64,000 nt of DNA from Candidatus Thorarchaeota archaeon (GTDB taxonomy: Archaea; Asgardarchaeota; Thorarchaeia; Thorarchaeales; Thorarchaeaceae), in assembly GCA_003345545.1 (NCBI GenBank), contig PRDH01000003.1, forward strand, positions 17,413 through 81,412, in the 5' to 3' direction. The notes below the pieces were generated by a model. The model saw only the letters and a program-made list of their open reading frames with translations, ran no database searches and had not been told where the DNA came from. This document shows, piece after piece, positions 1 to 64,000 of this stretch (positions are counted from its first letter, which is position 1; each line of letters opens with the position of its first letter). Made by a program: the position numbers and the translations under genes.

Positions 1-2
1 TG

Positions 3-1571
3 CCCGATACGCTTCTCAAGCTCTACAAGGGACATGCCTACTTCAATCTTGACGTGCTTCGCACTAAGGTCGTGAACGAGATGCCGCCATTCATCAGATC
101 AGACGATGTGATGAATTACTTTCCGGAGGGAGCTGGACCGTACGGCAAGGATACCATGAGGAAACTCCCCTTTGCCCTCCCAACGAGAATCATGGCCGAG
201 ATTCGAGTGATGCTACTTGATGGCGATGGTAGCATGACAAAGACAAACTCGGTCTACGAGAAATGGACAAAAGAAACCTTCGATCCAGCATGCAAAGTCT
301 TTGACTCAAAGCTGGCAAGCCTAAAGGAAAAAGGCACCCTAGAGGACTATATGGAGATTGCAGATGAGCTTGACAAGACGATGATGCGTCACTTCAGAAT
401 GGTGAGGTACGGCCTTCCTGTTCATACCCTTGGCATGAATCTGATTACTAATTATCTGCTGAAACGATGGCTGGGCGAGAAGGCTGCAACCACGCTGTAT
501 CCTATCCTTCTCTCCGGTCTCAAACACAAGACCCGCGAAACCAATAGGAGAATCGATGAACTCGCCGCAATCATTCGAGATAGTCCTGAACTCACGAGTA
601 TCCTACAGGACATTCCTTCTCATGAGCTTTTGAGTCATTTCCGAAGACATCCTGAGGCTAGTTCTCTGTTTGTAACGAAGTTCGACGAGTTCATGGTTGA
701 CTTGGGTGACCGTGGATTCACGAGAGAGCCATACTTCCCGAGATGGAGAGAGCATCCAGCATATGTTTTTGATATATTGAAATCCCTTGTGTCTGAGGGT
801 CCAAGAGATCTGAAGGCGGGAGAAGAAGGACTGGCACGTAAGCGTGCGAAAGCCGAGAAACTCGTGGTAGAGGTGATCGGTGCTCAGAGATATGGCCCTA
901 TCAAGAAGATGCTCTTCTCAACGATTCTAGGAATGGCAAGAACCTATGTTTGCTTCAGGGAGAATCAGAGGTTCAATCTTGACCGCTGGATTACTCGTGA
1001 GCGAAATGCATACCTTGAGATTGGCAAACAACTGGTCAAGGAAGGTTACTTTGAGGAGCCAAAACATGTGTTCTTCCTCTTTCGAAACGAGTTGAGAGGA
1101 GTTATCAGAGGCAAATCCAAACTTGATAGAGAGAATGTCAAAAGCCTTGTTGCGGAACGCTACGAGGAATTCTTGAAGTGCGAGAACATTACGCCCCCGA
1201 AGTTTCTGCATGGCGATAGAGAGTTCGATGACCCTATACCGACCTCTGCCGAGGGTTTCAGGGGCATGCCCGCAAGTCACGGATTGGTGACGGGGTATGT
1301 ACGTGTGTTGGCGAGTGTTGAAGAAGTTCCACAGGTGCGAGCTGGAGAGATACTGATCGTGCCGCGAACAGACCCTGGGTGGACTCCAGTCTTTTCCAAA
1401 ATAGGGGGCCTTATCACAGAAACTGGAGGAATTCTCTCTCATGGTGCAGTGGTCTCACGCGAGTTTGGCATTCCCGCTGTCACTAATGTGCGGAATGCCT
1501 GCCAGGTATTCAAAACAGGGCAAAGAGTGACAGTAGATGGAAACAAGGGGATTGTGCTTAGGCTTGATTAG
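3..1571 (+). CDS. PEP-utilising enzyme (PEP synthase / rifampicin phosphotransferase-like), C-terminal part, truncated by window start
   Basis: Frame is open upstream of the listed start to the window edge (PDTLLKLYKGHAYFNLDVL...). C-terminal mobile His domain motif GGLITETGGILSHGAVVSREFGIPAV. Confidence 0.85.
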   Translation, partial: PDTLLKLYKGHAYFNLDVLRTKVVNEMPPFIRSDDVMNYFPEGAGPYGKDTMRKLPFALPTRIMAEIRVMLLDGDGSMTKTNSVYEKWTKETFDPACKVFDSKLASLKEKGTLEDYMEIADELDKTMMRHFRMVRYGLPVHTLGMNLITNYLLKRWLGEKAATTLYPILLSGLKHKTRETNRRIDELAAIIRDSPELTSILQDIPSHELLSHFRRHPEASSLFVTKFDEFMVDLGDRGFTREPYFPRWREHPAYVFDILKSLVSEGPRDLKAGEEGLARKRAKAEKLVVEVIGAQRYGPIKKMLFSTILGMARTYVCFRENQRFNLDRWITRERNAYLEIGKQLVKEGYFEEPKHVFFLFRNELRGVIRGKSKLDRENVKSLVAERYEEFLKCENITPPKFLHGDREFDDPIPTSAEGFRGMPASHGLVTGYVRVLASVEEVPQVRAGEILIVPRTDPGWTPVFSKIGGLITETGGILSHGAVVSREFGIPAVTNVRNACQVFKTGQRVTVDGNKGIVLRLD

Positions 1572-1582
1572 GAGTGACCAAC

Positions 1583-2548
1583 ATGGAACCATTGACCCAT
1601 CGACCAACATCGAGACATCATGAATGGAATGAGAGCTACTACTTCATCTTCTATGACAAGGACAACAACATTGGTGGCATGAGTAGATTGGGTTTCAAAC
1701 CCAACAAGAAGGAAGGTATGACCTTCTTTTTCTTGTTCTTACCAAATGGCTCAGTTGGAGCCTTCCATGCCAATGATGATGCTCACGCCTATCCACGAGC
1801 GCTGAAGGTCGAAAACGTTCATTATGACTATCAGGGTAGCGGCGAGTGGCACTACACATACGAAGGGCCGATGCTGATATTCGACCGACCAAGGGATTTT
1901 GCACAGGTTCAGGAGAATCCGGAAGTCATCAGTGATTTGGTGGGTGCAAGAGTCGATTTGAGATACAAGGCTCTCAATGAAACCTATGAATACAGTAAGC
2001 ACATGACAGCCAAATCTCTTGAGATTGGAAAGAAGACTGGTGACATGCATTGGGAGCAAATTGGTAAGGTCAGTGGCAGTATTAAAATCGGCGAACGATC
2101 ATTCACTATTGGGGAATGCATCGGGCAAAGAGACCACACATATGGAATTAGGGACTGGACTGGAGTAGGCAACTGGTTCTACTTCGTAGTCTGGTTCGAT
2201 GAGAACCTTGCGCTGAATCCCGCTGCAGTTGTCTTGGATGATGGGCGAATCGGTTCAGGTGGCTTCATCTACAAGAATGGAGAGAATATACCAATTAAGA
2301 CCATCCGAATGCTCGAACACTTGTACGAAGAAGATGGTGTCTTCCCAATTTCGACAAAACTCGAAATAACTGATCAAAATGGCAAGAGGTATGTCCTCAG
2401 GGCTGCTCCGGGATCTATCGTGCCCGTGCCATTCGAGGGGAAAGATGGCAGTCTGTCTTATCTCATTCAATCCTTCGGCTCATTTCAGCTTGACGACTTG
2501 GTTGGAGGATATGGTTCCTACGAAGTCTTGAGAAGAGCATCAAAGTAA
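1583..2548 (+). CDS. Lipocalin/AttH-like (DUF7064/7065-type) hypothetical protein
   Basis: Long ORF directly downstream of the PEP-utilising gene; ATG 1583 (GTG 1574 possible). RDHTYGIRDWTGVGNWFYFVVWF segment resembles AttH/carotenoid hydratase-like proteins. Confidence 0.6.
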   Translation: MEPLTHRPTSRHHEWNESYYFIFYDKDNNIGGMSRLGFKPNKKEGMTFFFLFLPNGSVGAFHANDDAHAYPRALKVENVHYDYQGSGEWHYTYEGPMLIFDRPRDFAQVQENPEVISDLVGARVDLRYKALNETYEYSKHMTAKSLEIGKKTGDMHWEQIGKVSGSIKIGERSFTIGECIGQRDHTYGIRDWTGVGNWFYFVVWFDENLALNPAAVVLDDGRIGSGGFIYKNGENIPIKTIRMLEHLYEEDGVFPISTKLEITDQNGKRYVLRAAPGSIVPVPFEGKDGSLSYLIQSFGSFQLDDLVGGYGSYEVLRRASK

Positions 2549-2598
2549 CGGAACACGACATGCTCGAAAATGTTAAACACAGGCAGCTATAGAGCAGG

Positions 2599-3267
2599 GT
2601 GGCGAGAGTAATGTTCGAATATGTCCAAGAAAGAGACCTATCAAGGCGACTTGAGCCGAGAACCATGGTCTATGTAATCACACATGGCGAGTATGATAGG
2701 GAGAACACGGGCAAGCTGTCTGAAAGAGGCAGAAATCAGGTCACGGAATTGGCCCATTCTCGTTTAGTCGTTGGCATACGAACGTTGTACAGCTCCCCTG
2801 CAAGAGAAACTCTCGAGACATCAGTAATGCTGCGGAAGGAATTCGAATGCACGATGGAGAAGAAAGAATGTCTTGCAGATGTGAAACTGGGCTTTGGCTG
2901 GCAAGACACAGAACTGCTTAGAGAGAGAATTTCCCCGATGTGGAAAGATGAGAACCTTCGAGTCGAAAAAGGCGAGTCATTGGCCGATGCTCGGGACCGA
3001 ATTGGGGAATGTTTGAATGAGATTGGCGCTAGACATCGAGGGGACAGTGTTGCTGTAGTCAGCCATCCCTTCATTGCAACTCTATTCTATTCACTTGTGA
3101 CTGCAGCACCTCTTGATATCAATGAGTGGCTCATGACTGGATTTGCCTCCTGCGCAACATATGAGTATGCAACCTCTGGATGGTCGCTTCTCATGCCATC
3201 TGATAATAGCTTTCAGAGTAATCCATCATCAGTAGCTGATTGGTTGCCAGATAATGTGTTCGACTAA
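2599..3267 (+). CDS. Histidine phosphatase (phosphoglycerate mutase-like) family protein
   Basis: VYVITHGEYDRENTGKLSERGRNQV...YSSPARETLETS...VAVVSHPFIATLFYSL; the RHG core reads THG. Confidence 0.7.
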   Translation: MARVMFEYVQERDLSRRLEPRTMVYVITHGEYDRENTGKLSERGRNQVTELAHSRLVVGIRTLYSSPARETLETSVMLRKEFECTMEKKECLADVKLGFGWQDTELLRERISPMWKDENLRVEKGESLADARDRIGECLNEIGARHRGDSVAVVSHPFIATLFYSLVTAAPLDINEWLMTGFASCATYEYATSGWSLLMPSDNSFQSNPSSVADWLPDNVFD

Positions 3268-3328
3268 AAAGAGAAAAGGTGTTGAAGCGCGACCTGAGCG
3301 ATCGAACTTCAACAACCATCGTTATGCA

Positions 3329-6300
3329 CTATCTACGTCGATACATCGCACAGACTATGATGACCAAAGCAACGACTCCGCCGACTATTATGTAGAGTGT
3401 TGTTGGATTTCCGCCTCCAGTGGTCGTGGTAGTAGTTGTGGTACCTGTTGTCTGTAATGCACTCGTATATGCCACAAAGACAGGATCGCAGAGTATCTCT
3501 TCGCCACCCCAGTTCTCATAGCCCGATGTCATGAAGAGCATCGACGCGTCTACGTTGAAGTTCGTCACAGAAGTGCCCGAACTTGACTCAAACATGACAC
3601 TAAAGGCTCCTATCGGTGCGGTGGTTGATCCGGAGGTGTAGATTGTCGTATGATTATCGCCACCCCAGGTATATGGCAGCCCGCCCATGGTGACATTCGC
3701 GAAGGGAGTGTCCTCAGCCCCAAACTGGTAGTATGAAGCCTCAAGACTGGCACCGTTGGTGTCGGTCACAGGACGCTGACCCGCAGTATACGTTGTAGCC
3801 GTTCCGGTTGCAAGAACTCCGAAGAAGTTCACAGCCAAACTACGTCCCTCGAGAACTGAGTTGTCAAAGTCGTGGAGTGTCCATTCACCAAACCGTTGAT
3901 CCACCTTGAATGTCACTGCGTGATTCCATGTCTTGGGATCATCCGCATCGTATGAGGTCATATCTGCTGCGAAGGTGATGTCGAACGCCATCTCATCGAT
4001 GGTAGCCTGAGTCACCCAATAGTCGAAACTCGTTGAGTTAAGACCAATGGAACCCTCATATGTTTCTCTGAAGTCCCAAGCACCTCTCAGGGCAGAAGAG
4101 TGCTCCACACGAAGCGGGTATATGGTCACATTGACATTGGAGATAGTTACGCCAAAATTCACGACAGTGTCAGGATTGACAATGACATTGCCCGTGTTGT
4201 TGGTCGCACCGAATGGCCTCCTTAGCTCAACCTCGCCCACGCTGTCGATGAGCACGAGATGAGTCACTTCATCAGTAACTACCTGACCTCCGATGATGGT
4301 GAAATCTGGAGCACTCTCTGTTGGCCCTAGACCGTCATTGAAGATTAGGAGTCCTGCATATTCAGCACGGAAGTGTGCTAGAGTTGCCTGCGTATCGGAC
4401 ACAGCCACAAGAAAGTTCTGCGTCGTCCCCCAAGCAAACCACGTCGTTGACCATTTGCCTCCCTCGATACCCGGTAGGTTATCAAGTTTCAGAGTTCGAT
4501 TCACGGACAACCATGATACGTACTCGTAGCCTGGCACAGGAATATCATTACCCATGTCAGCCCACAGCAAGTCCTGTATTGCAGCCATTTCGCCTGTATT
4601 GAGTGAACTACCATCAGAGGCATGATACCAATAGAAGGTTTCATTGGCCTCATACCAGATATTCATCTCTACGACGCCCATCCAGTTTGTCGATAGGAAC
4701 TCATCACCCGGAGCGCCAGGACTTGGGTCAAACCCAACTCCGACCGCCATTCCATTAATAGTGATGTTGCCCTCATCACTCCAATATCCAGTCCGCAATA
4801 CGAAGTACTGATCTTCGGTGGTGTAGATGTTTCCGTCAAGGTCGATTGCACCATTGTCTGTCACTGTCCAGATTGGCGGTGTGTAGGACGGAACTACGCC
4901 AAGACGAAGGTGACGTGGGCTCCAGAGCGTATTGCTCGAAATGTCAGCTTGGCGATACTCATCTGTCCAAGCGTCTACAAGTTCGGCGTATTGCGCAGGG
5001 GTGAGTTGCCCGCTGGTCACCAAGAATGCAGGATAGTCCCAAGCAGTTTCATTCCAGAAGCGAACATTCTGAATGAGTCCAATCTTTACGGTTGCGGTCT
5101 CAATGACCATTGAGGGTGCTTCCGCGTTGAAGTTGAATAGTACCTTCAGAGTGCTCAGGTCCTCGCCCAGAACAGCCTCAAAAGTCGACACAGTCAAGTC
5201 ATTGCGAGGTATCACTACACTCCAGAGCAATGTACCACCTCTAAGATACATTGTGACTCTATAGTGTGAACTTGTAGTAGCATTACCAGTTTCGAAATCA
5301 ATGACCATGGTGTGTGTTATCTCATACCTCCAATAGTGAGTCTCATTGCCGTCCATTCCAGAACCACTCACCTCAAGAGTGAAGTCCTTGACTTTCTGAG
5401 TGAGATTGAACAATGCACCTGCCTGGGGTTCATAGATAATTGATCCATTGAGTTCATTGATGTTTCTATGGACTATCAGCGTTAGATTGAGGGGTTCCCC
5501 CTGCTGGGCAATACTTGCAATATTGCCCTCCATGTCAAAAACAAATGCTTCGATGAATGCTGAGCGGAATGCCAGTTTCATTGTTTCTTTTTCAGTCACT
5601 TCAGGTCTCTTGTAGATAGGATCGCCATTTGCGTCAAGGACTGTCACCAGATCCATCTCAGGTCGGATGGTTCCGCCAAAGCCAAAGCTGGGATCAAGGT
5701 CAGTTTCATTGGTGAAATAGCCTCCCCACTGAATTCTGTGACTGCCGTCAAAGATGCCTGTGTATTCATCATTGAATACAAAATACTTGCTGATACTGAT
5801 CGTCGAATTCTCAGTGACCGTCAGAAACGGGAACCACATACCAAGACCTCCGCCTAGGTCAAGCCAACTCCACGAAACATCAGGATAACCAGCAAGGACA
5901 TATGCGTCCGTCGCGTTGACCTTCAAAAAAATCCATGGGTAGAGATCCACTTCGGTTTCAGTCCACGCTACAGTATTATCAAAGAGTACAGATTCACTGA
6001 CGTTCAAACCCAAAGGCATTGTCCAGTTTTCTTTCACAAGATAGTCTGCATCCCAAGTCACTTGTGTGAACGGGATTAGGGTTGCTCCGATTTCTGCAGA
6101 AGACTTCATCCTAACAATGAATGTATCATTGACATCAGCGTAGTGGAGAATTCGATTGCTCTCGTCGATAATGTCGGCATAGTAATAGTCAGGCAATGAG
6201 AAGTCCAGTGGATTGACGGGCTTTCCAAAGCCAATGGGTGGTGTTGCATACTCTCCACGTGTTGTGGATGCTAGCCAAGATGGTGTTACTGGCCTTCCTT

Positions 6301-6886
6301 CTGTATCAACAGCCTGCATACCCGTGTAGAAGATGCTGGGCACTATAGCTTCTTCATAGGTGATGGCAAAGACTACACGGTAGAAAGCGGGCTCTTCAGA
6401 ATACTCTGAGTCCACACTGTCCAACGTTATGAAGTTAGCCTGCCTAGGTTCTTCAGCTCCGGGAACGTATACAAACGCCATGCTGTTCCATCTATCAGAT
6501 GTAGCGTTATACTCGAGACCAAAGAAAGGAGCTCTTGGTCCTTCTCGAACGCCCCAAAACTGGACTGAATCAAGTTCACTTCCAACCCCAAGGAATGCCT
6601 TTGGGATTGTGATATTCACGAACAGGTCGTTACCGACAGCTATTCGATAGTTATTCGTGGCGATATCTGTCAGGTTGTCAGCATACCCAATCCAGATGCG
6701 CGGCTGTGGACCGAAAATCCATTCAGAGTGTTGATCTACGTTACTGAACTGCGTAACGTTATCCTCAACACGCCAGGCAATATGCATTAGTGCTTGACCT
6801 GCTGTCTGGGCTGCAATCGGAGTGACAGCACCTGCAAAACTCACCAGAAGTACTGAGATTATTGCGATTGTGCTTATCTTCTTCAT
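3329..6886 (-). CDS. Large secreted, membrane-anchored cell-surface (possible S-layer) protein
   Basis: Signal peptide MKKISTIAIISVLLVSFAGAVTPIAAQ; many N-x-S/T sites; Thr-rich linker TTGTTTTTTTTGGG then TM and basic tail (MYRRR). ATG 6886 preceded by GAGGTG. Confidence 0.8.
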   Translation of the reverse strand: MKKISTIAIISVLLVSFAGAVTPIAAQTAGQALMHIAWRVEDNVTQFSNVDQHSEWIFGPQPRIWIGYADNLTDIATNNYRIAVGNDLFVNITIPKAFLGVGSELDSVQFWGVREGPRAPFFGLEYNATSDRWNSMAFVYVPGAEEPRQANFITLDSVDSEYSEEPAFYRVVFAITYEEAIVPSIFYTGMQAVDTEGRPVTPSWLASTTRGEYATPPIGFGKPVNPLDFSLPDYYYADIIDESNRILHYADVNDTFIVRMKSSAEIGATLIPFTQVTWDADYLVKENWTMPLGLNVSESVLFDNTVAWTETEVDLYPWIFLKVNATDAYVLAGYPDVSWSWLDLGGGLGMWFPFLTVTENSTISISKYFVFNDEYTGIFDGSHRIQWGGYFTNETDLDPSFGFGGTIRPEMDLVTVLDANGDPIYKRPEVTEKETMKLAFRSAFIEAFVFDMEGNIASIAQQGEPLNLTLIVHRNINELNGSIIYEPQAGALFNLTQKVKDFTLEVSGSGMDGNETHYWRYEITHTMVIDFETGNATTSSHYRVTMYLRGGTLLWSVVIPRNDLTVSTFEAVLGEDLSTLKVLFNFNAEAPSMVIETATVKIGLIQNVRFWNETAWDYPAFLVTSGQLTPAQYAELVDAWTDEYRQADISSNTLWSPRHLRLGVVPSYTPPIWTVTDNGAIDLDGNIYTTEDQYFVLRTGYWSDEGNITINGMAVGVGFDPSPGAPGDEFLSTNWMGVVEMNIWYEANETFYWYHASDGSSLNTGEMAAIQDLLWADMGNDIPVPGYEYVSWLSVNRTLKLDNLPGIEGGKWSTTWFAWGTTQNFLVAVSDTQATLAHFRAEYAGLLIFNDGLGPTESAPDFTIIGGQVVTDEVTHLVLIDSVGEVELRRPFGATNNTGNVIVNPDTVVNFGVTISNVNVTIYPLRVEHSSALRGAWDFRETYEGSIGLNSTSFDYWVTQATIDEMAFDITFAADMTSYDADDPKTWNHAVTFKVDQRFGEWTLHDFDNSVLEGRSLAVNFFGVLATGTATTYTAGQRPVTDTNGASLEASYYQFGAEDTPFANVTMGGLPYTWGGDNHTTIYTSGSTTAPIGAFSVMFESSSGTSVTNFNVDASMLFMTSGYENWGGEEILCDPVFVAYTSALQTTGTTTTTTTTGGGNPTTLYIIVGGVVALVIIVCAMYRRR

Positions 6887-7080
6887 TATTTCCACCTCAC
6901 CAAGAACCAAGCGTGCTGTAGTCGTCCTTCCCAGTATGTCCTAGATTCGTACGAGGAGTTCTAAGAATTCGATCGGAGCGAGATGCTGGTTCTCGTTGTC
7001 TTGGTGTCTTCATCGTAGGTACTTTCCTAGTAACCTCTGATGGAAAAAACCGACGAACTGCAGTATAATGTATGCAACAT

Positions 7081-7100
7081 CAGTATATAGTATAATTGTG
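7081..7100 (-). promoter_or_regulatory. Candidate TATA-containing promoter of the surface-protein gene
   Basis: Minus strand reads ..AATTATACTATATACTG.. about 200 nt upstream of ATG 6886. Confidence 0.3.
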
Positions 7101-7126
7101 AATGAATCGTACACCCATTATGTACA

Positions 7127-9142
7127 TCATAGCTCGTCAAAATAGACACGGAGAAGCTCTGCGACACTCCTGGCTCGAGATACTGTGCCTCTATCTCGGT
7201 GAGGCATTGATCCATCGAACATGTCAGATATTGTGCCGAGGCAACCTCTACGGACAGTGCTGAGGACAGGCCGGAAGAATTTCTTCTCAGCCTTTGCTTT
7301 ATTCTCAGGAGTCCTGCCGTTGACCGTAAGCCATGCAGATATGTAGGGACCTATCAACCAAGGATGCACACTCCCTTGATGCGTCGCGGCTGCTCTACTT
7401 CTTGGACCACCTGTATAGGCACGAGCATACCTCGGGTCTGTTGGGGACAGAGTTCGGAGACCGTAGGGGGTGAGTAATTCCTTGGTCACTGTCTTCAGCA
7501 CTGAGTTTGCTTTCAAACTGTCAAGAAGGGGGTACGGCAGACTAATCGCGAATATCTGGTTCGGTCTTATCGACTTGTCCTTCTCTTCATCGGTGACAAC
7601 ATCGTAGAGATAACCTAAATCCTGACCCCAGAAGGTCTGAACAAAAGCTTCTTGGATCCAAGAAGCTACAGCCTGGAACTCGTATGGGTCTCTTCCGACA
7701 AATTCACACATCTCACCCATGGCCATCAGTGCATTATACCACAATGCATTGACTTCGACGCACTTCCCGATTCTAGGGGTTGGGCACCAGTCATCGACAC
7801 ACTCGTTCATCCACGATACCTCGACACCATTTATCCCTGAGATGATGAGACCATCATGATCCTCGTGAATGTTGAACTTCGTGCCAATTCTATATGCGGT
7901 AATGATAGAGTCCATTGTATCCCAGATTATGCCTCGGAGGAACTCCATATCATTTGTTGCTTGGATATAGCGACGAACAGCCATGATGAACCAGAGTGAT
8001 GCATCAACCGAGTCATATTCGGGCTGAATACCTCTATCTGGAAAATCGTTGGGAACAAGACCATAGCGTGAGTATCGTGCGTAATTCGTAAGAATCGCCC
8101 GTGCATCCTGAAAACGGCCGATAGACATAGTGAGGCCCGGAAGAGAAACCATTGCGTCGTGACCGATATCAGCAAGCTCATGGTATCCGGCGATTATTGA
8201 TCTCATGTTTGTTGAAACCCGGTCGACGATGAATGTGTCTGCATCAAGGACAAGCCATTCTATGTCCTCGTCACGCGCCTTAGAAGACATTGAAAATGCA
8301 CGGTCATTCAGTATCTTCCTCCGTCGGAGTTCCTCAAATCGAAGTCGGGCAAAGTCTTGTCGTTTCGCTTTTGCCAAAGGGCCAAGACTCGACATGAGGT
8401 CCTTCTGATCTCGGCCGACTGCAAAGAGGAAGGAGAGGAAATGCTCCCCAGCATTCAGAACCGTGTGAAAGACGCCGGGGATGATCATTTGTTCTTGATG
8501 TGGCAGACCCATTGCTTGATCGCGTCGATATACCTGAGGTGCAGTAGTACGAATTTCGCTGGGCATGAATTCAGCATCTGGGGTATACGCATACATCCAC
8601 GGGCTGTTCGGGCGTTCATCGAATGCAAAATAGGAATGACTGTCGGCAACTTCTATCTCTGGAGTGAAGTCAAGAACTGGAGGTCTTGCATGGAGGTCTC
8701 TGCAAGTCTGTAGTGGTGTAACTGTGAGGACTGTTTCTTCAGTGTTCTTTATTTCATAGTTCACGACTACCAGATTTCTTCGATATGCCATGAAAACAGT
8801 CTTCTCAAGCTCGACGCATCCTGTCGAATAGATCATCTGAGGCAGCGGATTGAGTTCAAATCGCTTGAGATACTTGTAGCCTCGATGAGTAACACCCTCG
8901 GTAGTCTGCTCGGTGCTTAAGTTACATTCCCCTTCGGAGTTCACCATAGCTTCATCCAATCGGGAGAGGGTGAGCCATCGATCCACCGGAGGGCTCATCG
9001 ACGAGACCAGAAGACCGTGGTAGCCGCGAACATTCAGACCGACAATAGTGGAAGATGTGTAGCCTCCTAGACCATTAGCATAGAGCCACTCGAATGTGAT
9101 AGCTCTATTCAGTTTTAGGTCAGCATCTTCCAACGTTATCAA
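7127..9142 (-). CDS. Glycogen debranching enzyme, archaeal type (amylo-alpha-1,6-glucosidase)
   Basis: N-terminal EWLYANGLGGYTSSTIVGLNVRGYHGLLVSS and C-terminal TGGPRSRAAATHQGSVHPWLIGPY motifs. Confidence 0.9.
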   Translation of the reverse strand: MITLEDADLKLNRAITFEWLYANGLGGYTSSTIVGLNVRGYHGLLVSSMSPPVDRWLTLSRLDEAMVNSEGECNLSTEQTTEGVTHRGYKYLKRFELNPLPQMIYSTGCVELEKTVFMAYRRNLVVVNYEIKNTEETVLTVTPLQTCRDLHARPPVLDFTPEIEVADSHSYFAFDERPNSPWMYAYTPDAEFMPSEIRTTAPQVYRRDQAMGLPHQEQMIIPGVFHTVLNAGEHFLSFLFAVGRDQKDLMSSLGPLAKAKRQDFARLRFEELRRRKILNDRAFSMSSKARDEDIEWLVLDADTFIVDRVSTNMRSIIAGYHELADIGHDAMVSLPGLTMSIGRFQDARAILTNYARYSRYGLVPNDFPDRGIQPEYDSVDASLWFIMAVRRYIQATNDMEFLRGIIWDTMDSIITAYRIGTKFNIHEDHDGLIISGINGVEVSWMNECVDDWCPTPRIGKCVEVNALWYNALMAMGEMCEFVGRDPYEFQAVASWIQEAFVQTFWGQDLGYLYDVVTDEEKDKSIRPNQIFAISLPYPLLDSLKANSVLKTVTKELLTPYGLRTLSPTDPRYARAYTGGPRSRAAATHQGSVHPWLIGPYISAWLTVNGRTPENKAKAEKKFFRPVLSTVRRGCLGTISDMFDGSMPHRDRGTVSRARSVAELLRVYFDEL

Positions 9143-9291
9143 TGGATGGATACCTCAGAGTCGATTTCTGTTCACTTACGAGTTCTGACCACGGGTACAC
9201 TTTAAGGGTTGTGTCACACAGATTTGGTATAGACAGTCACCGTCATAAGTAGCTGAAATCGAATTCCGATATCGTCTAGGAGTGCTCAATT

Positions 9292-10575
9292 TTGACTGAC
9301 AATGGCTGTAAACCACCAATGGCTATTAGCGCAGTCGATACTGGGCAATCAAGCAGACGATGGCTAGGGCTGAGCGGGAACCTTTGGAGGCTGGCGGCGG
9401 TCACAGGAGTTGCCCAGTTCTGTATGAGTCTATGGGCTTGGCAATTCGGTATCTTCCTCGCAGGCGTTGTTGAGAAGTGGCAGATCGGCCTCACATTCTC
9501 AATTGGCACTTTTGCAATGATTGTTGGCTATGCAGTTTCGGGCACCGTTTCAGACCTCATCGGACGTAAACACGCAATGACCTTCGCCTTTGTACCAATG
9601 TTCGTGGGGCTACTTGGGTTGAGATTGTTTCCTGTCTGGCCTCTTATACCCCTGGAATACGGAATCGTATTTTTCGGCTGGGCATTCGTCATAATCATGA
9701 GCAGAGCCATGCCTGCAGATGAGATTGCTCAGACAAGCGGAGAAAACTCCGCACGCATCTTCAACATGACCCTACTACCAGCATTTCTGGTTGATGGTAT
9801 CAGTCCCATCATTGCTGCGATTCTGCTCGATGCAGGCTATGTGGCCGGAGACCTCCATCTATTGGCTTCGCTTGGAGCATTAATTGCAATTGTCGCAAAC
9901 AATCGGATTGTAAAAGAGTCTCTTGGCAAAGAGCTGATGGAGCGGGCAAAGGCTGGACCAGTTATCACATTTCGAGGGTTGGGGAAGAACTTCTGGATCT
10001 TCACATTGGGTATGCTCGGATTCGTCTTCATTGGAAACCTCGCATTCCCATACGTGGGGAACCTTGTTGTCGAGGATTGGGGTCTTAGCGATTCAGCATA
10101 TGGGTATGCTTGGGCAGCATATTCCTTCACATGTGTGATTCTTATGTATAATCTGAGTGGCCTTGTAGATAAGAACGTTCGAGTCGCACTGATTCTGGCA
10201 CTCTGGAGTATTGCAGTCATTTTGGGCATTTTCGCCTTCAGCTCAGGGGTATGGGCACTCGTCATTCTCAATATCGCTTGGGCAGTCCCCTTAGTGATCT
10301 GGACTGGAGCCGAGAACAGCCTTGCCGTGAACGGTGTCAGCAACGAAATGAAGGGACGAGCTCTTGGAACATATCAATTCATGTTGAGTACCACACATCT
10401 CTTTGGTGCGTTTTTCGGTGCGATTCTATGGGACTACTTTGGAAGCCTGCGCACGGTCTTCAGCATTGCGAGCATTGGCGGACTAGTCATTGTAATTGGT
10501 CTGACATACGCACTGATGTCAGTGGAGATTATCAAAGAACCTCGTGCAACATTAGAACTCAACAAAACCGAGTAA
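9292..10575 (+). CDS. Major facilitator superfamily transporter
   Basis: About 12 hydrophobic segments; VSGTVSDLIGRKHAM MFS loop motif. TTG start possible. Confidence 0.8.
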   Translation: MTDNGCKPPMAISAVDTGQSSRRWLGLSGNLWRLAAVTGVAQFCMSLWAWQFGIFLAGVVEKWQIGLTFSIGTFAMIVGYAVSGTVSDLIGRKHAMTFAFVPMFVGLLGLRLFPVWPLIPLEYGIVFFGWAFVIIMSRAMPADEIAQTSGENSARIFNMTLLPAFLVDGISPIIAAILLDAGYVAGDLHLLASLGALIAIVANNRIVKESLGKELMERAKAGPVITFRGLGKNFWIFTLGMLGFVFIGNLAFPYVGNLVVEDWGLSDSAYGYAWAAYSFTCVILMYNLSGLVDKNVRVALILALWSIAVILGIFAFSSGVWALVILNIAWAVPLVIWTGAENSLAVNGVSNEMKGRALGTYQFMLSTTHLFGAFFGAILWDYFGSLRTVFSIASIGGLVIVIGLTYALMSVEIIKEPRATLELNKTE

Positions 10576-10583
10576 AGTTCTCA

Positions 10584-11303
10584 TCAATCCTTCTTACGCT
10601 TCCTCAAGGACTCGATTCTTGAGATGTCTCTAGTATCAGCGTATTTCCCCAATAAGTGACCGGACTTCTTTGCTTTGGTTTCAAGATAGGCACGATTATA
10701 CTCAGATGGCGGTATGACCAAAGGCAGCCTCTCATCAATCTGTACTCCTGCTGAAGTAAGTTGCCGGATCTTATCAGGATTGTTTGTGAGCAGCTTGATT
10801 GAACGGACTTGCAGGTTCTTGAGAATGCTCGCAGCTATTCTATAGTCACGTTCATCCGGTTGATAGCCCAAATGTATGTTTGCATCGATAGTATCCAGCC
10901 CGTGATCCTGAAGTGCATATGCTCTAATCTTTTCGGTAAGCCCAATATTGCGACCCTCTTGACGCAGATAGAGCACCACACCAGCACCCTCTTTCTCTAT
11001 GATCTTCAAGGATTCAAGAAGTTGGTCTCTACAGTCACATCTCTTGCTCCCCATCACGTCGCCTGTCAAGCACTCTGAGTGAACGCGGGTGACAACACCC
11101 CTCTTGCCTACAATGTCTCCCTTTATGATTGCAGTGTGCTCTTTGCCATCACAGGGACTCACAAATCCACAGATTTGGAAATCTCCAAACCTGCTTGGAA
11201 GGTCGGCAATGGCCACCAATTGAACACAGCATTGATCTGTGACGCAGACTTGCCTTGCGCTCTCATCAATGAGCTCAGCAATCTGCTCATCGGATAACTT
11301 CAT
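10584..11303 (-). CDS. ribA: GTP cyclohydrolase II
   Basis: VTRVHSECLTGDVMGSKRCDCRDQL, VLYLRQEGRNIGLTEKIRAYALQDHGLDTIDAN, LLTNNPDK. Confidence 0.92.
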   Translation of the reverse strand: MKLSDEQIAELIDESARQVCVTDQCCVQLVAIADLPSRFGDFQICGFVSPCDGKEHTAIIKGDIVGKRGVVTRVHSECLTGDVMGSKRCDCRDQLLESLKIIEKEGAGVVLYLRQEGRNIGLTEKIRAYALQDHGLDTIDANIHLGYQPDERDYRIAASILKNLQVRSIKLLTNNPDKIRQLTSAGVQIDERLPLVIPPSEYNRAYLETKAKKSGHLLGKYADTRDISRIESLRKRKKD

Positions 11304-11437
11304 TCCTTCGAACCCAAGATTCGAGTTTTCGTTTCAAATATAGAGATTTGCCTTTGGTCTTTCCGGCATCGCTAAATATGGGCGTCCAAGCATAGAGAGG
11401 AGGAGTCACATGACTACAACTCCATGGTGAATCCAGG

Positions 11438-12505
11438 ATGAAGCGCAACCATAAAGCTGCTGTTGAAGAAATGCAAAGACTGCTCAAGCAGAATACCAAG
11501 AGATACGCGTTCAAGAAACTTGAGAAAGAGGTCATAAAGACAGGAGCGTGTGTTGAATGTGGAGCATGCGTTGCTGCCTGTCCGGTTGATGCAATATCAG
11601 GAGAGCGCACTGATAGGAAGTATGTTCCCATCCTAACCGGCGAATGCATATCCTGCGGCATCTGCTACGCTATGTGTCCAAGGTCCTTCGTTCTTCAGGA
11701 CCAGCTGATTGGTGAAGTCAAGAACTCATGGAAGTTGCAGTCAACGAGAGATCATATGCGACAGGATGGAGGAGCAGTCACGGCCATCCTTGGATACATG
11801 CTTGATGAGAAAATGATAGAAGGCGCAGTGGTCGCTTGCCGGTCATCAGATACTCCATGGTTGCCGGTTGCAACAACAATCACACGGAGAGAAGATCTCT
11901 ACAGGTGCGGGGGAACGATTTACACCCATGCGCAAGTTATCGATGAAATGCTGCGGGGTTTCAAGAAAAATCTCTCATCTCTTGCCGTTGTGGGCACAGC
12001 GTGCAATATCGACGCCATTCACAGAATGGAAGAACATTCCGAAGGTCTATTCAATGTGGACAGAGCAGCATCCGTTTTCAAAATCAGCCTATTCTGTATG
12101 GAGTCTTTCAATTATGGTGATCTCGTGGCATTTCTCAAGAAAGCAGGAATTGAAATCGAGAATGTCAGCCATTTTGCCATCACAAGCGGCGAACTCAAGG
12201 TCACCCTTGGGAGTGATGTACGCAGCTGGCCAGTAGCCGAATTAAACACTGCAGCGGCTTCCTCGTGTGCCTTTTGTCAGGACTTCACCGGAAAATACTC
12301 AGATCTCTCCTGTGGGAATATTGGTTCAGATGAGGGGTGGACGACTGTTTTGGCAAGAACCGATAGGGCAGCAGACATCATCAAAGGTGCACTCAAGAAA
12401 GGGATTGTAAAAGGCGAAGCACTTGATGCTGAATCTCTTCAGGCTGTCATGAATTCAGCCCGGTTCAAAATGAATAAGTACTACCGTCTTCAGACTGGGC
12501 ATTAG
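11438..12505 (+). CDS. Coenzyme F420 hydrogenase/dehydrogenase beta subunit (FrhB/FpoF-like) family protein with two [4Fe-4S] motifs
   Basis: CVECGACVAACPVDAI and CISCGICYAMCPR; FrhB-type body (RQDGGAVTAILGYMLDEKMIEGAVV). Confidence 0.85.
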   Translation: MKRNHKAAVEEMQRLLKQNTKRYAFKKLEKEVIKTGACVECGACVAACPVDAISGERTDRKYVPILTGECISCGICYAMCPRSFVLQDQLIGEVKNSWKLQSTRDHMRQDGGAVTAILGYMLDEKMIEGAVVACRSSDTPWLPVATTITRREDLYRCGGTIYTHAQVIDEMLRGFKKNLSSLAVVGTACNIDAIHRMEEHSEGLFNVDRAASVFKISLFCMESFNYGDLVAFLKKAGIEIENVSHFAITSGELKVTLGSDVRSWPVAELNTAAASSCAFCQDFTGKYSDLSCGNIGSDEGWTTVLARTDRAADIIKGALKKGIVKGEALDAESLQAVMNSARFKMNKYYRLQTGH

Positions 12506-12607
12506 CGCTATCTCGAGTTCCATTACAGGCATATATGAAAAAAGCTGAAGATAGCCTGGGAATAGACATCTACTCCTGAATAGTGTTGAATCTCATTATC
12601 TCTCTGA

Positions 12608-14365
12608 TCACTTGACCCTCGTTCGGAAGTACAGAACGAGGACAATCAGTAGCGAGAGACCTCCCAAGAGAAACACAGTAACATAGACTGGTAGAGGTCC
12701 TCCGCCATAGCTCATCGCTGAAACCGTGATGTTTGCCCATGGCGTTTCTTCGATGTTGTTGACTGATGAGTTGTCCTCTGCGAATACCCTGAACCACACT
12801 ATTTGTCCATGAGCATACTCCCCTAGGGGAGCACCGAAGACGTCACCGATCTCAGTGCGTTCCATGGTCCTGTTCTCGAGAACGAAACCAGCATCTTCTG
12901 GATTTCCAATACCCCAACGAACTTCTATGGTCTTGATGTGATTCAGGTCCCAGACATATGCTTGGACCGTCAGATTGTTTGTCGTCTGAGTCGTTAGTGA
13001 TTGAATCACTTTGACATTAGCAATGATTGGGTTGTGTGCATCCGGTGTCACATGAACCTGAATGACTGCGAACGATGTGGAATTGAAGAAGTCGCTTAGA
13101 GTTAGATTGTAAGCATAGTCGCCAACAGCAAGGCCATTGACGAATATGGTGAAGTTCTGACCTCTCCAAGTTCCATTTTCTAGGATTTCGTCATTCCTCG
13201 TGAGATTGAACCATAGGGGATTACTCTCTTCGACTCTCCAAGTGATATTATAGCCAGTATAACCCTCCTCGTAGGTGAAATCATCAGCAGGCTGGATGAC
13301 TGGTGCACGAATGTCCTTGTATATGGTAACATTGACCGAGTCTGTGGAGTTAAGTCCAAAGTCATCAAATGCAGTCAGTTCGATTGTGTAGTTACCTAGA
13401 AATAGACCATCCAAGGTGACGATAATATGTTGCCCCCCTGGGTCTGAGAAACTCCAATTCGGTTGGATTATATCAACAAACGAATGAAACGCTGAAACAT
13501 TGCCATAGCTCGTATCATTATAGTGAATTATCGCTCTCACTGTATAGTTCTTGGGATTACTATCATAGGCAGTCCAATTGATTCGGTGTCCTTTAGAGCC
13601 GAACTCGAAGAGAATGTCATCGGGGGATGACAGCAACGGGTTTGTCAGGTCGAGAGTGACCGTCACGTTGACTGAGCTTGTTGCGTTCCGACCAAAAGTA
13701 TCATTGACGAAGAGCGCATAGAGGTACCAGTGGCTGGCATTAAGGCCATCAATATCTACAACAATATTCGCTCCGTTCCAAGCACCACTAGCTATCTGAG
13801 TATAGTTAGAAGTTGATTCATTGGACGTCCGCGTCACATTGTAGTAGTCCGGATTTGATTCAGTCACATTCCAATTGATCTCGTGACCGAAGCTTCCCAC
13901 TTCGTATGTAATGTTCTCATGCTGCTGGATAATTGGAGCGGTCTCGTCAAGGATGACTCTTAGTGCAGTCTGCGTAGAAGCTGACTCATTTGCTATGTTG
14001 TTCACTGTGACTTCGAAGTTGAATTGCATGGGCAATGCTGTAATCATGTGTCTCGTGTAGAGATAGATTAAATTCACGGTAAGCTTACCGCTGACCCAAA
14101 CGCCACTATCATAGCTACTAGCATTAACAGTGACAGTGTAGTTCTTGGGATTGGCATCAAATGTGTCGTAGATGAGGGTCTCGCCCACACTACCGTTTTC
14201 GAATTGATAGGAAGCAGGACCTGTTATTGTTGGAGCAGCTGGTTCCATCACACGAATCTGAGCGAGAGGAAGACCCACATTGTTGATGGAGATGACATAT
14301 GGCGAAACTACGAACCAAGTCAACATGAGAGCGATTATGAAGCGGCTACGATTCGACGAGACCAT
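12608..14365 (-). CDS. Secreted surface protein with tandem Ig-like repeats and C-terminal TM anchor
   Basis: N-terminal signal/TM, four repeats of a (Y/F)E.GS.G..I.W...(D/E)SNP..Y.V motif, C-terminal LPVYVTVFLLGGLSLLIVLVLYFRTRVK. Confidence 0.75.
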   Translation of the reverse strand: MVSSNRSRFIIALMLTWFVVSPYVISINNVGLPLAQIRVMEPAAPTITGPASYQFENGSVGETLIYDTFDANPKNYTVTVNASSYDSGVWVSGKLTVNLIYLYTRHMITALPMQFNFEVTVNNIANESASTQTALRVILDETAPIIQQHENITYEVGSFGHEINWNVTESNPDYYNVTRTSNESTSNYTQIASGAWNGANIVVDIDGLNASHWYLYALFVNDTFGRNATSSVNVTVTLDLTNPLLSSPDDILFEFGSKGHRINWTAYDSNPKNYTVRAIIHYNDTSYGNVSAFHSFVDIIQPNWSFSDPGGQHIIVTLDGLFLGNYTIELTAFDDFGLNSTDSVNVTIYKDIRAPVIQPADDFTYEEGYTGYNITWRVEESNPLWFNLTRNDEILENGTWRGQNFTIFVNGLAVGDYAYNLTLSDFFNSTSFAVIQVHVTPDAHNPIIANVKVIQSLTTQTTNNLTVQAYVWDLNHIKTIEVRWGIGNPEDAGFVLENRTMERTEIGDVFGAPLGEYAHGQIVWFRVFAEDNSSVNNIEETPWANITVSAMSYGGGPLPVYVTVFLLGGLSLLIVLVLYFRTRVK

Positions 14366-14564
14366 ATGACCAACATCCTATGCATCCTTGTTACACATAT
14401 CGACCGGTCGGACTTCAGAGTGCGGTTTTATACCCTTCGGTAGTTCAACTGCTCCACGATATTTCGGCAGTGCATTTATCAAGAATAGGCTGATAAGACC
14501 ATTTGCTTCTAACAGAGCAAGACCTTCGTTAGCTGGGACACATTGAAACAGGGGAAAAAAGACA

Positions 14565-15482
14565 GTGCCTAAGGCAATCTTCTCGATTTGGTGGGACGAC
14601 CGTCTTGGACCCATGGTTGGGCGTTCATACCCTGAGGCACCACCGCTTTCCAGTGAGGAGGCCGTCACAGTCTTTATGGGTCATGGAGCAAACATGGAAA
14701 TTCAGGTAGGATATTCCAAGATCCAGAGTGGCGTTGTGATATCATATATGAGACCACCAAACTGCATAGCCGTTCTCTTAGATGATGGAGAGAACAGCGC
14801 AACGATCGAGAGAAACATCTTGCGACTAGCGCCCACTATTGATTTCAATAGCGATACCTGGGACAGAGAACTCGAAAAGGCGTATCGTGGTCTTGAGGAT
14901 CTGATTACTGAAACCACTGGCGAGGAACTACTCCTGAATCCGAATGTGAAGCATCTCGTTGCAGACATGATGGATGGCCGACTTGCGTCAGTCACACCAA
15001 CACATGTACTGAAGGCAACAATCAGATATCCAGATGCACATGAGTATCTAGGCAACGACGATGAAGAAGTGTTGAGACTTCTCAGAGACCTCGAGGATGA
15101 GGAAGTGCTTGAGTCCCGTACGTATGGCCGAAGAGTTGAGTGTCGCCAGTGCGGCGATTCTGATTTGATGATTAGCCTTCTGTGTCCTTCATGCAACTCT
15201 GAGGACATACACAAGGTCTACACAGTGTATTGCCCTAAGTGCGGCAATCAATTCCAGACATTGTTGGCCGATGATCTTGCAGTAGTCAAATGCTTGAGCT
15301 GCAAACAACCAGTGAAGGTCAGCCAGCTCTCTGTCATCGATGTCGAGCCGCTATGCAACAAATGTGGTACTGCATCCAATGACCCAAAGATAGTGTTCAA
15401 GTGTGGGACATGCGGAAAGCAGTTGAAAGGGGCCGATCTACTATCGGGCACTGGATTGGCGTACTATTTCAGGAATGTGTAG
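14565..15482 (+). CDS. Longin-like N-terminal domain plus multi-zinc-ribbon C-terminal protein
   Basis: N-terminus AIFSIWWDDRLGPMVGRSYPE...; C-terminus CRQCG, CPSC, CPKCG, CLSC, CNKCG, CGTCG pairs. Start codon uncertain. Confidence 0.6.
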   Translation: MPKAIFSIWWDDRLGPMVGRSYPEAPPLSSEEAVTVFMGHGANMEIQVGYSKIQSGVVISYMRPPNCIAVLLDDGENSATIERNILRLAPTIDFNSDTWDRELEKAYRGLEDLITETTGEELLLNPNVKHLVADMMDGRLASVTPTHVLKATIRYPDAHEYLGNDDEEVLRLLRDLEDEEVLESRTYGRRVECRQCGDSDLMISLLCPSCNSEDIHKVYTVYCPKCGNQFQTLLADDLAVVKCLSCKQPVKVSQLSVIDVEPLCNKCGTASNDPKIVFKCGTCGKQLKGADLLSGTGLAYYFRNV

Positions 15483-15505
15483 GACCAGAAAATCACAGAT
15501 GGTCC

Positions 15506-17113
15506 CTAGCTATCTTCCTTCTTCTTACCTTTCTTTATTGTCTTCTTCACCACAGTTCTAGCATCTTTCACTATCTTCTCTGCGCGTCCGTCACTGAGTC
15601 CATCGATCTTCTGTGCAAGCCTTTGCGGTGTTTCACCAGCGAGTTGGACGGCAGATTCGTAACCAGCCGCCTTAAGCTTCTTCTCCAGAGCCTCGCCGAT
15701 TCCAGGAATTCCTTGAAGGGACATATTTGACTTGGAATCTTCACCGAGTATTTCACTCATATCACTATCACTCAATTCAGTGCCCGCATCGATTATGTCG
15801 ATCTGACTCTTAATTGAATCAAAGTCATGTGATCCAACAAAGGCGTCAACTGTCTTTTTCACCTGACGGTCATCAAAGTCAAAGGCCAATTCCTCAATCT
15901 CTATCTCCCGTCCCAGAATCGCTGGAAGATGCCCCGTAAGGTACAGAGCTATAAGAGATGAGAATATGGCCACTTGTCCACCGAATACGGTCAGATAGCT
16001 AGGAATATGAAACTGTATCCCGAATACAAGGAGATTGAGATCAACAGCTAAAAACAGTAGCACATAGCCCAAGAAGAAGAACCAAATCAGGGATAGCCGA
16101 ATTCCCTTTGTTCGGACAGAACCAAGCTCTGGCCAAATCAGACACACACATAGCCCAAGAAGGTAGCCCTCGAAGAACCTTTCAGAACTGAGTAGGATCT
16201 GAAGCAATGAGAACAAGTCCGTATCCTGAAAGAAACCAGTGTATAGAGTGGAACCAAAAATCGTCAATAATCCCATCATCAAAAGAGCAAAACTGAAAGC
16301 GGGCTTTCTACCCTTAGTGTCAGCAATGACACCTGCAACTACTATGCCAAGGATGAGAATAAGCGTTTCGAGTAAGGGCAAGTTAACATATTGACTCAAT
16401 GATTCAAAAGAGGAGTCTCCTGCAAAATGCTCCTGAAAGCTGAGTTTCATCACCATGTACCAAAGTATGTATGAAGCCATGATCAATACAGTAGGGGTGA
16501 AATATGTGAGAACACTCCCAGATGCTGCGAGGCGCGCCCTAGGTTGTCGCCAAGGCTTCATGCCAATTGAAACGATCAGAAGCACAATCGCGATAACTGC
16601 TGGCAGGGTGAGATAGGAAGAGCCCAGAAGGATGCTCATTTGCTCAAATAATGCATAGAGAGTGACGAGGATTATTGTGACGCACAGGAATACTGCTACC
16701 GTGCGACCCCGATACTTAACAATGATGCCTTGATTGACACGAACAGTCCAAAGAACCAAGAGAGAGGCCAATCCAGCAAATGAAGATAGTACTAGGAGCA
16801 ACTCCACAGTTTCCAGTTGCTGCAAGGTGAGTGGAGCAAGTCTAAGCAATGCAACTATTGGCGTGACTACCGCGGCAAGGACTACCAAGAAGTCAATTCT
16901 TCGTATTCGATCTGCAAGAATACCCGTCAATGGAAGTGCAAAGACAGCAGCGAGTGCACCGAGCCCTAGTAGTCCATAGTGTTCCAGGAGTGTCAGACCA
17001 AAGAGTGTACCTGATATCAGTTTCAGTATGATATAGATATTCAGTGCTACAGGACCAGCAAACAGAATGAAGAGACTGGCAGTCTTTGTGGGGAACTCAC
17101 GATACTGAAGCAT
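15506..17113 (-). CDS. MFS-like multi-pass membrane protein with cytosolic helix-hairpin-helix C-terminus
   Basis: MFS loops LTGILADRIRR and VAGVIADTKGRKPAFSF; C-terminal LQGIPGIGEALEKKLKAAGYESAVQLAGETPQRLAQKIDGLSDGRAEKIVKDAR. ATG 17113 preceded by GGAGAG. Confidence 0.75.
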   Translation of the reverse strand: MLQYREFPTKTASLFILFAGPVALNIYIILKLISGTLFGLTLLEHYGLLGLGALAAVFALPLTGILADRIRRIDFLVVLAAVVTPIVALLRLAPLTLQQLETVELLLVLSSFAGLASLLVLWTVRVNQGIIVKYRGRTVAVFLCVTIILVTLYALFEQMSILLGSSYLTLPAVIAIVLLIVSIGMKPWRQPRARLAASGSVLTYFTPTVLIMASYILWYMVMKLSFQEHFAGDSSFESLSQYVNLPLLETLILILGIVVAGVIADTKGRKPAFSFALLMMGLLTIFGSTLYTGFFQDTDLFSLLQILLSSERFFEGYLLGLCVCLIWPELGSVRTKGIRLSLIWFFFLGYVLLFLAVDLNLLVFGIQFHIPSYLTVFGGQVAIFSSLIALYLTGHLPAILGREIEIEELAFDFDDRQVKKTVDAFVGSHDFDSIKSQIDIIDAGTELSDSDMSEILGEDSKSNMSLQGIPGIGEALEKKLKAAGYESAVQLAGETPQRLAQKIDGLSDGRAEKIVKDARTVVKKTIKKGKKKEDS

Positions 17114-17208
17114 ATATCTCTCTCCAAGGAATGAAATACCCTGAGACTGATGGGTTATGGACATTTCGACTTCTTATTTATATCGAGAGCCTTTTCAATG
17201 TACCAGCA

Positions 17209-18180
17209 ATGAACCTCAGCGATATCTTAATGTCCTCTCAGTTTTCCCTAAGATACACGGAGCGAGAAAGTTTGGTTGGAAAGCTTGGTGTAAACGAATT
17301 CATGGTCTTGACTACAGGAGGTACTCCGATTTTCCACTACTCTACAACAGACACTCCAAAGCTTGATCATCTCCTTTCGGGATTCATTAGTGCAATAACA
17401 AGCTTTGCAACTGAATTTGGCGAGCGATCCATTCAGAGCCTATCATTCGAAGGGTCACAACTTCTCTATGAGCAACACGATAATAACTACCTCTGCGTCT
17501 TCCTTGTAGAAACAGGTTCGTCAGAGAAGGTGCTTCGCGCAGTACTGCGCGAGCTGAGCAAGAAATTCATGTCGCGATATAGAGACGAATTGAAGATGGA
17601 TGTCCCAATTCTAGATGTCTTTATGGACTTCGAACAAGTGGTCAAGAGCGTCTTGTCTCACTATGAAGGAGTCCTCGCAGAAATATCAGGTTTCAGCAGC
17701 TTTTCAGTCCCTGAAATCAAGAAAGCCGATTTGGACATAGCAACCGAGTCAGAGGGTTTTCTGGACGAATTCCATCGTGACTTTGGTACCTCAGGCAATA
17801 GAGTTCTATCTGTAATCGATGGCAAGAAGACGCTATATGATATGAGCCGCGACCTCGGAATCACTCCAGTAGAAATCCGAGATGTGGTCGAATACTTGGC
17901 AATTAGAGGATTCCTAGGCATCTCAAGCCTCTGCCCGCTGATCAAAGGAAATGATGCGCGCTTTGAAGCCTATCTAGACATTGTTGGCCTTCCAAGCAAG
18001 GACTATCAGCTTCTTGAGAGAGCAAAGAATCTATGCAACGGGAAGAGGACACTTGTAGAAGTCAGTGAAAGACTCGGAGTCAATCCTGAGCGGCTCTACG
18101 ATGTTCTTGAAAAGATGGGAGAGGAAGTTGAATGGAGACTCGTTGAAGTCTCCACTTCTTTGCACACATTTTCACCCTAG
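17209..18180 (+). CDS. Longin/roadblock-like domain protein with winged-helix-like C-terminal segments
   Basis: FMVLTTGGTPIFHYSTTDTPKLDHLLSGFISAI... paralogous to the next ORF; two helical HTH-like segments near the C-terminus. Start inferred. Confidence 0.6.
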   Translation: MNLSDILMSSQFSLRYTERESLVGKLGVNEFMVLTTGGTPIFHYSTTDTPKLDHLLSGFISAITSFATEFGERSIQSLSFEGSQLLYEQHDNNYLCVFLVETGSSEKVLRAVLRELSKKFMSRYRDELKMDVPILDVFMDFEQVVKSVLSHYEGVLAEISGFSSFSVPEIKKADLDIATESEGFLDEFHRDFGTSGNRVLSVIDGKKTLYDMSRDLGITPVEIRDVVEYLAIRGFLGISSLCPLIKGNDARFEAYLDIVGLPSKDYQLLERAKNLCNGKRTLVEVSERLGVNPERLYDVLEKMGEEVEWRLVEVSTSLHTFSP

Positions 18181-18249
18181 TTCACTTTCTTCGAAGTGAT
18201 TAAGTAGGTCTTTGTCCACTGCGAACCACGATTCTAGGAGAATACTCCA

Positions 18250-19527
18250 TTGGTCAAAGAGATCATTGTGCTGCAAGAAGGAGGAATACTTCTCTTCCAC
18301 TATAGCATCGGTGGCACAAAGAAGCTAGATGAACTGGTCGCAGCATTCCTATCAGCAGTCGATTCGTTAGCGCAGCAAGTAGGGCGAGATAGAATCACAA
18401 CGATTTCGTTTGCTGCCAATAAGCTGGTTTGGGAAAAGAAAGGCAACCTGTTCTTCATCGCAATGATTTCTGAAGAGAGCACCAATGAGATATTCAGGAT
18501 CATATTAAGAGATCTCGCCGAGCAATTCGTGAGTATGTATTACGCGGATTTGATGAACGAGTTCTTTGACTTGGGGAGATTCAAGTCATTCACGGATGTT
18601 GTGGAAACAACACTCCACAAATTCGATGGTATCCCTGGATTAGCAAGGCGGTACAAGACAATCTTGCTACCATCTGAAGAGCTGAATATTCTGGCGAAAA
18701 AGCTGGTTGAAGTAGAAGTCAGTCGAGATGTCCTCAGAGGGTGTCTCATTACTTCTGATGGGTATATTGCCCTATCTCATCTTCGCGCCTATGAAATCGA
18801 GATTGTTCTGGATCTCATGCCCATTCTGCTTCGGGATGTTGAGATCAGGGAGCATGCAAGTCTGGAAAAACCAACAGCTCTTCTTCTCATCAGGACTCAT
18901 AACAAGGGCGTCGCGGCATTCATCGTAAGACTTGGATTATCTGAGGAGTCGTACTACGAACTAGTGACGCCATTCTTAGCCTATGCTTCGGAAGCTGACT
19001 TTGAAGGTGCGAGGAAACTTGAACCGGAGAAGACAGAGAGTCAGATCTCATTCTACAGTTTTGATAGAGTCAAGCCGATTGCCAGTATTGATGGCATTGA
19101 GCACGAGCTGAATTCACTGCTTAGCGCAGCCTCCGAGAACACTCGTTCAGGCGCAATCAAATTGAGAGAGGCCCTTCCAGAATCACCACTCGTGGCCGAG
19201 ATTCAGCAGATATTGGCCTTGCCTAAGAATCAATTAGACGAATTGCTCGCCAATCTAATAGCAAGAAACATGATCAGAATCATGAAAGTATTTCCAACTC
19301 TCGACGAGCGTGATGAGAGGTTTTCAATGTTTCTGGAGGTCATTGGAATTAAGAAGAAAGACTTTGATGTCGTCAACACTATCTGGAAGTACTGCGATGG
19401 TAGCCTTTCAATACAGGAAATATCAGAAAGAACAAGCATTCCTGCGCCTAGGATCATGGAAGTCCTGCGCGAACTAGGCAACAATGTTACTTGGTCTAAC
19501 GACCGGAGGTTAATTCATGTCAGGTAA
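18250..19527 (+). CDS. Longin/roadblock-like domain protein with winged-helix-like C-terminus (paralogue of upstream gene)
   Basis: IIVLQEGGILLFHYSIGGTKKLDELVAAFLSAVDSLA...; C-terminal RFSMFLEVIGIKKKDFDVVNTIWKYCDGSLSIQEISERTSIPAPRIMEVLRELG aligns by eye with the upstream ORF. Confidence 0.6.
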   Translation: MVKEIIVLQEGGILLFHYSIGGTKKLDELVAAFLSAVDSLAQQVGRDRITTISFAANKLVWEKKGNLFFIAMISEESTNEIFRIILRDLAEQFVSMYYADLMNEFFDLGRFKSFTDVVETTLHKFDGIPGLARRYKTILLPSEELNILAKKLVEVEVSRDVLRGCLITSDGYIALSHLRAYEIEIVLDLMPILLRDVEIREHASLEKPTALLLIRTHNKGVAAFIVRLGLSEESYYELVTPFLAYASEADFEGARKLEPEKTESQISFYSFDRVKPIASIDGIEHELNSLLSAASENTRSGAIKLREALPESPLVAEIQQILALPKNQLDELLANLIARNMIRIMKVFPTLDERDERFSMFLEVIGIKKKDFDVVNTIWKYCDGSLSIQEISERTSIPAPRIMEVLRELGNNVTWSNDRRLIHVR

Positions 19528-20272
19528 GATCATTTCAATACACAGTTTTCGTGGAGGAACAGGGAAATCGAACATTGCTGCAAATCTTGCAGCATATGCT
19601 GCGTTGCAGGGAAAAAAGGTAGCAGTCATGGATACTGACATGGCATCACCAGGTATTCATGTTATCTTTGGCCTAGGCCGAGAGAAATTGAAGTATACGC
19701 TCAACGACTATCTAAGGGGTTCATGTGATATCACTGATGCTTGTATCGATCTGACAAGTCGTTTAGATATCAAGGGGGGAGGAAAGCTCTTCCTTATTCC
19801 AAGCTCTATGACTGCCACTGATATCACTCGAATTCTGAGAGAAGGCTACGAGGTAGGAGATCTCAAGAAGGGCTTCACTGACGTGATTAAGGCAAAAGAT
19901 CTTGACTATCTCATTATTGACACGCACCCCGGGTTGGACAGAGAAACCCTACTATCAATGGCAACAGCACACTATCTTTTCGTTGTGGCAAGAATAGATG
20001 AACAGGACCTCCTGGGAACAGCCGCAACATTGAGCGTCGCAAGAAAACTCCAGGTTCCTGAGATTCGAATTATCATCAACAAGAAACCAGGTATCTACGA
20101 GGATAAGGCGATTACCTCTGAAGTTGAATCAAAATTCAAAGCCCGAGTCGCTACAATCATTCCGCTTCTTCCCCTGTTGATAGAAGTCGGTAGTCGCTTC
20201 GTGGTCATTTTGAGATATCCAGAAAACGAATTCGCAAAGAACATTGATGACATCTACAGAATGATTCTGTAG
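19517..20272 (+). CDS. MinD/ParA-like P-loop ATPase
   Basis: IISIHSFRGGTGKSNIAANLAAYAALQGKKVAVMDTDMASPGIHVIFGL deviant Walker A; LDYLIIDTHPGLDRETL. Overlaps upstream gene by 11 nt. Confidence 0.85.
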   Translation: MSGKIISIHSFRGGTGKSNIAANLAAYAALQGKKVAVMDTDMASPGIHVIFGLGREKLKYTLNDYLRGSCDITDACIDLTSRLDIKGGGKLFLIPSSMTATDITRILREGYEVGDLKKGFTDVIKAKDLDYLIIDTHPGLDRETLLSMATAHYLFVVARIDEQDLLGTAATLSVARKLQVPEIRIIINKKPGIYEDKAITSEVESKFKARVATIIPLLPLLIEVGSRFVVILRYPENEFAKNIDDIYRMIL

Positions 20273-20276
20273 GCTA

Positions 20277-20417
20277 TTAGCCGAATAGCCTAGGAGCCTG
20301 AATGATGATCACCGCAAGGACTAGAATTATGAAGCACACTAGGAGAAGGAAAAAGAGAAGGGAATCGGTCTTTGATTGATGCTCGTACGTCATCGCAATC
20401 CGATGTAGCAGCAACAT
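20277..20417 (-). CDS. Putative small single-pass membrane protein (46 aa)
   Basis: Minus strand reads MLLLHRIAMTYEHQSKTDSLLFFLLLVCFIILVLAVIIIQAPRLFG*; not in supplied ORF track. Start could be the internal Met at 20393. Confidence 0.4.
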   Translation of the reverse strand: MLLLHRIAMTYEHQSKTDSLLFFLLLVCFIILVLAVIIIQAPRLFG

Positions 20418-20494
20418 AATTAACTCTTACTCCAAGTCTACAGCTGTAGAACTTCTAATAGGTCTGTTCCAGTAGATGAAATAGAGCTTGGAGG

Positions 20495-20968
20495 ATGAAT
20501 GTAATGGTCATTGATGTGAAACTTGCTACTGCTCAAGACCGTTCTGCATTGGATCAGTTGTATGCACGGGAGGGACACAGCTTTCAGAAACTCGCAGCTC
20601 TAGCAGCATGTACTCCTGTGGGCGGGATTCTCGAAACGATATTTGTTGTGGCGTGTGCCAATGACATGGTCGTGGCAGCACTAAAACTCGATGTTGGGAA
20701 TGACCCCGAGTTGGGCAGGATTGGAGTCATACAGCATTTCGAGGTCGAGGATAATCTCGAAGACACTGACTTAGAATGGAAGATGCTCAACAAAGTAGTC
20801 GAGATTGCAGAGGATAAGAGGCTTCGAGCTCTTGACACACTCATTAACGAGTTTTGAAAAAAGACAATCAATCTCTATGCGCAACTTGGTTTTGAAGAGG
20901 AGCGAAAGGAAGTGTATCTTAGGAAGGATTTCAGGCCACGAGTATCCCAGCTTATCCCGAAACTATAG
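20495..20968 (+). pseudogene. GNAT-like N-acetyltransferase interrupted by in-frame TGA (20855-20857)
   Basis: ORF stops at ..LINEF* but same frame continues KKTINLYAQLGFEEERKEVYLRKDFRPRVSQLIPKL*, matching the NLY..LGFE..R...L.KDF GNAT C-terminus. Confidence 0.6.
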
Positions 20969-22778
20969 AAGATAGGCCTAGCGATTCTACTGTTTCTCTT
21001 GTCGGGACTCCTTTGTTGTTCCAGCCCCGTAGCGCATAGTACTTCTCCAAACACTCCTCAAAATCGTTGTGACTAATGTATGCCTTCATGCCCTTCGAAG
21101 GACCTATAGTTTCCTCCTGCCAGAACTTGGGAGGAAGGATATCATTAGCTCTGGTTATACCTTCGCGCAAATTGAACAAGCGTGTGAGAGTCTCCACTCT
21201 CTGACCAAATCGGGATATGCTCTCATCAGTGTAATTCAGGCCAGTTGCCCCATTCACCAGTCTGACCTTCTGTTCCCTAGACATGGGAAAGTGCCAAGTG
21301 AAGTGGCACACAACCATGGAGTCCGTGAGCGTCTTTGTATCTCGCTCCCAGACCATTGACTCTACTACATCTAGGGCTGAGGAATTTGGCTTTTCGGCGG
21401 TCTGAGGCCAGCCTCGTAGATGGCTTGCGCCTACGTCGCCCGTGGCATATGTAAGACCAAGGCCTTTCTTTCCCCGAGGGTCCCAGGCAGCTGCTTCAAG
21501 GCCCTTTACGTGTACTGCAAGGTCCCCACTTCCGCGTCCGATTTCCTCTGCAGCTCTTTGGGTTCCCTTGGCAAGGATTCCGCCGAAACCTTCCCTGAAT
21601 GCAATCATCCTCATTAGCCGAAGTGCAGCAGCACTATCTCCAAAACGCAAAGGAAATCCAATATCATCTTCACAAAGGATACCTGTTTCAAACGAATCCA
21701 TCGCGAAGCTAATTGCAGAACCGGTACTGATAGTATCAAGTCCGAGATCATCTGCAAGGTAGTTGAGTTGGAGGACTGCCTGGAATTCATCGATGCCCAG
21801 ACTGCCTCCACACAGTCCCAAGGTTTCGTACTCGACTGTAGATTCGACAACGACGCCTGGATTGCTTGGATCTTCTGTCTTGTATGCATGGGTACAACGC
21901 ATGATACAATGCGGGCAAGAGAGATGGTCTCCAGCGGCCAACTCAGGGTAGTTCTCTGGCATGAGTAGTCTATAGTCTTCAAAGTAGCTATTACGCCAGT
22001 TTCTTGTTGGAAACTGTCCTCGTTCATTAGCTACCTCAACAAGAGAACCAGTTCCGTAGTACTTGAAGTCGTCATCTGTCTTTTCCTTCCAAATTGCCGC
22101 GACAGATCGATTTACTTCACGCAGGGCGCTTGGGTCGTGAGCTACCATTCTGTGCGTGCCTCTTGCAGCAATGCCCTTCAGATTCTTCGAACCAAGAACA
22201 GCGCCGACTCCGCCTCGTCCGGTCTGATGAGCTAGTTCACAGCAGCCCGTAGCAGTGAGTACCATGTTTTCACCTGCAGGTCCAATCACATAGACAGCGG
22301 ATTCTCTTGCTGAGGATTCATGGATCAGTTTTGTCGCTTCTTGAGTTCCTTTGCCCCAAAGAACCTGAGCTTCATTGAATTGAACAACGTCGTCTTCAAT
22401 ACTCAACCAAATAGGTGTGTCCGATTTGCCACTCACTGCAAGCACATCATAGCCAGAGTTCTTGATCTCGCGGCCGAGAGCTCCACCACAGTGTGAATCA
22501 ATGAAGAGTCCTGTCAGTGGTGATTTTGTTATGAGAGACCACCTACCTACGTTGGGAGCAGGCAATCCTTGGAGTGGACCTGTCATGAAGAACAGCACAT
22601 TCCTCGGTCCCAATGGGTCAATACCTGCGGGGAGCTCACGGTATAACAAGTAAGCACCAAGCCCCTTTCCTCCGATGAAGTCTTCGTACGACTTCGATGG
22701 CAACTCCTCAATTCTAGTCATTCTATCAGTCAGGTCGACCCAGAGTGTCTTGCCATTCCAGCCTTTGTACCTCATCAT
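20952..22778 (-). CDS. Aldehyde:ferredoxin oxidoreductase (AOR family)
   Basis: GKTLWVDLTD..., MTGPLQGLPAPNVGRWSLITKSPLTGLFIDSHCGGALGREIKNSGYD, TGRGGVGAVLGSKNLKGIAARG. Confidence 0.92.
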   Translation of the reverse strand: MMRYKGWNGKTLWVDLTDRMTRIEELPSKSYEDFIGGKGLGAYLLYRELPAGIDPLGPRNVLFFMTGPLQGLPAPNVGRWSLITKSPLTGLFIDSHCGGALGREIKNSGYDVLAVSGKSDTPIWLSIEDDVVQFNEAQVLWGKGTQEATKLIHESSARESAVYVIGPAGENMVLTATGCCELAHQTGRGGVGAVLGSKNLKGIAARGTHRMVAHDPSALREVNRSVAAIWKEKTDDDFKYYGTGSLVEVANERGQFPTRNWRNSYFEDYRLLMPENYPELAAGDHLSCPHCIMRCTHAYKTEDPSNPGVVVESTVEYETLGLCGGSLGIDEFQAVLQLNYLADDLGLDTISTGSAISFAMDSFETGILCEDDIGFPLRFGDSAAALRLMRMIAFREGFGGILAKGTQRAAEEIGRGSGDLAVHVKGLEAAAWDPRGKKGLGLTYATGDVGASHLRGWPQTAEKPNSSALDVVESMVWERDTKTLTDSMVVCHFTWHFPMSREQKVRLVNGATGLNYTDESISRFGQRVETLTRLFNLREGITRANDILPPKFWQEETIGPSKGMKAYISHNDFEECLEKYYALRGWNNKGVPTRETVESLGLSSIVSG

Positions 22779-22810
22779 CGGAACCTCAAAGTGCACGCCA
22801 GTGGACCTGC

Positions 22811-22960
22811 TTACTGAATCTCGATCTTTGAAATCGTATCGATATCAACATCTCGAAGATTGTTGAGGAGGGCCATCATGACATCGTTGATTACGCTTGC
22901 TACAAAGTCATTCATAGGGAGTTTCTTACCCTTGACGTATACTTCGATATTTCTAGCCAT
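22811..22960 (-). CDS. Small conserved-looking protein (49 aa) upstream of AOR
   Basis: Minus strand reads MARNIEVYVKGKKLPMNDFVASVINDVMMALLNNLRDVDIDTISKIEIQ*; ends ~32 nt before AOR start; absent from ORF track because of length. Confidence 0.6.
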   Translation of the reverse strand: MARNIEVYVKGKKLPMNDFVASVINDVMMALLNNLRDVDIDTISKIEIQ

Positions 22961-23113
22961 GGTAATTCACCAAACGCTCGCTGCAGAATGCATGAGATGG
23001 ATTTCTGTTATTATGCTTTTGCAACAGTCCACGCGTTGTCCATAACGGTTTTATACCACACATCTCCGTTTCTTGCGACTGATGGTAACTATCACCATGA
23101 GAGGAATTACGAA

Positions 23114-25090
23114 ATGGGCCGTATGAGTTCTGCATTCTCTGCTATTGGAAGAAAGAAGACTGAAGGAGAACCAGCTGATATCGTTGGTCGGCTTGCTGGT
23201 ATTGGCAACATATTCGGCATCATCGCTGCTGCTGTCGGCCTTCTGGCTGGAGTTCCTCTAGTCCCGCTCACAGCCACTCCTTGGGAAGTAACCTCCACAG
23301 CGCCAATTCAATGGACTGTTGGGGGCAATGCCATGTATCCAACATTGACAACAGCTTTCATGGGATTGCTAGCCATTGGTCTGCTGCTTCAAGCTCTTGG
23401 CTCTCGGGACTTGCGGGCGCGTCTTGGTACCATTTTCGGATCAGTTCTCTATGCCGCTTTCATTCTTGCCTGTTTCATCGCAGTCTATGCTCTTTTTGGA
23501 TTTCGCAATGTAACCTATCCAGAACTAATAGCAGGATATCTTCAGATAATGTATCTCTTTGGATCCATCTTCGTCATTGCATGGCAGATGGTATCCGTCC
23601 TCTATGTCGATTCGAGTAAGACTTGGCTGGGTTTTGGCGCAGGTATGCTCAACGGTATGTTCATTCCAATACTTGCACTTGGTCAGGTGCTCGGCTCCTC
23701 GCTTACATACATTGCCTATGGCATCCTACTCGTCGGTCAGCTAATGTCAGTATCGTTCTGGTGGGCACCTCACTCCACCATAAGGGAATTCGCTAGAAGT
23801 CCAAGTAAGGCGAAATTCGCCTTTGGACTGAGTGGGTTCTTGACTTTCCTAATTGGCTCAGCGGCTGTATTCATTGGTCCAATAGCAGAACACCCTTCAG
23901 GGGGATTGATATGGCGTCCGTGGAGCACAACAGCACCCTACAACACGTTACTCTATGACTCTCCGATTGAATATGTAACGAACCCAGCACTCGTTTTCGG
24001 TTTTCTTGCAGCAATGGTATTTTGGCTCACGCTCTCCCCGAGGCTTGGCGCAAAGGAATTGAAGACCACAATGATAGGTGACGACATCATCAAGGGAGGA
24101 AGTAAGTGGCTTGCTATCTTCTTGGCAATGATTGGTGTTCTTGCTTGTGGCCAAGCAGGTACGTTTTCGGAGGGTGTAGGTTCGTGGGGATTCTTCATTG
24201 TCATCGGTCCTGCAGGTGCAATGATTCTCATTGGGGCACTCTACACTGCCAAGACGGACATTATAACGGGCTTTCCGCTCATAATTGCGGGAGCCCTTAC
24301 AATGGTCAGTCCATTTTCACTGGGAATTATAATCACCGTTGCGTGGGCTATGGTCATCCTAACACAGCTTTTCCTGATGATTGAGAGCCTTGTGCGCGGG
24401 CTGACTGGATTCAGTCAAGGAGCGCTCTCAGTCGTAATGAGCCTGCTGGCATCGGTGGCCATCATCGCCTTCATTCTCGGGGCATTCGGTAGCGGACCAC
24501 TGGCTCTTTGGCCAACAAACAGATGGTTCAATATCTCCCTAATACCTGGAATCTCTCCCGAGATTCAATCATCTGTAGTCATTATTCTGCCTTTTCTTAT
24601 GCTACTTCTCAGGAATGCTGCACTCACAGGATTCGCTCATGGTAGAGGATATACCACCGGGGGCATCTTGATGGGCATCACAGCGCTGTTTGCACTGATG
24701 ATTCCCGTCATCGCAGGGAATGTCACAGTGACACATGAAGCTAATACTGGAGCCGCATTGATGCTTGCACTCTATTCAGTGAGCGTTGCATTGATAATGT
24801 CCTTGAATCTGAACCTGGCAAATGATGTCGAAGAACGGGGACATTCGTTCGAAGGCACATTCATCAAAGTTGCCACTATTGCACAAGTTGTCCTTGCGGC
24901 ACTTGCAGCGATACTCGTGATAATCAGTTTCAGTGGCATTCCAACAGCGCAGGATATTGCATTAGTGATATCGATTTTCGTGACCTTCATGGTAGGTACT
25001 GAGATCCTTTCAGTAGTTGGATGGCTGATCGCTGGCATTAGGCTTGGCCTTCTAAGAGAGGGTTTCAGATTCCAAAGAATCGAAACATGA
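23114..25090 (+). CDS. Large multi-pass membrane protein of unknown function
   Basis: Numerous hydrophobic segments across ~650 aa; ATG 23114 preceded by GAGAGG. Confidence 0.65.
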   Translation: MGRMSSAFSAIGRKKTEGEPADIVGRLAGIGNIFGIIAAAVGLLAGVPLVPLTATPWEVTSTAPIQWTVGGNAMYPTLTTAFMGLLAIGLLLQALGSRDLRARLGTIFGSVLYAAFILACFIAVYALFGFRNVTYPELIAGYLQIMYLFGSIFVIAWQMVSVLYVDSSKTWLGFGAGMLNGMFIPILALGQVLGSSLTYIAYGILLVGQLMSVSFWWAPHSTIREFARSPSKAKFAFGLSGFLTFLIGSAAVFIGPIAEHPSGGLIWRPWSTTAPYNTLLYDSPIEYVTNPALVFGFLAAMVFWLTLSPRLGAKELKTTMIGDDIIKGGSKWLAIFLAMIGVLACGQAGTFSEGVGSWGFFIVIGPAGAMILIGALYTAKTDIITGFPLIIAGALTMVSPFSLGIIITVAWAMVILTQLFLMIESLVRGLTGFSQGALSVVMSLLASVAIIAFILGAFGSGPLALWPTNRWFNISLIPGISPEIQSSVVIILPFLMLLLRNAALTGFAHGRGYTTGGILMGITALFALMIPVIAGNVTVTHEANTGAALMLALYSVSVALIMSLNLNLANDVEERGHSFEGTFIKVATIAQVVLAALAAILVIISFSGIPTAQDIALVISIFVTFMVGTEILSVVGWLIAGIRLGLLREGFRFQRIET

Positions 25091-25129
25091 GAAATCCATT
25101 GTCCTAGGATTCCCGAGAGGTAATCGACT

Positions 25130-25883
25130 ATGGCTCTTCAGGTGGCAGGCGTCGAAACAAGGCCTCGGTGAGCCTCTGTGGCTTTTCTGCTGGTGCATGG
25201 ATTCTCCGCGGCACCCGATGAGCTCAGAACACTGGCTCAGTTTCTTGAGAGCCAGAACATTGCGTCCTTCGCAGTTCGGGTCGCAGGTCATAGTACGAGT
25301 CCTGATGATTTGAAGAGAAACACTTGGTCTGATTGGTACAATTCAGTTAGGGATGGATTCACCCTTGTGAAATCATGGAATCCAATTCATCTTCTAGTTG
25401 CAGGTTTCTCCATGGGAGGAGCATTGTCAGTATTACTGGCCTACGACGTGAGAGGTGTTGACGGCCTTGTTCTTCTGGCTCCAGCTCTGAAAATCGGCGG
25501 AGTTCTTCCCAAGTTAGTTCCATTACTCAAACATTTTGTGAGCGACCGAGAAGTTGACTTCGTGAGGGCGCAGGAGCCCTATGAAATCAAGAGAACCAAA
25601 TACTCACGTGAACCGGTTTCTACATACCACGAGCTGTTCAAGCTACAGAAGAAAGCTCGTCAGAATCTCAGAAGAATCACTATTCCTACTGTTATCATTC
25701 AGGGAACCAATGACAGGACGATAAATCCACGAAATGGATAGGCTGCTTACAATGGTATCGGATTTCAAGAAAAAACTGTATATAATTGACTGTGCGGAGC
25801 ACGTTATTCCATGCCATTGGACTAGAGCAAGAGCATACCCCTTGAGTCAGAAGTTTGTTGAGGAAATCGTAACGAAGACTTAG
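25130..25883 (+). pseudogene. Alpha/beta hydrolase interrupted by in-frame TGA (25169) and a frameshift (~25734)
   Basis: MALQVAGVETRPR*ASVAFLLVHGFSAAPDEL...GFSMGGAL...TNDRTINPRN, then +1 frame DRLLTMVSDFKKKLYIIDCAEHVIPCHWTRARAYPLSQKFVEEIVTKT*. Confidence 0.6.
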
Positions 25884-26584
25884 GCTGAGAATCTTCTCAG
25901 TGCATCTAGTCCAATATTAGGGAAATCAGTAATCATGCCATCGACCTCAAGTCGAAGGAGTTCGGACATTCTTGAGGAATCATTAACAGTCCAAGGATGG
26001 ATTTTCAGCGAGTTTCCATGAGCCTCTTTCACCAGATCATGCGTGACTAATGAATGAAGAGGATTCATCGCATTTGCTCCAAGGTCAACGACGTAGGGAA
26101 TCAACCCATCCATTGGTTTGGCAATCAGGGCACCGGTGCAAACATCCTGATTGAGTTCCTTCATAGCAAGAAGGGATCCATGGTAGAAGGATGACACAAC
26201 AATGCTATCAAGCATACTTCTATCGGTCACCAAATCAAGGACATTCTTCTCTACACCAAGGGCTTTCAACTCAATATTCACACTCATATGGCCACGGGCC
26301 AGATCAAGAACTTCGCCGAGCAGGGGGATTCTCTCGCCTCGGCCAGCATCAAGTCTCCGGATCTCACGCAGAGTCATCTCCGCCACAATCCCAGAACCAT
26401 TTGTTGTCCGGTCCACAGAACTGTCGTGTATGCATACTAGATGACCATCAAGAGTTTCATGGATATCAAGCTCGATCATCGGTACTCCCAAATCCAGAGC
26501 TGTGCGATAAGATAGCATTGTATTCTCCGGAGCTAACCCTGCAGCACCTCGATGTCCAATAATCAAGCATTCCTGCAATACCAA
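25880..26584 (-). CDS. Glycerophosphodiester phosphodiesterase
   Basis: IGHRGAAGLAPENTMLSYRTALDLGVPMIELDIHETLDGHLVCIHDSSVDRTTNGSG. Confidence 0.92.
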   Translation of the reverse strand: MVLQECLIIGHRGAAGLAPENTMLSYRTALDLGVPMIELDIHETLDGHLVCIHDSSVDRTTNGSGIVAEMTLREIRRLDAGRGERIPLLGEVLDLARGHMSVNIELKALGVEKNVLDLVTDRSMLDSIVVSSFYHGSLLAMKELNQDVCTGALIAKPMDGLIPYVVDLGANAMNPLHSLVTHDLVKEAHGNSLKIHPWTVNDSSRMSELLRLEVDGMITDFPNIGLDALRRFSA

Positions 26585-26603
26585 TCACCCCGCCGAACTT
26601 GTA

Positions 26604-26891
26604 TCATTCGTCTTCTGGAGTAATGCCTGTTCCTCCGCAACGAGGGCAAGTCTCACCGCCGACACTCCCACTGCCCTTACAATAGTAACAGCCCTTGCGT
26701 TGCACTTCCATCGACTTGTCAACGCCTTTTGATACTGCGACCCCAAGAGCAATCAGTACGACGCCTGCGAACATGCCCAGTAATGAAGGAACGTAGTAAA
26801 GCTCAGATAATGGCAGCACGATGAAGAGTGAGACCAAAAAGACCAACACACCAATGAAGCCGAGCCCGAAACCGATTTTCAATCGTTCCAT
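26604..26891 (-). CDS. Small membrane protein with C-terminal zinc-ribbon-like motif
   Basis: Two hydrophobic segments then CYYCKGSGSVGGETCPRCGGTGI (DnaJ-type CxxCxGxG). Confidence 0.65.
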   Translation of the reverse strand: MERLKIGFGLGFIGVLVFLVSLFIVLPLSELYYVPSLLGMFAGVVLIALGVAVSKGVDKSMEVQRKGCYYCKGSGSVGGETCPRCGGTGITPEDE

Positions 26892-27074
26892 CCGGATATC
26901 CCACTTAGATCAGTCATTTCGGACTGAGTTGAATCACACCTAGAACGCACTCTCTCTCTCCCTCTAATAGATTGTGGCGCAACAAGATTGTCCACCTCTA
27001 TTGGCGAAGAGTCCAACCCTAAGAGATAATAGCAGAGAACACATCAGATGCTCTAGTGCGGGAGATAGGACACG

Positions 27075-27992
27075 ATGTCGAGAACTGACCTCTTTTCAAG
27101 ATATACACAGCTATACGCCAAGGCTCAGGCAAGGGAGATTGTCCCCGCAGGACCATTTGTGCGGCAGCTGACAGATATTCCTCGAAAGCAGTACGACGTG
27201 GGACTATTCTTCAGACCAACACGGACTACCCGAACTGCTCAGCTCTACATCGGCAATCCGATTCCAAGTGAGATATGCGAGCAGGAAGGTTTCTTGGAAA
27301 CCGATGATGCAACCTATCTAAGCAGAACCCTCCTCTCAAAATTCCGGACTCTTGACTTCCTGAGAGTGGTGATCTCTGCTGGAGGAGTGTGTGAGAGCAA
27401 GCAGGAGCGTGTGGATTTTTTAAAGACAGGACAGCGTGTAATTGATGTGATATTGAGGAAGCTGCGTAACGTCATGCATTTGGCTGAGTTTGGGCCCTTT
27501 CGATTTGATAGATGTGTCAAGACATTGAACGAATTCCTTGTAACAGATTTGAAGATGGATGATGTCTCTGTCGAGGCTGCTTCAATCCCGTTTACCGTCG
27601 CAAACCCTCAATACATTCTTCTAGCAGATAATGACCTGATCGTCATCGATGATGAGCCACGAGTTCCGCAAGGGGAATTCTTCCTTGTCGGGGGCCTAGG
27701 ATATACGTTCGACAAGACCGAGGGCGCTGTGAGTGAAGCGCGTCTGTTCAGGTCGACAACAGACTTAAGCCCCCAGGGAATTGATGAGGCCTACATTGAT
27801 AGAATGATCTCGAGAATAACAGAAGACTTTCAGAATAGTCTGCACTCGCTTGTTTTCGCAGACGTCTGGAAGAAGGGCAGCGCAAAACCGATAGGAGTCA
27901 ACTTCGGAGGCGACCTTCTTGTGAAGGCAGAGCCAAGCAGTGAAATATGGGCAGGCGTCTTTGAAGTATATGTGAAGTCACCTAAAGCATAA
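27075..27992 (+). CDS. Hypothetical protein
   Basis: 305-aa ORF with balanced composition between two well-supported genes; no family recognised. Confidence 0.6.
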   Translation: MSRTDLFSRYTQLYAKAQAREIVPAGPFVRQLTDIPRKQYDVGLFFRPTRTTRTAQLYIGNPIPSEICEQEGFLETDDATYLSRTLLSKFRTLDFLRVVISAGGVCESKQERVDFLKTGQRVIDVILRKLRNVMHLAEFGPFRFDRCVKTLNEFLVTDLKMDDVSVEAASIPFTVANPQYILLADNDLIVIDDEPRVPQGEFFLVGGLGYTFDKTEGAVSEARLFRSTTDLSPQGIDEAYIDRMISRITEDFQNSLHSLVFADVWKKGSAKPIGVNFGGDLLVKAEPSSEIWAGVFEVYVKSPKA

Positions 27993-29571
27993 GGATATCA
28001 AATGCATCTATTGCCATGAACACTGCTCTAAAGGCGTATATTCTGAATGTGTAAGATGCCGCTCCCTCTACCATTCCATCAATCGCATTTCGCAAGATGG
28101 AAAGCGAATTAGAGCCGGAGGTGTCCAATAACGACGCAAGACTATCTAGGGTCAAGTAGTGGACACCATTCCCAGCAGCCAATGCTACATCATTGACAAG
28201 AACATCAAGAGACCCATAGATGTTGTCAGGCCTTCCAGAGACATCGGTAGCATTGCCGACATTCCCTAGGCGCATGGACCAGCGAGATCCCAGCCGTGCT
28301 ATCGAACTTGAATACGAATGAACAAGGTATTCACCTACATCGCCCTGCATCTCAAATGAAAAACGCGAGCGTTCACAAAGAACTGTGTAGTCGTCCCACA
28401 TGCCCATTGTAGGGACAGTCAGACCACACAATCTCATCGTCAATGTATCGCCATCCTGAGTGTCATCAACAACGAAGGGCTCCACCAAGACGCCAGCTTC
28501 CACTCCAGAAGAAACAATATCCGCATGCAACTGTGTTGCCTCATACTCTATAGCATTCAGGTCGACTGAGTACAGCGAAGTCCTCATGAGCCCGCTAAAT
28601 CCAATAAGATCGAGACTTCGAGTTTCAACCATTAGTGCCTGCCACTCCGGCCTTGAAAGAGTCATGTCAAAAATAATGCTGAGAGGCATATTGGCAATGT
28701 TTGCCAAAGTCACGTTCATCAGGTACGATAGCGATACTCTGTGATTCCTGTAGATGTCCTCAATCAGCTCAGTTGTGGCTAGAGCAGAGGAAGGATTCTC
28801 AGCAAGCACTTCACGACCAGGTGTGAGTGTGATGGAATATGAGATTTCAGTTTGGTTGATTTCCACCAACCAATCGCGTAATCTAGACCACGATAGCGTA
28901 TCGTTTTCGAGAACTCTAAAGTCGAGATTGAAGGAATTAGCGGATATGTTGGAGAGCAACTCCGTGGTTGGCAAGATATCTCGATATGGGTAATCGAAAC
29001 TCGACAGAGGCATACTTAGGGCGATCTGGGGAACTTGCTCTACGCTTGAAACAGCAATAGGATTCTGCCCCATCAATACAATAGATACAGGGAATGTCAG
29101 ACCTAGCAAATTGAGTAGCAAGATGTATGCCAGTCCTTTCTTTCCTGCCTGTCTAAGGCTGCTTTTGGGGCGGAATCGGCCCAAGAGGAAGATGACGGCT
29201 GCTGCGATGATATTGAGCAATAGGCAGATCACGAATCCTCTGATAAGACTAGACAACACACCGAAAAAAACTGAACAGATCACCAGGAAGACAAAATTCC
29301 AAGCAGCAATGCGTTCGCGATAATATGCAAGCGTCATCAGGGGGAGAAAGATCATCAAGGGAAGGATATAGAGGACGATCGGCAGCGAATCAACAAGCCC
29401 TACACCACTCAGGGTCATGCTCAATGTCACCGATAACATCACATAAAGAATAAGAATCACATTCACTGCCAAAACCATTGTAACGAAGAGATGCAGAAAT
29501 CTATCATATCTCGTTGCGTAATTTATCTTTCTTCTAGCGCCTCTGCGTGCCTCGAGAATCTTGCTCATCAT
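27982..29571 (-). CDS. Hypothetical membrane protein with large extracytoplasmic region
   Basis: Several N-terminal TM segments followed by a ~330 aa soluble region. Confidence 0.65.
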   Translation of the reverse strand: MMSKILEARRGARRKINYATRYDRFLHLFVTMVLAVNVILILYVMLSVTLSMTLSGVGLVDSLPIVLYILPLMIFLPLMTLAYYRERIAAWNFVFLVICSVFFGVLSSLIRGFVICLLLNIIAAAVIFLLGRFRPKSSLRQAGKKGLAYILLLNLLGLTFPVSIVLMGQNPIAVSSVEQVPQIALSMPLSSFDYPYRDILPTTELLSNISANSFNLDFRVLENDTLSWSRLRDWLVEINQTEISYSITLTPGREVLAENPSSALATTELIEDIYRNHRVSLSYLMNVTLANIANMPLSIIFDMTLSRPEWQALMVETRSLDLIGFSGLMRTSLYSVDLNAIEYEATQLHADIVSSGVEAGVLVEPFVVDDTQDGDTLTMRLCGLTVPTMGMWDDYTVLCERSRFSFEMQGDVGEYLVHSYSSSIARLGSRWSMRLGNVGNATDVSGRPDNIYGSLDVLVNDVALAAGNGVHYLTLDSLASLLDTSGSNSLSILRNAIDGMVEGAASYTFRIYAFRAVFMAIDAFDILML

Positions 29572-29689
29572 TAGTTCCCACAAAATCAGAACTCTCCAGA
29601 TAAGGTTAGGGTACGTAGATAAATGAACGAAACACACCCAACCGTTAAGATGAAGTGGATGTCATGAGTCCCATTACTGGTCATTCCTC

Positions 29690-30883
29690 ATGTTTGATGT
29701 AGCGGTTATTGGTGCGGGTCCCGCAGGATCCACAGCCTCGCGATACTTGGCAAAGCAAGGGCTGAAGGTGTGCATCATAGACAAAGATACATTTCCGAGG
29801 AACAAACCCTGTGGGGGTGGATTCGCACAAGGGCTCTTGGATGATTTCCCCTATCTGAAGAAGAGAGCAGATGAGTTTCTCAAGGGCATCGCTAGACTGG
29901 GCATTCTACACTCTCCGAATCTACATATCGCGCTCTCGGGCAAAGTGGAAATGGCCATGACGTTGAGAACTGATTTTGACAATGTGCTTCTTGAGAGCGC
30001 TCTGGAGCAGGGTGCAGCTTCTTACATTGGTTCGCGGGCAAGGCACATTACAATTAGACCAGGTTCTTCAAAGGTCGAGCTCGCCAATGGTAACTCCATT
30101 AAGTCATGCATGATTGTTGGAGCAGACGGAGTTTCCAGCATCGTTGCACGTGAGTCAGGCCTTCAGCGTAGCTGGCCCAAGAGCAAAATAACTGCTTGCC
30201 GTGTTGCCGAGGTGCCAGCTAAGCAGGACGAAATCATTGACAGATACACAGAAGACCTGCAATACCATTTCTATGCCAGCTTTGGCGGACTACCAGGATA
30301 TGGATGGATCTTTCCAAAACGAGAAACAATCAATGTAGGTCTAGGAATCGTTGGCGCTCATGCACGTGGACTACCTACAATATTCGAAACATTTGTTCGG
30401 TATCTAAAGAGTGAGAATCTTCTCGCGAGAGATGCAGACCTCTCATCAGTCAGGGGAGCTCTTGTCCCAACAGGGGGACCTGCGAAGAAGACAGTCAGCG
30501 ACGGCTGCCTTATTGTCGGAGATGCGGCAGGTATGGTAGACCCCCTGACTGGAGGAGGAATTGCCTATGCCATGAGGGCTGGTCGTCATGCATCGAGAGC
30601 GATTGCTACTGCTTTCGACAATGGGCTGGAGCATGAAACTCTCTTGAAGTACGAGCAGTCATGGAAGAACGATTTTGGAAAGGACTTCAAGGGTCACTTG
30701 CTTGCACAGAAGGTCATCACGAGCCCCTTTACAGACCTGTTCTTTGAGATAGGGCGACGTGATGAACTGATTCAAAAGATGGTGTCTGAGTCCATGGATA
30801 ATTCCTCTAAAAGCAAAATCGATACAAGGAACTTGGTCCTGCGAACTCTACTTGTCTGTCTACGCGGAGCCCTAGGGATATAG
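29690..30883 (+). CDS. Geranylgeranyl reductase family FAD-dependent oxidoreductase
   Basis: DVAVIGAGPAGSTASRYLAKQGLKVCIIDKDTFPRNKPCGGG; LIVGDAAGMVDPLTGGGIAYAMRAGRHAS. Confidence 0.9.
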   Translation: MFDVAVIGAGPAGSTASRYLAKQGLKVCIIDKDTFPRNKPCGGGFAQGLLDDFPYLKKRADEFLKGIARLGILHSPNLHIALSGKVEMAMTLRTDFDNVLLESALEQGAASYIGSRARHITIRPGSSKVELANGNSIKSCMIVGADGVSSIVARESGLQRSWPKSKITACRVAEVPAKQDEIIDRYTEDLQYHFYASFGGLPGYGWIFPKRETINVGLGIVGAHARGLPTIFETFVRYLKSENLLARDADLSSVRGALVPTGGPAKKTVSDGCLIVGDAAGMVDPLTGGGIAYAMRAGRHASRAIATAFDNGLEHETLLKYEQSWKNDFGKDFKGHLLAQKVITSPFTDLFFEIGRRDELIQKMVSESMDNSSKSKIDTRNLVLRTLLVCLRGALGI

Positions 30884-30982
30884 AGGAATTGCCGTTGTCG
30901 AGAATCTATAAGAAGGAATAAATGATGGTACTCGCCTGTAATTGCATTCCGTTTCTCAAAATGCAAGAGAGGCGACTAAGCT

Positions 30983-32656
30983 TTGGAAAGACCATGGTAC
31001 AAAAATTACGTTGAAGGTACTCCAAGAGAGATTAAGATTCCCGAAGGACCGCTTTGGAGAGGTCTCGATGATGCAGTCAAGAATTATCCTGATAACATCG
31101 CGCTCTTTTTTGAAGGAGTCAAAATCACATATCGCGAACTAGGAGAGCTTGTAGATAGAGCAGCAAATGGCTTCGCGAAGTTGGGAGTGAAGAAGGGGGA
31201 CTCTGTGGCAATCATGCTCATCAACTGTCCCCAGTTCGTGATATCATACTTTGGTGTACTGAAGTGTGGAGCAATAGTCACGCCAGTGAATCCCTTGGCT
31301 GTGCCCAAAGAATTGAGAATCTACCTGCAGGATACAAAGGCCAAGGTCATTGTTGTTCTTAATTTCTTCTACGGAGTCGTTGAGGCTGTACGTGCAGAGT
31401 CAAGCATTGAGAAGGTCATAGTCGCTGCCGGGTGGGACATGATGTCCAAGATCAAACAGATTCTGGCACCCAAGACCGTCTACAAGAAAGAGATGAAGCA
31501 TGTTCCTCCGCTTCGCGAAGGGGACATTCTCTGGAATGATTTCATCACGAGTGCAGTCCCGGAACCACCAGAAGTCAAGATAGATCCAGCTAAGGATATC
31601 GCAGTCTATCAGTTTACCGGTGGAACAACGGGAATCCCGAAGGCCGCAATGCTTACCCATAACAATCTGAAGGCAAATTGCGAGCAGTGCGGAGCATGGA
31701 TGGAGTGGATGGCTGAGCGTGGAAAAGAATCGTTTATTGCTGCACTTCCGCTTCAACATATTTTCGGACAGACAATCTCCATGAACTTGGCAATTGCCTG
31801 GGGGAGCACAATAATCTTGGTGCCAAATGCTAGGGACATTAAGCACCTCCTAGAACTCATACACAAACAACGACCAACATTCTTCCCAACAGTATCGACA
31901 CTAGCCATTGCCATATACAGTCATCCTGATGCCAAGAAATACGATTTGACTTCACTGAAACTCTCTATTGCAGGCGCGATGGCATTACCGCCCGAGGTGA
32001 CACGAAGATTCGAGGAAGTCACAAACTCAATCATCATTGAAGGCTACGGGCTAAGTGAGGCTAGTCCTGTCACACACGCCAATCCGCTGGATAAGAAAAC
32101 AAGGAGAATTGGTTCAATTGGTCTGCCATTCCCAAGTACAGACTGCAAGATTGTTGATCTAGATGATCGGTCAAAGGACTTGCCAGTTGGAGAGGTTGGA
32201 GAGCTTGCTGTGAAAGGGCCCCAGATAATGAAAGGGTATCACAACCGTCCCGATGAAACCGCTGATGTCCTTTCAAAGGATGGATGGCTGTACACAGGAG
32301 ACATCGCCAAACTCGACAAGGATGGGTGGACATATATCGTTGACCGCAAGAAGGACCTAATCAATGCGAGTGGCTTCAAGGTTTGGCCTAATGAAGTCGA
32401 AGAAGTCCTCTTCGAACATCCGAAGGTACGCGAGGCTGCGGTCATCGGTATTCCTGACGAAACAAGAGGAGAAACCGTCAGGGCATTTGTCGTACTACAA
32501 CCCGGCCAGACTGCCACAGTTGATGAAATCAGGGCATTCTGCAAGGAGAAGATGTCCGCATACAAAGTACCCACTCATGTTGAATTTGTTGAGTTCCTAC
32601 CCAAAACGCAGGTAGGCAAAATCCTACGAAGAGAGCTTCGCGGAACGAAAGAATAA
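30983..32656 (+). CDS. Long-chain fatty acid-CoA ligase (AMP-forming)
   Basis: YQFTGGTTGIPKAAMLTHNNL, EGYGLSEASPVTH, GWLYTGDIAKLDKDGWTYIVDRKKDLINASGFKVWPNEVEEVLFEHPKV. Confidence 0.92.
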   Translation: MERPWYKNYVEGTPREIKIPEGPLWRGLDDAVKNYPDNIALFFEGVKITYRELGELVDRAANGFAKLGVKKGDSVAIMLINCPQFVISYFGVLKCGAIVTPVNPLAVPKELRIYLQDTKAKVIVVLNFFYGVVEAVRAESSIEKVIVAAGWDMMSKIKQILAPKTVYKKEMKHVPPLREGDILWNDFITSAVPEPPEVKIDPAKDIAVYQFTGGTTGIPKAAMLTHNNLKANCEQCGAWMEWMAERGKESFIAALPLQHIFGQTISMNLAIAWGSTIILVPNARDIKHLLELIHKQRPTFFPTVSTLAIAIYSHPDAKKYDLTSLKLSIAGAMALPPEVTRRFEEVTNSIIIEGYGLSEASPVTHANPLDKKTRRIGSIGLPFPSTDCKIVDLDDRSKDLPVGEVGELAVKGPQIMKGYHNRPDETADVLSKDGWLYTGDIAKLDKDGWTYIVDRKKDLINASGFKVWPNEVEEVLFEHPKVREAAVIGIPDETRGETVRAFVVLQPGQTATVDEIRAFCKEKMSAYKVPTHVEFVEFLPKTQVGKILRRELRGTKE

Positions 32657-32668
32657 ACAAATTGTGAG

Positions 32669-32694
32669 CCGGAAGGCATCCAGAGCTCTTCCGG
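32669..32694. terminator. Hairpin between convergent genes
   Basis: CCGGAAG ... CTTCCGG inverted repeat followed by a T-rich tract. Confidence 0.4.
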
Positions 32695-32710
32695 TCTCAT
32701 TCTCTCTTCT

Positions 32711-33301
32711 TCACTCACTCGATTGAAAAGAATCTGTTTCAAAATCCTCTATGAGGGCTTGAACTTCGGGCCTTCCCAGCAATTTCCGCCGGGTTTCAGA
32801 CATGTTATTGATAACACATGCGATGCCAACGACTGATGCACCCACACTTTCTACGAATTTCTTGACCGCCAGTACGGTGGTACCTTGTCGTAACCAGTCA
32901 TCCACAATGACTACCCGATCACCAGGGTCTATAGATTCCGAAACGATTGTCAGTTTTCTATCAGCATATCGACTGAAAGGAAACACCTCTACTTGTCGAT
33001 CATAGTCATCAGGAATGTAGAATATTGAACGTGCAGGAACGATTCCGCAGCCCATGTAGTAGGCGATAGCACTGCCCAAAGCGATACCACGTTGTTCAAT
33101 GCCAATTACCTTGTTTGGCTTTACCTCTAGTAGCGGTTTTGCAAGTTCTACAACTGCTTGGTGGAACACATCGGGATGCTCAAGCAGCCTGCTGATATCG
33201 CAAACTGCCTTTCCAGGGGTTGGCCAGTCCTTGATCACCTCAACGTAGTTTCTAAAATCCATGTCAGCCATCGCTCCGTTGTCAGAGCCATCTCCAAGCA
33301 A
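32711..33301 (-). CDS. Adenine phosphoribosyltransferase family protein
   Basis: DWPTPGKAVCDISRLLEHP, IGIEQRGIALGSAIAYYMG, DRVVIVDDWLRQGTTVLA PRPP-binding loop. Confidence 0.85.
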   Translation of the reverse strand: MLGDGSDNGAMADMDFRNYVEVIKDWPTPGKAVCDISRLLEHPDVFHQAVVELAKPLLEVKPNKVIGIEQRGIALGSAIAYYMGCGIVPARSIFYIPDDYDRQVEVFPFSRYADRKLTIVSESIDPGDRVVIVDDWLRQGTTVLAVKKFVESVGASVVGIACVINNMSETRRKLLGRPEVQALIEDFETDSFQSSE

Positions 33302-33404
33302 GACTTAATCCTTTCGTTACTGATGTGAATCGCAGCTTTTCCGATACCAGACGCGAAACAGTTAATTTGCGAAATCTATTATTCTAGATTGGGAGTCTGG
33401 TCAT

Positions 33405-34748
33405 TTGATAGTACCCGGAACAACTATCTCACTTACGCTGATGCCCACGTATATCGAGGTAAGAGACAAAGGCGTTATCAAAAAGAAAATACCACTGAAA
33501 GCTAGGTCCTTTGAAGATATTTCACTGGAGCTCCAGAAGTACTTCAGATATCTGAGCAAACGACTTGCGCCTGGAGTACTGGATGAAACACTAGTCAGAA
33601 TCGGTCTCCCCAGAGCTCGAAGGATTCTCCATGAGCCTGAACCTGAGCCTGAATCAACCATCGAAGAACCTGTCATTGAAGCTGCCAAAGCACCAAGCGC
33701 ACCACAGAGATTCGAGGAACCTCCAGCAGAAACAAAGGAACATCCCAAAAAGAAAGGCAGGAAGAAGGGCACGAAGGAAAAGGCTGCAGTTCCTCCTACG
33801 CAGAGCCAGGGTACTAGTGCCGATGAGAAGGGAGTGATTCTGTCAAAGGACTTCGATGATATAGCAGATGCTCTTGAGGCAGTCGAAGCACTGAGTGACT
33901 CGTTTATGGCTGGGGCCAAGGAGCCCCATAGGAATGAAAAACAGGCACAAATCAGTATCAATGTTGAGGGACAGGAGGAAATCGTCGCCTCTGGAAGCAC
34001 GTATGTCCGAGCACCTGAAAACGTAAGAGGACCGGAAAAAGAGACTGTCACAACAGAAGAACCGGAGTTTGTTGAGATTGTTGCTGAAACCATTGGTGAA
34101 GAGATACTCCCAAAGGCAGCAGAAGAAATATCGCTCCCTGTCACGCCTGCTCATCAGATAAAGCCGATTACAGAATGCAAAGCCCTACTTCTGGGAGAAA
34201 CAGGAGTTGGCAAACGATGCCTGAGTGCCAAGGCTGGGATTATGTCGCTTGTTATTAACGAAGAAACGAATGAGGTATCCCCATATATCTATAACAGAGT
34301 CTTCGAAGGCGCGAACCACAGAATCAGTCTGAATACTTGGTCATTTGACCTGGCAGTGAAATCCAAACTGCCGAGGAAGGAGTTCTATTCTAATGCCCAA
34401 GTGATAATCGTCGTCTACGCCGCGTCCGATCGATGGTCCTTCGAAAGCATAGATTTCTGGCTAAGAGAAGCGTCAATTTCATGTGAAAACAACTTGCCAA
34501 TTGTAATTGTTGGAAACAAAATTGACCTGCGTACAGAAGGCGGAGATGATTCAGGCGAGGAGCACGTGAGCCACGAAGAAGGATTTCAATTCGCTGAAGA
34601 ATTAGCAAAGAGGTTTTCTACGAGGCAGGGGCTCCATCCCGTGGCCTTCATTGAAACATCATGCTTGACAGGGGAGAATATAGAGAGCGTATTCAAGACT
34701 GCTGCAGGCCTCTTCGAGAACAGCCTACAAAAGCTGACCGCGCAGTAA
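33405..34748 (+). CDS. Divergent Ras-like small GTPase (pseudo-GTPase candidate) with long low-complexity N-terminal extension
   Basis: ALLLGETGVGKRCLS (P-loop), LPIVIVGNKIDL (G4), FIETSCLTGENIESVF (G5); acidic/Pro/Lys-rich middle region. TTG start uncertain. Confidence 0.75.
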   Translation: MIVPGTTISLTLMPTYIEVRDKGVIKKKIPLKARSFEDISLELQKYFRYLSKRLAPGVLDETLVRIGLPRARRILHEPEPEPESTIEEPVIEAAKAPSAPQRFEEPPAETKEHPKKKGRKKGTKEKAAVPPTQSQGTSADEKGVILSKDFDDIADALEAVEALSDSFMAGAKEPHRNEKQAQISINVEGQEEIVASGSTYVRAPENVRGPEKETVTTEEPEFVEIVAETIGEEILPKAAEEISLPVTPAHQIKPITECKALLLGETGVGKRCLSAKAGIMSLVINEETNEVSPYIYNRVFEGANHRISLNTWSFDLAVKSKLPRKEFYSNAQVIIVVYAASDRWSFESIDFWLREASISCENNLPIVIVGNKIDLRTEGGDDSGEEHVSHEEGFQFAEELAKRFSTRQGLHPVAFIETSCLTGENIESVFKTAAGLFENSLQKLTAQ

Positions 34749-34887
34749 GGCTTCAAAAGCGCCACTGACTCAGAGAATTCATATAGTCGTCAGGCATGAC
34801 TATCAACGAACTAGACTCACTCCGAGATATCTAGCGCAGAGATGGTGACGGAATTCGACAGAATTTTGTGAGAGCTGTGGCAAGGAA

Positions 34888-35160
34888 ATGGATCCAATTG
34901 GGTCAGCCATCAGTCTAGAGGACAATTTCATCAACGATACTCGGCAAAGTCTTCACATTTGCACAGAATGCTTCAAGAAGCGTTTCAAGATAGTCACTAA
35001 AAAGAGCAGCGGTTATGGTGGTACCATCTATGAACTTGAAGAGCGCTCAACTCCAAGATTCGGATTGGGAAGTCAATCATTCAGTTGCCTGAAGTGCAAT
35101 TGGGTATCCTGGAATGAGGAAGGATTGAGAGCTCATATACGTAGATGTCATCCGCAGTGA
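34888..35160 (+). CDS. Small zinc-finger protein (probable N-terminus out of frame or with undetected start)
   Basis: ICTECF and CLKCNWVSWNEEGLRAHIRRCH motifs; same frame upstream encodes TEFCESCGKE without a start codon. Confidence 0.55.
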   Translation: MDPIGSAISLEDNFINDTRQSLHICTECFKKRFKIVTKKSSGYGGTIYELEERSTPRFGLGSQSFSCLKCNWVSWNEEGLRAHIRRCHPQ

Positions 35161-35808
35161 CTATCGATTCACTGCAAACTGACTGTTGTCTCTTATTATC
35201 TCATGACCTGATATTTTCAGACCAGGAATTCTTCGTGCAGCGCTCTCTAGCATTCCCATTCTGTATGTGGCAGTTCTTGGGCCCAGACCGTGAAGCCAGT
35301 CCAGTTGAGCCATATCGAGTTTCTTATTGGCAGAAAAATACACTTTTAGGTCCTCTGCTATTGCGCGGGACCTCTCTAGCATTGCTGCAGTGAGTCCGAT
35401 ACCAGGTGCAGCAAAACTGAGCAGTACCCAGATGAGGATCAGCGGATCAGCACCGAATTCTGCAGAGAAGAAAGCGAATCCAAAAAAGGTCGGACAAACC
35501 AAAGACAGTATCACAAGGATAAGTGAAATGTGTTGACTGGAGTCATCGCTTCCGAGGCCTGCCATGCCAATGATATCTTGGTCAGGAGGATAGAGGTAGA
35601 CAAGAACACTCCCAGATGTCAATCCAACAATGAGTGCGGATATAATAATTTGAAGCATGTATCCAAGGGTGCGGGTCTGCCATATAAGTGGGAAACTGAG
35701 AAGAGATTGTACAATCAGAGTGCCAGCAATGATCGCAGCACCAACAGCGAAACCCTGCCAGCTGAAGAATTCGTGTTTGTGGGCCATTATCTCATCAGAC
35801 AAAACCAA
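35161..35808 (-). CDS. Hypothetical multi-pass membrane protein
   Basis: 215-aa ORF with about four hydrophobic segments. Confidence 0.5.
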   Translation of the reverse strand: MVLSDEIMAHKHEFFSWQGFAVGAAIIAGTLIVQSLLSFPLIWQTRTLGYMLQIIISALIVGLTSGSVLVYLYPPDQDIIGMAGLGSDDSSQHISLILVILSLVCPTFFGFAFFSAEFGADPLILIWVLLSFAAPGIGLTAAMLERSRAIAEDLKVYFSANKKLDMAQLDWLHGLGPRTATYRMGMLESAARRIPGLKISGHEIIRDNSQFAVNR

Positions 35809-36093
35809 GCAGACCTCTTACTATTCTATGGCTATGTAAGTCACTAATGGTGATAAAGTTAACTCATCAATCAAGCCGCTGTCACACCAAATAGCTCACT
35901 CTCATTCTAATGCCCACCTGCATTGTGGAGTTGAAACAATTACACAGATTCGATACGATTCCTACTGCATCGGTTTCGGATACCAGTTGATGCAAGCGGA
36001 ATAGTACAATTCTTGATACTTGGAAGCAGTCATTTATTAGCAACCGCGATACATGTTCCATTGTCGCAGTATGTTTCGTTCGAGCGGGTTGAG

Positions 36094-36795
36094 ATGAATA
36101 GCGATACCATTGTTGATGTACAAGACGTTTCCCGAGTCTATAGGATGGGGGAAATTGAAGTTCATGCACTGCGAGGAGTCTCGCTGCAGATTCAGCGAGG
36201 TCAAGCAATTGGCATCATGGGGCCAAGTGGCAGCGGCAAGACCACCCTTCTGAATCTTATCGGTGCCCTTGATAGGCCGACAAGGGGTAGGGTTGTCATA
36301 GATGATGTCGATATTACAGAGATGTCTGACGACGCGCTTACTACTGTTAGGCGAAATAAAATCAGTTATGTCTTCCAATTCTTCAATCTGCTGCCTGTAT
36401 TGACAGCCTATGAGAATGTGGAACTGCCACTGCTCATTGCAGGAGTGGTTGAAGACGCACGGAAAGAGCAAGTGGACCATTTGCTGTCCCTGGTCGGTCT
36501 CACTGAGAGGGCTGAACACCGACCAGACGAGTTGTCAGGCGGCGAACAACAGAGAGTCGCTATTGCTCGAGCTCTCGCCAAGCCAAAGGGTTCTGCTAGT
36601 TCCATCGTGGTCCTAGCAGACGAGCCGACTGGAGACCTAGACTACAACACTGGTAAAGAGATTCTGGATATTCTTGTATCGCTAACAAAGGGAGAGGGTG
36701 GAACGCTAATCACTGTGACGCATGATCCAGAAGTAGGCGAAAAGATGGACTATGTATACAGAATGCGCGACGGCCAGATTGAGAATCCTAAATGA
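36094..36795 (+). CDS. ABC transporter ATPase (LolD/MacB-like)
   Basis: MGPSGSGKTTLLNLIG, LSGGEQQRVAIARALA, VVLADEPTGDLD. Confidence 0.93.
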   Translation: MNSDTIVDVQDVSRVYRMGEIEVHALRGVSLQIQRGQAIGIMGPSGSGKTTLLNLIGALDRPTRGRVVIDDVDITEMSDDALTTVRRNKISYVFQFFNLLPVLTAYENVELPLLIAGVVEDARKEQVDHLLSLVGLTERAEHRPDELSGGEQQRVAIARALAKPKGSASSIVVLADEPTGDLDYNTGKEILDILVSLTKGEGGTLITVTHDPEVGEKMDYVYRMRDGQIENPK

Positions 36796-36805
36796 GGTGT
36801 GATTC

Positions 36806-39583
36806 ATGACTTCAGTGCCTGTGGGCTATGAGGCGTTTCATAGCCTCAGAAGAAGGGCTGTCACTCTTCTCTGCTTTCTACTCGCGTCGACAATGACAAT
36901 GGGCATTACAGTGTATGTAGATTCCTATTCGGTCCATGAGTGGGACAAGAATATTGATGTGGGCGATGTGGCGATCAGAGTTTCAGGTTATGACATAGTG
37001 GATTATGTCAGTGAGATAAGGGGACTGTCAGGAGTGACCAAGGCAGAGGCACTCCCCAGTGCATACGGACAACTGAGAAGAGCGGCGAATCTCACGGCAG
37101 GCACTCAGGAGTTGTTTACCGATGGGCAGCTACTTGCCCCAAACCAGCAATTCACTGATACATTTCCAAACTACATCGAGCTTGTGCGTGGGAGAATGCC
37201 AGAGAATTCCACTGAGGTCGCAGTAATCAACTCATTAAACACTTACTACAATGTCAATCTTGGCGACAATCTGATCCTTGGCACAGAAAACACTGAGATG
37301 AACGTGACAGTCGTTGGATTCTATCGACATGGAGGTCAAGGAGAGTCACCATACTATTGGATGTATGAGAGTATTGCGATAGTCATGGACGGTGTACTAG
37401 CATATTCTTATCCCTATACAGATATTCTGGTCGATGTAGATCGCGCTCCACTCACGCCTTTCAATCCTGCAGGTTCTCTTGGCTATATGAACGGGATTGA
37501 CGAAGCGATTAGGAGCCTTGATCCAAATTATAACCCTGCTTATGACCCCTATTCAGCCCTCAGTGTTGAGGACCGCCTCGCTTCTGGCATCACGGCCTAT
37601 ATTCTCTGGGTTCAAGCAACGCGAATAAGTGAGATGCTAAGGGCATCAAGTATCATACTTCTTGTGATTCTTGTCACTTTCCTTGCAATACGGCACAACG
37701 TCAATGAACGTCGATTTGAGGAAAGCATCCTCATATCAAGAGGTGCTGCAAAGGGAGATCTGGAGAAAATAGTCACCCGAGAGGTACTTGAACTGGCAAT
37801 CGTATCATCTCTTCTCGGAATACCATTGGGGCTGCTCTTCAGCAGAGTAGCGATTGGGGCGACTGGCTTCTTCTCTTTCGATTTCAGCCTCTTCATCAGT
37901 GAGCCCATATTGGTCAGCCTTGAATCATTGATAATTGCAGTTATTGTCGGGCTTGTCCTTCCAATGCTCACCCTAGCAGGCTATCGTATGGTCTATTCGA
38001 CAAAGAGGAAAGCTGACGAAGAACGCGGAAAGATAGCCAAGCTAGCAAGAGGACTCAGCCTCATTCGCTGGGATGTGTTCATTACGGTCATCGCTGGTCT
38101 CCTATTGCTCGCGCTCTCGACGGGTGGGCCTTCGGCCGCAAGCAATCCTATCTTGTCGATGCTCATGTCGCTCGTTCCACTTCCTCTCTTCCTCGGAGTA
38201 GCAAGCCTCTCCATGAAGGCTTTTCGAAGAGGTGCCAATTGGATATCAAAAAGGATGAGGAGGATAGTTGGCGAGATACCATCATCTATTGGAATTCGAC
38301 GTGTCGGCAAGGAGGCTTCGTCAGCAGGAGCGGCTGCAATGGTACTAGTGTTGGCCATATGTCTGAGCTGGAACAGCGCGATCATTGACGCATCGCTGCC
38401 TGTCACGGCTCAGAACCAGGCAAGACTTGCAGTCGGCTCTGATCTCAGTTTCAGATTGGATGAGATGAGCTATGACGTCTGGGACGAGTTCTTGACCAAT
38501 GTCACAAGTCACGAACTAATCGTTGCAGGAACATTCGCCTCTACAAAACAACTCTATCTCTCAACAGATTACAGCGGCAGGACTTCGTTCCTAGCAATTG
38601 ACCCTGAAGACTATTTGGGCATTGGGTACGATTATCTAGGGAACCAGCTCAACGAGTCAGAGATTGCGAGTCTAATCAATCAAATCCAGACCACTCGTGA
38701 CGGAGCTATTATCACTTCAGATATTGCAGCTGCCTACAACCTCGCAGTTGGAGATGTTCTTCGTGCTTCCACGATGGAGGACGATGCTTTTCCCGTTTCT
38801 TTCAGAATACTAGGAATCACTGAGGCACTCCCCGAGATGCCTGAACAGCACGACTGGTTGTACTATGATATCCCGTACTACTATTACTGGGGGGAGCAAG
38901 TAGGCAAGTGGAGAGTCATTGTGAATCGTGAGTATTTCGGAACTCTATTCAATTTGGTCAATGAAACAAGTAACTTCCTATGTGTCAAGACCGTCGACGA
39001 TGCTAATGCAACGAAAATTGTCGAGGACATTGTTCAGGAAGGTGGATTCATTGCAGTATATAATGAGGAGTGGGACAGCGTCTATAGCCGTGTACACAAC
39101 ATTATAGATGACGTTTCATATAAAATGGAAAGGGCGATCGACACCATGCTCACTGTACTCACAGTGGGTTCAATCGTGGGTGCATTCTCGATATATGCTG
39201 TCGAGGGGCTTCGGGACCGGAGAAGAGAGATAGCTCTTCTCAGGTCAGTCGGCGCAACAAAGAATACCATCATCATGGCTCAGGCAGCAGAGATGCTTGT
39301 GCTCGTAGTGTTCAGTCTCTTCCTTCTACTTGTCTACTCGCCTTTGTTTTTGAGTTCATCAGTGGCCTCAGCAGGAGGCTCTGCGTCCATCTCGTATGAA
39401 GTATACCCAATCTCTGTCTTTCCCGTGATTCCATGGAACATCGTAATAGCAGTTCTCGGTTTCTTCATTCTGACCGTCACGGTATTCATTGCAGTCACTG
39501 CAGCTCTCAGCTCAAAGATTAATCTAGCTGAGGCCCTCAACACCTCATGGGCGGAGGCAGGACCCTATGGAGGAGAAGTCTAG
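36806..39583 (+). CDS. FtsX-like ABC permease (type 1 of locus)
   Basis: N-terminal TM plus large extracytoplasmic region, TM bundles, RRREIALLRSVGATKNTIIMAQAAEML. Confidence 0.85.
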   Translation: MTSVPVGYEAFHSLRRRAVTLLCFLLASTMTMGITVYVDSYSVHEWDKNIDVGDVAIRVSGYDIVDYVSEIRGLSGVTKAEALPSAYGQLRRAANLTAGTQELFTDGQLLAPNQQFTDTFPNYIELVRGRMPENSTEVAVINSLNTYYNVNLGDNLILGTENTEMNVTVVGFYRHGGQGESPYYWMYESIAIVMDGVLAYSYPYTDILVDVDRAPLTPFNPAGSLGYMNGIDEAIRSLDPNYNPAYDPYSALSVEDRLASGITAYILWVQATRISEMLRASSIILLVILVTFLAIRHNVNERRFEESILISRGAAKGDLEKIVTREVLELAIVSSLLGIPLGLLFSRVAIGATGFFSFDFSLFISEPILVSLESLIIAVIVGLVLPMLTLAGYRMVYSTKRKADEERGKIAKLARGLSLIRWDVFITVIAGLLLLALSTGGPSAASNPILSMLMSLVPLPLFLGVASLSMKAFRRGANWISKRMRRIVGEIPSSIGIRRVGKEASSAGAAAMVLVLAICLSWNSAIIDASLPVTAQNQARLAVGSDLSFRLDEMSYDVWDEFLTNVTSHELIVAGTFASTKQLYLSTDYSGRTSFLAIDPEDYLGIGYDYLGNQLNESEIASLINQIQTTRDGAIITSDIAAAYNLAVGDVLRASTMEDDAFPVSFRILGITEALPEMPEQHDWLYYDIPYYYYWGEQVGKWRVIVNREYFGTLFNLVNETSNFLCVKTVDDANATKIVEDIVQEGGFIAVYNEEWDSVYSRVHNIIDDVSYKMERAIDTMLTVLTVGSIVGAFSIYAVEGLRDRRREIALLRSVGATKNTIIMAQAAEMLVLVVFSLFLLLVYSPLFLSSSVASAGGSASISYEVYPISVFPVIPWNIVIAVLGFFILTVTVFIAVTAALSSKINLAEALNTSWAEAGPYGGEV

Positions 39584-42442
39584 ATGTTCCTGCTGTCGCG
39601 TCTCTCAGCAAGAGCACCAGAAGTGATTACAACACTGGTAATATTCTCACTATCCAGCGGAGTACTTGGAGGCGTGCTGTTCTACATGGACTCGGCTTCT
39701 CCCGACGTCCTGGACGACATGACGTCAGATGTGCCGATTGATATGCAGGTTTCATTCACTCCCCCATTTTACACGCAGAATCTGACCAATCCAAATAGTA
39801 CAACGATGGAAGATATCGAGAACGGTGTGTCTGCTCAGGATTTCGTCATATCTACTGAGAGAGTTGTTTTTGCAGAAGTAGAAGATTGGAATGAGGAGGA
39901 CTACCGATATGTTAGGAAAGGCTTCCTTGGCGCAGACTATGGTGCTTTCCAAAGTTTCGCTGATGCAATTGATGCTAGTTTCGAAGACCTGACATACGAT
40001 GACAATTCATGCATTCTGGAGAAGTCACTCTTTCTGAGAATTGGCGCAGAGGTTGGCGACAATTTCACGCTTAGTATGACAGTATACAACAGCACTTGGG
40101 AATTGGTGGAGCTAGAGAGGACGTTCATAGTCGTAGGAACATTCACATCGAATATCTATATGAATGAGATATTCTGGGACCAGCCAGAGGTCACATACCT
40201 GCAGATGATTACAACGCCAGAAGCAATAAATGCCACCTTCAGTATCATCGGTCATGGACAGTATCACGGAGTCCAAGACAAGATTTGGGTCAAGTTCGAC
40301 CATACAGCCATTATCCAATCAGACATAGCGAGTGTGGAGGAGTCTCTTCTCAATGTCAAGAGACGGGTTGAAAATGAGTATCTTCCCTACGTGATGATCA
40401 ACTACAATGACTTCCAGCTCATGGATGCAGTCTATGAGTATACCATCTGGTCGGTAAGTATGCGGACAGTTGCTTTGTCATTCTCACTTCCAACCATTAT
40501 AATGGGGGTGATGCTTATCCAGTACAATACTCGATTACTTGCTGACTCTCAGAGGAGAGATGTTGGTACTCTCAAGACAAGAGGCTCGTCAGGCATGCAA
40601 GCTTCTTCATGGGTGCTCAGCAATGCACTCGCGACAGGATTCCTAGGAAGCATTGGTGCCGTTTGCACGGGCATTGCTGCCGCAATACTGTCGAGCACAG
40701 TGAAGGAACTACTTGTGTTTGACCTAGGGCATCTTGCGGGCTTTACCATCCTTCTTCAACCTGTTGCTGTTGCTGCAGTATTCTTCTTTTCCTTCATAAT
40801 AGGAATCATAGTTGCTTTGCCTGCCGCAATCAAAGCGTTACTCATGACACCCTCAGAGGCTCACGCATCGCTTGAGAGTGCTACCCTCTCAGATTCGGAA
40901 AAGATGGGGAGCCCTATTACAGATCTATTGATGATTGGCATAGCAGGTTGGCTGCTCTTGCCAATGATGAGTATGTTTGTCTATTTAGGGATGGGCGCTT
41001 TTGGATCATTTGCCGCGGCAGCGGTGATTATTCCAGTACTAGGTGTCTTTCTCTTTGGATTCGTGCGTTTGCTATCGAGACCAGCTGCTACAATCAAGGC
41101 CAAGATACTTGGGAGAGTAAGACGGCCATCCCTTATCGTGGGCTTGCGACTCATGTCAAGAACAGTCCTTATGTTCAAGAAATCGGAAGCGATGGGGACA
41201 ATGTTTGTTGCAATGGTATTCACCGCCGGTATCTTCGCCTCGATTTCAGCGACGACAGGAAATGTCCATATGAAACAGATTTTCATGTTTCAGACAGGAG
41301 CCGACATTGTGGTTGATGTTGATGCAAGCTTCACCAATGTCACGCTGGACCTTCTGGAGAACATTAGCGGCGTTGACGGAGTTGCTCATGTAAGCCCGAT
41401 GTTTCGTACAACCGCCTATGTGCAATACTGGGACTCATACTACTATGGATATCGAGATCACATAAATCGTACAATCTTTGTCTTCGGAGTCGACCCAGAC
41501 ACTTGGATAGAATCAGCATTCTGGTTGAGTTACTTCTCATATTATGCGTCGCCCAGTTTGTCGATTGCGTTACTCTCAGAGCCAGCATCCGATGGCATCA
41601 ATGTGATTACTTCTTTCAAGCCAGTCGACCATTATACTATGGATTCCACCGGATATTCGTATCCAGTGTATTCCAATTCTATCGACTTGCAGATTATCAC
41701 TCCCGAATCGAGAAACATAACCTCGTGTACTATTGTTGATGTCCTGGCTGCCGCTGTCAGTAATTATCCGGGTGTGACATATCTGCCTGGCGAACCTGAT
41801 GCTACTGATTTCGTTATAGCTGACCTCGAGTTCATTCATTCGAGCTTTAATACAACTCAGGTTTCAAAGTTCTATGTCGACATAGAGCCTGATGCAAATT
41901 ACACAAGAGTCAGTAACGATATCCACGCCATCGCGCCGTACGCTTTCAATGATATCGAGTCGCCCTTCGCCAATATCAATGACGTTCTCGCATCAAGGGG
42001 GACTCAATCCATAAATGGAGCATATACTCTCAATGTGATATTCTCTTTGGTTTATTTGACAATAGGCATATCAATCGTAAGTCTAGTGCGAGCCAGAGGA
42101 CTCAGGAAGCAACTCTCAGTGATTCGTGCTCTTGGCGCGCCGAGCAAGTCGATAATCGTGGCAGCTCTCTCTGAAACCAGTATTGGCTTACTCATCGCGG
42201 CAGCAATTGGCTCGATAGTTGGTATTTCTCTTGCTTACCTATTCATGAATTTGCCGCTCATCTATATGGGCGTGGCGACTGCCAGCATATGGTCGCGTCT
42301 GCCGGTCTTTCTGCAGATACCTATTCCGTTGCTGCTTACAATAATCGTTGTGTCAATTGGGGTTGCTTTGGCTGCCACATACTTCATACTTATTCGAATC
42401 TTGGGACTGAACATTGCGGAAGAAATACAATACAATGAGTGA
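39584..42442 (+). CDS. FtsX-like ABC permease (type 2 of locus)
   Basis: Starts directly after upstream stop; FSLSSGVLGGVLFYMDSASPDVL; LRKQLSVIRALGAPSKSIIVAALSE. Confidence 0.85.
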   Translation: MFLLSRLSARAPEVITTLVIFSLSSGVLGGVLFYMDSASPDVLDDMTSDVPIDMQVSFTPPFYTQNLTNPNSTTMEDIENGVSAQDFVISTERVVFAEVEDWNEEDYRYVRKGFLGADYGAFQSFADAIDASFEDLTYDDNSCILEKSLFLRIGAEVGDNFTLSMTVYNSTWELVELERTFIVVGTFTSNIYMNEIFWDQPEVTYLQMITTPEAINATFSIIGHGQYHGVQDKIWVKFDHTAIIQSDIASVEESLLNVKRRVENEYLPYVMINYNDFQLMDAVYEYTIWSVSMRTVALSFSLPTIIMGVMLIQYNTRLLADSQRRDVGTLKTRGSSGMQASSWVLSNALATGFLGSIGAVCTGIAAAILSSTVKELLVFDLGHLAGFTILLQPVAVAAVFFFSFIIGIIVALPAAIKALLMTPSEAHASLESATLSDSEKMGSPITDLLMIGIAGWLLLPMMSMFVYLGMGAFGSFAAAAVIIPVLGVFLFGFVRLLSRPAATIKAKILGRVRRPSLIVGLRLMSRTVLMFKKSEAMGTMFVAMVFTAGIFASISATTGNVHMKQIFMFQTGADIVVDVDASFTNVTLDLLENISGVDGVAHVSPMFRTTAYVQYWDSYYYGYRDHINRTIFVFGVDPDTWIESAFWLSYFSYYASPSLSIALLSEPASDGINVITSFKPVDHYTMDSTGYSYPVYSNSIDLQIITPESRNITSCTIVDVLAAAVSNYPGVTYLPGEPDATDFVIADLEFIHSSFNTTQVSKFYVDIEPDANYTRVSNDIHAIAPYAFNDIESPFANINDVLASRGTQSINGAYTLNVIFSLVYLTIGISIVSLVRARGLRKQLSVIRALGAPSKSIIVAALSETSIGLLIAAAIGSIVGISLAYLFMNLPLIYMGVATASIWSRLPVFLQIPIPLLLTIIVVSIGVALAATYFILIRILGLNIAEEIQYNE

Positions 42443-42447
42443 TCATC

Positions 42448-43338
42448 ATGTCGGAAAACCTTGACCAAATCTCGGAACAATACAAAATAGTGGTGAGAGA
42501 CCTTATGAAGGTCTATAGGAGGGGTCAAAAGGAAGTCATCGCGCTCCGAGGAGTCGACTTTGAGGTCAGTGAGGGAGAATTCCTTTCGATAATTGGCCCA
42601 TCAGGCAGCGGGAAGTCAACTCTGCTCAAGATGCTTGGAGCTCTGGACAAGCCAACAGCGGGAGTCATACTCTATGACGGTCATAGTGTCAATGCCTTGG
42701 ATGATCGTCGTTCAATGCTTTATCGACGACAGAAAGTTGGATTCGTTTGGCAGATTGGAAACCTAGTTCCAGGGCTTAGCGCCCTCAAGAATGTAATTCT
42801 GCCGATGAAGCTTGCAGGGGCGCCATCGAGCGCTTCGACTGAACGAGCCACCATGCTTCTTGAAACTCTGGGGCTTGCCGACAGAATGAATCATAAACCC
42901 AACCAGCTATCAGGAGGCGAGAACCAACGTGTGGCAATCTGCGTTGCCCTCGCCAACAGCCCGGAATTACTTCTAGGTGATGAGATTACAGGAGAGCTGG
43001 ACTCCGAAACCACAGAGGTTGTAATGGACTCCCTTAAGAGAACAAACAAGGAATTTGGCACGACTGTCATTAACGTCACTCATAATCCTAAGGTCGCTGA
43101 ATACGCCGATAGAGTCCTCAGGATTCGTGATGGTTTGATTGAGGGTCAGAAGCACATCCTATATGGTGACATCACTGAGATTGATGCAAAGGGAAGAATG
43201 GTCATACCGGATACAATTCGACGACTTGCTGGACTTGGTAAGAGGGTAGTATTGCGAGCAACCTCAGACGGGCTTCTCATCAGCCCCCTCGACACCAGTG
43301 GTGAAGCCAGTAGTGGCCAAGATGCATCAATAGAGTGA
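42448..43338 (+). CDS. ABC transporter ATPase fused to C-terminal AbrB/SpoVT-like domain
   Basis: GPSGSGKSTLLKMLG, LSGGENQRVAICVALA, LLLGDEITGELD; C-terminus DITEIDAKGRMVIPDTIRRLAGLGKRVVLRATSDGLLISPL. Confidence 0.88.
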   Translation: MSENLDQISEQYKIVVRDLMKVYRRGQKEVIALRGVDFEVSEGEFLSIIGPSGSGKSTLLKMLGALDKPTAGVILYDGHSVNALDDRRSMLYRRQKVGFVWQIGNLVPGLSALKNVILPMKLAGAPSSASTERATMLLETLGLADRMNHKPNQLSGGENQRVAICVALANSPELLLGDEITGELDSETTEVVMDSLKRTNKEFGTTVINVTHNPKVAEYADRVLRIRDGLIEGQKHILYGDITEIDAKGRMVIPDTIRRLAGLGKRVVLRATSDGLLISPLDTSGEASSGQDASIE

Positions 43339-43387
43339 AAGATGAGCAATCTCTATATCGGAGCATACGGACCGGGGGTCAGGGACA

Positions 43388-43624
43388 ATGATGAAAAGCA
43401 AACAGAAGATGCCATGGTCATTCTATTCCACACTCGCATCCTTCGGAGTGTTCTTCGCTTCAGCGAATATGTATTTTCTAACTACGTGGCTCAATCATCC
43501 ATTCAAATCGGACCTCTGGCTTATTGGTGTCGTCATAGGTCTTGCTTGGCTCGTGTATTCAATTCACATGGTGAGAAGACATCAACAAGAATTGATTGAG
43601 AAGAAGCAACTCGAAGGCAGTTGA
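43388..43624 (+). CDS. Small two-TM membrane protein
   Basis: 78 aa between ABC genes; hydrophobic segments WSFYSTLASFGVFFASANMYFL and WLIGVVIGLAWLVYSIHMV. Confidence 0.55.
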   Translation: MMKSKQKMPWSFYSTLASFGVFFASANMYFLTTWLNHPFKSDLWLIGVVIGLAWLVYSIHMVRRHQQELIEKKQLEGS

Positions 43625-43703
43625 CAGTTGCTATGGCGCAATCAGGTACGGTTTTATGCCAGTCTATGGTGTTTTTTTCCAACAGGGAGGCCTGAACAAG
43701 GAC

Positions 43704-46466
43704 GTGCACCCGACCTTTGACTCACCCATGACGCCTCTAAGAAGAAGGACTGTCACTCTGTTCTGTTTTCTAATGGCAGTCTCTATTCTGTCATCCATTT
43801 TCATCTATGTCGATTCCAACTCGCTGACGACATGGTCAGAATGCAACAGGGATGTCGGACCCGTCGCAATGAGGGTCATAGGAGATAATCTTCATTTGGC
43901 CTTAGATGAAATAAGAAACATTCCTCATGTCACACAGGCAAGTCTTGTTGAAACTGCCCCGGCCTATCTTAGAATGGATAAGGATCTAGTCTATGTTGGT
44001 TCCCCAGATGATCCTTTCAACCCGACCTTCCTCCTACAGGGAAATGCATATGCTCTCAGTGACGATTTCATTATCAACTTCCCCGAGGAGTTCGAGATAG
44101 TGGAAGGGAGGTATCCTATGAACTCCTCAGAGATAGCATTAACATATGCAGATGCTGCAGAGTGGAACATACCCATAGGTCGAATGATGAACTATACACA
44201 CACTCTTAATGGAGAAAAGCGCACGATATTTGTTGTTGGCTTCTTCAAGCTAGAGTGCTATGATGCAATAAGATATGCAGCTGCGAAAATCATTGCCATT
44301 GTCACGTCAGATGTGCTGAATCCATTGGCAACGAAGACACTGGGCTACATAGACGTTGATAGGGACATCTTGTCGCCAGGAGATCCCAGAGGAAGCCTTA
44401 GTCTGCTTCTAGGAATCGAAGACAGCATCGCTCGAACCGATCCGTCCGACATGCTGTACTCAAACTACTTTGTCGACAACTATCTTGCAATGGGGGTACA
44501 ATCGTATCTGGACTCCCTGAATCTTCAAAGAATCAGACAAATCTCCAGAACACAATCGCTTCTCCTGCTCACAGGAATAATGGGCTTTCTCGCCGTACGA
44601 TTCAATATCACCTCACGCGAATCTGAGATGGACTTTCATGTGATGAGAGGAGCCTCTAGAATCAGGATTCTGAGGTTGACTATGGTTGAATTGTGGTTAC
44701 TATCAATCCTGTCAAGCGCACTATCTATTGTCCTCGGCCTATTTCTAAGCGGGCTCGCAGGAAGCTCGAATGGCTATCTTGACTTCGGTTTTGAAGATTC
44801 ATTTGGGAGTCCACTACTTCTTACCATTGACACTGTAGTCGTACTTGGACTCGCTGGCTTTCTTCTACCCGCAATTGGATATGTGACTCACAAAGCAATC
44901 CGGACTGTCACCAGCGTAGAAACGGGGCAGAGTCAACTGGCAAAGATTGTAAGGAACATTCGACTCGTACGTTGGGATGTCGCTACCACTCTACTCGGCA
45001 TTCTGCTGATATTGACACTGTATATAGGCGGTCAGAGCGTTAGTGGAAATGCAGTCCTTGTGCTTATTGCGAGTCTCGTACCGATTCCGCTCTTCCTGGC
45101 CATTGCCAGCATGTTCAAGAAAAGCATCGTACGGCTGACAATGCCACTCTCCCGTCTTCTGCGTAAAGCTACTGGTAAGATACCTGCGACCGTGGGCATT
45201 CGAGGCGTCGCGATTAGGGACAATATGGCGCTCCCTGTCATCTTGATCGTGTCACTCACGCTTTCATCATGTCTCATAAGTAATATAGTGGCAACCAGTC
45301 TGCCCAATACTCATCTCTTCCAGACAAGATATCTCATCGGTGGAGACCTATCGTTCCATCTAGACAATGGGGAATTAGGCCAATGGAGTGACTTCAGCGA
45401 AGCTGTTCTACAACAGGAAGATGCGGAAGCAGCCTCACTTGTATCGATCGGATTCCTTTCACTATCGGAAGGAGCTGAAGGAATCGTAGAATTCATCGCT
45501 ATTAGCCCGGAGCAGTATCGTCATGTTGGATACAGTCACACAGGGGAGGAACTAGATAGCTCAAGTCAGAGTGGCTTCTTGTTAGAACTTGAGGCGAATC
45601 CGGAGGGAGCTATTCTTACATCAGACATAGCATCAGAATACAACCTGATCCTTGGGGATACTTTGCGCGTGTTTTCATTCTGGGACATCTCAATCACTAC
45701 TGAATTCAACATCGTTGGAGTAACAGATGCGATTCCACGGCCAAAGGTGATTGGCCAGGCCACATCCGAGTCTGTTGTAGGTACGAGGGAAGTATGGCTC
45801 AACCGCAATCACCTAGGAGCTCTTATCGATTTGAATGCCACGGCAGAAACCTTCCTCTGTGCCAGGGTGTCTGATGGTGCCAACGCCACAGAGATTGGCG
45901 AAGATGCACTAGAGGACTATGAGTCAGTAATCCATTCCCAGAACGAGTGGTCTTCAGCCACAGCTGAATTGGACTCCTTCTACGCAGTTCCGAGATACTG
46001 CATTGACAGAGCAATTGATAACATGTTGACTATCAATCTGGCATTTTGCATGTTTGCAGCTCTCATCGCCTTTCAGGTCGATAGACAACGCATTGACAGA
46101 GGATGCAATGCTTTGCTCAAATTGCTGGGCGCTCCCAAGAAGTTGCTCGTGAGAACTCGCTATGCAGAGGTGTTGGCGCTTATCCTCTTCAGTTTCCTTC
46201 TGGTGGCAATATTCAGCTCAATCAGCATAGCAAACACCCTTCGGATCGAGCTACTCGAATACAGTACTTGGCGATATACATTCCCAGTTTCAATTTTCGC
46301 ATTCGCAGATTGGAGCGGGTACCTATGGGTAGCCGTGTTCCTGCTTGTGCCATCAGTAGTACTAACGACTGCTCTTTCGACAAGGAGTGACAAGAGGAGT
46401 ATTGCTAGTGTACTGGAAGATATAGAGTTGTTTCGAAAAACTCGTTTCGTAGGAGAAACCAGCTGA
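43704..46466 (+). CDS. FtsX-like ABC permease (type 1 paralogue)
   Basis: PLRRRTVTLFCFLMAVSILSSIFIYVDSNSL aligns with SLRRRAVTLLCFLLASTMTMGITVYVDSYSV of the 36806 gene. GTG 43704 inferred; ORF open from 43596. Confidence 0.8.
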   Translation: MHPTFDSPMTPLRRRTVTLFCFLMAVSILSSIFIYVDSNSLTTWSECNRDVGPVAMRVIGDNLHLALDEIRNIPHVTQASLVETAPAYLRMDKDLVYVGSPDDPFNPTFLLQGNAYALSDDFIINFPEEFEIVEGRYPMNSSEIALTYADAAEWNIPIGRMMNYTHTLNGEKRTIFVVGFFKLECYDAIRYAAAKIIAIVTSDVLNPLATKTLGYIDVDRDILSPGDPRGSLSLLLGIEDSIARTDPSDMLYSNYFVDNYLAMGVQSYLDSLNLQRIRQISRTQSLLLLTGIMGFLAVRFNITSRESEMDFHVMRGASRIRILRLTMVELWLLSILSSALSIVLGLFLSGLAGSSNGYLDFGFEDSFGSPLLLTIDTVVVLGLAGFLLPAIGYVTHKAIRTVTSVETGQSQLAKIVRNIRLVRWDVATTLLGILLILTLYIGGQSVSGNAVLVLIASLVPIPLFLAIASMFKKSIVRLTMPLSRLLRKATGKIPATVGIRGVAIRDNMALPVILIVSLTLSSCLISNIVATSLPNTHLFQTRYLIGGDLSFHLDNGELGQWSDFSEAVLQQEDAEAASLVSIGFLSLSEGAEGIVEFIAISPEQYRHVGYSHTGEELDSSSQSGFLLELEANPEGAILTSDIASEYNLILGDTLRVFSFWDISITTEFNIVGVTDAIPRPKVIGQATSESVVGTREVWLNRNHLGALIDLNATAETFLCARVSDGANATEIGEDALEDYESVIHSQNEWSSATAELDSFYAVPRYCIDRAIDNMLTINLAFCMFAALIAFQVDRQRIDRGCNALLKLLGAPKKLLVRTRYAEVLALILFSFLLVAIFSSISIANTLRIELLEYSTWRYTFPVSIFAFADWSGYLWVAVFLLVPSVVLTTALSTRSDKRSIASVLEDIELFRKTRFVGETS

Positions 46467-49306
46467 TGTACCTATCATCGAGAATAAGATCCAGTGCACC
46501 AGAGATTCTTGTTGCATTCTTGATTTTTTCTCTCTCTACAGGTGTTGTTGGAGGAGTGCTTCTTTACGTCGACAGCATAGGGCCCGATGTCTTGGCCGAA
46601 ATGTCCGAAGAAGTCGTTGTCGATATGCAAGTCTACTTCTACTCACCGTTTTATGAGCAAAACGTTTCGACTGTTGAGGCATACAGAAACATAATCCTGA
46701 ATCAAGACTACATCATGGGAGCTGAATCCATATCGTTCATAGAGATAAATGATCCTGATGCAAGTCAGAGCGAGTACACAAAGAGTGCCATTCTGGGAAT
46801 CGAAGAGAGTTTCGAGAACTCATTTCCCAAAGCCATTGAAATGTCTGAGGGCAACACTCCTCTCAATGAAACCAGCTGCTATGTCCTAGAATCCAAACTA
46901 GTGAATGATGGTCTAGCAATCGGTGACAACTACACAGTATCTGTACCCTCAGATGGAGGCACCTTAGAGAAGACATTTGTCATCGCAGGTACATTCGAGT
47001 CCAATGTTTTCCTCAGAAGACTTTCATACGATTCACCAAGATTCTCCTACCTCCACGTCATAATTCTCAGAAGCACTCTCCTTAATGAGTTCTCAAGTCT
47101 AGGGCACTCGGACCAAGACAACATTGTTGATCGGATTTGGGTTAGAATCGACTCCGGAGAGCTGCTGATAGAGGATCCTTCATCAATCCTGACTCTCTTG
47201 CGGGCAACGGAGAAGCAAATCGAACAGAGGACGCTTCCCGATGCTTCAGTTGTTGAATTTGCGCTCGTATCAATATTCTATGAGTACTCAACATGGACGA
47301 CTTCAATGAGAATCATTTCTCTTGCGTTTTCTATACCATCAATCATTATGGCCGTGATGCTGATACAGTACAACTCCAGTCTTGAGTCTGAGCAACAGAG
47401 ACGTAGTGTCGGGGCATTGAAGACTCGTGGCGCCTCTGGCATTCAGGCAACTAGATGGATAATGAGTGTGTCTCTATTCACAGGACTCGTGGGCAGTATT
47501 GGTGCTATCATAACTGGACTTGCATCTGCTCTCATCGCAGGAGGGGTGCGGGAACTTATGGTGTTCGACATCTCTCGTATCCGTAGCTTTGTCATTGTCC
47601 TCCGGCCGCAGTCAATCATTATCTTGTTCCTCTTTTCATTTGTCGCAGGTCTGCTTGTAACAATACCAGCCGCAATTCGTGCATTCTTGATGTCGCCCAC
47701 AGATGCTCACAGTATCGTTGGACGTGAGGACAACGCACAAGAAAAAAAAATGGGCAACCCTGTCTATCAAGCGGCTATAGTGGGTATTTCGGGGCTTCTC
47801 CTCATTCCTCTGGTCGGAAGTCTGGGGTCATTTGCGGACTTATCATCAGGCTCTGCACTAATCGGAATAACATTCATTATTGCATTGGCAACATTCATTG
47901 TCGGGCTGACATTTCTACTTGCTAGACCCTCGGCGGACTTGAAAGCAGGTGTCCTAATGCGAATCAAAAGACACTCGCTAATTGTAGGCTGCAGACTACT
48001 GGGAAGGAATGTTGTCACATTCACAAGAACTGAAATTACCGCTGTTGTATTCATTTCCCTCGTTTTTACGGCTGGTGTCTTTTCAGCTATTGCCGCCACC
48101 TCAGGTAGCGAGCACATGAAGAGCCTCTTTATGTTTGAAGTGGGCGCAGATGTCGTCATCGATGTTCAGCCGGGACTCTCTAATGTTACGCTGGACATGA
48201 TTGATGATATCATGTCCGTTGAAGGAGTGTCTCAGGCAAGTGGATTGATGGCGACACTTGCGAGAGTGACCTATCTAATGGATTGGGAAGGGCACTTGAC
48301 TCCCTTCAATAGGTCGCTGGTCATTCTTGGAGTACAGCCGAGTGAATTTGCGGAAGCTGCTTTTCTAAGACCTGATTTTGCGTACTATGGAGACCCAAGA
48401 GCAGCCATCTCGCTTCTCGGACAATCAGAAGAGAATGCTATCACTAATTTCAAACCCATTGTCGAGTACGACACAGACTGGATAGGCAATTCATACCCGA
48501 TCCTATCGGATTATGTAGGTGTTGAGCTGATTGGGCCATCAGGAAAACACACTCTGAATTGCACGATAGTCGACGTGCTGGCATCGACACCAGGGACGGT
48601 AGCGCAGGGTATCTATTGGGGAACGTCATTCCGAGGAACGACTTACTTGCCTGGTATAGACTACGAAGATCAATTCGTAATGTTAGATATCCGCACCCTA
48701 CAAAAATACCTCAATGTTTCGTATGTCAACAGATTCTACATTGACCTCGTGCCCGATGCCAACTACACTAGAGTCATGCAGCAATTGGGGAATATTGCTC
48801 CCTTCAGTTTTGCGGATGTTTCCTCACCGTTCACTCAGATTGATGCAATCCTGAATTCAAGGGCAGGCGAGTCCATCTACGGAGCATACACATTGAATAT
48901 CCTCTTCTCAGTCCTCTACCTGACTGCAGGAATTACATTAGTCGTCACCATGAAGGTGAGAACACTCAGGAAACATTTCTCCCTCCTTCGAGCACTCGGA
49001 TCTCAACCCGGGCATATTCTGCAAGCCATGCTTGCAGACTCTGTCATTGGTGTGATTCTTGGAGCCTTTGTAGGTGGAATCGTTGGTTCCGTTCTATCGT
49101 TCATTGTCACGCAGATGCCATTGACATATCTCGGGCTGTCCACTGAGGTCTCGTGGGGCAGACTTCCTCTTGTGATGTCTGTGCCGCTCGTCCTTATCGC
49201 AGGGATACTAACTCTGGCCTTTCTGTTCTCGACAGCTGCCACTTATTTTGTGGTGCGAAAAGGCCTGCGGGCGAATATTGCTGAAGATATCCAGCATTCG
49301 GAATAG
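46466..49306 (+). CDS. FtsX-like ABC permease (type 2 paralogue)
   Basis: SSRIRSSAPEILVAFLIFSLSTGVVGGVLLYVDSIGPDVLAEM aligns with the start of the 39584 gene. Confidence 0.85.
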   Translation: MYLSSRIRSSAPEILVAFLIFSLSTGVVGGVLLYVDSIGPDVLAEMSEEVVVDMQVYFYSPFYEQNVSTVEAYRNIILNQDYIMGAESISFIEINDPDASQSEYTKSAILGIEESFENSFPKAIEMSEGNTPLNETSCYVLESKLVNDGLAIGDNYTVSVPSDGGTLEKTFVIAGTFESNVFLRRLSYDSPRFSYLHVIILRSTLLNEFSSLGHSDQDNIVDRIWVRIDSGELLIEDPSSILTLLRATEKQIEQRTLPDASVVEFALVSIFYEYSTWTTSMRIISLAFSIPSIIMAVMLIQYNSSLESEQQRRSVGALKTRGASGIQATRWIMSVSLFTGLVGSIGAIITGLASALIAGGVRELMVFDISRIRSFVIVLRPQSIIILFLFSFVAGLLVTIPAAIRAFLMSPTDAHSIVGREDNAQEKKMGNPVYQAAIVGISGLLLIPLVGSLGSFADLSSGSALIGITFIIALATFIVGLTFLLARPSADLKAGVLMRIKRHSLIVGCRLLGRNVVTFTRTEITAVVFISLVFTAGVFSAIAATSGSEHMKSLFMFEVGADVVIDVQPGLSNVTLDMIDDIMSVEGVSQASGLMATLARVTYLMDWEGHLTPFNRSLVILGVQPSEFAEAAFLRPDFAYYGDPRAAISLLGQSEENAITNFKPIVEYDTDWIGNSYPILSDYVGVELIGPSGKHTLNCTIVDVLASTPGTVAQGIYWGTSFRGTTYLPGIDYEDQFVMLDIRTLQKYLNVSYVNRFYIDLVPDANYTRVMQQLGNIAPFSFADVSSPFTQIDAILNSRAGESIYGAYTLNILFSVLYLTAGITLVVTMKVRTLRKHFSLLRALGSQPGHILQAMLADSVIGVILGAFVGGIVGSVLSFIVTQMPLTYLGLSTEVSWGRLPLVMSVPLVLIAGILTLAFLFSTAATYFVVRKGLRANIAEDIQHSE

Positions 49307-49307
49307 C

Positions 49308-49412
49308 TTAAGCGAGCTCGTTCATCGACTCTGCGAGCTGATGTCGCGTGCGAATACAACAGGATTCATGACGCCAGCCCGTGCATCCTCCGCCGCAAGA
49401 TGTTGAATGCAT
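49308..49412 (-). CDS. Possible 34-aa Cys-rich micro-ORF
   Basis: Minus strand MHSTSCGGGCTGWRHESCCIRTRHQLAESMNELA*; no clear RBS checked. Confidence 0.2.
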   Translation of the reverse strand: MHSTSCGGGCTGWRHESCCIRTRHQLAESMNELA

Positions 49413-49592
49413 TTGGATTTGACCTTCGCTGCTAATCGATGCAACGATTCAGAGAGAAATGTAATAAAGAAAAGGCTCCGCGAGGATTGTTCCTTCATAG
49501 CAGAACCACTTTTAACTGATAACGGTTACACATTTCTAGGGACAAATCCATTGTAATGGAAGTGTCTTCTTGATATCATATGTAGGGAAGAG

Positions 49593-49895
49593 ATGATGTC
49601 CGAGAAACCACCTGAAGAAACCAAAGCAGCTGTTAAGAAGACGGTCAAGAAGACAGCCACGAAAAAGAAGGCCGTCAAGAAGACCGTGAAGAAAGCGGCT
49701 ACTAAGAAGACCGCCACGAAGAAAGCAGTCAAGAAAGCGGCCACCAAAAAGACCGCTACGAAGAAAGCAGTCAAGAAAGCGGCTGCCAAGAAAACAGCCA
49801 GGAAGACGACCACTAGGAAAAGTGCTGTTAAGAAGACAACCAAGAAAGCGGTTACTAAGAAAACGACTGCAAAGAAAGCAACTAAGAAGAAGTAG
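49593..49895 (+). CDS. Histone-H1-like Lys/Ala/Thr-rich basic protein
   Basis: 100 aa almost entirely (A/T)KKAVKK-type repeats, like H1 C-terminal tails / bacterial Hc1-type proteins. Confidence 0.8.
   Translation: MMSEKPPEETKAAVKKTVKKTATKKKAVKKTVKKAATKKTATKKAVKKAATKKTATKKAVKKAAAKKTARKTTTRKSAVKKTTKKAVTKKTTAKKATKKK
49704..49787 (+). repeat. Two tandem 42-nt repeats inside the H1-like gene
   Basis: AAGAAGACCGCCACGAAGAAAGCAGTCAAGAAAGCGGCCACC followed by a near-identical copy (KKTATKKAVKKAAT / KKTATKKAVKKAAA). Confidence 0.85.
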
Positions 49896-49911
49896 AGTTG
49901 CTACTTCTTCT
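49885..49911 (+). terminator. Perfect 11-bp hairpin overlapping the stop codon of the H1-like gene
   Basis: AGAAGAAGTAG-AGTTG-CTACTTCTTCT followed by CATTCTTTTCTT. Confidence 0.65.
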
Positions 49912-49990
49912 CATTCTTTTCTTGTCCTGTTTGTGAATTGTCATGATCGGGATCAGTGTCTGTTCACCAGGATCTGAGATTTCTCATCAA

Positions 49991-51331
49991 CTAGGGATAG
50001 ATGCGACTGACAGTTCTGGGGAAGGGAATACACTCTCGAATATGCTCTAGATTAAGCATCCATGTAATGATTCTGTCCATTCCAACGCCAAAACCAGAAT
50101 GAGGTACACTGCCATATCTTCTGATATCAATATACCACTTGTACTTCTCTGGATCGTCACCGATCCGAAGTAGATTATCAATGATCAGCTGAGCCTCGGT
50201 TTCTCGCTCACTTCCACCAATAACCTCTCCGAATCCTCTCGGTCCAAGTAGGTCACTATTCTTGTATGTCCTATGATCATCAGGGTTGTCTTTCATGTAG
50301 AAGGACTTGATCTCCTTAGGGTAGTATTCCACGAAGAGGAAATTACCACTGTCCTTAGTCAAGAACTCCTCTGCATCACTCCGAATATCATCGCCCCATT
50401 TGATATCGATGCCGCCATTCTGGCAGGCTTCAACTGCAGCAGTATATGTCATTCTATCGAATGGAGGGTTCACATCAAGCAGACGTTTTGAGTCTACTCC
50501 TAGTTCCTTCAATTCCGGAAGTCTGTTCTTCGCGACAGCGTGGCACATGTAGCTAATGAGTTCTTCCTGTCGCTTCATGTTACATTCGTGATCACACCAA
50601 GCTTCTTCGACTTCTAGATGCCAGAACTCTGTGAGGTGCTTTCTGGTTCGTGATTTCTCAGCCCGAAAAGATGGCGCTAGAATAAACACCTTTTCCATTG
50701 CAAACAATTGAGGTTCCAGGTGCATTTGGCTAGTCTGTGTAAGGTATGCCTTTCTGCCAAAGTAATCCACTTCGAAGAGGTCGCCACCCTCCTCGCCCAT
50801 AGTTGACACGAACATTGGACACGTAGTTTCATAGAAACCATGCTGCCGCAGATACTTCCGAGAGGCTGCAAAGACCTCATCCCTAATCTTGAATATACTC
50901 GTGAGCTTACGAGATCTCATCCACAAGTGGCGATTGTCATTCAGGAACTCAACACTCTGATCTTCGGTAATTGGGAATTCCTCTGCAAAGTGCAGCACAT
51001 TGAAATCTTCAACTTGCACTTCAAATCCACCCTCAGCTCTTGGATCAGCCTTGACATTTCCGGCCAATGTCACAAGAGACTCTATCAGCATCTTCTCTGC
51101 GCTAGCGTAGCTTTGTTCGTTGACTGCATCTTTCTTGACAACAGTCTGAACCACGCCTGAGGAGTCCCTCAAGACCACGAAGATCATCTTCTTCTGTTTG
51201 CGAATTCGATGTACCCAACCTCTGAGATGGACCTTCTTCCCATCATATCCACCTTCAAGCACATCCCTCACATGTATGTAGCTCACATTAGTCACCACAG
51301 AGATGAATTGGGCTCCCGAAGAGCTTGACAT
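49991..51331 (-). CDS. asnS: Asparaginyl-tRNA synthetase (archaeal type)
   Basis: Anticodon-binding OB fold VHLRGWVHRIRKQKKMIFVVLRD; LTQTSQMHLEPQ; SFRAEKSRTRKHLTEFWHLEVE; C-terminal FPRTVSRIYP. Confidence 0.9.
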   Translation of the reverse strand: MSSSSGAQFISVVTNVSYIHVRDVLEGGYDGKKVHLRGWVHRIRKQKKMIFVVLRDSSGVVQTVVKKDAVNEQSYASAEKMLIESLVTLAGNVKADPRAEGGFEVQVEDFNVLHFAEEFPITEDQSVEFLNDNRHLWMRSRKLTSIFKIRDEVFAASRKYLRQHGFYETTCPMFVSTMGEEGGDLFEVDYFGRKAYLTQTSQMHLEPQLFAMEKVFILAPSFRAEKSRTRKHLTEFWHLEVEEAWCDHECNMKRQEELISYMCHAVAKNRLPELKELGVDSKRLLDVNPPFDRMTYTAAVEACQNGGIDIKWGDDIRSDAEEFLTKDSGNFLFVEYYPKEIKSFYMKDNPDDHRTYKNSDLLGPRGFGEVIGGSERETEAQLIIDNLLRIGDDPEKYKWYIDIRRYGSVPHSGFGVGMDRIITWMLNLEHIRECIPFPRTVSRIYP

Positions 51332-51388
51332 CTATCGCCCTTGGTCTCACCGATAAAAGGGTGACGGCTTGAGGAAACCATTATTCGT

Positions 51389-53302
51389 CTATCTGTATCT
51401 TATGAACCACACCACTGCAATGAGTGCAATGGCTCCAAGAGCCACAAGACTGCCATATAAGATGTATCGAAATGATGTTGATTGTGTCACGATGACTGTT
51501 ACAGTAGACTCAGCATAGTTTCCGCCTATATCATACACCTTCAAAGTGACAGTATGCGTGCCCTCAATGAAGCCAGAGAAATCGAACGCAATGTTCTCAG
51601 TAATCCAGTCGTCTTCAACAACTACATCACCATCCAGCGAAACTGTGTAGTAGTCTTTGAAATCATCCGTTGCCATCCACCTCTTGATGGGTACTGCATC
51701 ACCTTGGGCGTAGGCAAAATCCGATGGTGAGAGCACAATTATTGGCGTGATATCGTCAGCAAGTACTGTGACGAATACACTATTGGCTGCAGTGTTGCCA
51801 CTCGTGTCATTGGCGTATAATGTGAAGTTGTGGACACCGATATCTAGGCCATTAAGACTGATTGTGATGATTGGTTCTTCAGGACTGATGGTGCCAGATG
51901 CAACCTCTGTATCATTGTCGGTAATTCTGTATTCATTGACAAAATCGTCAGTGACATTCCAAGTCAGTGACTTGCCAGTGAGCGTGTAGTAGAACTCAAT
52001 TGGATCTGGTCCGTCAATCAATGGCGTCACATTCTCGAATATTCGTAGTGAAATGATGTCCTCGGCAAAGTTGCTGTTCTGGTCATATGCTCTCAAAATG
52101 ATATCGTAGAATCCAATAATGAATTCATGGAAGGCTGCAGACACGTTGTAGGTGTAATCATATGATGAATTGACCCATGAAACAGAGCGGTTCAGTATTC
52201 CATCAACATAAACCTTGATTTGGCCTGGGAATTCGTCCTCTACGTGCCAGGTGATAGTAACGTTCTCAGCATGATTTAGGATTGACTGGTTGCCAGGGCT
52301 AGTGATAACAGGTGCACGAATATCGCTAGCTTCCGTCGTGAGGTCATAATAATAGTTTCCGAGACCGATTGGGAACCCTCCAAATGTAACAGTCCAGTTG
52401 ACTTGTGCAATAGGGAGGTCAACGAAGACAACGGTTCCATTGGATGGCGTAGTCTTAGTGTCGATTGTTGTGCCATTCTTGTGCATCAATTCAATAACTG
52501 CCCCGACTATAGGCTGAAGACTTGTTTCGTAATATGTGAAGACTTCGAGATCATAGAGGTAGGGGTCACCAATCAGGGGGCCAATCTCTTGGTAAACTAG
52601 TAGTTGAGTGCCATTTGCTTGGAGTAGGCCCCAGTCAAGCAAGTATCCGGCATATGAGCCGCCTAGAACGGATAGTCTCCATATATACGAACCATCTGGA
52701 ATGTCGCTGAAGTCAGCTCTCCCGCTGACAACCTCGACTTGATCATAGATTGAATCGTTTCCGCTATAGTGAATTGAGAAATTCAAGTTGTTTGCGAGAG
52801 CACCCTCGATATCTCTGACTGTGGCGTTAAGATCATCATCATCATTATTCCAGTCTATGTTGCCGAACAGGATAGTCACACTAGCTTCAGGACCATTGGA
52901 CACGATTTGACCAGTCTTATCAGGAGTCAGTACGTCCGCAATATGCGACACATTCCACTTATAGGTTCCAACAGGTAGATTGTAGAACGTGGTATAGCCA
53001 TTCCCGTCTGTGTGACCATCTGCTTCGAGAGTCTTGTCAGTGGCATTGAACAGACGCACCCACGCGTTACTGAGAGGAACTGAACCATTTAGTACCCTGA
53101 ACTGAAAATCATCATCGTTGAAGGCCTGGAGTTCATTGAACACACGCACACTTACGACATAATTCGTCGATGAAGGAATGTAAGGAGACTCGACTAGTGA
53201 TACGTTCATGATGGGATTGCCATTGAAAGCAACTGGGACTGCCACACTTGCCAAGAACAACGTAATGAAGAAAAGTGCAAATGCTCTACTCGATTTGATC
53301 AT
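51389..53302 (-). CDS. Secreted surface protein with Ig-like repeats and C-terminal TM anchor
   Basis: Signal peptide-like N-terminus, repeated Ig-like modules, C-terminal SFRYILYGSLVALGAIALIAVVWFIRYR. Confidence 0.75.
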   Translation of the reverse strand: MIKSSRAFALFFITLFLASVAVPVAFNGNPIMNVSLVESPYIPSSTNYVVSVRVFNELQAFNDDDFQFRVLNGSVPLSNAWVRLFNATDKTLEADGHTDGNGYTTFYNLPVGTYKWNVSHIADVLTPDKTGQIVSNGPEASVTILFGNIDWNNDDDDLNATVRDIEGALANNLNFSIHYSGNDSIYDQVEVVSGRADFSDIPDGSYIWRLSVLGGSYAGYLLDWGLLQANGTQLLVYQEIGPLIGDPYLYDLEVFTYYETSLQPIVGAVIELMHKNGTTIDTKTTPSNGTVVFVDLPIAQVNWTVTFGGFPIGLGNYYYDLTTEASDIRAPVITSPGNQSILNHAENVTITWHVEDEFPGQIKVYVDGILNRSVSWVNSSYDYTYNVSAAFHEFIIGFYDIILRAYDQNSNFAEDIISLRIFENVTPLIDGPDPIEFYYTLTGKSLTWNVTDDFVNEYRITDNDTEVASGTISPEEPIITISLNGLDIGVHNFTLYANDTSGNTAANSVFVTVLADDITPIIVLSPSDFAYAQGDAVPIKRWMATDDFKDYYTVSLDGDVVVEDDWITENIAFDFSGFIEGTHTVTLKVYDIGGNYAESTVTVIVTQSTSFRYILYGSLVALGAIALIAVVWFIRYR

Positions 53303-53444
53303 TCAGGGTCACTCTCGATAGGGGATGGAACCAGCATATCACTTGCCGTTTCTCGCTTAGCGGCGTCGATTTCGGATGCTGCATAAAAGGCTTACCCTAG
53401 TTCCAACACTGCACCAACTCTAGTTCACTGTAGCCAATCTTATC

Positions 53445-53633
53445 TCATGATTTGCTCTTGCGACCAGTCTTATACAGCCCGACGAGATTTAGGACAACTG
53501 ACACTCCCGTGAGAATACCAATGATGAAATCGAGTACAGGAGCTTCAACTAGTAGGAATCTGTCTGCCAGGATTGCGGCTGCAAGGCAGATGCAGCCAAT
53601 TGGCATTAGCCATTCTTCTTTGACAAGTACCAT
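53445..53633 (-). CDS. Small two-TM membrane protein
   Basis: MVLVKEEWLMPIGCICLAAAILADRFLLVEAPVLDFIIGILTGVSVVLNLVGLYKTGRKSKS. Confidence 0.5.
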   Translation of the reverse strand: MVLVKEEWLMPIGCICLAAAILADRFLLVEAPVLDFIIGILTGVSVVLNLVGLYKTGRKSKS

Positions 53634-53873
53634 GCGGAGTCACCTGGCATACTTCTGATCTAGCAATAAAAAAGGAACCTAACGAAGCAATATTCACAAG
53701 TTATGTTCTCACGTTAAATCCAATGAATGGACAATGCTCCAGGTGGACGGTTCTCATGCGCCTCAATATTCTGAAAATCGAAAGCGTTGGTATTTGACCA
53801 GTTGCAATTACAGCTGAGGAATCGATGCGGAGCTCTTCAAATACCTTGCCCCAAGAAGAACTCGACGGTGCGT

Positions 53874-54719
53874 CTATAATCGCTTTTCAATCCATGAGAA
53901 GATGTCAGCGAGGACTTCCTCGCCTCCAGATTCCTCGAAGGGTTCATGGTAGAGACCGGGATAGAGTATCCAGGTTTTATCTTTGGATGAGATGTTATCA
54001 AAGAACTCCTTGTTCTTCTCAGGTATGAGAATCATGTCATCACCTGACTGCTGGACAAGCACTGGAACTCTGATTCTACTCGCGGAGGCAAAAGCAGCCT
54101 TGCTTGCTTTGATACCTTCAATAGCATATCGTGGTGTTACCTTATCGAACCTCAGAGGGTCTTCTCTGTTTCTTCGAACGATATCTGGATTCTTCGAGAT
54201 TAGGTCGTAATTGAGTCCATTACTGATATATGTCTTGACGTTTAGTTTGGAAAGAAGTGATCCAACAGCACGCGTGGCCTTGCTCACTTCGAGCCTTTCG
54301 GAAACCGAGGGGCACGGTATGATAATCCCATTAATCGGAGCCTCTGGATGATTGATGGCATAGTTGGCGACATGCAATCCGCCCATGGAATGGCCGAACA
54401 GAAACATCTTCTCATCAGGATGACCCTCCCTAAGCTGTCCGACTAGGGAGTGTATGTCGTCCATATGCTCACTGTATCGTTCGACGTGTCCCTTGCGGCC
54501 AGGAAAGGTGCCAAAGCCTCTCATATCAGGAGCATAGAACATGAAGCCCTTCGATGAGAACTTCTCGCCCAAGAAGGATAGAAGGCCGCTGTGAGAGCCA
54601 AGTCCATGAATTCCAAGCACTACTGCTCGAGGAGTTCCTGCTGGTTTCCACACTCTCAGCAGCATGATTGTACCATCATGACCAGAGTAGTTTTCCTCAT
54701 CACCAGACATTGAAATCAC
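53874..54719 (-). CDS. Alpha/beta hydrolase (monoacylglycerol lipase-like)
   Basis: VVLGIHGLGSHSG, FLFGHSMGGLHVANYA, VPVLVQQSGDDMI, catalytic His in LYPGLYHEPFEE. Confidence 0.88.
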   Translation of the reverse strand: MISMSGDEENYSGHDGTIMLLRVWKPAGTPRAVVLGIHGLGSHSGLLSFLGEKFSSKGFMFYAPDMRGFGTFPGRKGHVERYSEHMDDIHSLVGQLREGHPDEKMFLFGHSMGGLHVANYAINHPEAPINGIIIPCPSVSERLEVSKATRAVGSLLSKLNVKTYISNGLNYDLISKNPDIVRRNREDPLRFDKVTPRYAIEGIKASKAAFASASRIRVPVLVQQSGDDMILIPEKNKEFFDNISSKDKTWILYPGLYHEPFEESGGEEVLADIFSWIEKRL

Positions 54720-54773
54720 GAATCTTCCAGTTGCAGCCTTGCCTAAGTGTCTTGCGAAGTCTTCGAAATATAT

Positions 54774-55592
54774 TCAGGAACCAAGTGCGAGTAGCTTCTT
54801 AGGGTAATCAATGGTCAATTCAAGTCGTCGCAAGATATCGAATCCTATGATTCCATTTTCTATCAGCCGCCCCCGTGGCGAAACAGAAGCGAGGTCTACC
54901 ACGGCCACCGGCATCTTCTCTTGCACAAACGAACCTAAGGAGAAATGGTCCAAAGAAGCTAGTTCTAGTCTCACGTCACCGCCAATGCCGCGAGCAATAC
55001 CATTGACCGGTTCTGTCCTCAGATTCAACAACTTGGCAAGATCAGGAGTGATAACGCTGCTTCCAGCACCAGTATCAATAACAAAATCAAATGGACCTCG
55101 ACTGTTGATGTAGACAGGCGCACGTATCAGATGGGTATTGTCAATGTATTCAAATGGGTACCAGGCTTTTTCTCGTCCCTCGTCACTCGTCGACGAGTTT
55201 CCCTTTCGCAGCTTGAGGCGTTGTTTCGCATAGTTCAGAGAAAGTCTACAACTCTTGAGGCTACTGTGACCAATCACCCCATCGTGTTTCCCACAGCCCT
55301 TCAGTGCCGAGTCCAAATCGATCACGTATACTTCTTCATTCTTAAATATCATTGAACCTATGCCTATGCTGTCGACACTGGCAAACCTAGTGGGAATACC
55401 TCCACCAACTCCCATAGCCTCTTTCCTATGACCATCATAGGTCGGAATGTCAAGTCTTTCTGCCAATTGGCTTGAGAGAGTGGTTGTGGAAGCGCCAATG
55501 TCGAAATCAAAAGCAAACGGACCTTTTTGGTTTACATAGACTGGGACCTTAACGAGATTCGTGTTGTTCTCCACTTGAACTTCCACTTCCAT
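54774..55592 (-). CDS. Tandem retropepsin-like aspartyl protease protein
   Basis: Two homologous halves: VPVYVNQKGPFAFDFDIGASTTTLSS and APVYINSRGPFDFVIDTGAGSSVITP. Confidence 0.8.
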   Translation of the reverse strand: MEVEVQVENNTNLVKVPVYVNQKGPFAFDFDIGASTTTLSSQLAERLDIPTYDGHRKEAMGVGGGIPTRFASVDSIGIGSMIFKNEEVYVIDLDSALKGCGKHDGVIGHSSLKSCRLSLNYAKQRLKLRKGNSSTSDEGREKAWYPFEYIDNTHLIRAPVYINSRGPFDFVIDTGAGSSVITPDLAKLLNLRTEPVNGIARGIGGDVRLELASLDHFSLGSFVQEKMPVAVVDLASVSPRGRLIENGIIGFDILRRLELTIDYPKKLLALGS

Positions 55593-55624
55593 TTCGTATT
55601 ACCCCATTTGAATGATGATAGCAG

Positions 55625-56422
55625 CTACTCTGGCTTTCGTGCAGAGATGTAGGCACTGTATGCTCCGTATAGACTGTCACCGGCTTTCCCGGTGATTTCT
55701 ACATCAACGAATCCTGCGGCCCTAATGTGGTCCAGATACTCCTTGTCAAGTATGGCTCCGCCGATACATCCAGTATATGTGATAACCTCATCGCGTACCT
55801 TCTTTGGAAGCGGTTTTGACAGTACAATATCGGACACCATTATCCTTCCGCCAGGACGTAAGACTCTGTTCGCTTCTCGAAACACCTTGCTCTTATCAGG
55901 AGCCAAATTGATGACGCAGTTGCTGATTACGACATCAATTGAGTCATCTTCTATAGGCATTTCTTCAATGTCGCCAAATCTGAATTCGACATTCGTGATT
56001 CCAAGTTCCTCAGCATTCTTCTTAGCTTTTTCGATCATGGCTGGAGTCATGTCGATGCCAATCACTTTCCCGCGACTGCCCACTTTTTTACTAGCAACGA
56101 ACATATCAAGTCCTGCTCCGCTACCTAGGTCCAAAACGACTTCTCCTTTCTTTAGGCTGGCTAGAGCTACTGGATTCCCACATCCAGCAAACGATTCAGT
56201 TGCCGCCAGGGGCATATTCTTCGTATCATAGCCCAGGGCTTTGGCTAGATTCACGCTTGTGACAACCTTAGATGAAGAGTCACCGCAGCAGCTTGAGGAT
56301 GTCTGAATCTCAGGTTCACAGCCACATCCCACGTTGATGTCTGCCACCCGAGTGTATGCTTTTCGCACTTCTTCTTTGATTTCGTCAGGCTTCATTTCGC
56401 TGACTCTCTTGGATTCCTTCAT
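55625..56422 (-). CDS. arsM: Arsenite methyltransferase
   Basis: GYDTKNMPLAATESFAGCGNPVALASLKKGEVVLDLGSGAGLDMFVAS; NCVINLAPDKSKVFREANRVLRPGGRIMVSDIV. Confidence 0.9.
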   Translation of the reverse strand: MKESKRVSEMKPDEIKEEVRKAYTRVADINVGCGCEPEIQTSSSCCGDSSSKVVTSVNLAKALGYDTKNMPLAATESFAGCGNPVALASLKKGEVVLDLGSGAGLDMFVASKKVGSRGKVIGIDMTPAMIEKAKKNAEELGITNVEFRFGDIEEMPIEDDSIDVVISNCVINLAPDKSKVFREANRVLRPGGRIMVSDIVLSKPLPKKVRDEVITYTGCIGGAILDKEYLDHIRAAGFVDVEITGKAGDSLYGAYSAYISARKPE

Positions 56423-56597
56423 GCAATCACCATTCCTGCAAAATGATATTTCGAGTGGGAGCCATCATGGCATTTTGGCTTTCCGGTCGATACCACAGAT
56501 TTCACGATGCACTGCGCTTCACATAATGATACATTGCCTTCCGCTTCTTTTTTGGGGGTCATTTAGTTAGCACCTTCGTGTGTATTTAATATTGGGA

Positions 56598-56611
56598 GTC
56601 CAATATTGGAC
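56598..56611. promoter_or_regulatory. Perfect palindrome GTCCAATATTGGAC, candidate operator
   Basis: Read directly; further half-sites at 56589, 56612 and 56642. Confidence 0.6.
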
Positions 56612-56656
56612 GTCCTATATGTATATTTAAATGTATCGGATGTCCAATATGTAACT

Positions 56657-57028
56657 ATGGAAGGCCCCTCAGATTCTGAACTATGCTGTGCACCGGACTG
56701 CTGTGATATGAGAGGACTACTTACATTCCAGATCCTCTGGGAGCTTGACAGAGAAGAGATGAATGGACAGCAGATCGCAGAAAAGATTGCTAAGAGAAGA
56801 GGGAACAAGCCAACTCCAGGCACGATTTATCCTGCCTTGAAAGAGCTCAAGAAAGGGAAGTTCATCAAAGGTCGAAAAGACGGACAGACAATCATCTATT
56901 CTTTGACAGTAAAAGGGAAGAAAGGGCTAGCTGACGCTTCGAGATACTTCCTTCAGGCATTCGGAGATATCGCAGAGGATGTGAAAGTCAAGGTCGTTGT
57001 CATTAGAAAAGATGATTGCAGTTGTTGA
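56657..57028 (+). CDS. PadR-family transcriptional regulator with Cys-rich N-terminus
   Basis: CCAPDCCDMRGLLTFQILWEL...NGQQIAEKIAKRRGNKPTPGTIYPALKELKKGKFIKGRKDGQTIIYSLTVKG. Confidence 0.85.
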   Translation: MEGPSDSELCCAPDCCDMRGLLTFQILWELDREEMNGQQIAEKIAKRRGNKPTPGTIYPALKELKKGKFIKGRKDGQTIIYSLTVKGKKGLADASRYFLQAFGDIAEDVKVKVVVIRKDDCSC

Positions 57029-57085
57029 GTATTAACCTCCAAAGCGTACAACAGGCTCGAATGTTGTCATAAACAGAATCGTCGA

Positions 57086-57106
57086 ACCTTTATATACTGT
57101 AAAGGT
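57086..57106 (+). promoter_or_regulatory. TATA box of the TBP gene inside a 7-bp inverted repeat
   Basis: ACCTTTA-TATACTG-TAAAGGT about 25-45 nt upstream of ATG 57131. Confidence 0.55.
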
Positions 57107-57130
57107 CGGAGAGAGCAGAAGAGAGAGCAG

Positions 57131-57697
57131 ATGCCACGTCCAGAGCCAAAAACAAAAATCGAGAATGTCGTAGCATCAGTCATTCTCAATCAGCGACTAG
57201 ACCTCGACGAGATCGCAGCTACGATGCCTAGTGTCGAGTTCGATTCCGAGCAGTTCCCAGGTCTTGTCTACCGACTGAAGTCACCTAAGACTGCCACGCT
57301 GATTTTTTACTCCGGCAAGATGGTGTGTACAGGTGCAAAGAGCGAGAAGGAGTCCAGGCGGGCAGTTCATAAGATTGTCAAGACCATCAAAGAGGCAGGT
57401 ATAGAGATAACCGGCCGACCTGCCATACCTGTCCAAAACATCGTCGCAAGTGCTAGCCTTGGAGCAGAGCTGAACCTTGAGCTTGCTGCCATGAAGCTAG
57501 AGAATACACTCTATGAGCCGGAACAATTCCCGGGCTTGATCTATAGAATGAGAAACCCGAAAGTTGTCATACTTCTCTTTGGCTCAGGAAAGCTTGTGAT
57601 CACCGGTGCAAAGTTTGAACCGCAAATCGACGAGGCTGCGTTGAGGGTAATGAATCGCCTTCTGGAACTTGGGGTCATGAGGGTCCCGGAGGGCTAG
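57131..57697 (+). CDS. tbp: TATA-box-binding protein
   Basis: Two direct TBP repeats: IENVVASVILNQRLDLDEIA...EQFPGLVYRL...GKMVCTGAKS and VQNIVASASLGAELNLELAA...EQFPGLIYRM...GKLVITGAKF. Confidence 0.95.
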   Translation: MPRPEPKTKIENVVASVILNQRLDLDEIAATMPSVEFDSEQFPGLVYRLKSPKTATLIFYSGKMVCTGAKSEKESRRAVHKIVKTIKEAGIEITGRPAIPVQNIVASASLGAELNLELAAMKLENTLYEPEQFPGLIYRMRNPKVVILLFGSGKLVITGAKFEPQIDEAALRVMNRLLELGVMRVPEG

Positions 57698-57834
57698 GAT
57701 TGGGGTCAAGGTGAATCTGAAGGCGAGGACGCAGACTGGTGATTGCACAGAAACGTCGTATGGTCCTCGTGACCCGAAAGCCACTCCGAAGGCCTTATAC
57801 TCGGGGCTCAATGATATCGCTTCGATGTATTCAT

Positions 57835-59064
57835 CTAGAAAAGACTGAACATCTGCCATAAAGGCGGGATACAGAGCACTAGGATTACCATGGCCGATAT
57901 GAACAGCGCTATACGACCTCTTGAAACCTTAATGGTATCATTCAGGGGGCCAGGATGTCCACCGCCACCTGATATTGCGAAGATTAGGATTGCCATCATA
58001 TAATATCCTGTCAGGAGTAGGAGAATGATCCCAGCCCATCCGATTCTCCTGTGCCAGGTTGTGTCCACAATCGCTCGGAGAGCATGACCCCCATCTAGCT
58101 GCGCGATTGGAAAGAGGTTCAGCGCGGTCACAAGCATTCCGACCCAAGATGCAAACGCGACAGGGTGCAGGTAGATTGTACCACCCACAGGGATGAGGTC
58201 GGAAAAGAAGTATTCCATCAGCACGAATAGATAGGGGACAGCAAGCGAGCCGGATTGGTCTGGGAAAGCCTGATCGATGGCTGTGAGTTGTTCGGCAGTG
58301 ACAGGCACGGACATGAAGAATCCAATTACCAGAACAACCAGAGTCACAGCAAATCCGGCAAGCGGTCCAGAAAGGCCAAGGTCTAGGAGGTCAGACCGTT
58401 TTTCTGTCGGACTCTTCTGTGAGATGAACGCACCAAAAGTTCCACCAATCTGCGGTAGACCCGGTATGAAATAAGGGAGAGATGACTCGATCCCCAGTTT
58501 TTGTGCGGTTTTGTAGTGCCCCATTTCATGCGTGAATATGATTCCCATGAGAGCAGCCATGAAAAGAATTGTCGTAAATGCGATGTCCCAGACGGTATAA
58601 CCAGAGGGATAGAAGAGAGACAAGAATACTGGACTCGTCGCTTGAAGGAATCCTCCAATCGCGATGGTTGAGAGGGTGACGAGAAACAGGGCATAATTGA
58701 TTCTGTTATTCCCTTTTGCAGCTTTCTGCTGGGGGATAAACCGAATGATGTATTCGCCCTCTTGCTCGTTCCGCCAGCGGATTACCGGCCAGACCTTGAG
58801 CGGTTGAGTCAGTTTCGTTATCTCTTTGAATGTGGCATCTTGCTCATTGTTGCTCGGAATCTGACCACCAGCCCACTGAACAACAAAAGTTGGCATGCCG
58901 TGTTCCAGCACGCTCATCTTGATCACGAATATCTGTGACAAGATCTCATTTAGATCAGAGAACATCGGATAGGTAATGACGCTGTCAGCAGGTTCTTCGT
59001 CAATGGACAATCGAATCGGGTCTCCAGGTCTTTCAGGACGCTTGGAAGCCTTCATTCGTAGCAT
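57835..59064 (-). CDS. Site-2 protease family (M50) membrane metallopeptidase
   Basis: FTHEMGHYKTAQKLG (HExxH) and NLFPIAQLDGGHALRAI motif in multi-pass context. Confidence 0.9.
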   Translation of the reverse strand: MLRMKASKRPERPGDPIRLSIDEEPADSVITYPMFSDLNEILSQIFVIKMSVLEHGMPTFVVQWAGGQIPSNNEQDATFKEITKLTQPLKVWPVIRWRNEQEGEYIIRFIPQQKAAKGNNRINYALFLVTLSTIAIGGFLQATSPVFLSLFYPSGYTVWDIAFTTILFMAALMGIIFTHEMGHYKTAQKLGIESSLPYFIPGLPQIGGTFGAFISQKSPTEKRSDLLDLGLSGPLAGFAVTLVVLVIGFFMSVPVTAEQLTAIDQAFPDQSGSLAVPYLFVLMEYFFSDLIPVGGTIYLHPVAFASWVGMLVTALNLFPIAQLDGGHALRAIVDTTWHRRIGWAGIILLLLTGYYMMAILIFAISGGGGHPGPLNDTIKVSRGRIALFISAMVILVLCIPPLWQMFSLF

Positions 59065-59108
59065 TATAAGAATATCCGCTCAGGCAGTTCCGGTCAAGGC
59101 CTGCAAGA

Positions 59109-61025
59109 TCATAGCCCGAGTTTGCTTGTGAATTCGAAGGTGCTATGAATGACTTCGAGCAGCTTCATGGACTTGACCATGGAGCCCACGCTTTCGACTC
59201 GTATTCCTTTCCTCTTGAGCTGCATGAAGAGACGGTCCTTGGGTTGTGGTCTTGTTGCTACGACCACAGTCTTTGCCTTGACATGGCGGTATTTGCCATC
59301 TTGAAACACAGTGATGTATTTGGGATCGATTTCGACGACACGTGCGTTGGCATTTAGTTCCACACCTCTGGCCCTGAGCTGCTGAAGGATGACCCAACGT
59401 GAGGTTCTTCCGAGGTCGACACCAATCATCTCGTCTGCATCAAACACGTACACCTTTTCAGCCTTTGACACAAGAGCCAGGGCCGTATAGCAGCCTAGAG
59501 CCTGCCCTCCAATGACGGCAACAACCCCTAGGTTGTCAAGACCAAGTGATAGGACATCATATGCTGTTGTCACGTGAGCACTTTCGACACCGTCTATGGC
59601 AGGGGCACCTGCTACGGTACCTGTCGCACAGATCACGCAGTCAAAATTGCCTTCACATAGGAGCTCTGAAGTCGCAGCAGTATTGAGGTTGATCTCGACG
59701 CCTAGAGCTCCGAGCTCACGTTCCATATATCTGACATATGCCGCAAACTCACCACGACCAGGGATTCTAGCAGCAAGATTCAGAAGGCCACCAAGCTTAT
59801 TGTGCTGTTCAAAGAGAACAACTCTGAATCCACGAAGTGCTAATACCCGGGAAGCCTCCATGCCTGCTGGGCCTCCACCTACTACTGCGATATGACCTGA
59901 CCCCTTGGGACCTAAAGACTTCTCACTCTCAAAACCAGCAAGAGGATTGATTGCACATGTGACAGGCTCGATCATGAAGGCTCGGTCCAAGCACCCTTGG
60001 TTGCATCCAATGCACGGTCGTGTGAGTCTCTGCTGTCCAGTTCGTGCCTTCGTCGGGAGCTCTGGATCAGCAATGAATCCTCGTGACATTCCTATAAGCT
60101 GAATCTTTCCTCTAGACAAGATATGTTCAGCAATGGTCACGCTATTGATCCGATTGCATGCGACCACCGGAACCGAAACAACGTCAGCTATGCCTTCGGC
60201 GAGATAGGCAAAGTAACCTCGGGGCACATTCATGGTGATTTGAGGGACCCTAGTCTCATGCCATCCACCTGTTACATTCAAGCAGTCGACTCCGGCTCTA
60301 CAGAGCAAAGGCGCAATAATCTTGTTATCGTCGAGAGTGAGACCATCTGGTACGAAGTCTTGTCCACTCATCCGGTAGAGTATCGGAAAGCCACGGCCAA
60401 CCGACTTGCGAACACTCCCAACAACCTCAAGTGCAAACTTTGCACGGGCTTCCAGATCTCCACCATATTCATCCTCACGCAGGTTTGTAGCTTTGGCCAG
60501 AAACTGATTGATGATGTAACCAGCTGAGCCGATTATCTCGACAGCATCGAAGCCGGCTTGCTTCGCGCGACGAGCGGCCTTCCCGAAGTTTGAAGCAGTT
60601 TCGTGAATTTCATCAATTGACAATGGCCGAGCAGTTTCTCGCGTCAGTCTGTTTTTGGTTGCTGATGCCGACACGGCCTGCTCACCCAGAATGAGTGAGT
60701 GCACATAGCGGCCGGCGTGGTAGAGCTGAGCAGCCACAGGAACGTCGTATGAGTGGATAGCCTCCGAGAGTTTCTGTAGACCCACAATGTGGTCATCTCG
60801 CGAGATGCCAATCATCGTTGGACTGCTCATCCCTAAATGCTCCGTGTAGCAGCCTCCAACGATGATCAGTCCAGGTCCATGCCTTGCGCGGGCACTGTAG
60901 AAGTCGACGAGCCTGTCTGTCACAACTCCATCCTCATCGCAATAGCCAAGATGTGTGGCGAGCAGAATCAGTCTGTTCTTGAGTTCCATTCCCCTTATGG
61001 AAACAGGCTCCCACAACTTCATCAT
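59109..61025 (-). CDS. NADH:flavin oxidoreductase / 2,4-dienoyl-CoA reductase-like (OYE family)
   Basis: TIM-barrel OYE N-terminus (LWEPVSIRGMELKNRLILLATHLGY), CIGCNQGCLDRAF Fe-S motif, GGGPAGMEASRVLALRGFRVVLFE. Confidence 0.9.
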   Translation of the reverse strand: MMKLWEPVSIRGMELKNRLILLATHLGYCDEDGVVTDRLVDFYSARARHGPGLIIVGGCYTEHLGMSSPTMIGISRDDHIVGLQKLSEAIHSYDVPVAAQLYHAGRYVHSLILGEQAVSASATKNRLTRETARPLSIDEIHETASNFGKAARRAKQAGFDAVEIIGSAGYIINQFLAKATNLREDEYGGDLEARAKFALEVVGSVRKSVGRGFPILYRMSGQDFVPDGLTLDDNKIIAPLLCRAGVDCLNVTGGWHETRVPQITMNVPRGYFAYLAEGIADVVSVPVVACNRINSVTIAEHILSRGKIQLIGMSRGFIADPELPTKARTGQQRLTRPCIGCNQGCLDRAFMIEPVTCAINPLAGFESEKSLGPKGSGHIAVVGGGPAGMEASRVLALRGFRVVLFEQHNKLGGLLNLAARIPGRGEFAAYVRYMERELGALGVEINLNTAATSELLCEGNFDCVICATGTVAGAPAIDGVESAHVTTAYDVLSLGLDNLGVVAVIGGQALGCYTALALVSKAEKVYVFDADEMIGVDLGRTSRWVILQQLRARGVELNANARVVEIDPKYITVFQDGKYRHVKAKTVVVATRPQPKDRLFMQLKRKGIRVESVGSMVKSMKLLEVIHSTFEFTSKLGL

Positions 61026-61200
61026 GTATTCACCTCATTCACGGAATAAGACCTGCGCCCAAGAAATCCTCTCTGCGCAGCCAGGAAATCTCCTGTTCTT
61101 TGGTTCCGGATCAATTTCATTTGCAGGCCCGTCGGAAGTCACATCGAAAGCCAATAGCATCATTAAGATATACTTGTCCACTACTTGGCCGAATAGATCA

Positions 61201-61848
61201 CTATGCTGTCAGAGTTCGCAGAATCCCCTCTAGTGCTCCATCTGGGCCTTTGAAGACTCGCACGCGAAACTCAATCCGCATTCTCTTGGCGATTCCCCGG
61301 CAGGCATCAATGTCAACGCCAGGAATGTCAACAACAGAGAATTCGACTCTCATCAGAGGTTTGCACCTTTCAGCGAACTCCAGAATAGAATCGTAAGCAG
61401 ATCTCCCAAACTTTGGTTGACACAATCTCAGATAGGTGTCAGAATCAGGCGCGTTGAGAGAGATCTGGATCCTGTCCAAGCCCGCATCTGCCAATTCATG
61501 AGGAACATCACGAGAAGGGTAGAGAAGAAGCGCCTGTCCGTCCGTGTTCATTCTGATGGGTGTATGACTCAATTCTCTCATCTTCCGGATTGCAGCAATA
61601 GTCCCATCCAGATTGAGAAGTGGCTCTCCAAAACCAACTATGGCAATGTCAGTGAATTTTGATTTCCAGGTCTCCTCGATTTCCCTCACAAGTTCTTCAA
61701 CGGTTGGATCTTTGTCGAGAACCAGATTGAAACCAAAGACTCCCTCTCCAAAATGGCGAACACAGAACAAGCAATCATTGATGCATCGAGAGGTGGGATT
61801 TATGTAAAAGCTGTTTCCTCGCCAATATGTCAGGTTACCTCTAGCCAT
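61201..61848 (-). CDS. Radical SAM protein (TatD-associated type)
   Basis: FYINPTSRCINDCLFCVRHFGEG (CxxDCxFC), VGFGEPLLNLDG. Internal ATG chosen to avoid overlap with the upstream gene. Confidence 0.8.
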   Translation of the reverse strand: MARGNLTYWRGNSFYINPTSRCINDCLFCVRHFGEGVFGFNLVLDKDPTVEELVREIEETWKSKFTDIAIVGFGEPLLNLDGTIAAIRKMRELSHTPIRMNTDGQALLLYPSRDVPHELADAGLDRIQISLNAPDSDTYLRLCQPKFGRSAYDSILEFAERCKPLMRVEFSVVDIPGVDIDACRGIAKRMRIEFRVRVFKGPDGALEGILRTLTA

Positions 61849-61940
61849 TGAGATAGCACGTCCCTCTCGGAGTGAATACTTGAGATTCACTGATAGCATC
61901 ATTGTCATCCAGCCATTTAATTGTCTCGAAGTCATGAGGT

Positions 61941-63659
61941 TCATTTCTGCTCTGAGGAGTGTCCCCTCAAAAACAGCGCAAGTCCAATCAGGAGTGGAAT
62001 GACAGCCATTATCACGACAATCACAAGGACTGTGATTGTGAGCGGCAAAGCCTGAATCATGGTAAGAATTGCTGTCGCCCACGTCATTAGAAGTGCAACC
62101 ACCAGGCCATAACGTATCACTTCGCCCTCGATACCAATTTTATCAATGACCGCTGCGGCATTCTGTATTTTGGCAGGACTCAGGACGCTAGCGAGCCCTC
62201 CTCCAATTCCATTTGATGCAGAAACCACCATAGCATTCGCACCAATTATTGTACTTGTATCAACGTGATACTTTGTGAACATTGCAATTGCAGAAGTTTC
62301 GGAACCAGAGATGAATCCAGCTAGAAGTCCTAGAAATGGAGCCAATGCGGGATACAATATACCAAGCCCTGCAGTCGCCGACGCAAGAAGGAATATCATA
62401 TTATTGTATGAATCTGAAGGTGGATTCATAATACCAAGGGCGTCTAAAAAGAAGCCACTGTAGTTCATTACCTCAGCCATTGAAAAGAAGATTGCAGCAG
62501 CTAGGACGGGTCGTGGAGCTCTCTTAAGGAATTTCCTCATTGTTCTCCTGAGGACTTGCCGGTCTCTTGAGAGAAACGGAACAGATAGAAGAGTGGCAAT
62601 CAACATCAAAGTGTAGGCCTGCCAGAGGAATTTTGTACTGACAAAATACGAGACAATTTCACTCCCACGTAGAACTTGTCCAAATGTGACTACCAAATCG
62701 AGGTCTCGAGAGAGGAACTGCTTGATAGGCTCTATAAGAGTCGTGACTAATGAGAGAACAACAAGGATAATCCATGGAATGCTCGCACGGATGAGAGAGA
62801 TTGATTTCTCGGCCTTCTCATCTTCAACGGACAATTGCCCTCTATCAATTAGCTTTCGTCCCCGGATCCTTGTGTAGAGAAGTATTACTAGAAGAACAAG
62901 AGCTCCTGCCACAACATTCGTCAGCCTTGTTAGGCCGATGAAGTCAAGGTTGCAGATTATCGCAGAGAAACCAGCAGTTACACCGCAAATCACAGCCAAA
63001 AAGAGCCCCTCTCGGTCTAAGAGCAATTTCTTGCCACCTGCTATCCATAGCATAGATACTGCAATTCCTACGGTTATCAGAGGCATGTAGACAGCAAATA
63101 CTGACCCAGCTTCTGATGCAGAAAGCACAACGCCTGTAGCATCACGATAATAGACTTGGAACACGTCTACTGGGACTCCGAGAAGTGAAAAGGTTGTCAG
63201 AGGATCATATCCAATTGATGGAAGTGCAACTGCTACAAGTGGAGAAAATCCTAGTGCAAGCATCACAGGGGGCAACATGGAAACTGGGGTAGCCCCAATC
63301 CCAACAAGGAAAAGCCCTAGACCAAGGCTGATTAACAGAATCTGAATTGGTCTACTTCCCCCGCCGAGGGTCTTGAAGAAGACGATCAACCTTTGTAGTG
63401 CTCCGGTTTCTTGCATGAATGTCATCATTAGAATCGATGTTGCGACCATAAGGGAAATTGGAAATGACTTGACGATGCCTGCGATACTAGCTGTGATGGC
63501 TATGGGTATATCAGTCTGGAAAGCAGCAATGGCAATAACCATTGTAAGAAACCATACAACGACCCCAGTGACATCAGCAGCCTTGTGCAGGAAAACCAAT
63601 AGAGTGAATGCAAGGATTATTGGGAGAATGATTAGTACTAAGCCTACTGTGGGATCCAT
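61941..63659 (-). CDS. L-lactate permease-like transporter
   Basis: Multi-pass; LALGFSPLVAVALPSIGYDPLTTFSLLGVPVDVF and GNAMVV..NGIGGGLASVLSPAKIQNA-like motif. Confidence 0.8.
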   Translation of the reverse strand: MDPTVGLVLIILPIILAFTLLVFLHKAADVTGVVVWFLTMVIAIAAFQTDIPIAITASIAGIVKSFPISLMVATSILMMTFMQETGALQRLIVFFKTLGGGSRPIQILLISLGLGLFLVGIGATPVSMLPPVMLALGFSPLVAVALPSIGYDPLTTFSLLGVPVDVFQVYYRDATGVVLSASEAGSVFAVYMPLITVGIAVSMLWIAGGKKLLLDREGLFLAVICGVTAGFSAIICNLDFIGLTRLTNVVAGALVLLVILLYTRIRGRKLIDRGQLSVEDEKAEKSISLIRASIPWIILVVLSLVTTLIEPIKQFLSRDLDLVVTFGQVLRGSEIVSYFVSTKFLWQAYTLMLIATLLSVPFLSRDRQVLRRTMRKFLKRAPRPVLAAAIFFSMAEVMNYSGFFLDALGIMNPPSDSYNNMIFLLASATAGLGILYPALAPFLGLLAGFISGSETSAIAMFTKYHVDTSTIIGANAMVVSASNGIGGGLASVLSPAKIQNAAAVIDKIGIEGEVIRYGLVVALLMTWATAILTMIQALPLTITVLVIVVIMAVIPLLIGLALFLRGHSSEQK

Positions 63660-63662
63660 GAT

Positions 63663-64000
63663 TCATGACCCCTTTTCGAGATAGCCGTTCTCGAAATACC
63701 AGTCGATTGCTCTCCGGAAGCCATCCGCCATCGTGACTCTCGGCGCCCAATCCAGAAGCCGCTTTGCCTTCTCATTCGTGTATACCCTCTCAGAACCCAT
63801 CATATCCACAGATTTTGGATGCCAAAAGAATGTCATCTTCTTGCGATTCTTTATGGGGCTTAGCAGAGCTATTCCGAACTTTGCAACTGCTCCCGGAACG
63901 CGGAGTCGCGGCGGTTTCACTCCAAGGTGTCTGGTCGACACCTCGACAAACTCCTGCCAACTCATTGATTCGTCAGGGCAAAGAATGATTGTCTGGTTGA
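63663..64000 (-). CDS. NAD-dependent epimerase/dehydratase, C-terminal part, truncated by window end
   Basis: Frame open through window end (NQTIILCPDESMSWQEFVEVSTRHLG...VYTNEKAKRLLDWAPRVTMADGFRRAIDWYFENGYL). Confidence 0.75.
   Translation of the reverse strand, partial: NQTIILCPDESMSWQEFVEVSTRHLGVKPPRLRVPGAVAKFGIALLSPIKNRKKMTFFWHPKSVDMMGSERVYTNEKAKRLLDWAPRVTMADGFRRAIDWYFENGYLEKGS

Follow-up and report, generated by a model that had tools for sequence, protein, structure and literature searches.

Why would a Thorarchaeal genome encode two related longin-winged-helix proteins next to a MinD-type ATPase? In eukaryotes, Rab and Rag regulation is built around longin/roadblock platforms, the clients known for them in prokaryotes are mainly Ras-like GTPases, and the Thorarchaeota are archaeal relatives of eukaryotes. 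The genes lie in the window, the whole 64,000-nucleotide stretch of Thorarchaeal DNA analyzed here, for which an earlier note, made from the sequence, had proposed two paralogous longin-like/winged-helix proteins coupled to a MinD-like ATPase. It had held that the proposal would fall if the proteins lacked a longin or winged-helix fold or if related genomes lacked the neighborhood; we found the folds predicted and the neighborhood conserved.

The three genes and their products

All three reading frames are present on the plus strand of the window, in the order gene A (17272..18180, 302 aa, TTG start), gene B (18250..19527, 425 aa, TTG start), and the gene for a MinD/ParA-type ATPase (19517..20272, 251 aa, ATG start). 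These coordinates bear out the 11-nt overlap that had been read between the second frame and the MinD-like gene. An ATG at 17209 is an alternative start for A upstream of its TTG. Homologs of A start at TTG 17272, which is preceded by GGAG at 17259-17262; this TTG, rather than the ATG, is the probable true start. A, B, and MinD are conserved across orthologs (45-72%, 28-64%, and 56-93% identity, respectively) with order and strand kept, which rules out chance open reading frames. The nearest named relatives of the ATPase come from Candidatus Thorarchaeota MAGs. All three proteins are small, with no obvious membrane segment, and are accessible to in vitro study.

Upstream of A, the window encodes a TackOD1 output-domain protein with zinc ribbons (14565-15482; 2.1e-16), whose position two genes ahead of A is conserved in most of the Thorarchaeal loci, and a transporter-like multi-pass protein (15506-17164). 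The C terminus of the latter (about 475-550) has a helix-hairpin-helix-like look, and in related genomes it finds matches in the tails of unrelated proteins.

The products of A and B align at one end with 32% identity over 141 aa (E 7e-23) and at the other with 25% identity over 108 aa (E 2e-13); as judged from these alignments they are paralogous over both ends, as had been claimed along with the FHYS motif common to both. This motif sits in the first beta hairpin of each longin domain and is not fixed, orthologs carrying FHYS, FHFS, FHYG, FRYS, or FNFA.

AlphaFold (AF2) models of the individual proteins predicted longin and winged-helix folds in both, with the longin order β-β-α-β-β-β-α in each. 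In A, for which the model was moderate (pLDDT 80, pTM 0.71), the longin domain spans residues ~1-105 (17272..17586; order β1-β2-α1-β3-β4-β5-α2, including the FHYS hairpin), and AF2 and Pfam place tandem winged helices at residues ~163-224 and ~242-292 (17758..18147). In B (pLDDT 77, pTM 0.39; good for each domain, with the global arrangement uncertain), the longin domain at residues 1-125 (18250..18624; Pfam, AF2) is followed by a predicted domain of roadblock topology at residues ~142-248 (18673..18993; AF2 order α-ββ-α-βββ-α, pLDDT 82-93 by block) and by tandem winged helices at residues ~296-351 and ~369-416 (19135..19497; Pfam, AF2). Thus, of the longin/roadblock-like N terminus that the two proteins were said to share, the longin domain stands for both, but the roadblock topology belongs to a separate domain of B; and the related HTH-like C terminus proved to be a related pair of winged helices in each protein, not a single one.

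The Pfam profile Fuz_longin_1 matched 25/30 A orthologs and 28/36 B orthologs, and in the window itself both matches lie below the 26.1-bit cut-off (A, 1.7e-4, 22.3 bits; B, 1.2e-3, 19.5 bits). At the C termini of both window proteins, Pfam gave winged helices of the TrmB/HTH_47 type. HTH_NPRL3 (10/36 B orthologs), Clat_adaptor_s, Longin, and Robl_LC7 were also seen among A and B orthologs, the last in 7/36 B orthologs (best 8.7e-5), a match that did not show in the members displayed and is therefore not localized within B.

Foldseek comparison of A with the PDB returned GATOR1/SEA entries for all of the top 11 matches (E 4e-8 to 1e-5). Foldseek names the complex, not the chain, and the matched chains are consistent with NPRL2/NPRL3. 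Vamp7, Ragulator, and MglB came after these, with the Sec22b longin also among the matches. The best matches of B were Fuzzy-Inturned/CPLANE, Mon1-Ccz1, GATOR1, and BLOC-3, so that longin structures occur among the matches of both proteins. Full-chain TM-scores were low, which is to be expected for flexible multi-domain proteins, and the matches are therefore to be read at the level of fold. Profile searches of the sequences of solved structures with B and A gave only weak matches, including MON1 (E 0.32) and NPRL2 (0.66 and 0.73).

The ATPase and the conservation of the block

Three Pfam profiles matched the ATPase above their cut-offs (PF13614, 4.9e-16; PF10609, 1.5e-14; PF01656, 4e-13), and its best solved relative is the archaeal MinD 1hyq (1.9e-13); by sequence, the neighbor of A and B belongs to the ParA/MinD superfamily. 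Its Walker A motif, FRGGTGKS (19547..19570), carries Arg at the position of the signature Lys and retains the catalytic Lys of the P loop. This Arg had been pointed out as a departure from the usual Lys. It is indeed present, but it does not set this locus apart: R12 and K17 do not vary among 37 family sequences, which come from Asgard archaea, ANME, Chloroflexi, Cyanobacteria, and Alphaproteobacteria, and the Lys that defines the deviant Walker A signature is Arg in 37/37 family members. A local oddity is thereby ruled out, and exceptions at this position are known from BcsQ (RGGVGTT) and McdA (SGGQGKT) (PMC9178275).

The ATPase resembles archaeal MinD (TIGR01969) in its P loop, Walker B region, and length. 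It differs in the signature residue and in its score of 77.4 bits against a cut-off of 201.75; on this score we reject a cell division MinD. No MinC or MinE was noticed on inspection of the reading frames around the locus, and inspection of MinD, which ends near the core fold, revealed no obvious C-terminal amphipathic membrane-targeting helix.

The family extends to Helarchaeota, ANME, Chloroflexi, and Cyanobacteria (44-51% identity for members of the last three), with the same invariant motifs. Unlike the window ATPase, the FRGGTGKS relatives in ANME, Chloroflexi, and Cyanobacteria yielded no longin-winged-helix partner, and in all four groups MinD occurs without A or B. The neighbors of MinD outside the Thorarchaeota and Hermodarchaeota were rich in genes for HAMP (12/51) and cyclic nucleotide monophosphate-binding (6/51) proteins and also Cache, CHASE, and kinase genes; in several Chloroflexi and one cyanobacterium, a small winged-helix-like gene lies directly downstream of MinD. 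The neighbors of the bacterial relatives suggest a signaling rather than a partition setting. As a separate observation, MinD neighbors in Helarchaeota and ANME differ in length but start with stretches that look similar, F-E-[IV]-x-[LI]-x-K...FQ.I..Q..K..S (L110 1226-1558, L124 2216-3850, L132 8781-10415, and L139 2387-4021).

Scanning named genomes with a MinD profile yielded 80 loci, 40 of them from Thorarchaeota and Hermodarchaeota. The coupling of the pair to the ATPase holds up as a conserved linkage, since A, B, and MinD stand together in 28 of these 40; 10 have B and MinD, and two have A and MinD. The 10 loci with B and MinD comprise all seven from Hermodarchaeota and three of Thorarchaeal type on short or cut contigs, and no full-length A-type protein was found in the Hermodarchaeal genomes searched. 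The 11-nt overlap between B and MinD recurs in about half of the Thorarchaeal loci; in most of the others the two genes either overlap or lie within ~20 nt of each other. A and B are 2-3.7 kb apart in three Thorarchaeal loci. One Thorarchaeal MAG with a complete chromosome (L109/L171) has A but lacks B next to it, and its MinD is cut after residue ~165.

The conservation that the earlier note had expected in Asgard genomes therefore holds for Thorarchaeota and Hermodarchaeota but not for Asgard archaea at large. Full-length B was limited to two (f1 and f9) of the 25 Asgard families sampled, ruling out a trio conserved across all Asgards; a B profile matched proteins in 142/148 Asgard genomes, mostly through the longin part. 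The Thorarchaeal part of the MinD tree fits vertical descent, but the tree joins Thorarchaeota with Hermodarchaeota only weakly (88/41) and so falls short of proving that the B-MinD link arose only once. As to a possible loss of the whole block from other genomes of the genus, three (G004, G005, and G010) yielded no close orthologs of the genes that flank it, and in a fourth (G007) the flanking gene runs to the contig end.

How the proteins may act together

The human nutrient-sensing regulators NPRL2 and NPRL3 have as their hallmarks a heterodimer with DEPDC5 and a Rag-GAP activity exerted through a longin arginine finger, and Mon1-Ccz1, Fuzzy-Inturned, and BLOC-3 are tri-longin Rab GEFs with three longin domains. 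The latter, which are among the best fold matches of B, share with A and B an N-terminal longin of the Fuz_longin_1 type; A and B, for their part, have winged helices at the C terminus and adjoin MinD. NPRL2 and NPRL3, of GATOR1/SEACIT, come closer: like A and B they are two paralogs with an N-terminal longin followed by C-terminal tandem winged helices, and GATOR1 is the best structural neighbor of A (for B, it is mixed with Mon1-Ccz1 and Fuzzy-Inturned). They heterodimerize as longin paralogs with Rag-GAP activity (PMC8534245) and carry tandem wHTHs (PMC3521125). They differ in having a Rag GTPase as their switch, whereas A and B are encoded with a MinD ATPase; in addition, B holds a roadblock-like insert, and no DEPDC5-like partner was seen with A and B. 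MglB, to which the locus had first been likened, is not the closest comparison, ranking only 46-47 among the Foldseek matches of A, behind GATOR1, with Mon1-Ccz1 and Fuzzy-Inturned closer for B. MglB/RomY with MglA resembles the locus as a roadblock/longin platform beside a P-loop switch, but MglB has just one roadblock domain and acts on a Ras-like GTPase, whereas the gene next to A and B encodes a MinD ATPase.

Our best reading of the domains and the linkage, which we hold to be about as likely as not, is that A and B form a longin-heterodimer platform that governs the ATP cycle of dimeric MinD. A, B, and MinD would then be a co-expressed switch module in which A and B pair through their longin domains, B adding its roadblock-like domain. 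The platform would be like those that NPRL2-NPRL3, Mon1-Ccz1, and MglB dimers present to small GTPases, and the client encoded with it would be the MinD-type ATPase. MinD would dimerize when ATP bound, and the platform would bind one of its nucleotide states and speed or block hydrolysis; we infer the A-B heterodimer, its binding to MinD, and the direction of control alike. The tandem winged helices would be mainly protein-protein elements that dock a further component. B and MinD would form the core and A would be a Thorarchaeal addition, with a B/B platform in place of A/B in Hermodarchaeota. Such a conserved pair would mean that the platform principle also holds for another class of nucleotide switch. 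The recurrence of longin-winged-helix proteins beside MinD and the signaling setting of its bacterial relatives speak for this reading as well. Of the signaling or polarity role that the earlier note had envisaged, none of our results favors polarity in particular. It counts against the platform reading that co-encoding is not proof of binding, that the overall model of B is weak, that A and B stay below the cut-offs of the Pfam NPR2 and HTH_NPRL3 profiles, and that Helarchaeota and bacteria have the MinD but not A or B. Moreover, the partners known for longin/roadblock platforms are Ras-superfamily GTPases; MinD-type dimeric ATPases, which present a different surface, are not known to be among them. 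No report of the longin-winged-helix/MinD pairing was found in the open-access literature, which is weak evidence, subscription papers and preprints lying outside the scope of the search.

The winged helices might instead bind DNA in the manner of TrmB or MarR, with MinD and the longins sensing a signal and toggling the binding. TrmB is the commonest C-terminal Pfam match (36/36 B and 28/30 A orthologs), and the winged-helix-like gene downstream of several bacterial MinD relatives fits such transcription control. However, the winged helices lie in regions with a net negative charge, strongly so in A (mean, -6.7 over 30 A orthologs and -2.0 in B), which indirectly favors protein contacts over DNA, and the fold neighbors of A and B are longin complexes of membrane and nutrient signaling. 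We regard transcription control as unlikely.

A positioning system, in which B together with A would link MinD to a cargo, in the adaptor role played elsewhere by ParB, McdB, or MinC/E, while MinD forms patterns on nucleoid or membrane, would account for a ParA/MinD-type ATPase with a co-encoded adaptor, and an altered signature residue has a precedent in the positioning ATPase McdA (SGGQGKT) (PMC9178275, PMC6328274). We think it quite improbable, since a non-systematic look beside the locus revealed no MinC, MinE, ParB, or centromere repeat, MinD has no obvious membrane-targeting helix, and its bacterial relatives adjoin sensor genes. That A and B act, as the Rag-GAP NPRL2/3 do, on a Ras/Rag-family GTPase encoded elsewhere, with MinD merely cotranscribed, agrees with the closest architecture (PMC8534245) and with the Ras-family gene that adjoins another Thorarchaeal longin-winged-helix protein, but is very doubtful in view of the B-MinD linkage, which persists in two Asgard lineages and often involves overlapping frames, and of the cut MinD on the chromosome that has no B beside A.

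Longin-winged-helix proteins in other Asgard loci

We searched 119 Asgard genomes with the Pfam profiles HTH_NPRL3 (the C-terminal HTH of NPRL3) and NPR2. At E<=0.01, HTH_NPRL3 matched in 23/119 of them and in 1/14 controls, the control match falling below the cut-off. Among the matches listed, 7/28 were on A or B orthologs (G043, G107, G082, G008, G013, and, with both genes, G020). Only two genomes, G118 and G021, exceeded the curated cut-off, both with longin-winged-helix proteins other than A and B (G118, 30.9 against 27.2 bits). NPR2 matches were weak (E 6e-4 to 3e-3, none above the cut-off), and 5/6 were on longin-winged-helix proteins; a match in L184 falls in a topoisomerase-like frame, which we counted as noise, as we did weak HTH_NPRL3 matches in which no longin was detected (L190, L192, L195, and L196 among them). 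A and B orthologs stayed below the Pfam cut-offs with both profiles. Overall, most matches fell in longin-winged-helix proteins, A and B orthologs included, an association that is not built in, since the profiles span the winged helix and the longin was detected separately. The G118 protein (L160 9300-10331, 343 aa; longin and winged helix) has no MinD adjoining, and a phmmer search with it was unusable alone (bacterioferritin on top at 0.13-0.38, NPRL3 at 0.87).

A and B supply candidate archaeal counterparts of NPRL2/NPRL3; a full-text search of open-access papers for Asgard archaea together with GATOR1 gave only a Myxococcus paper. We tentatively put forward, as a possibility that we hold to be clearly less likely than not, that the Asgard longin-winged-helix family is homologous and ancestral to NPRL2/NPRL3 and in Thorarchaeota and Hermodarchaeota regulates a dimeric MinD-type ATPase, not a Rag GTPase. 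If so, a GATOR1-type regulator would be older than, and separable from, its GTPase. The conserved block that places proteins built like NPRL2/NPRL3 beside a MinD-type ATPase suggests that regulators of this type formerly acted on another kind of molecular switch.

The association of longin-winged-helix proteins with MinD recurs beyond the A/B locus. A second MinD/ParA clade of the same family (Walker A KGGTG[KR]T), found in Thorarchaeota, adjoins a ~205-aa longin-winged-helix protein in four genomes (G016, G020, G021, and G022; L066 1320-2737, L067 8065-9466, L068 1-1183, and L069 7966-9386), the G020 copy ending at the contig end. In two Thorarchaeal genomes, a further longin-winged-helix protein has a Ras-family GTPase gene (Pfam Ras, 5.8e-46) in its vicinity, two genes away in L197. 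With MinD in the one case and a Ras-family protein in the other, longin-winged-helix proteins thus accompany P-loop switches of more than one class.

Some features of these and other loci may be added. The second-clade MinD of L066 reads KGGTGR, Arg replacing the catalytic Lys. In the loci with the Ras-family gene (L197 6377-8576 and L189 3087-6659), the longin-winged-helix protein is ~430 aa long, and near it lie the GTPase and a ~110-aa gene that belongs to no known family. The genome of the window also encodes, on contig C24 (L186 7808-9537), a tandem pair of longin-winged-helix paralogs of ~280-300 aa, with a roadblock/LC7 gene (Robl_LC7, 6.3e-15) one gene beyond; L187 and L188 hold pairs of the same kind. 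In L163 (6196-10851), L164 (9142-12494), and L170 (4465-6819), one to three tandem longin proteins adjoin reading frames that by eye look like the E1-type and JAB-type components of a ubiquitin-like system.
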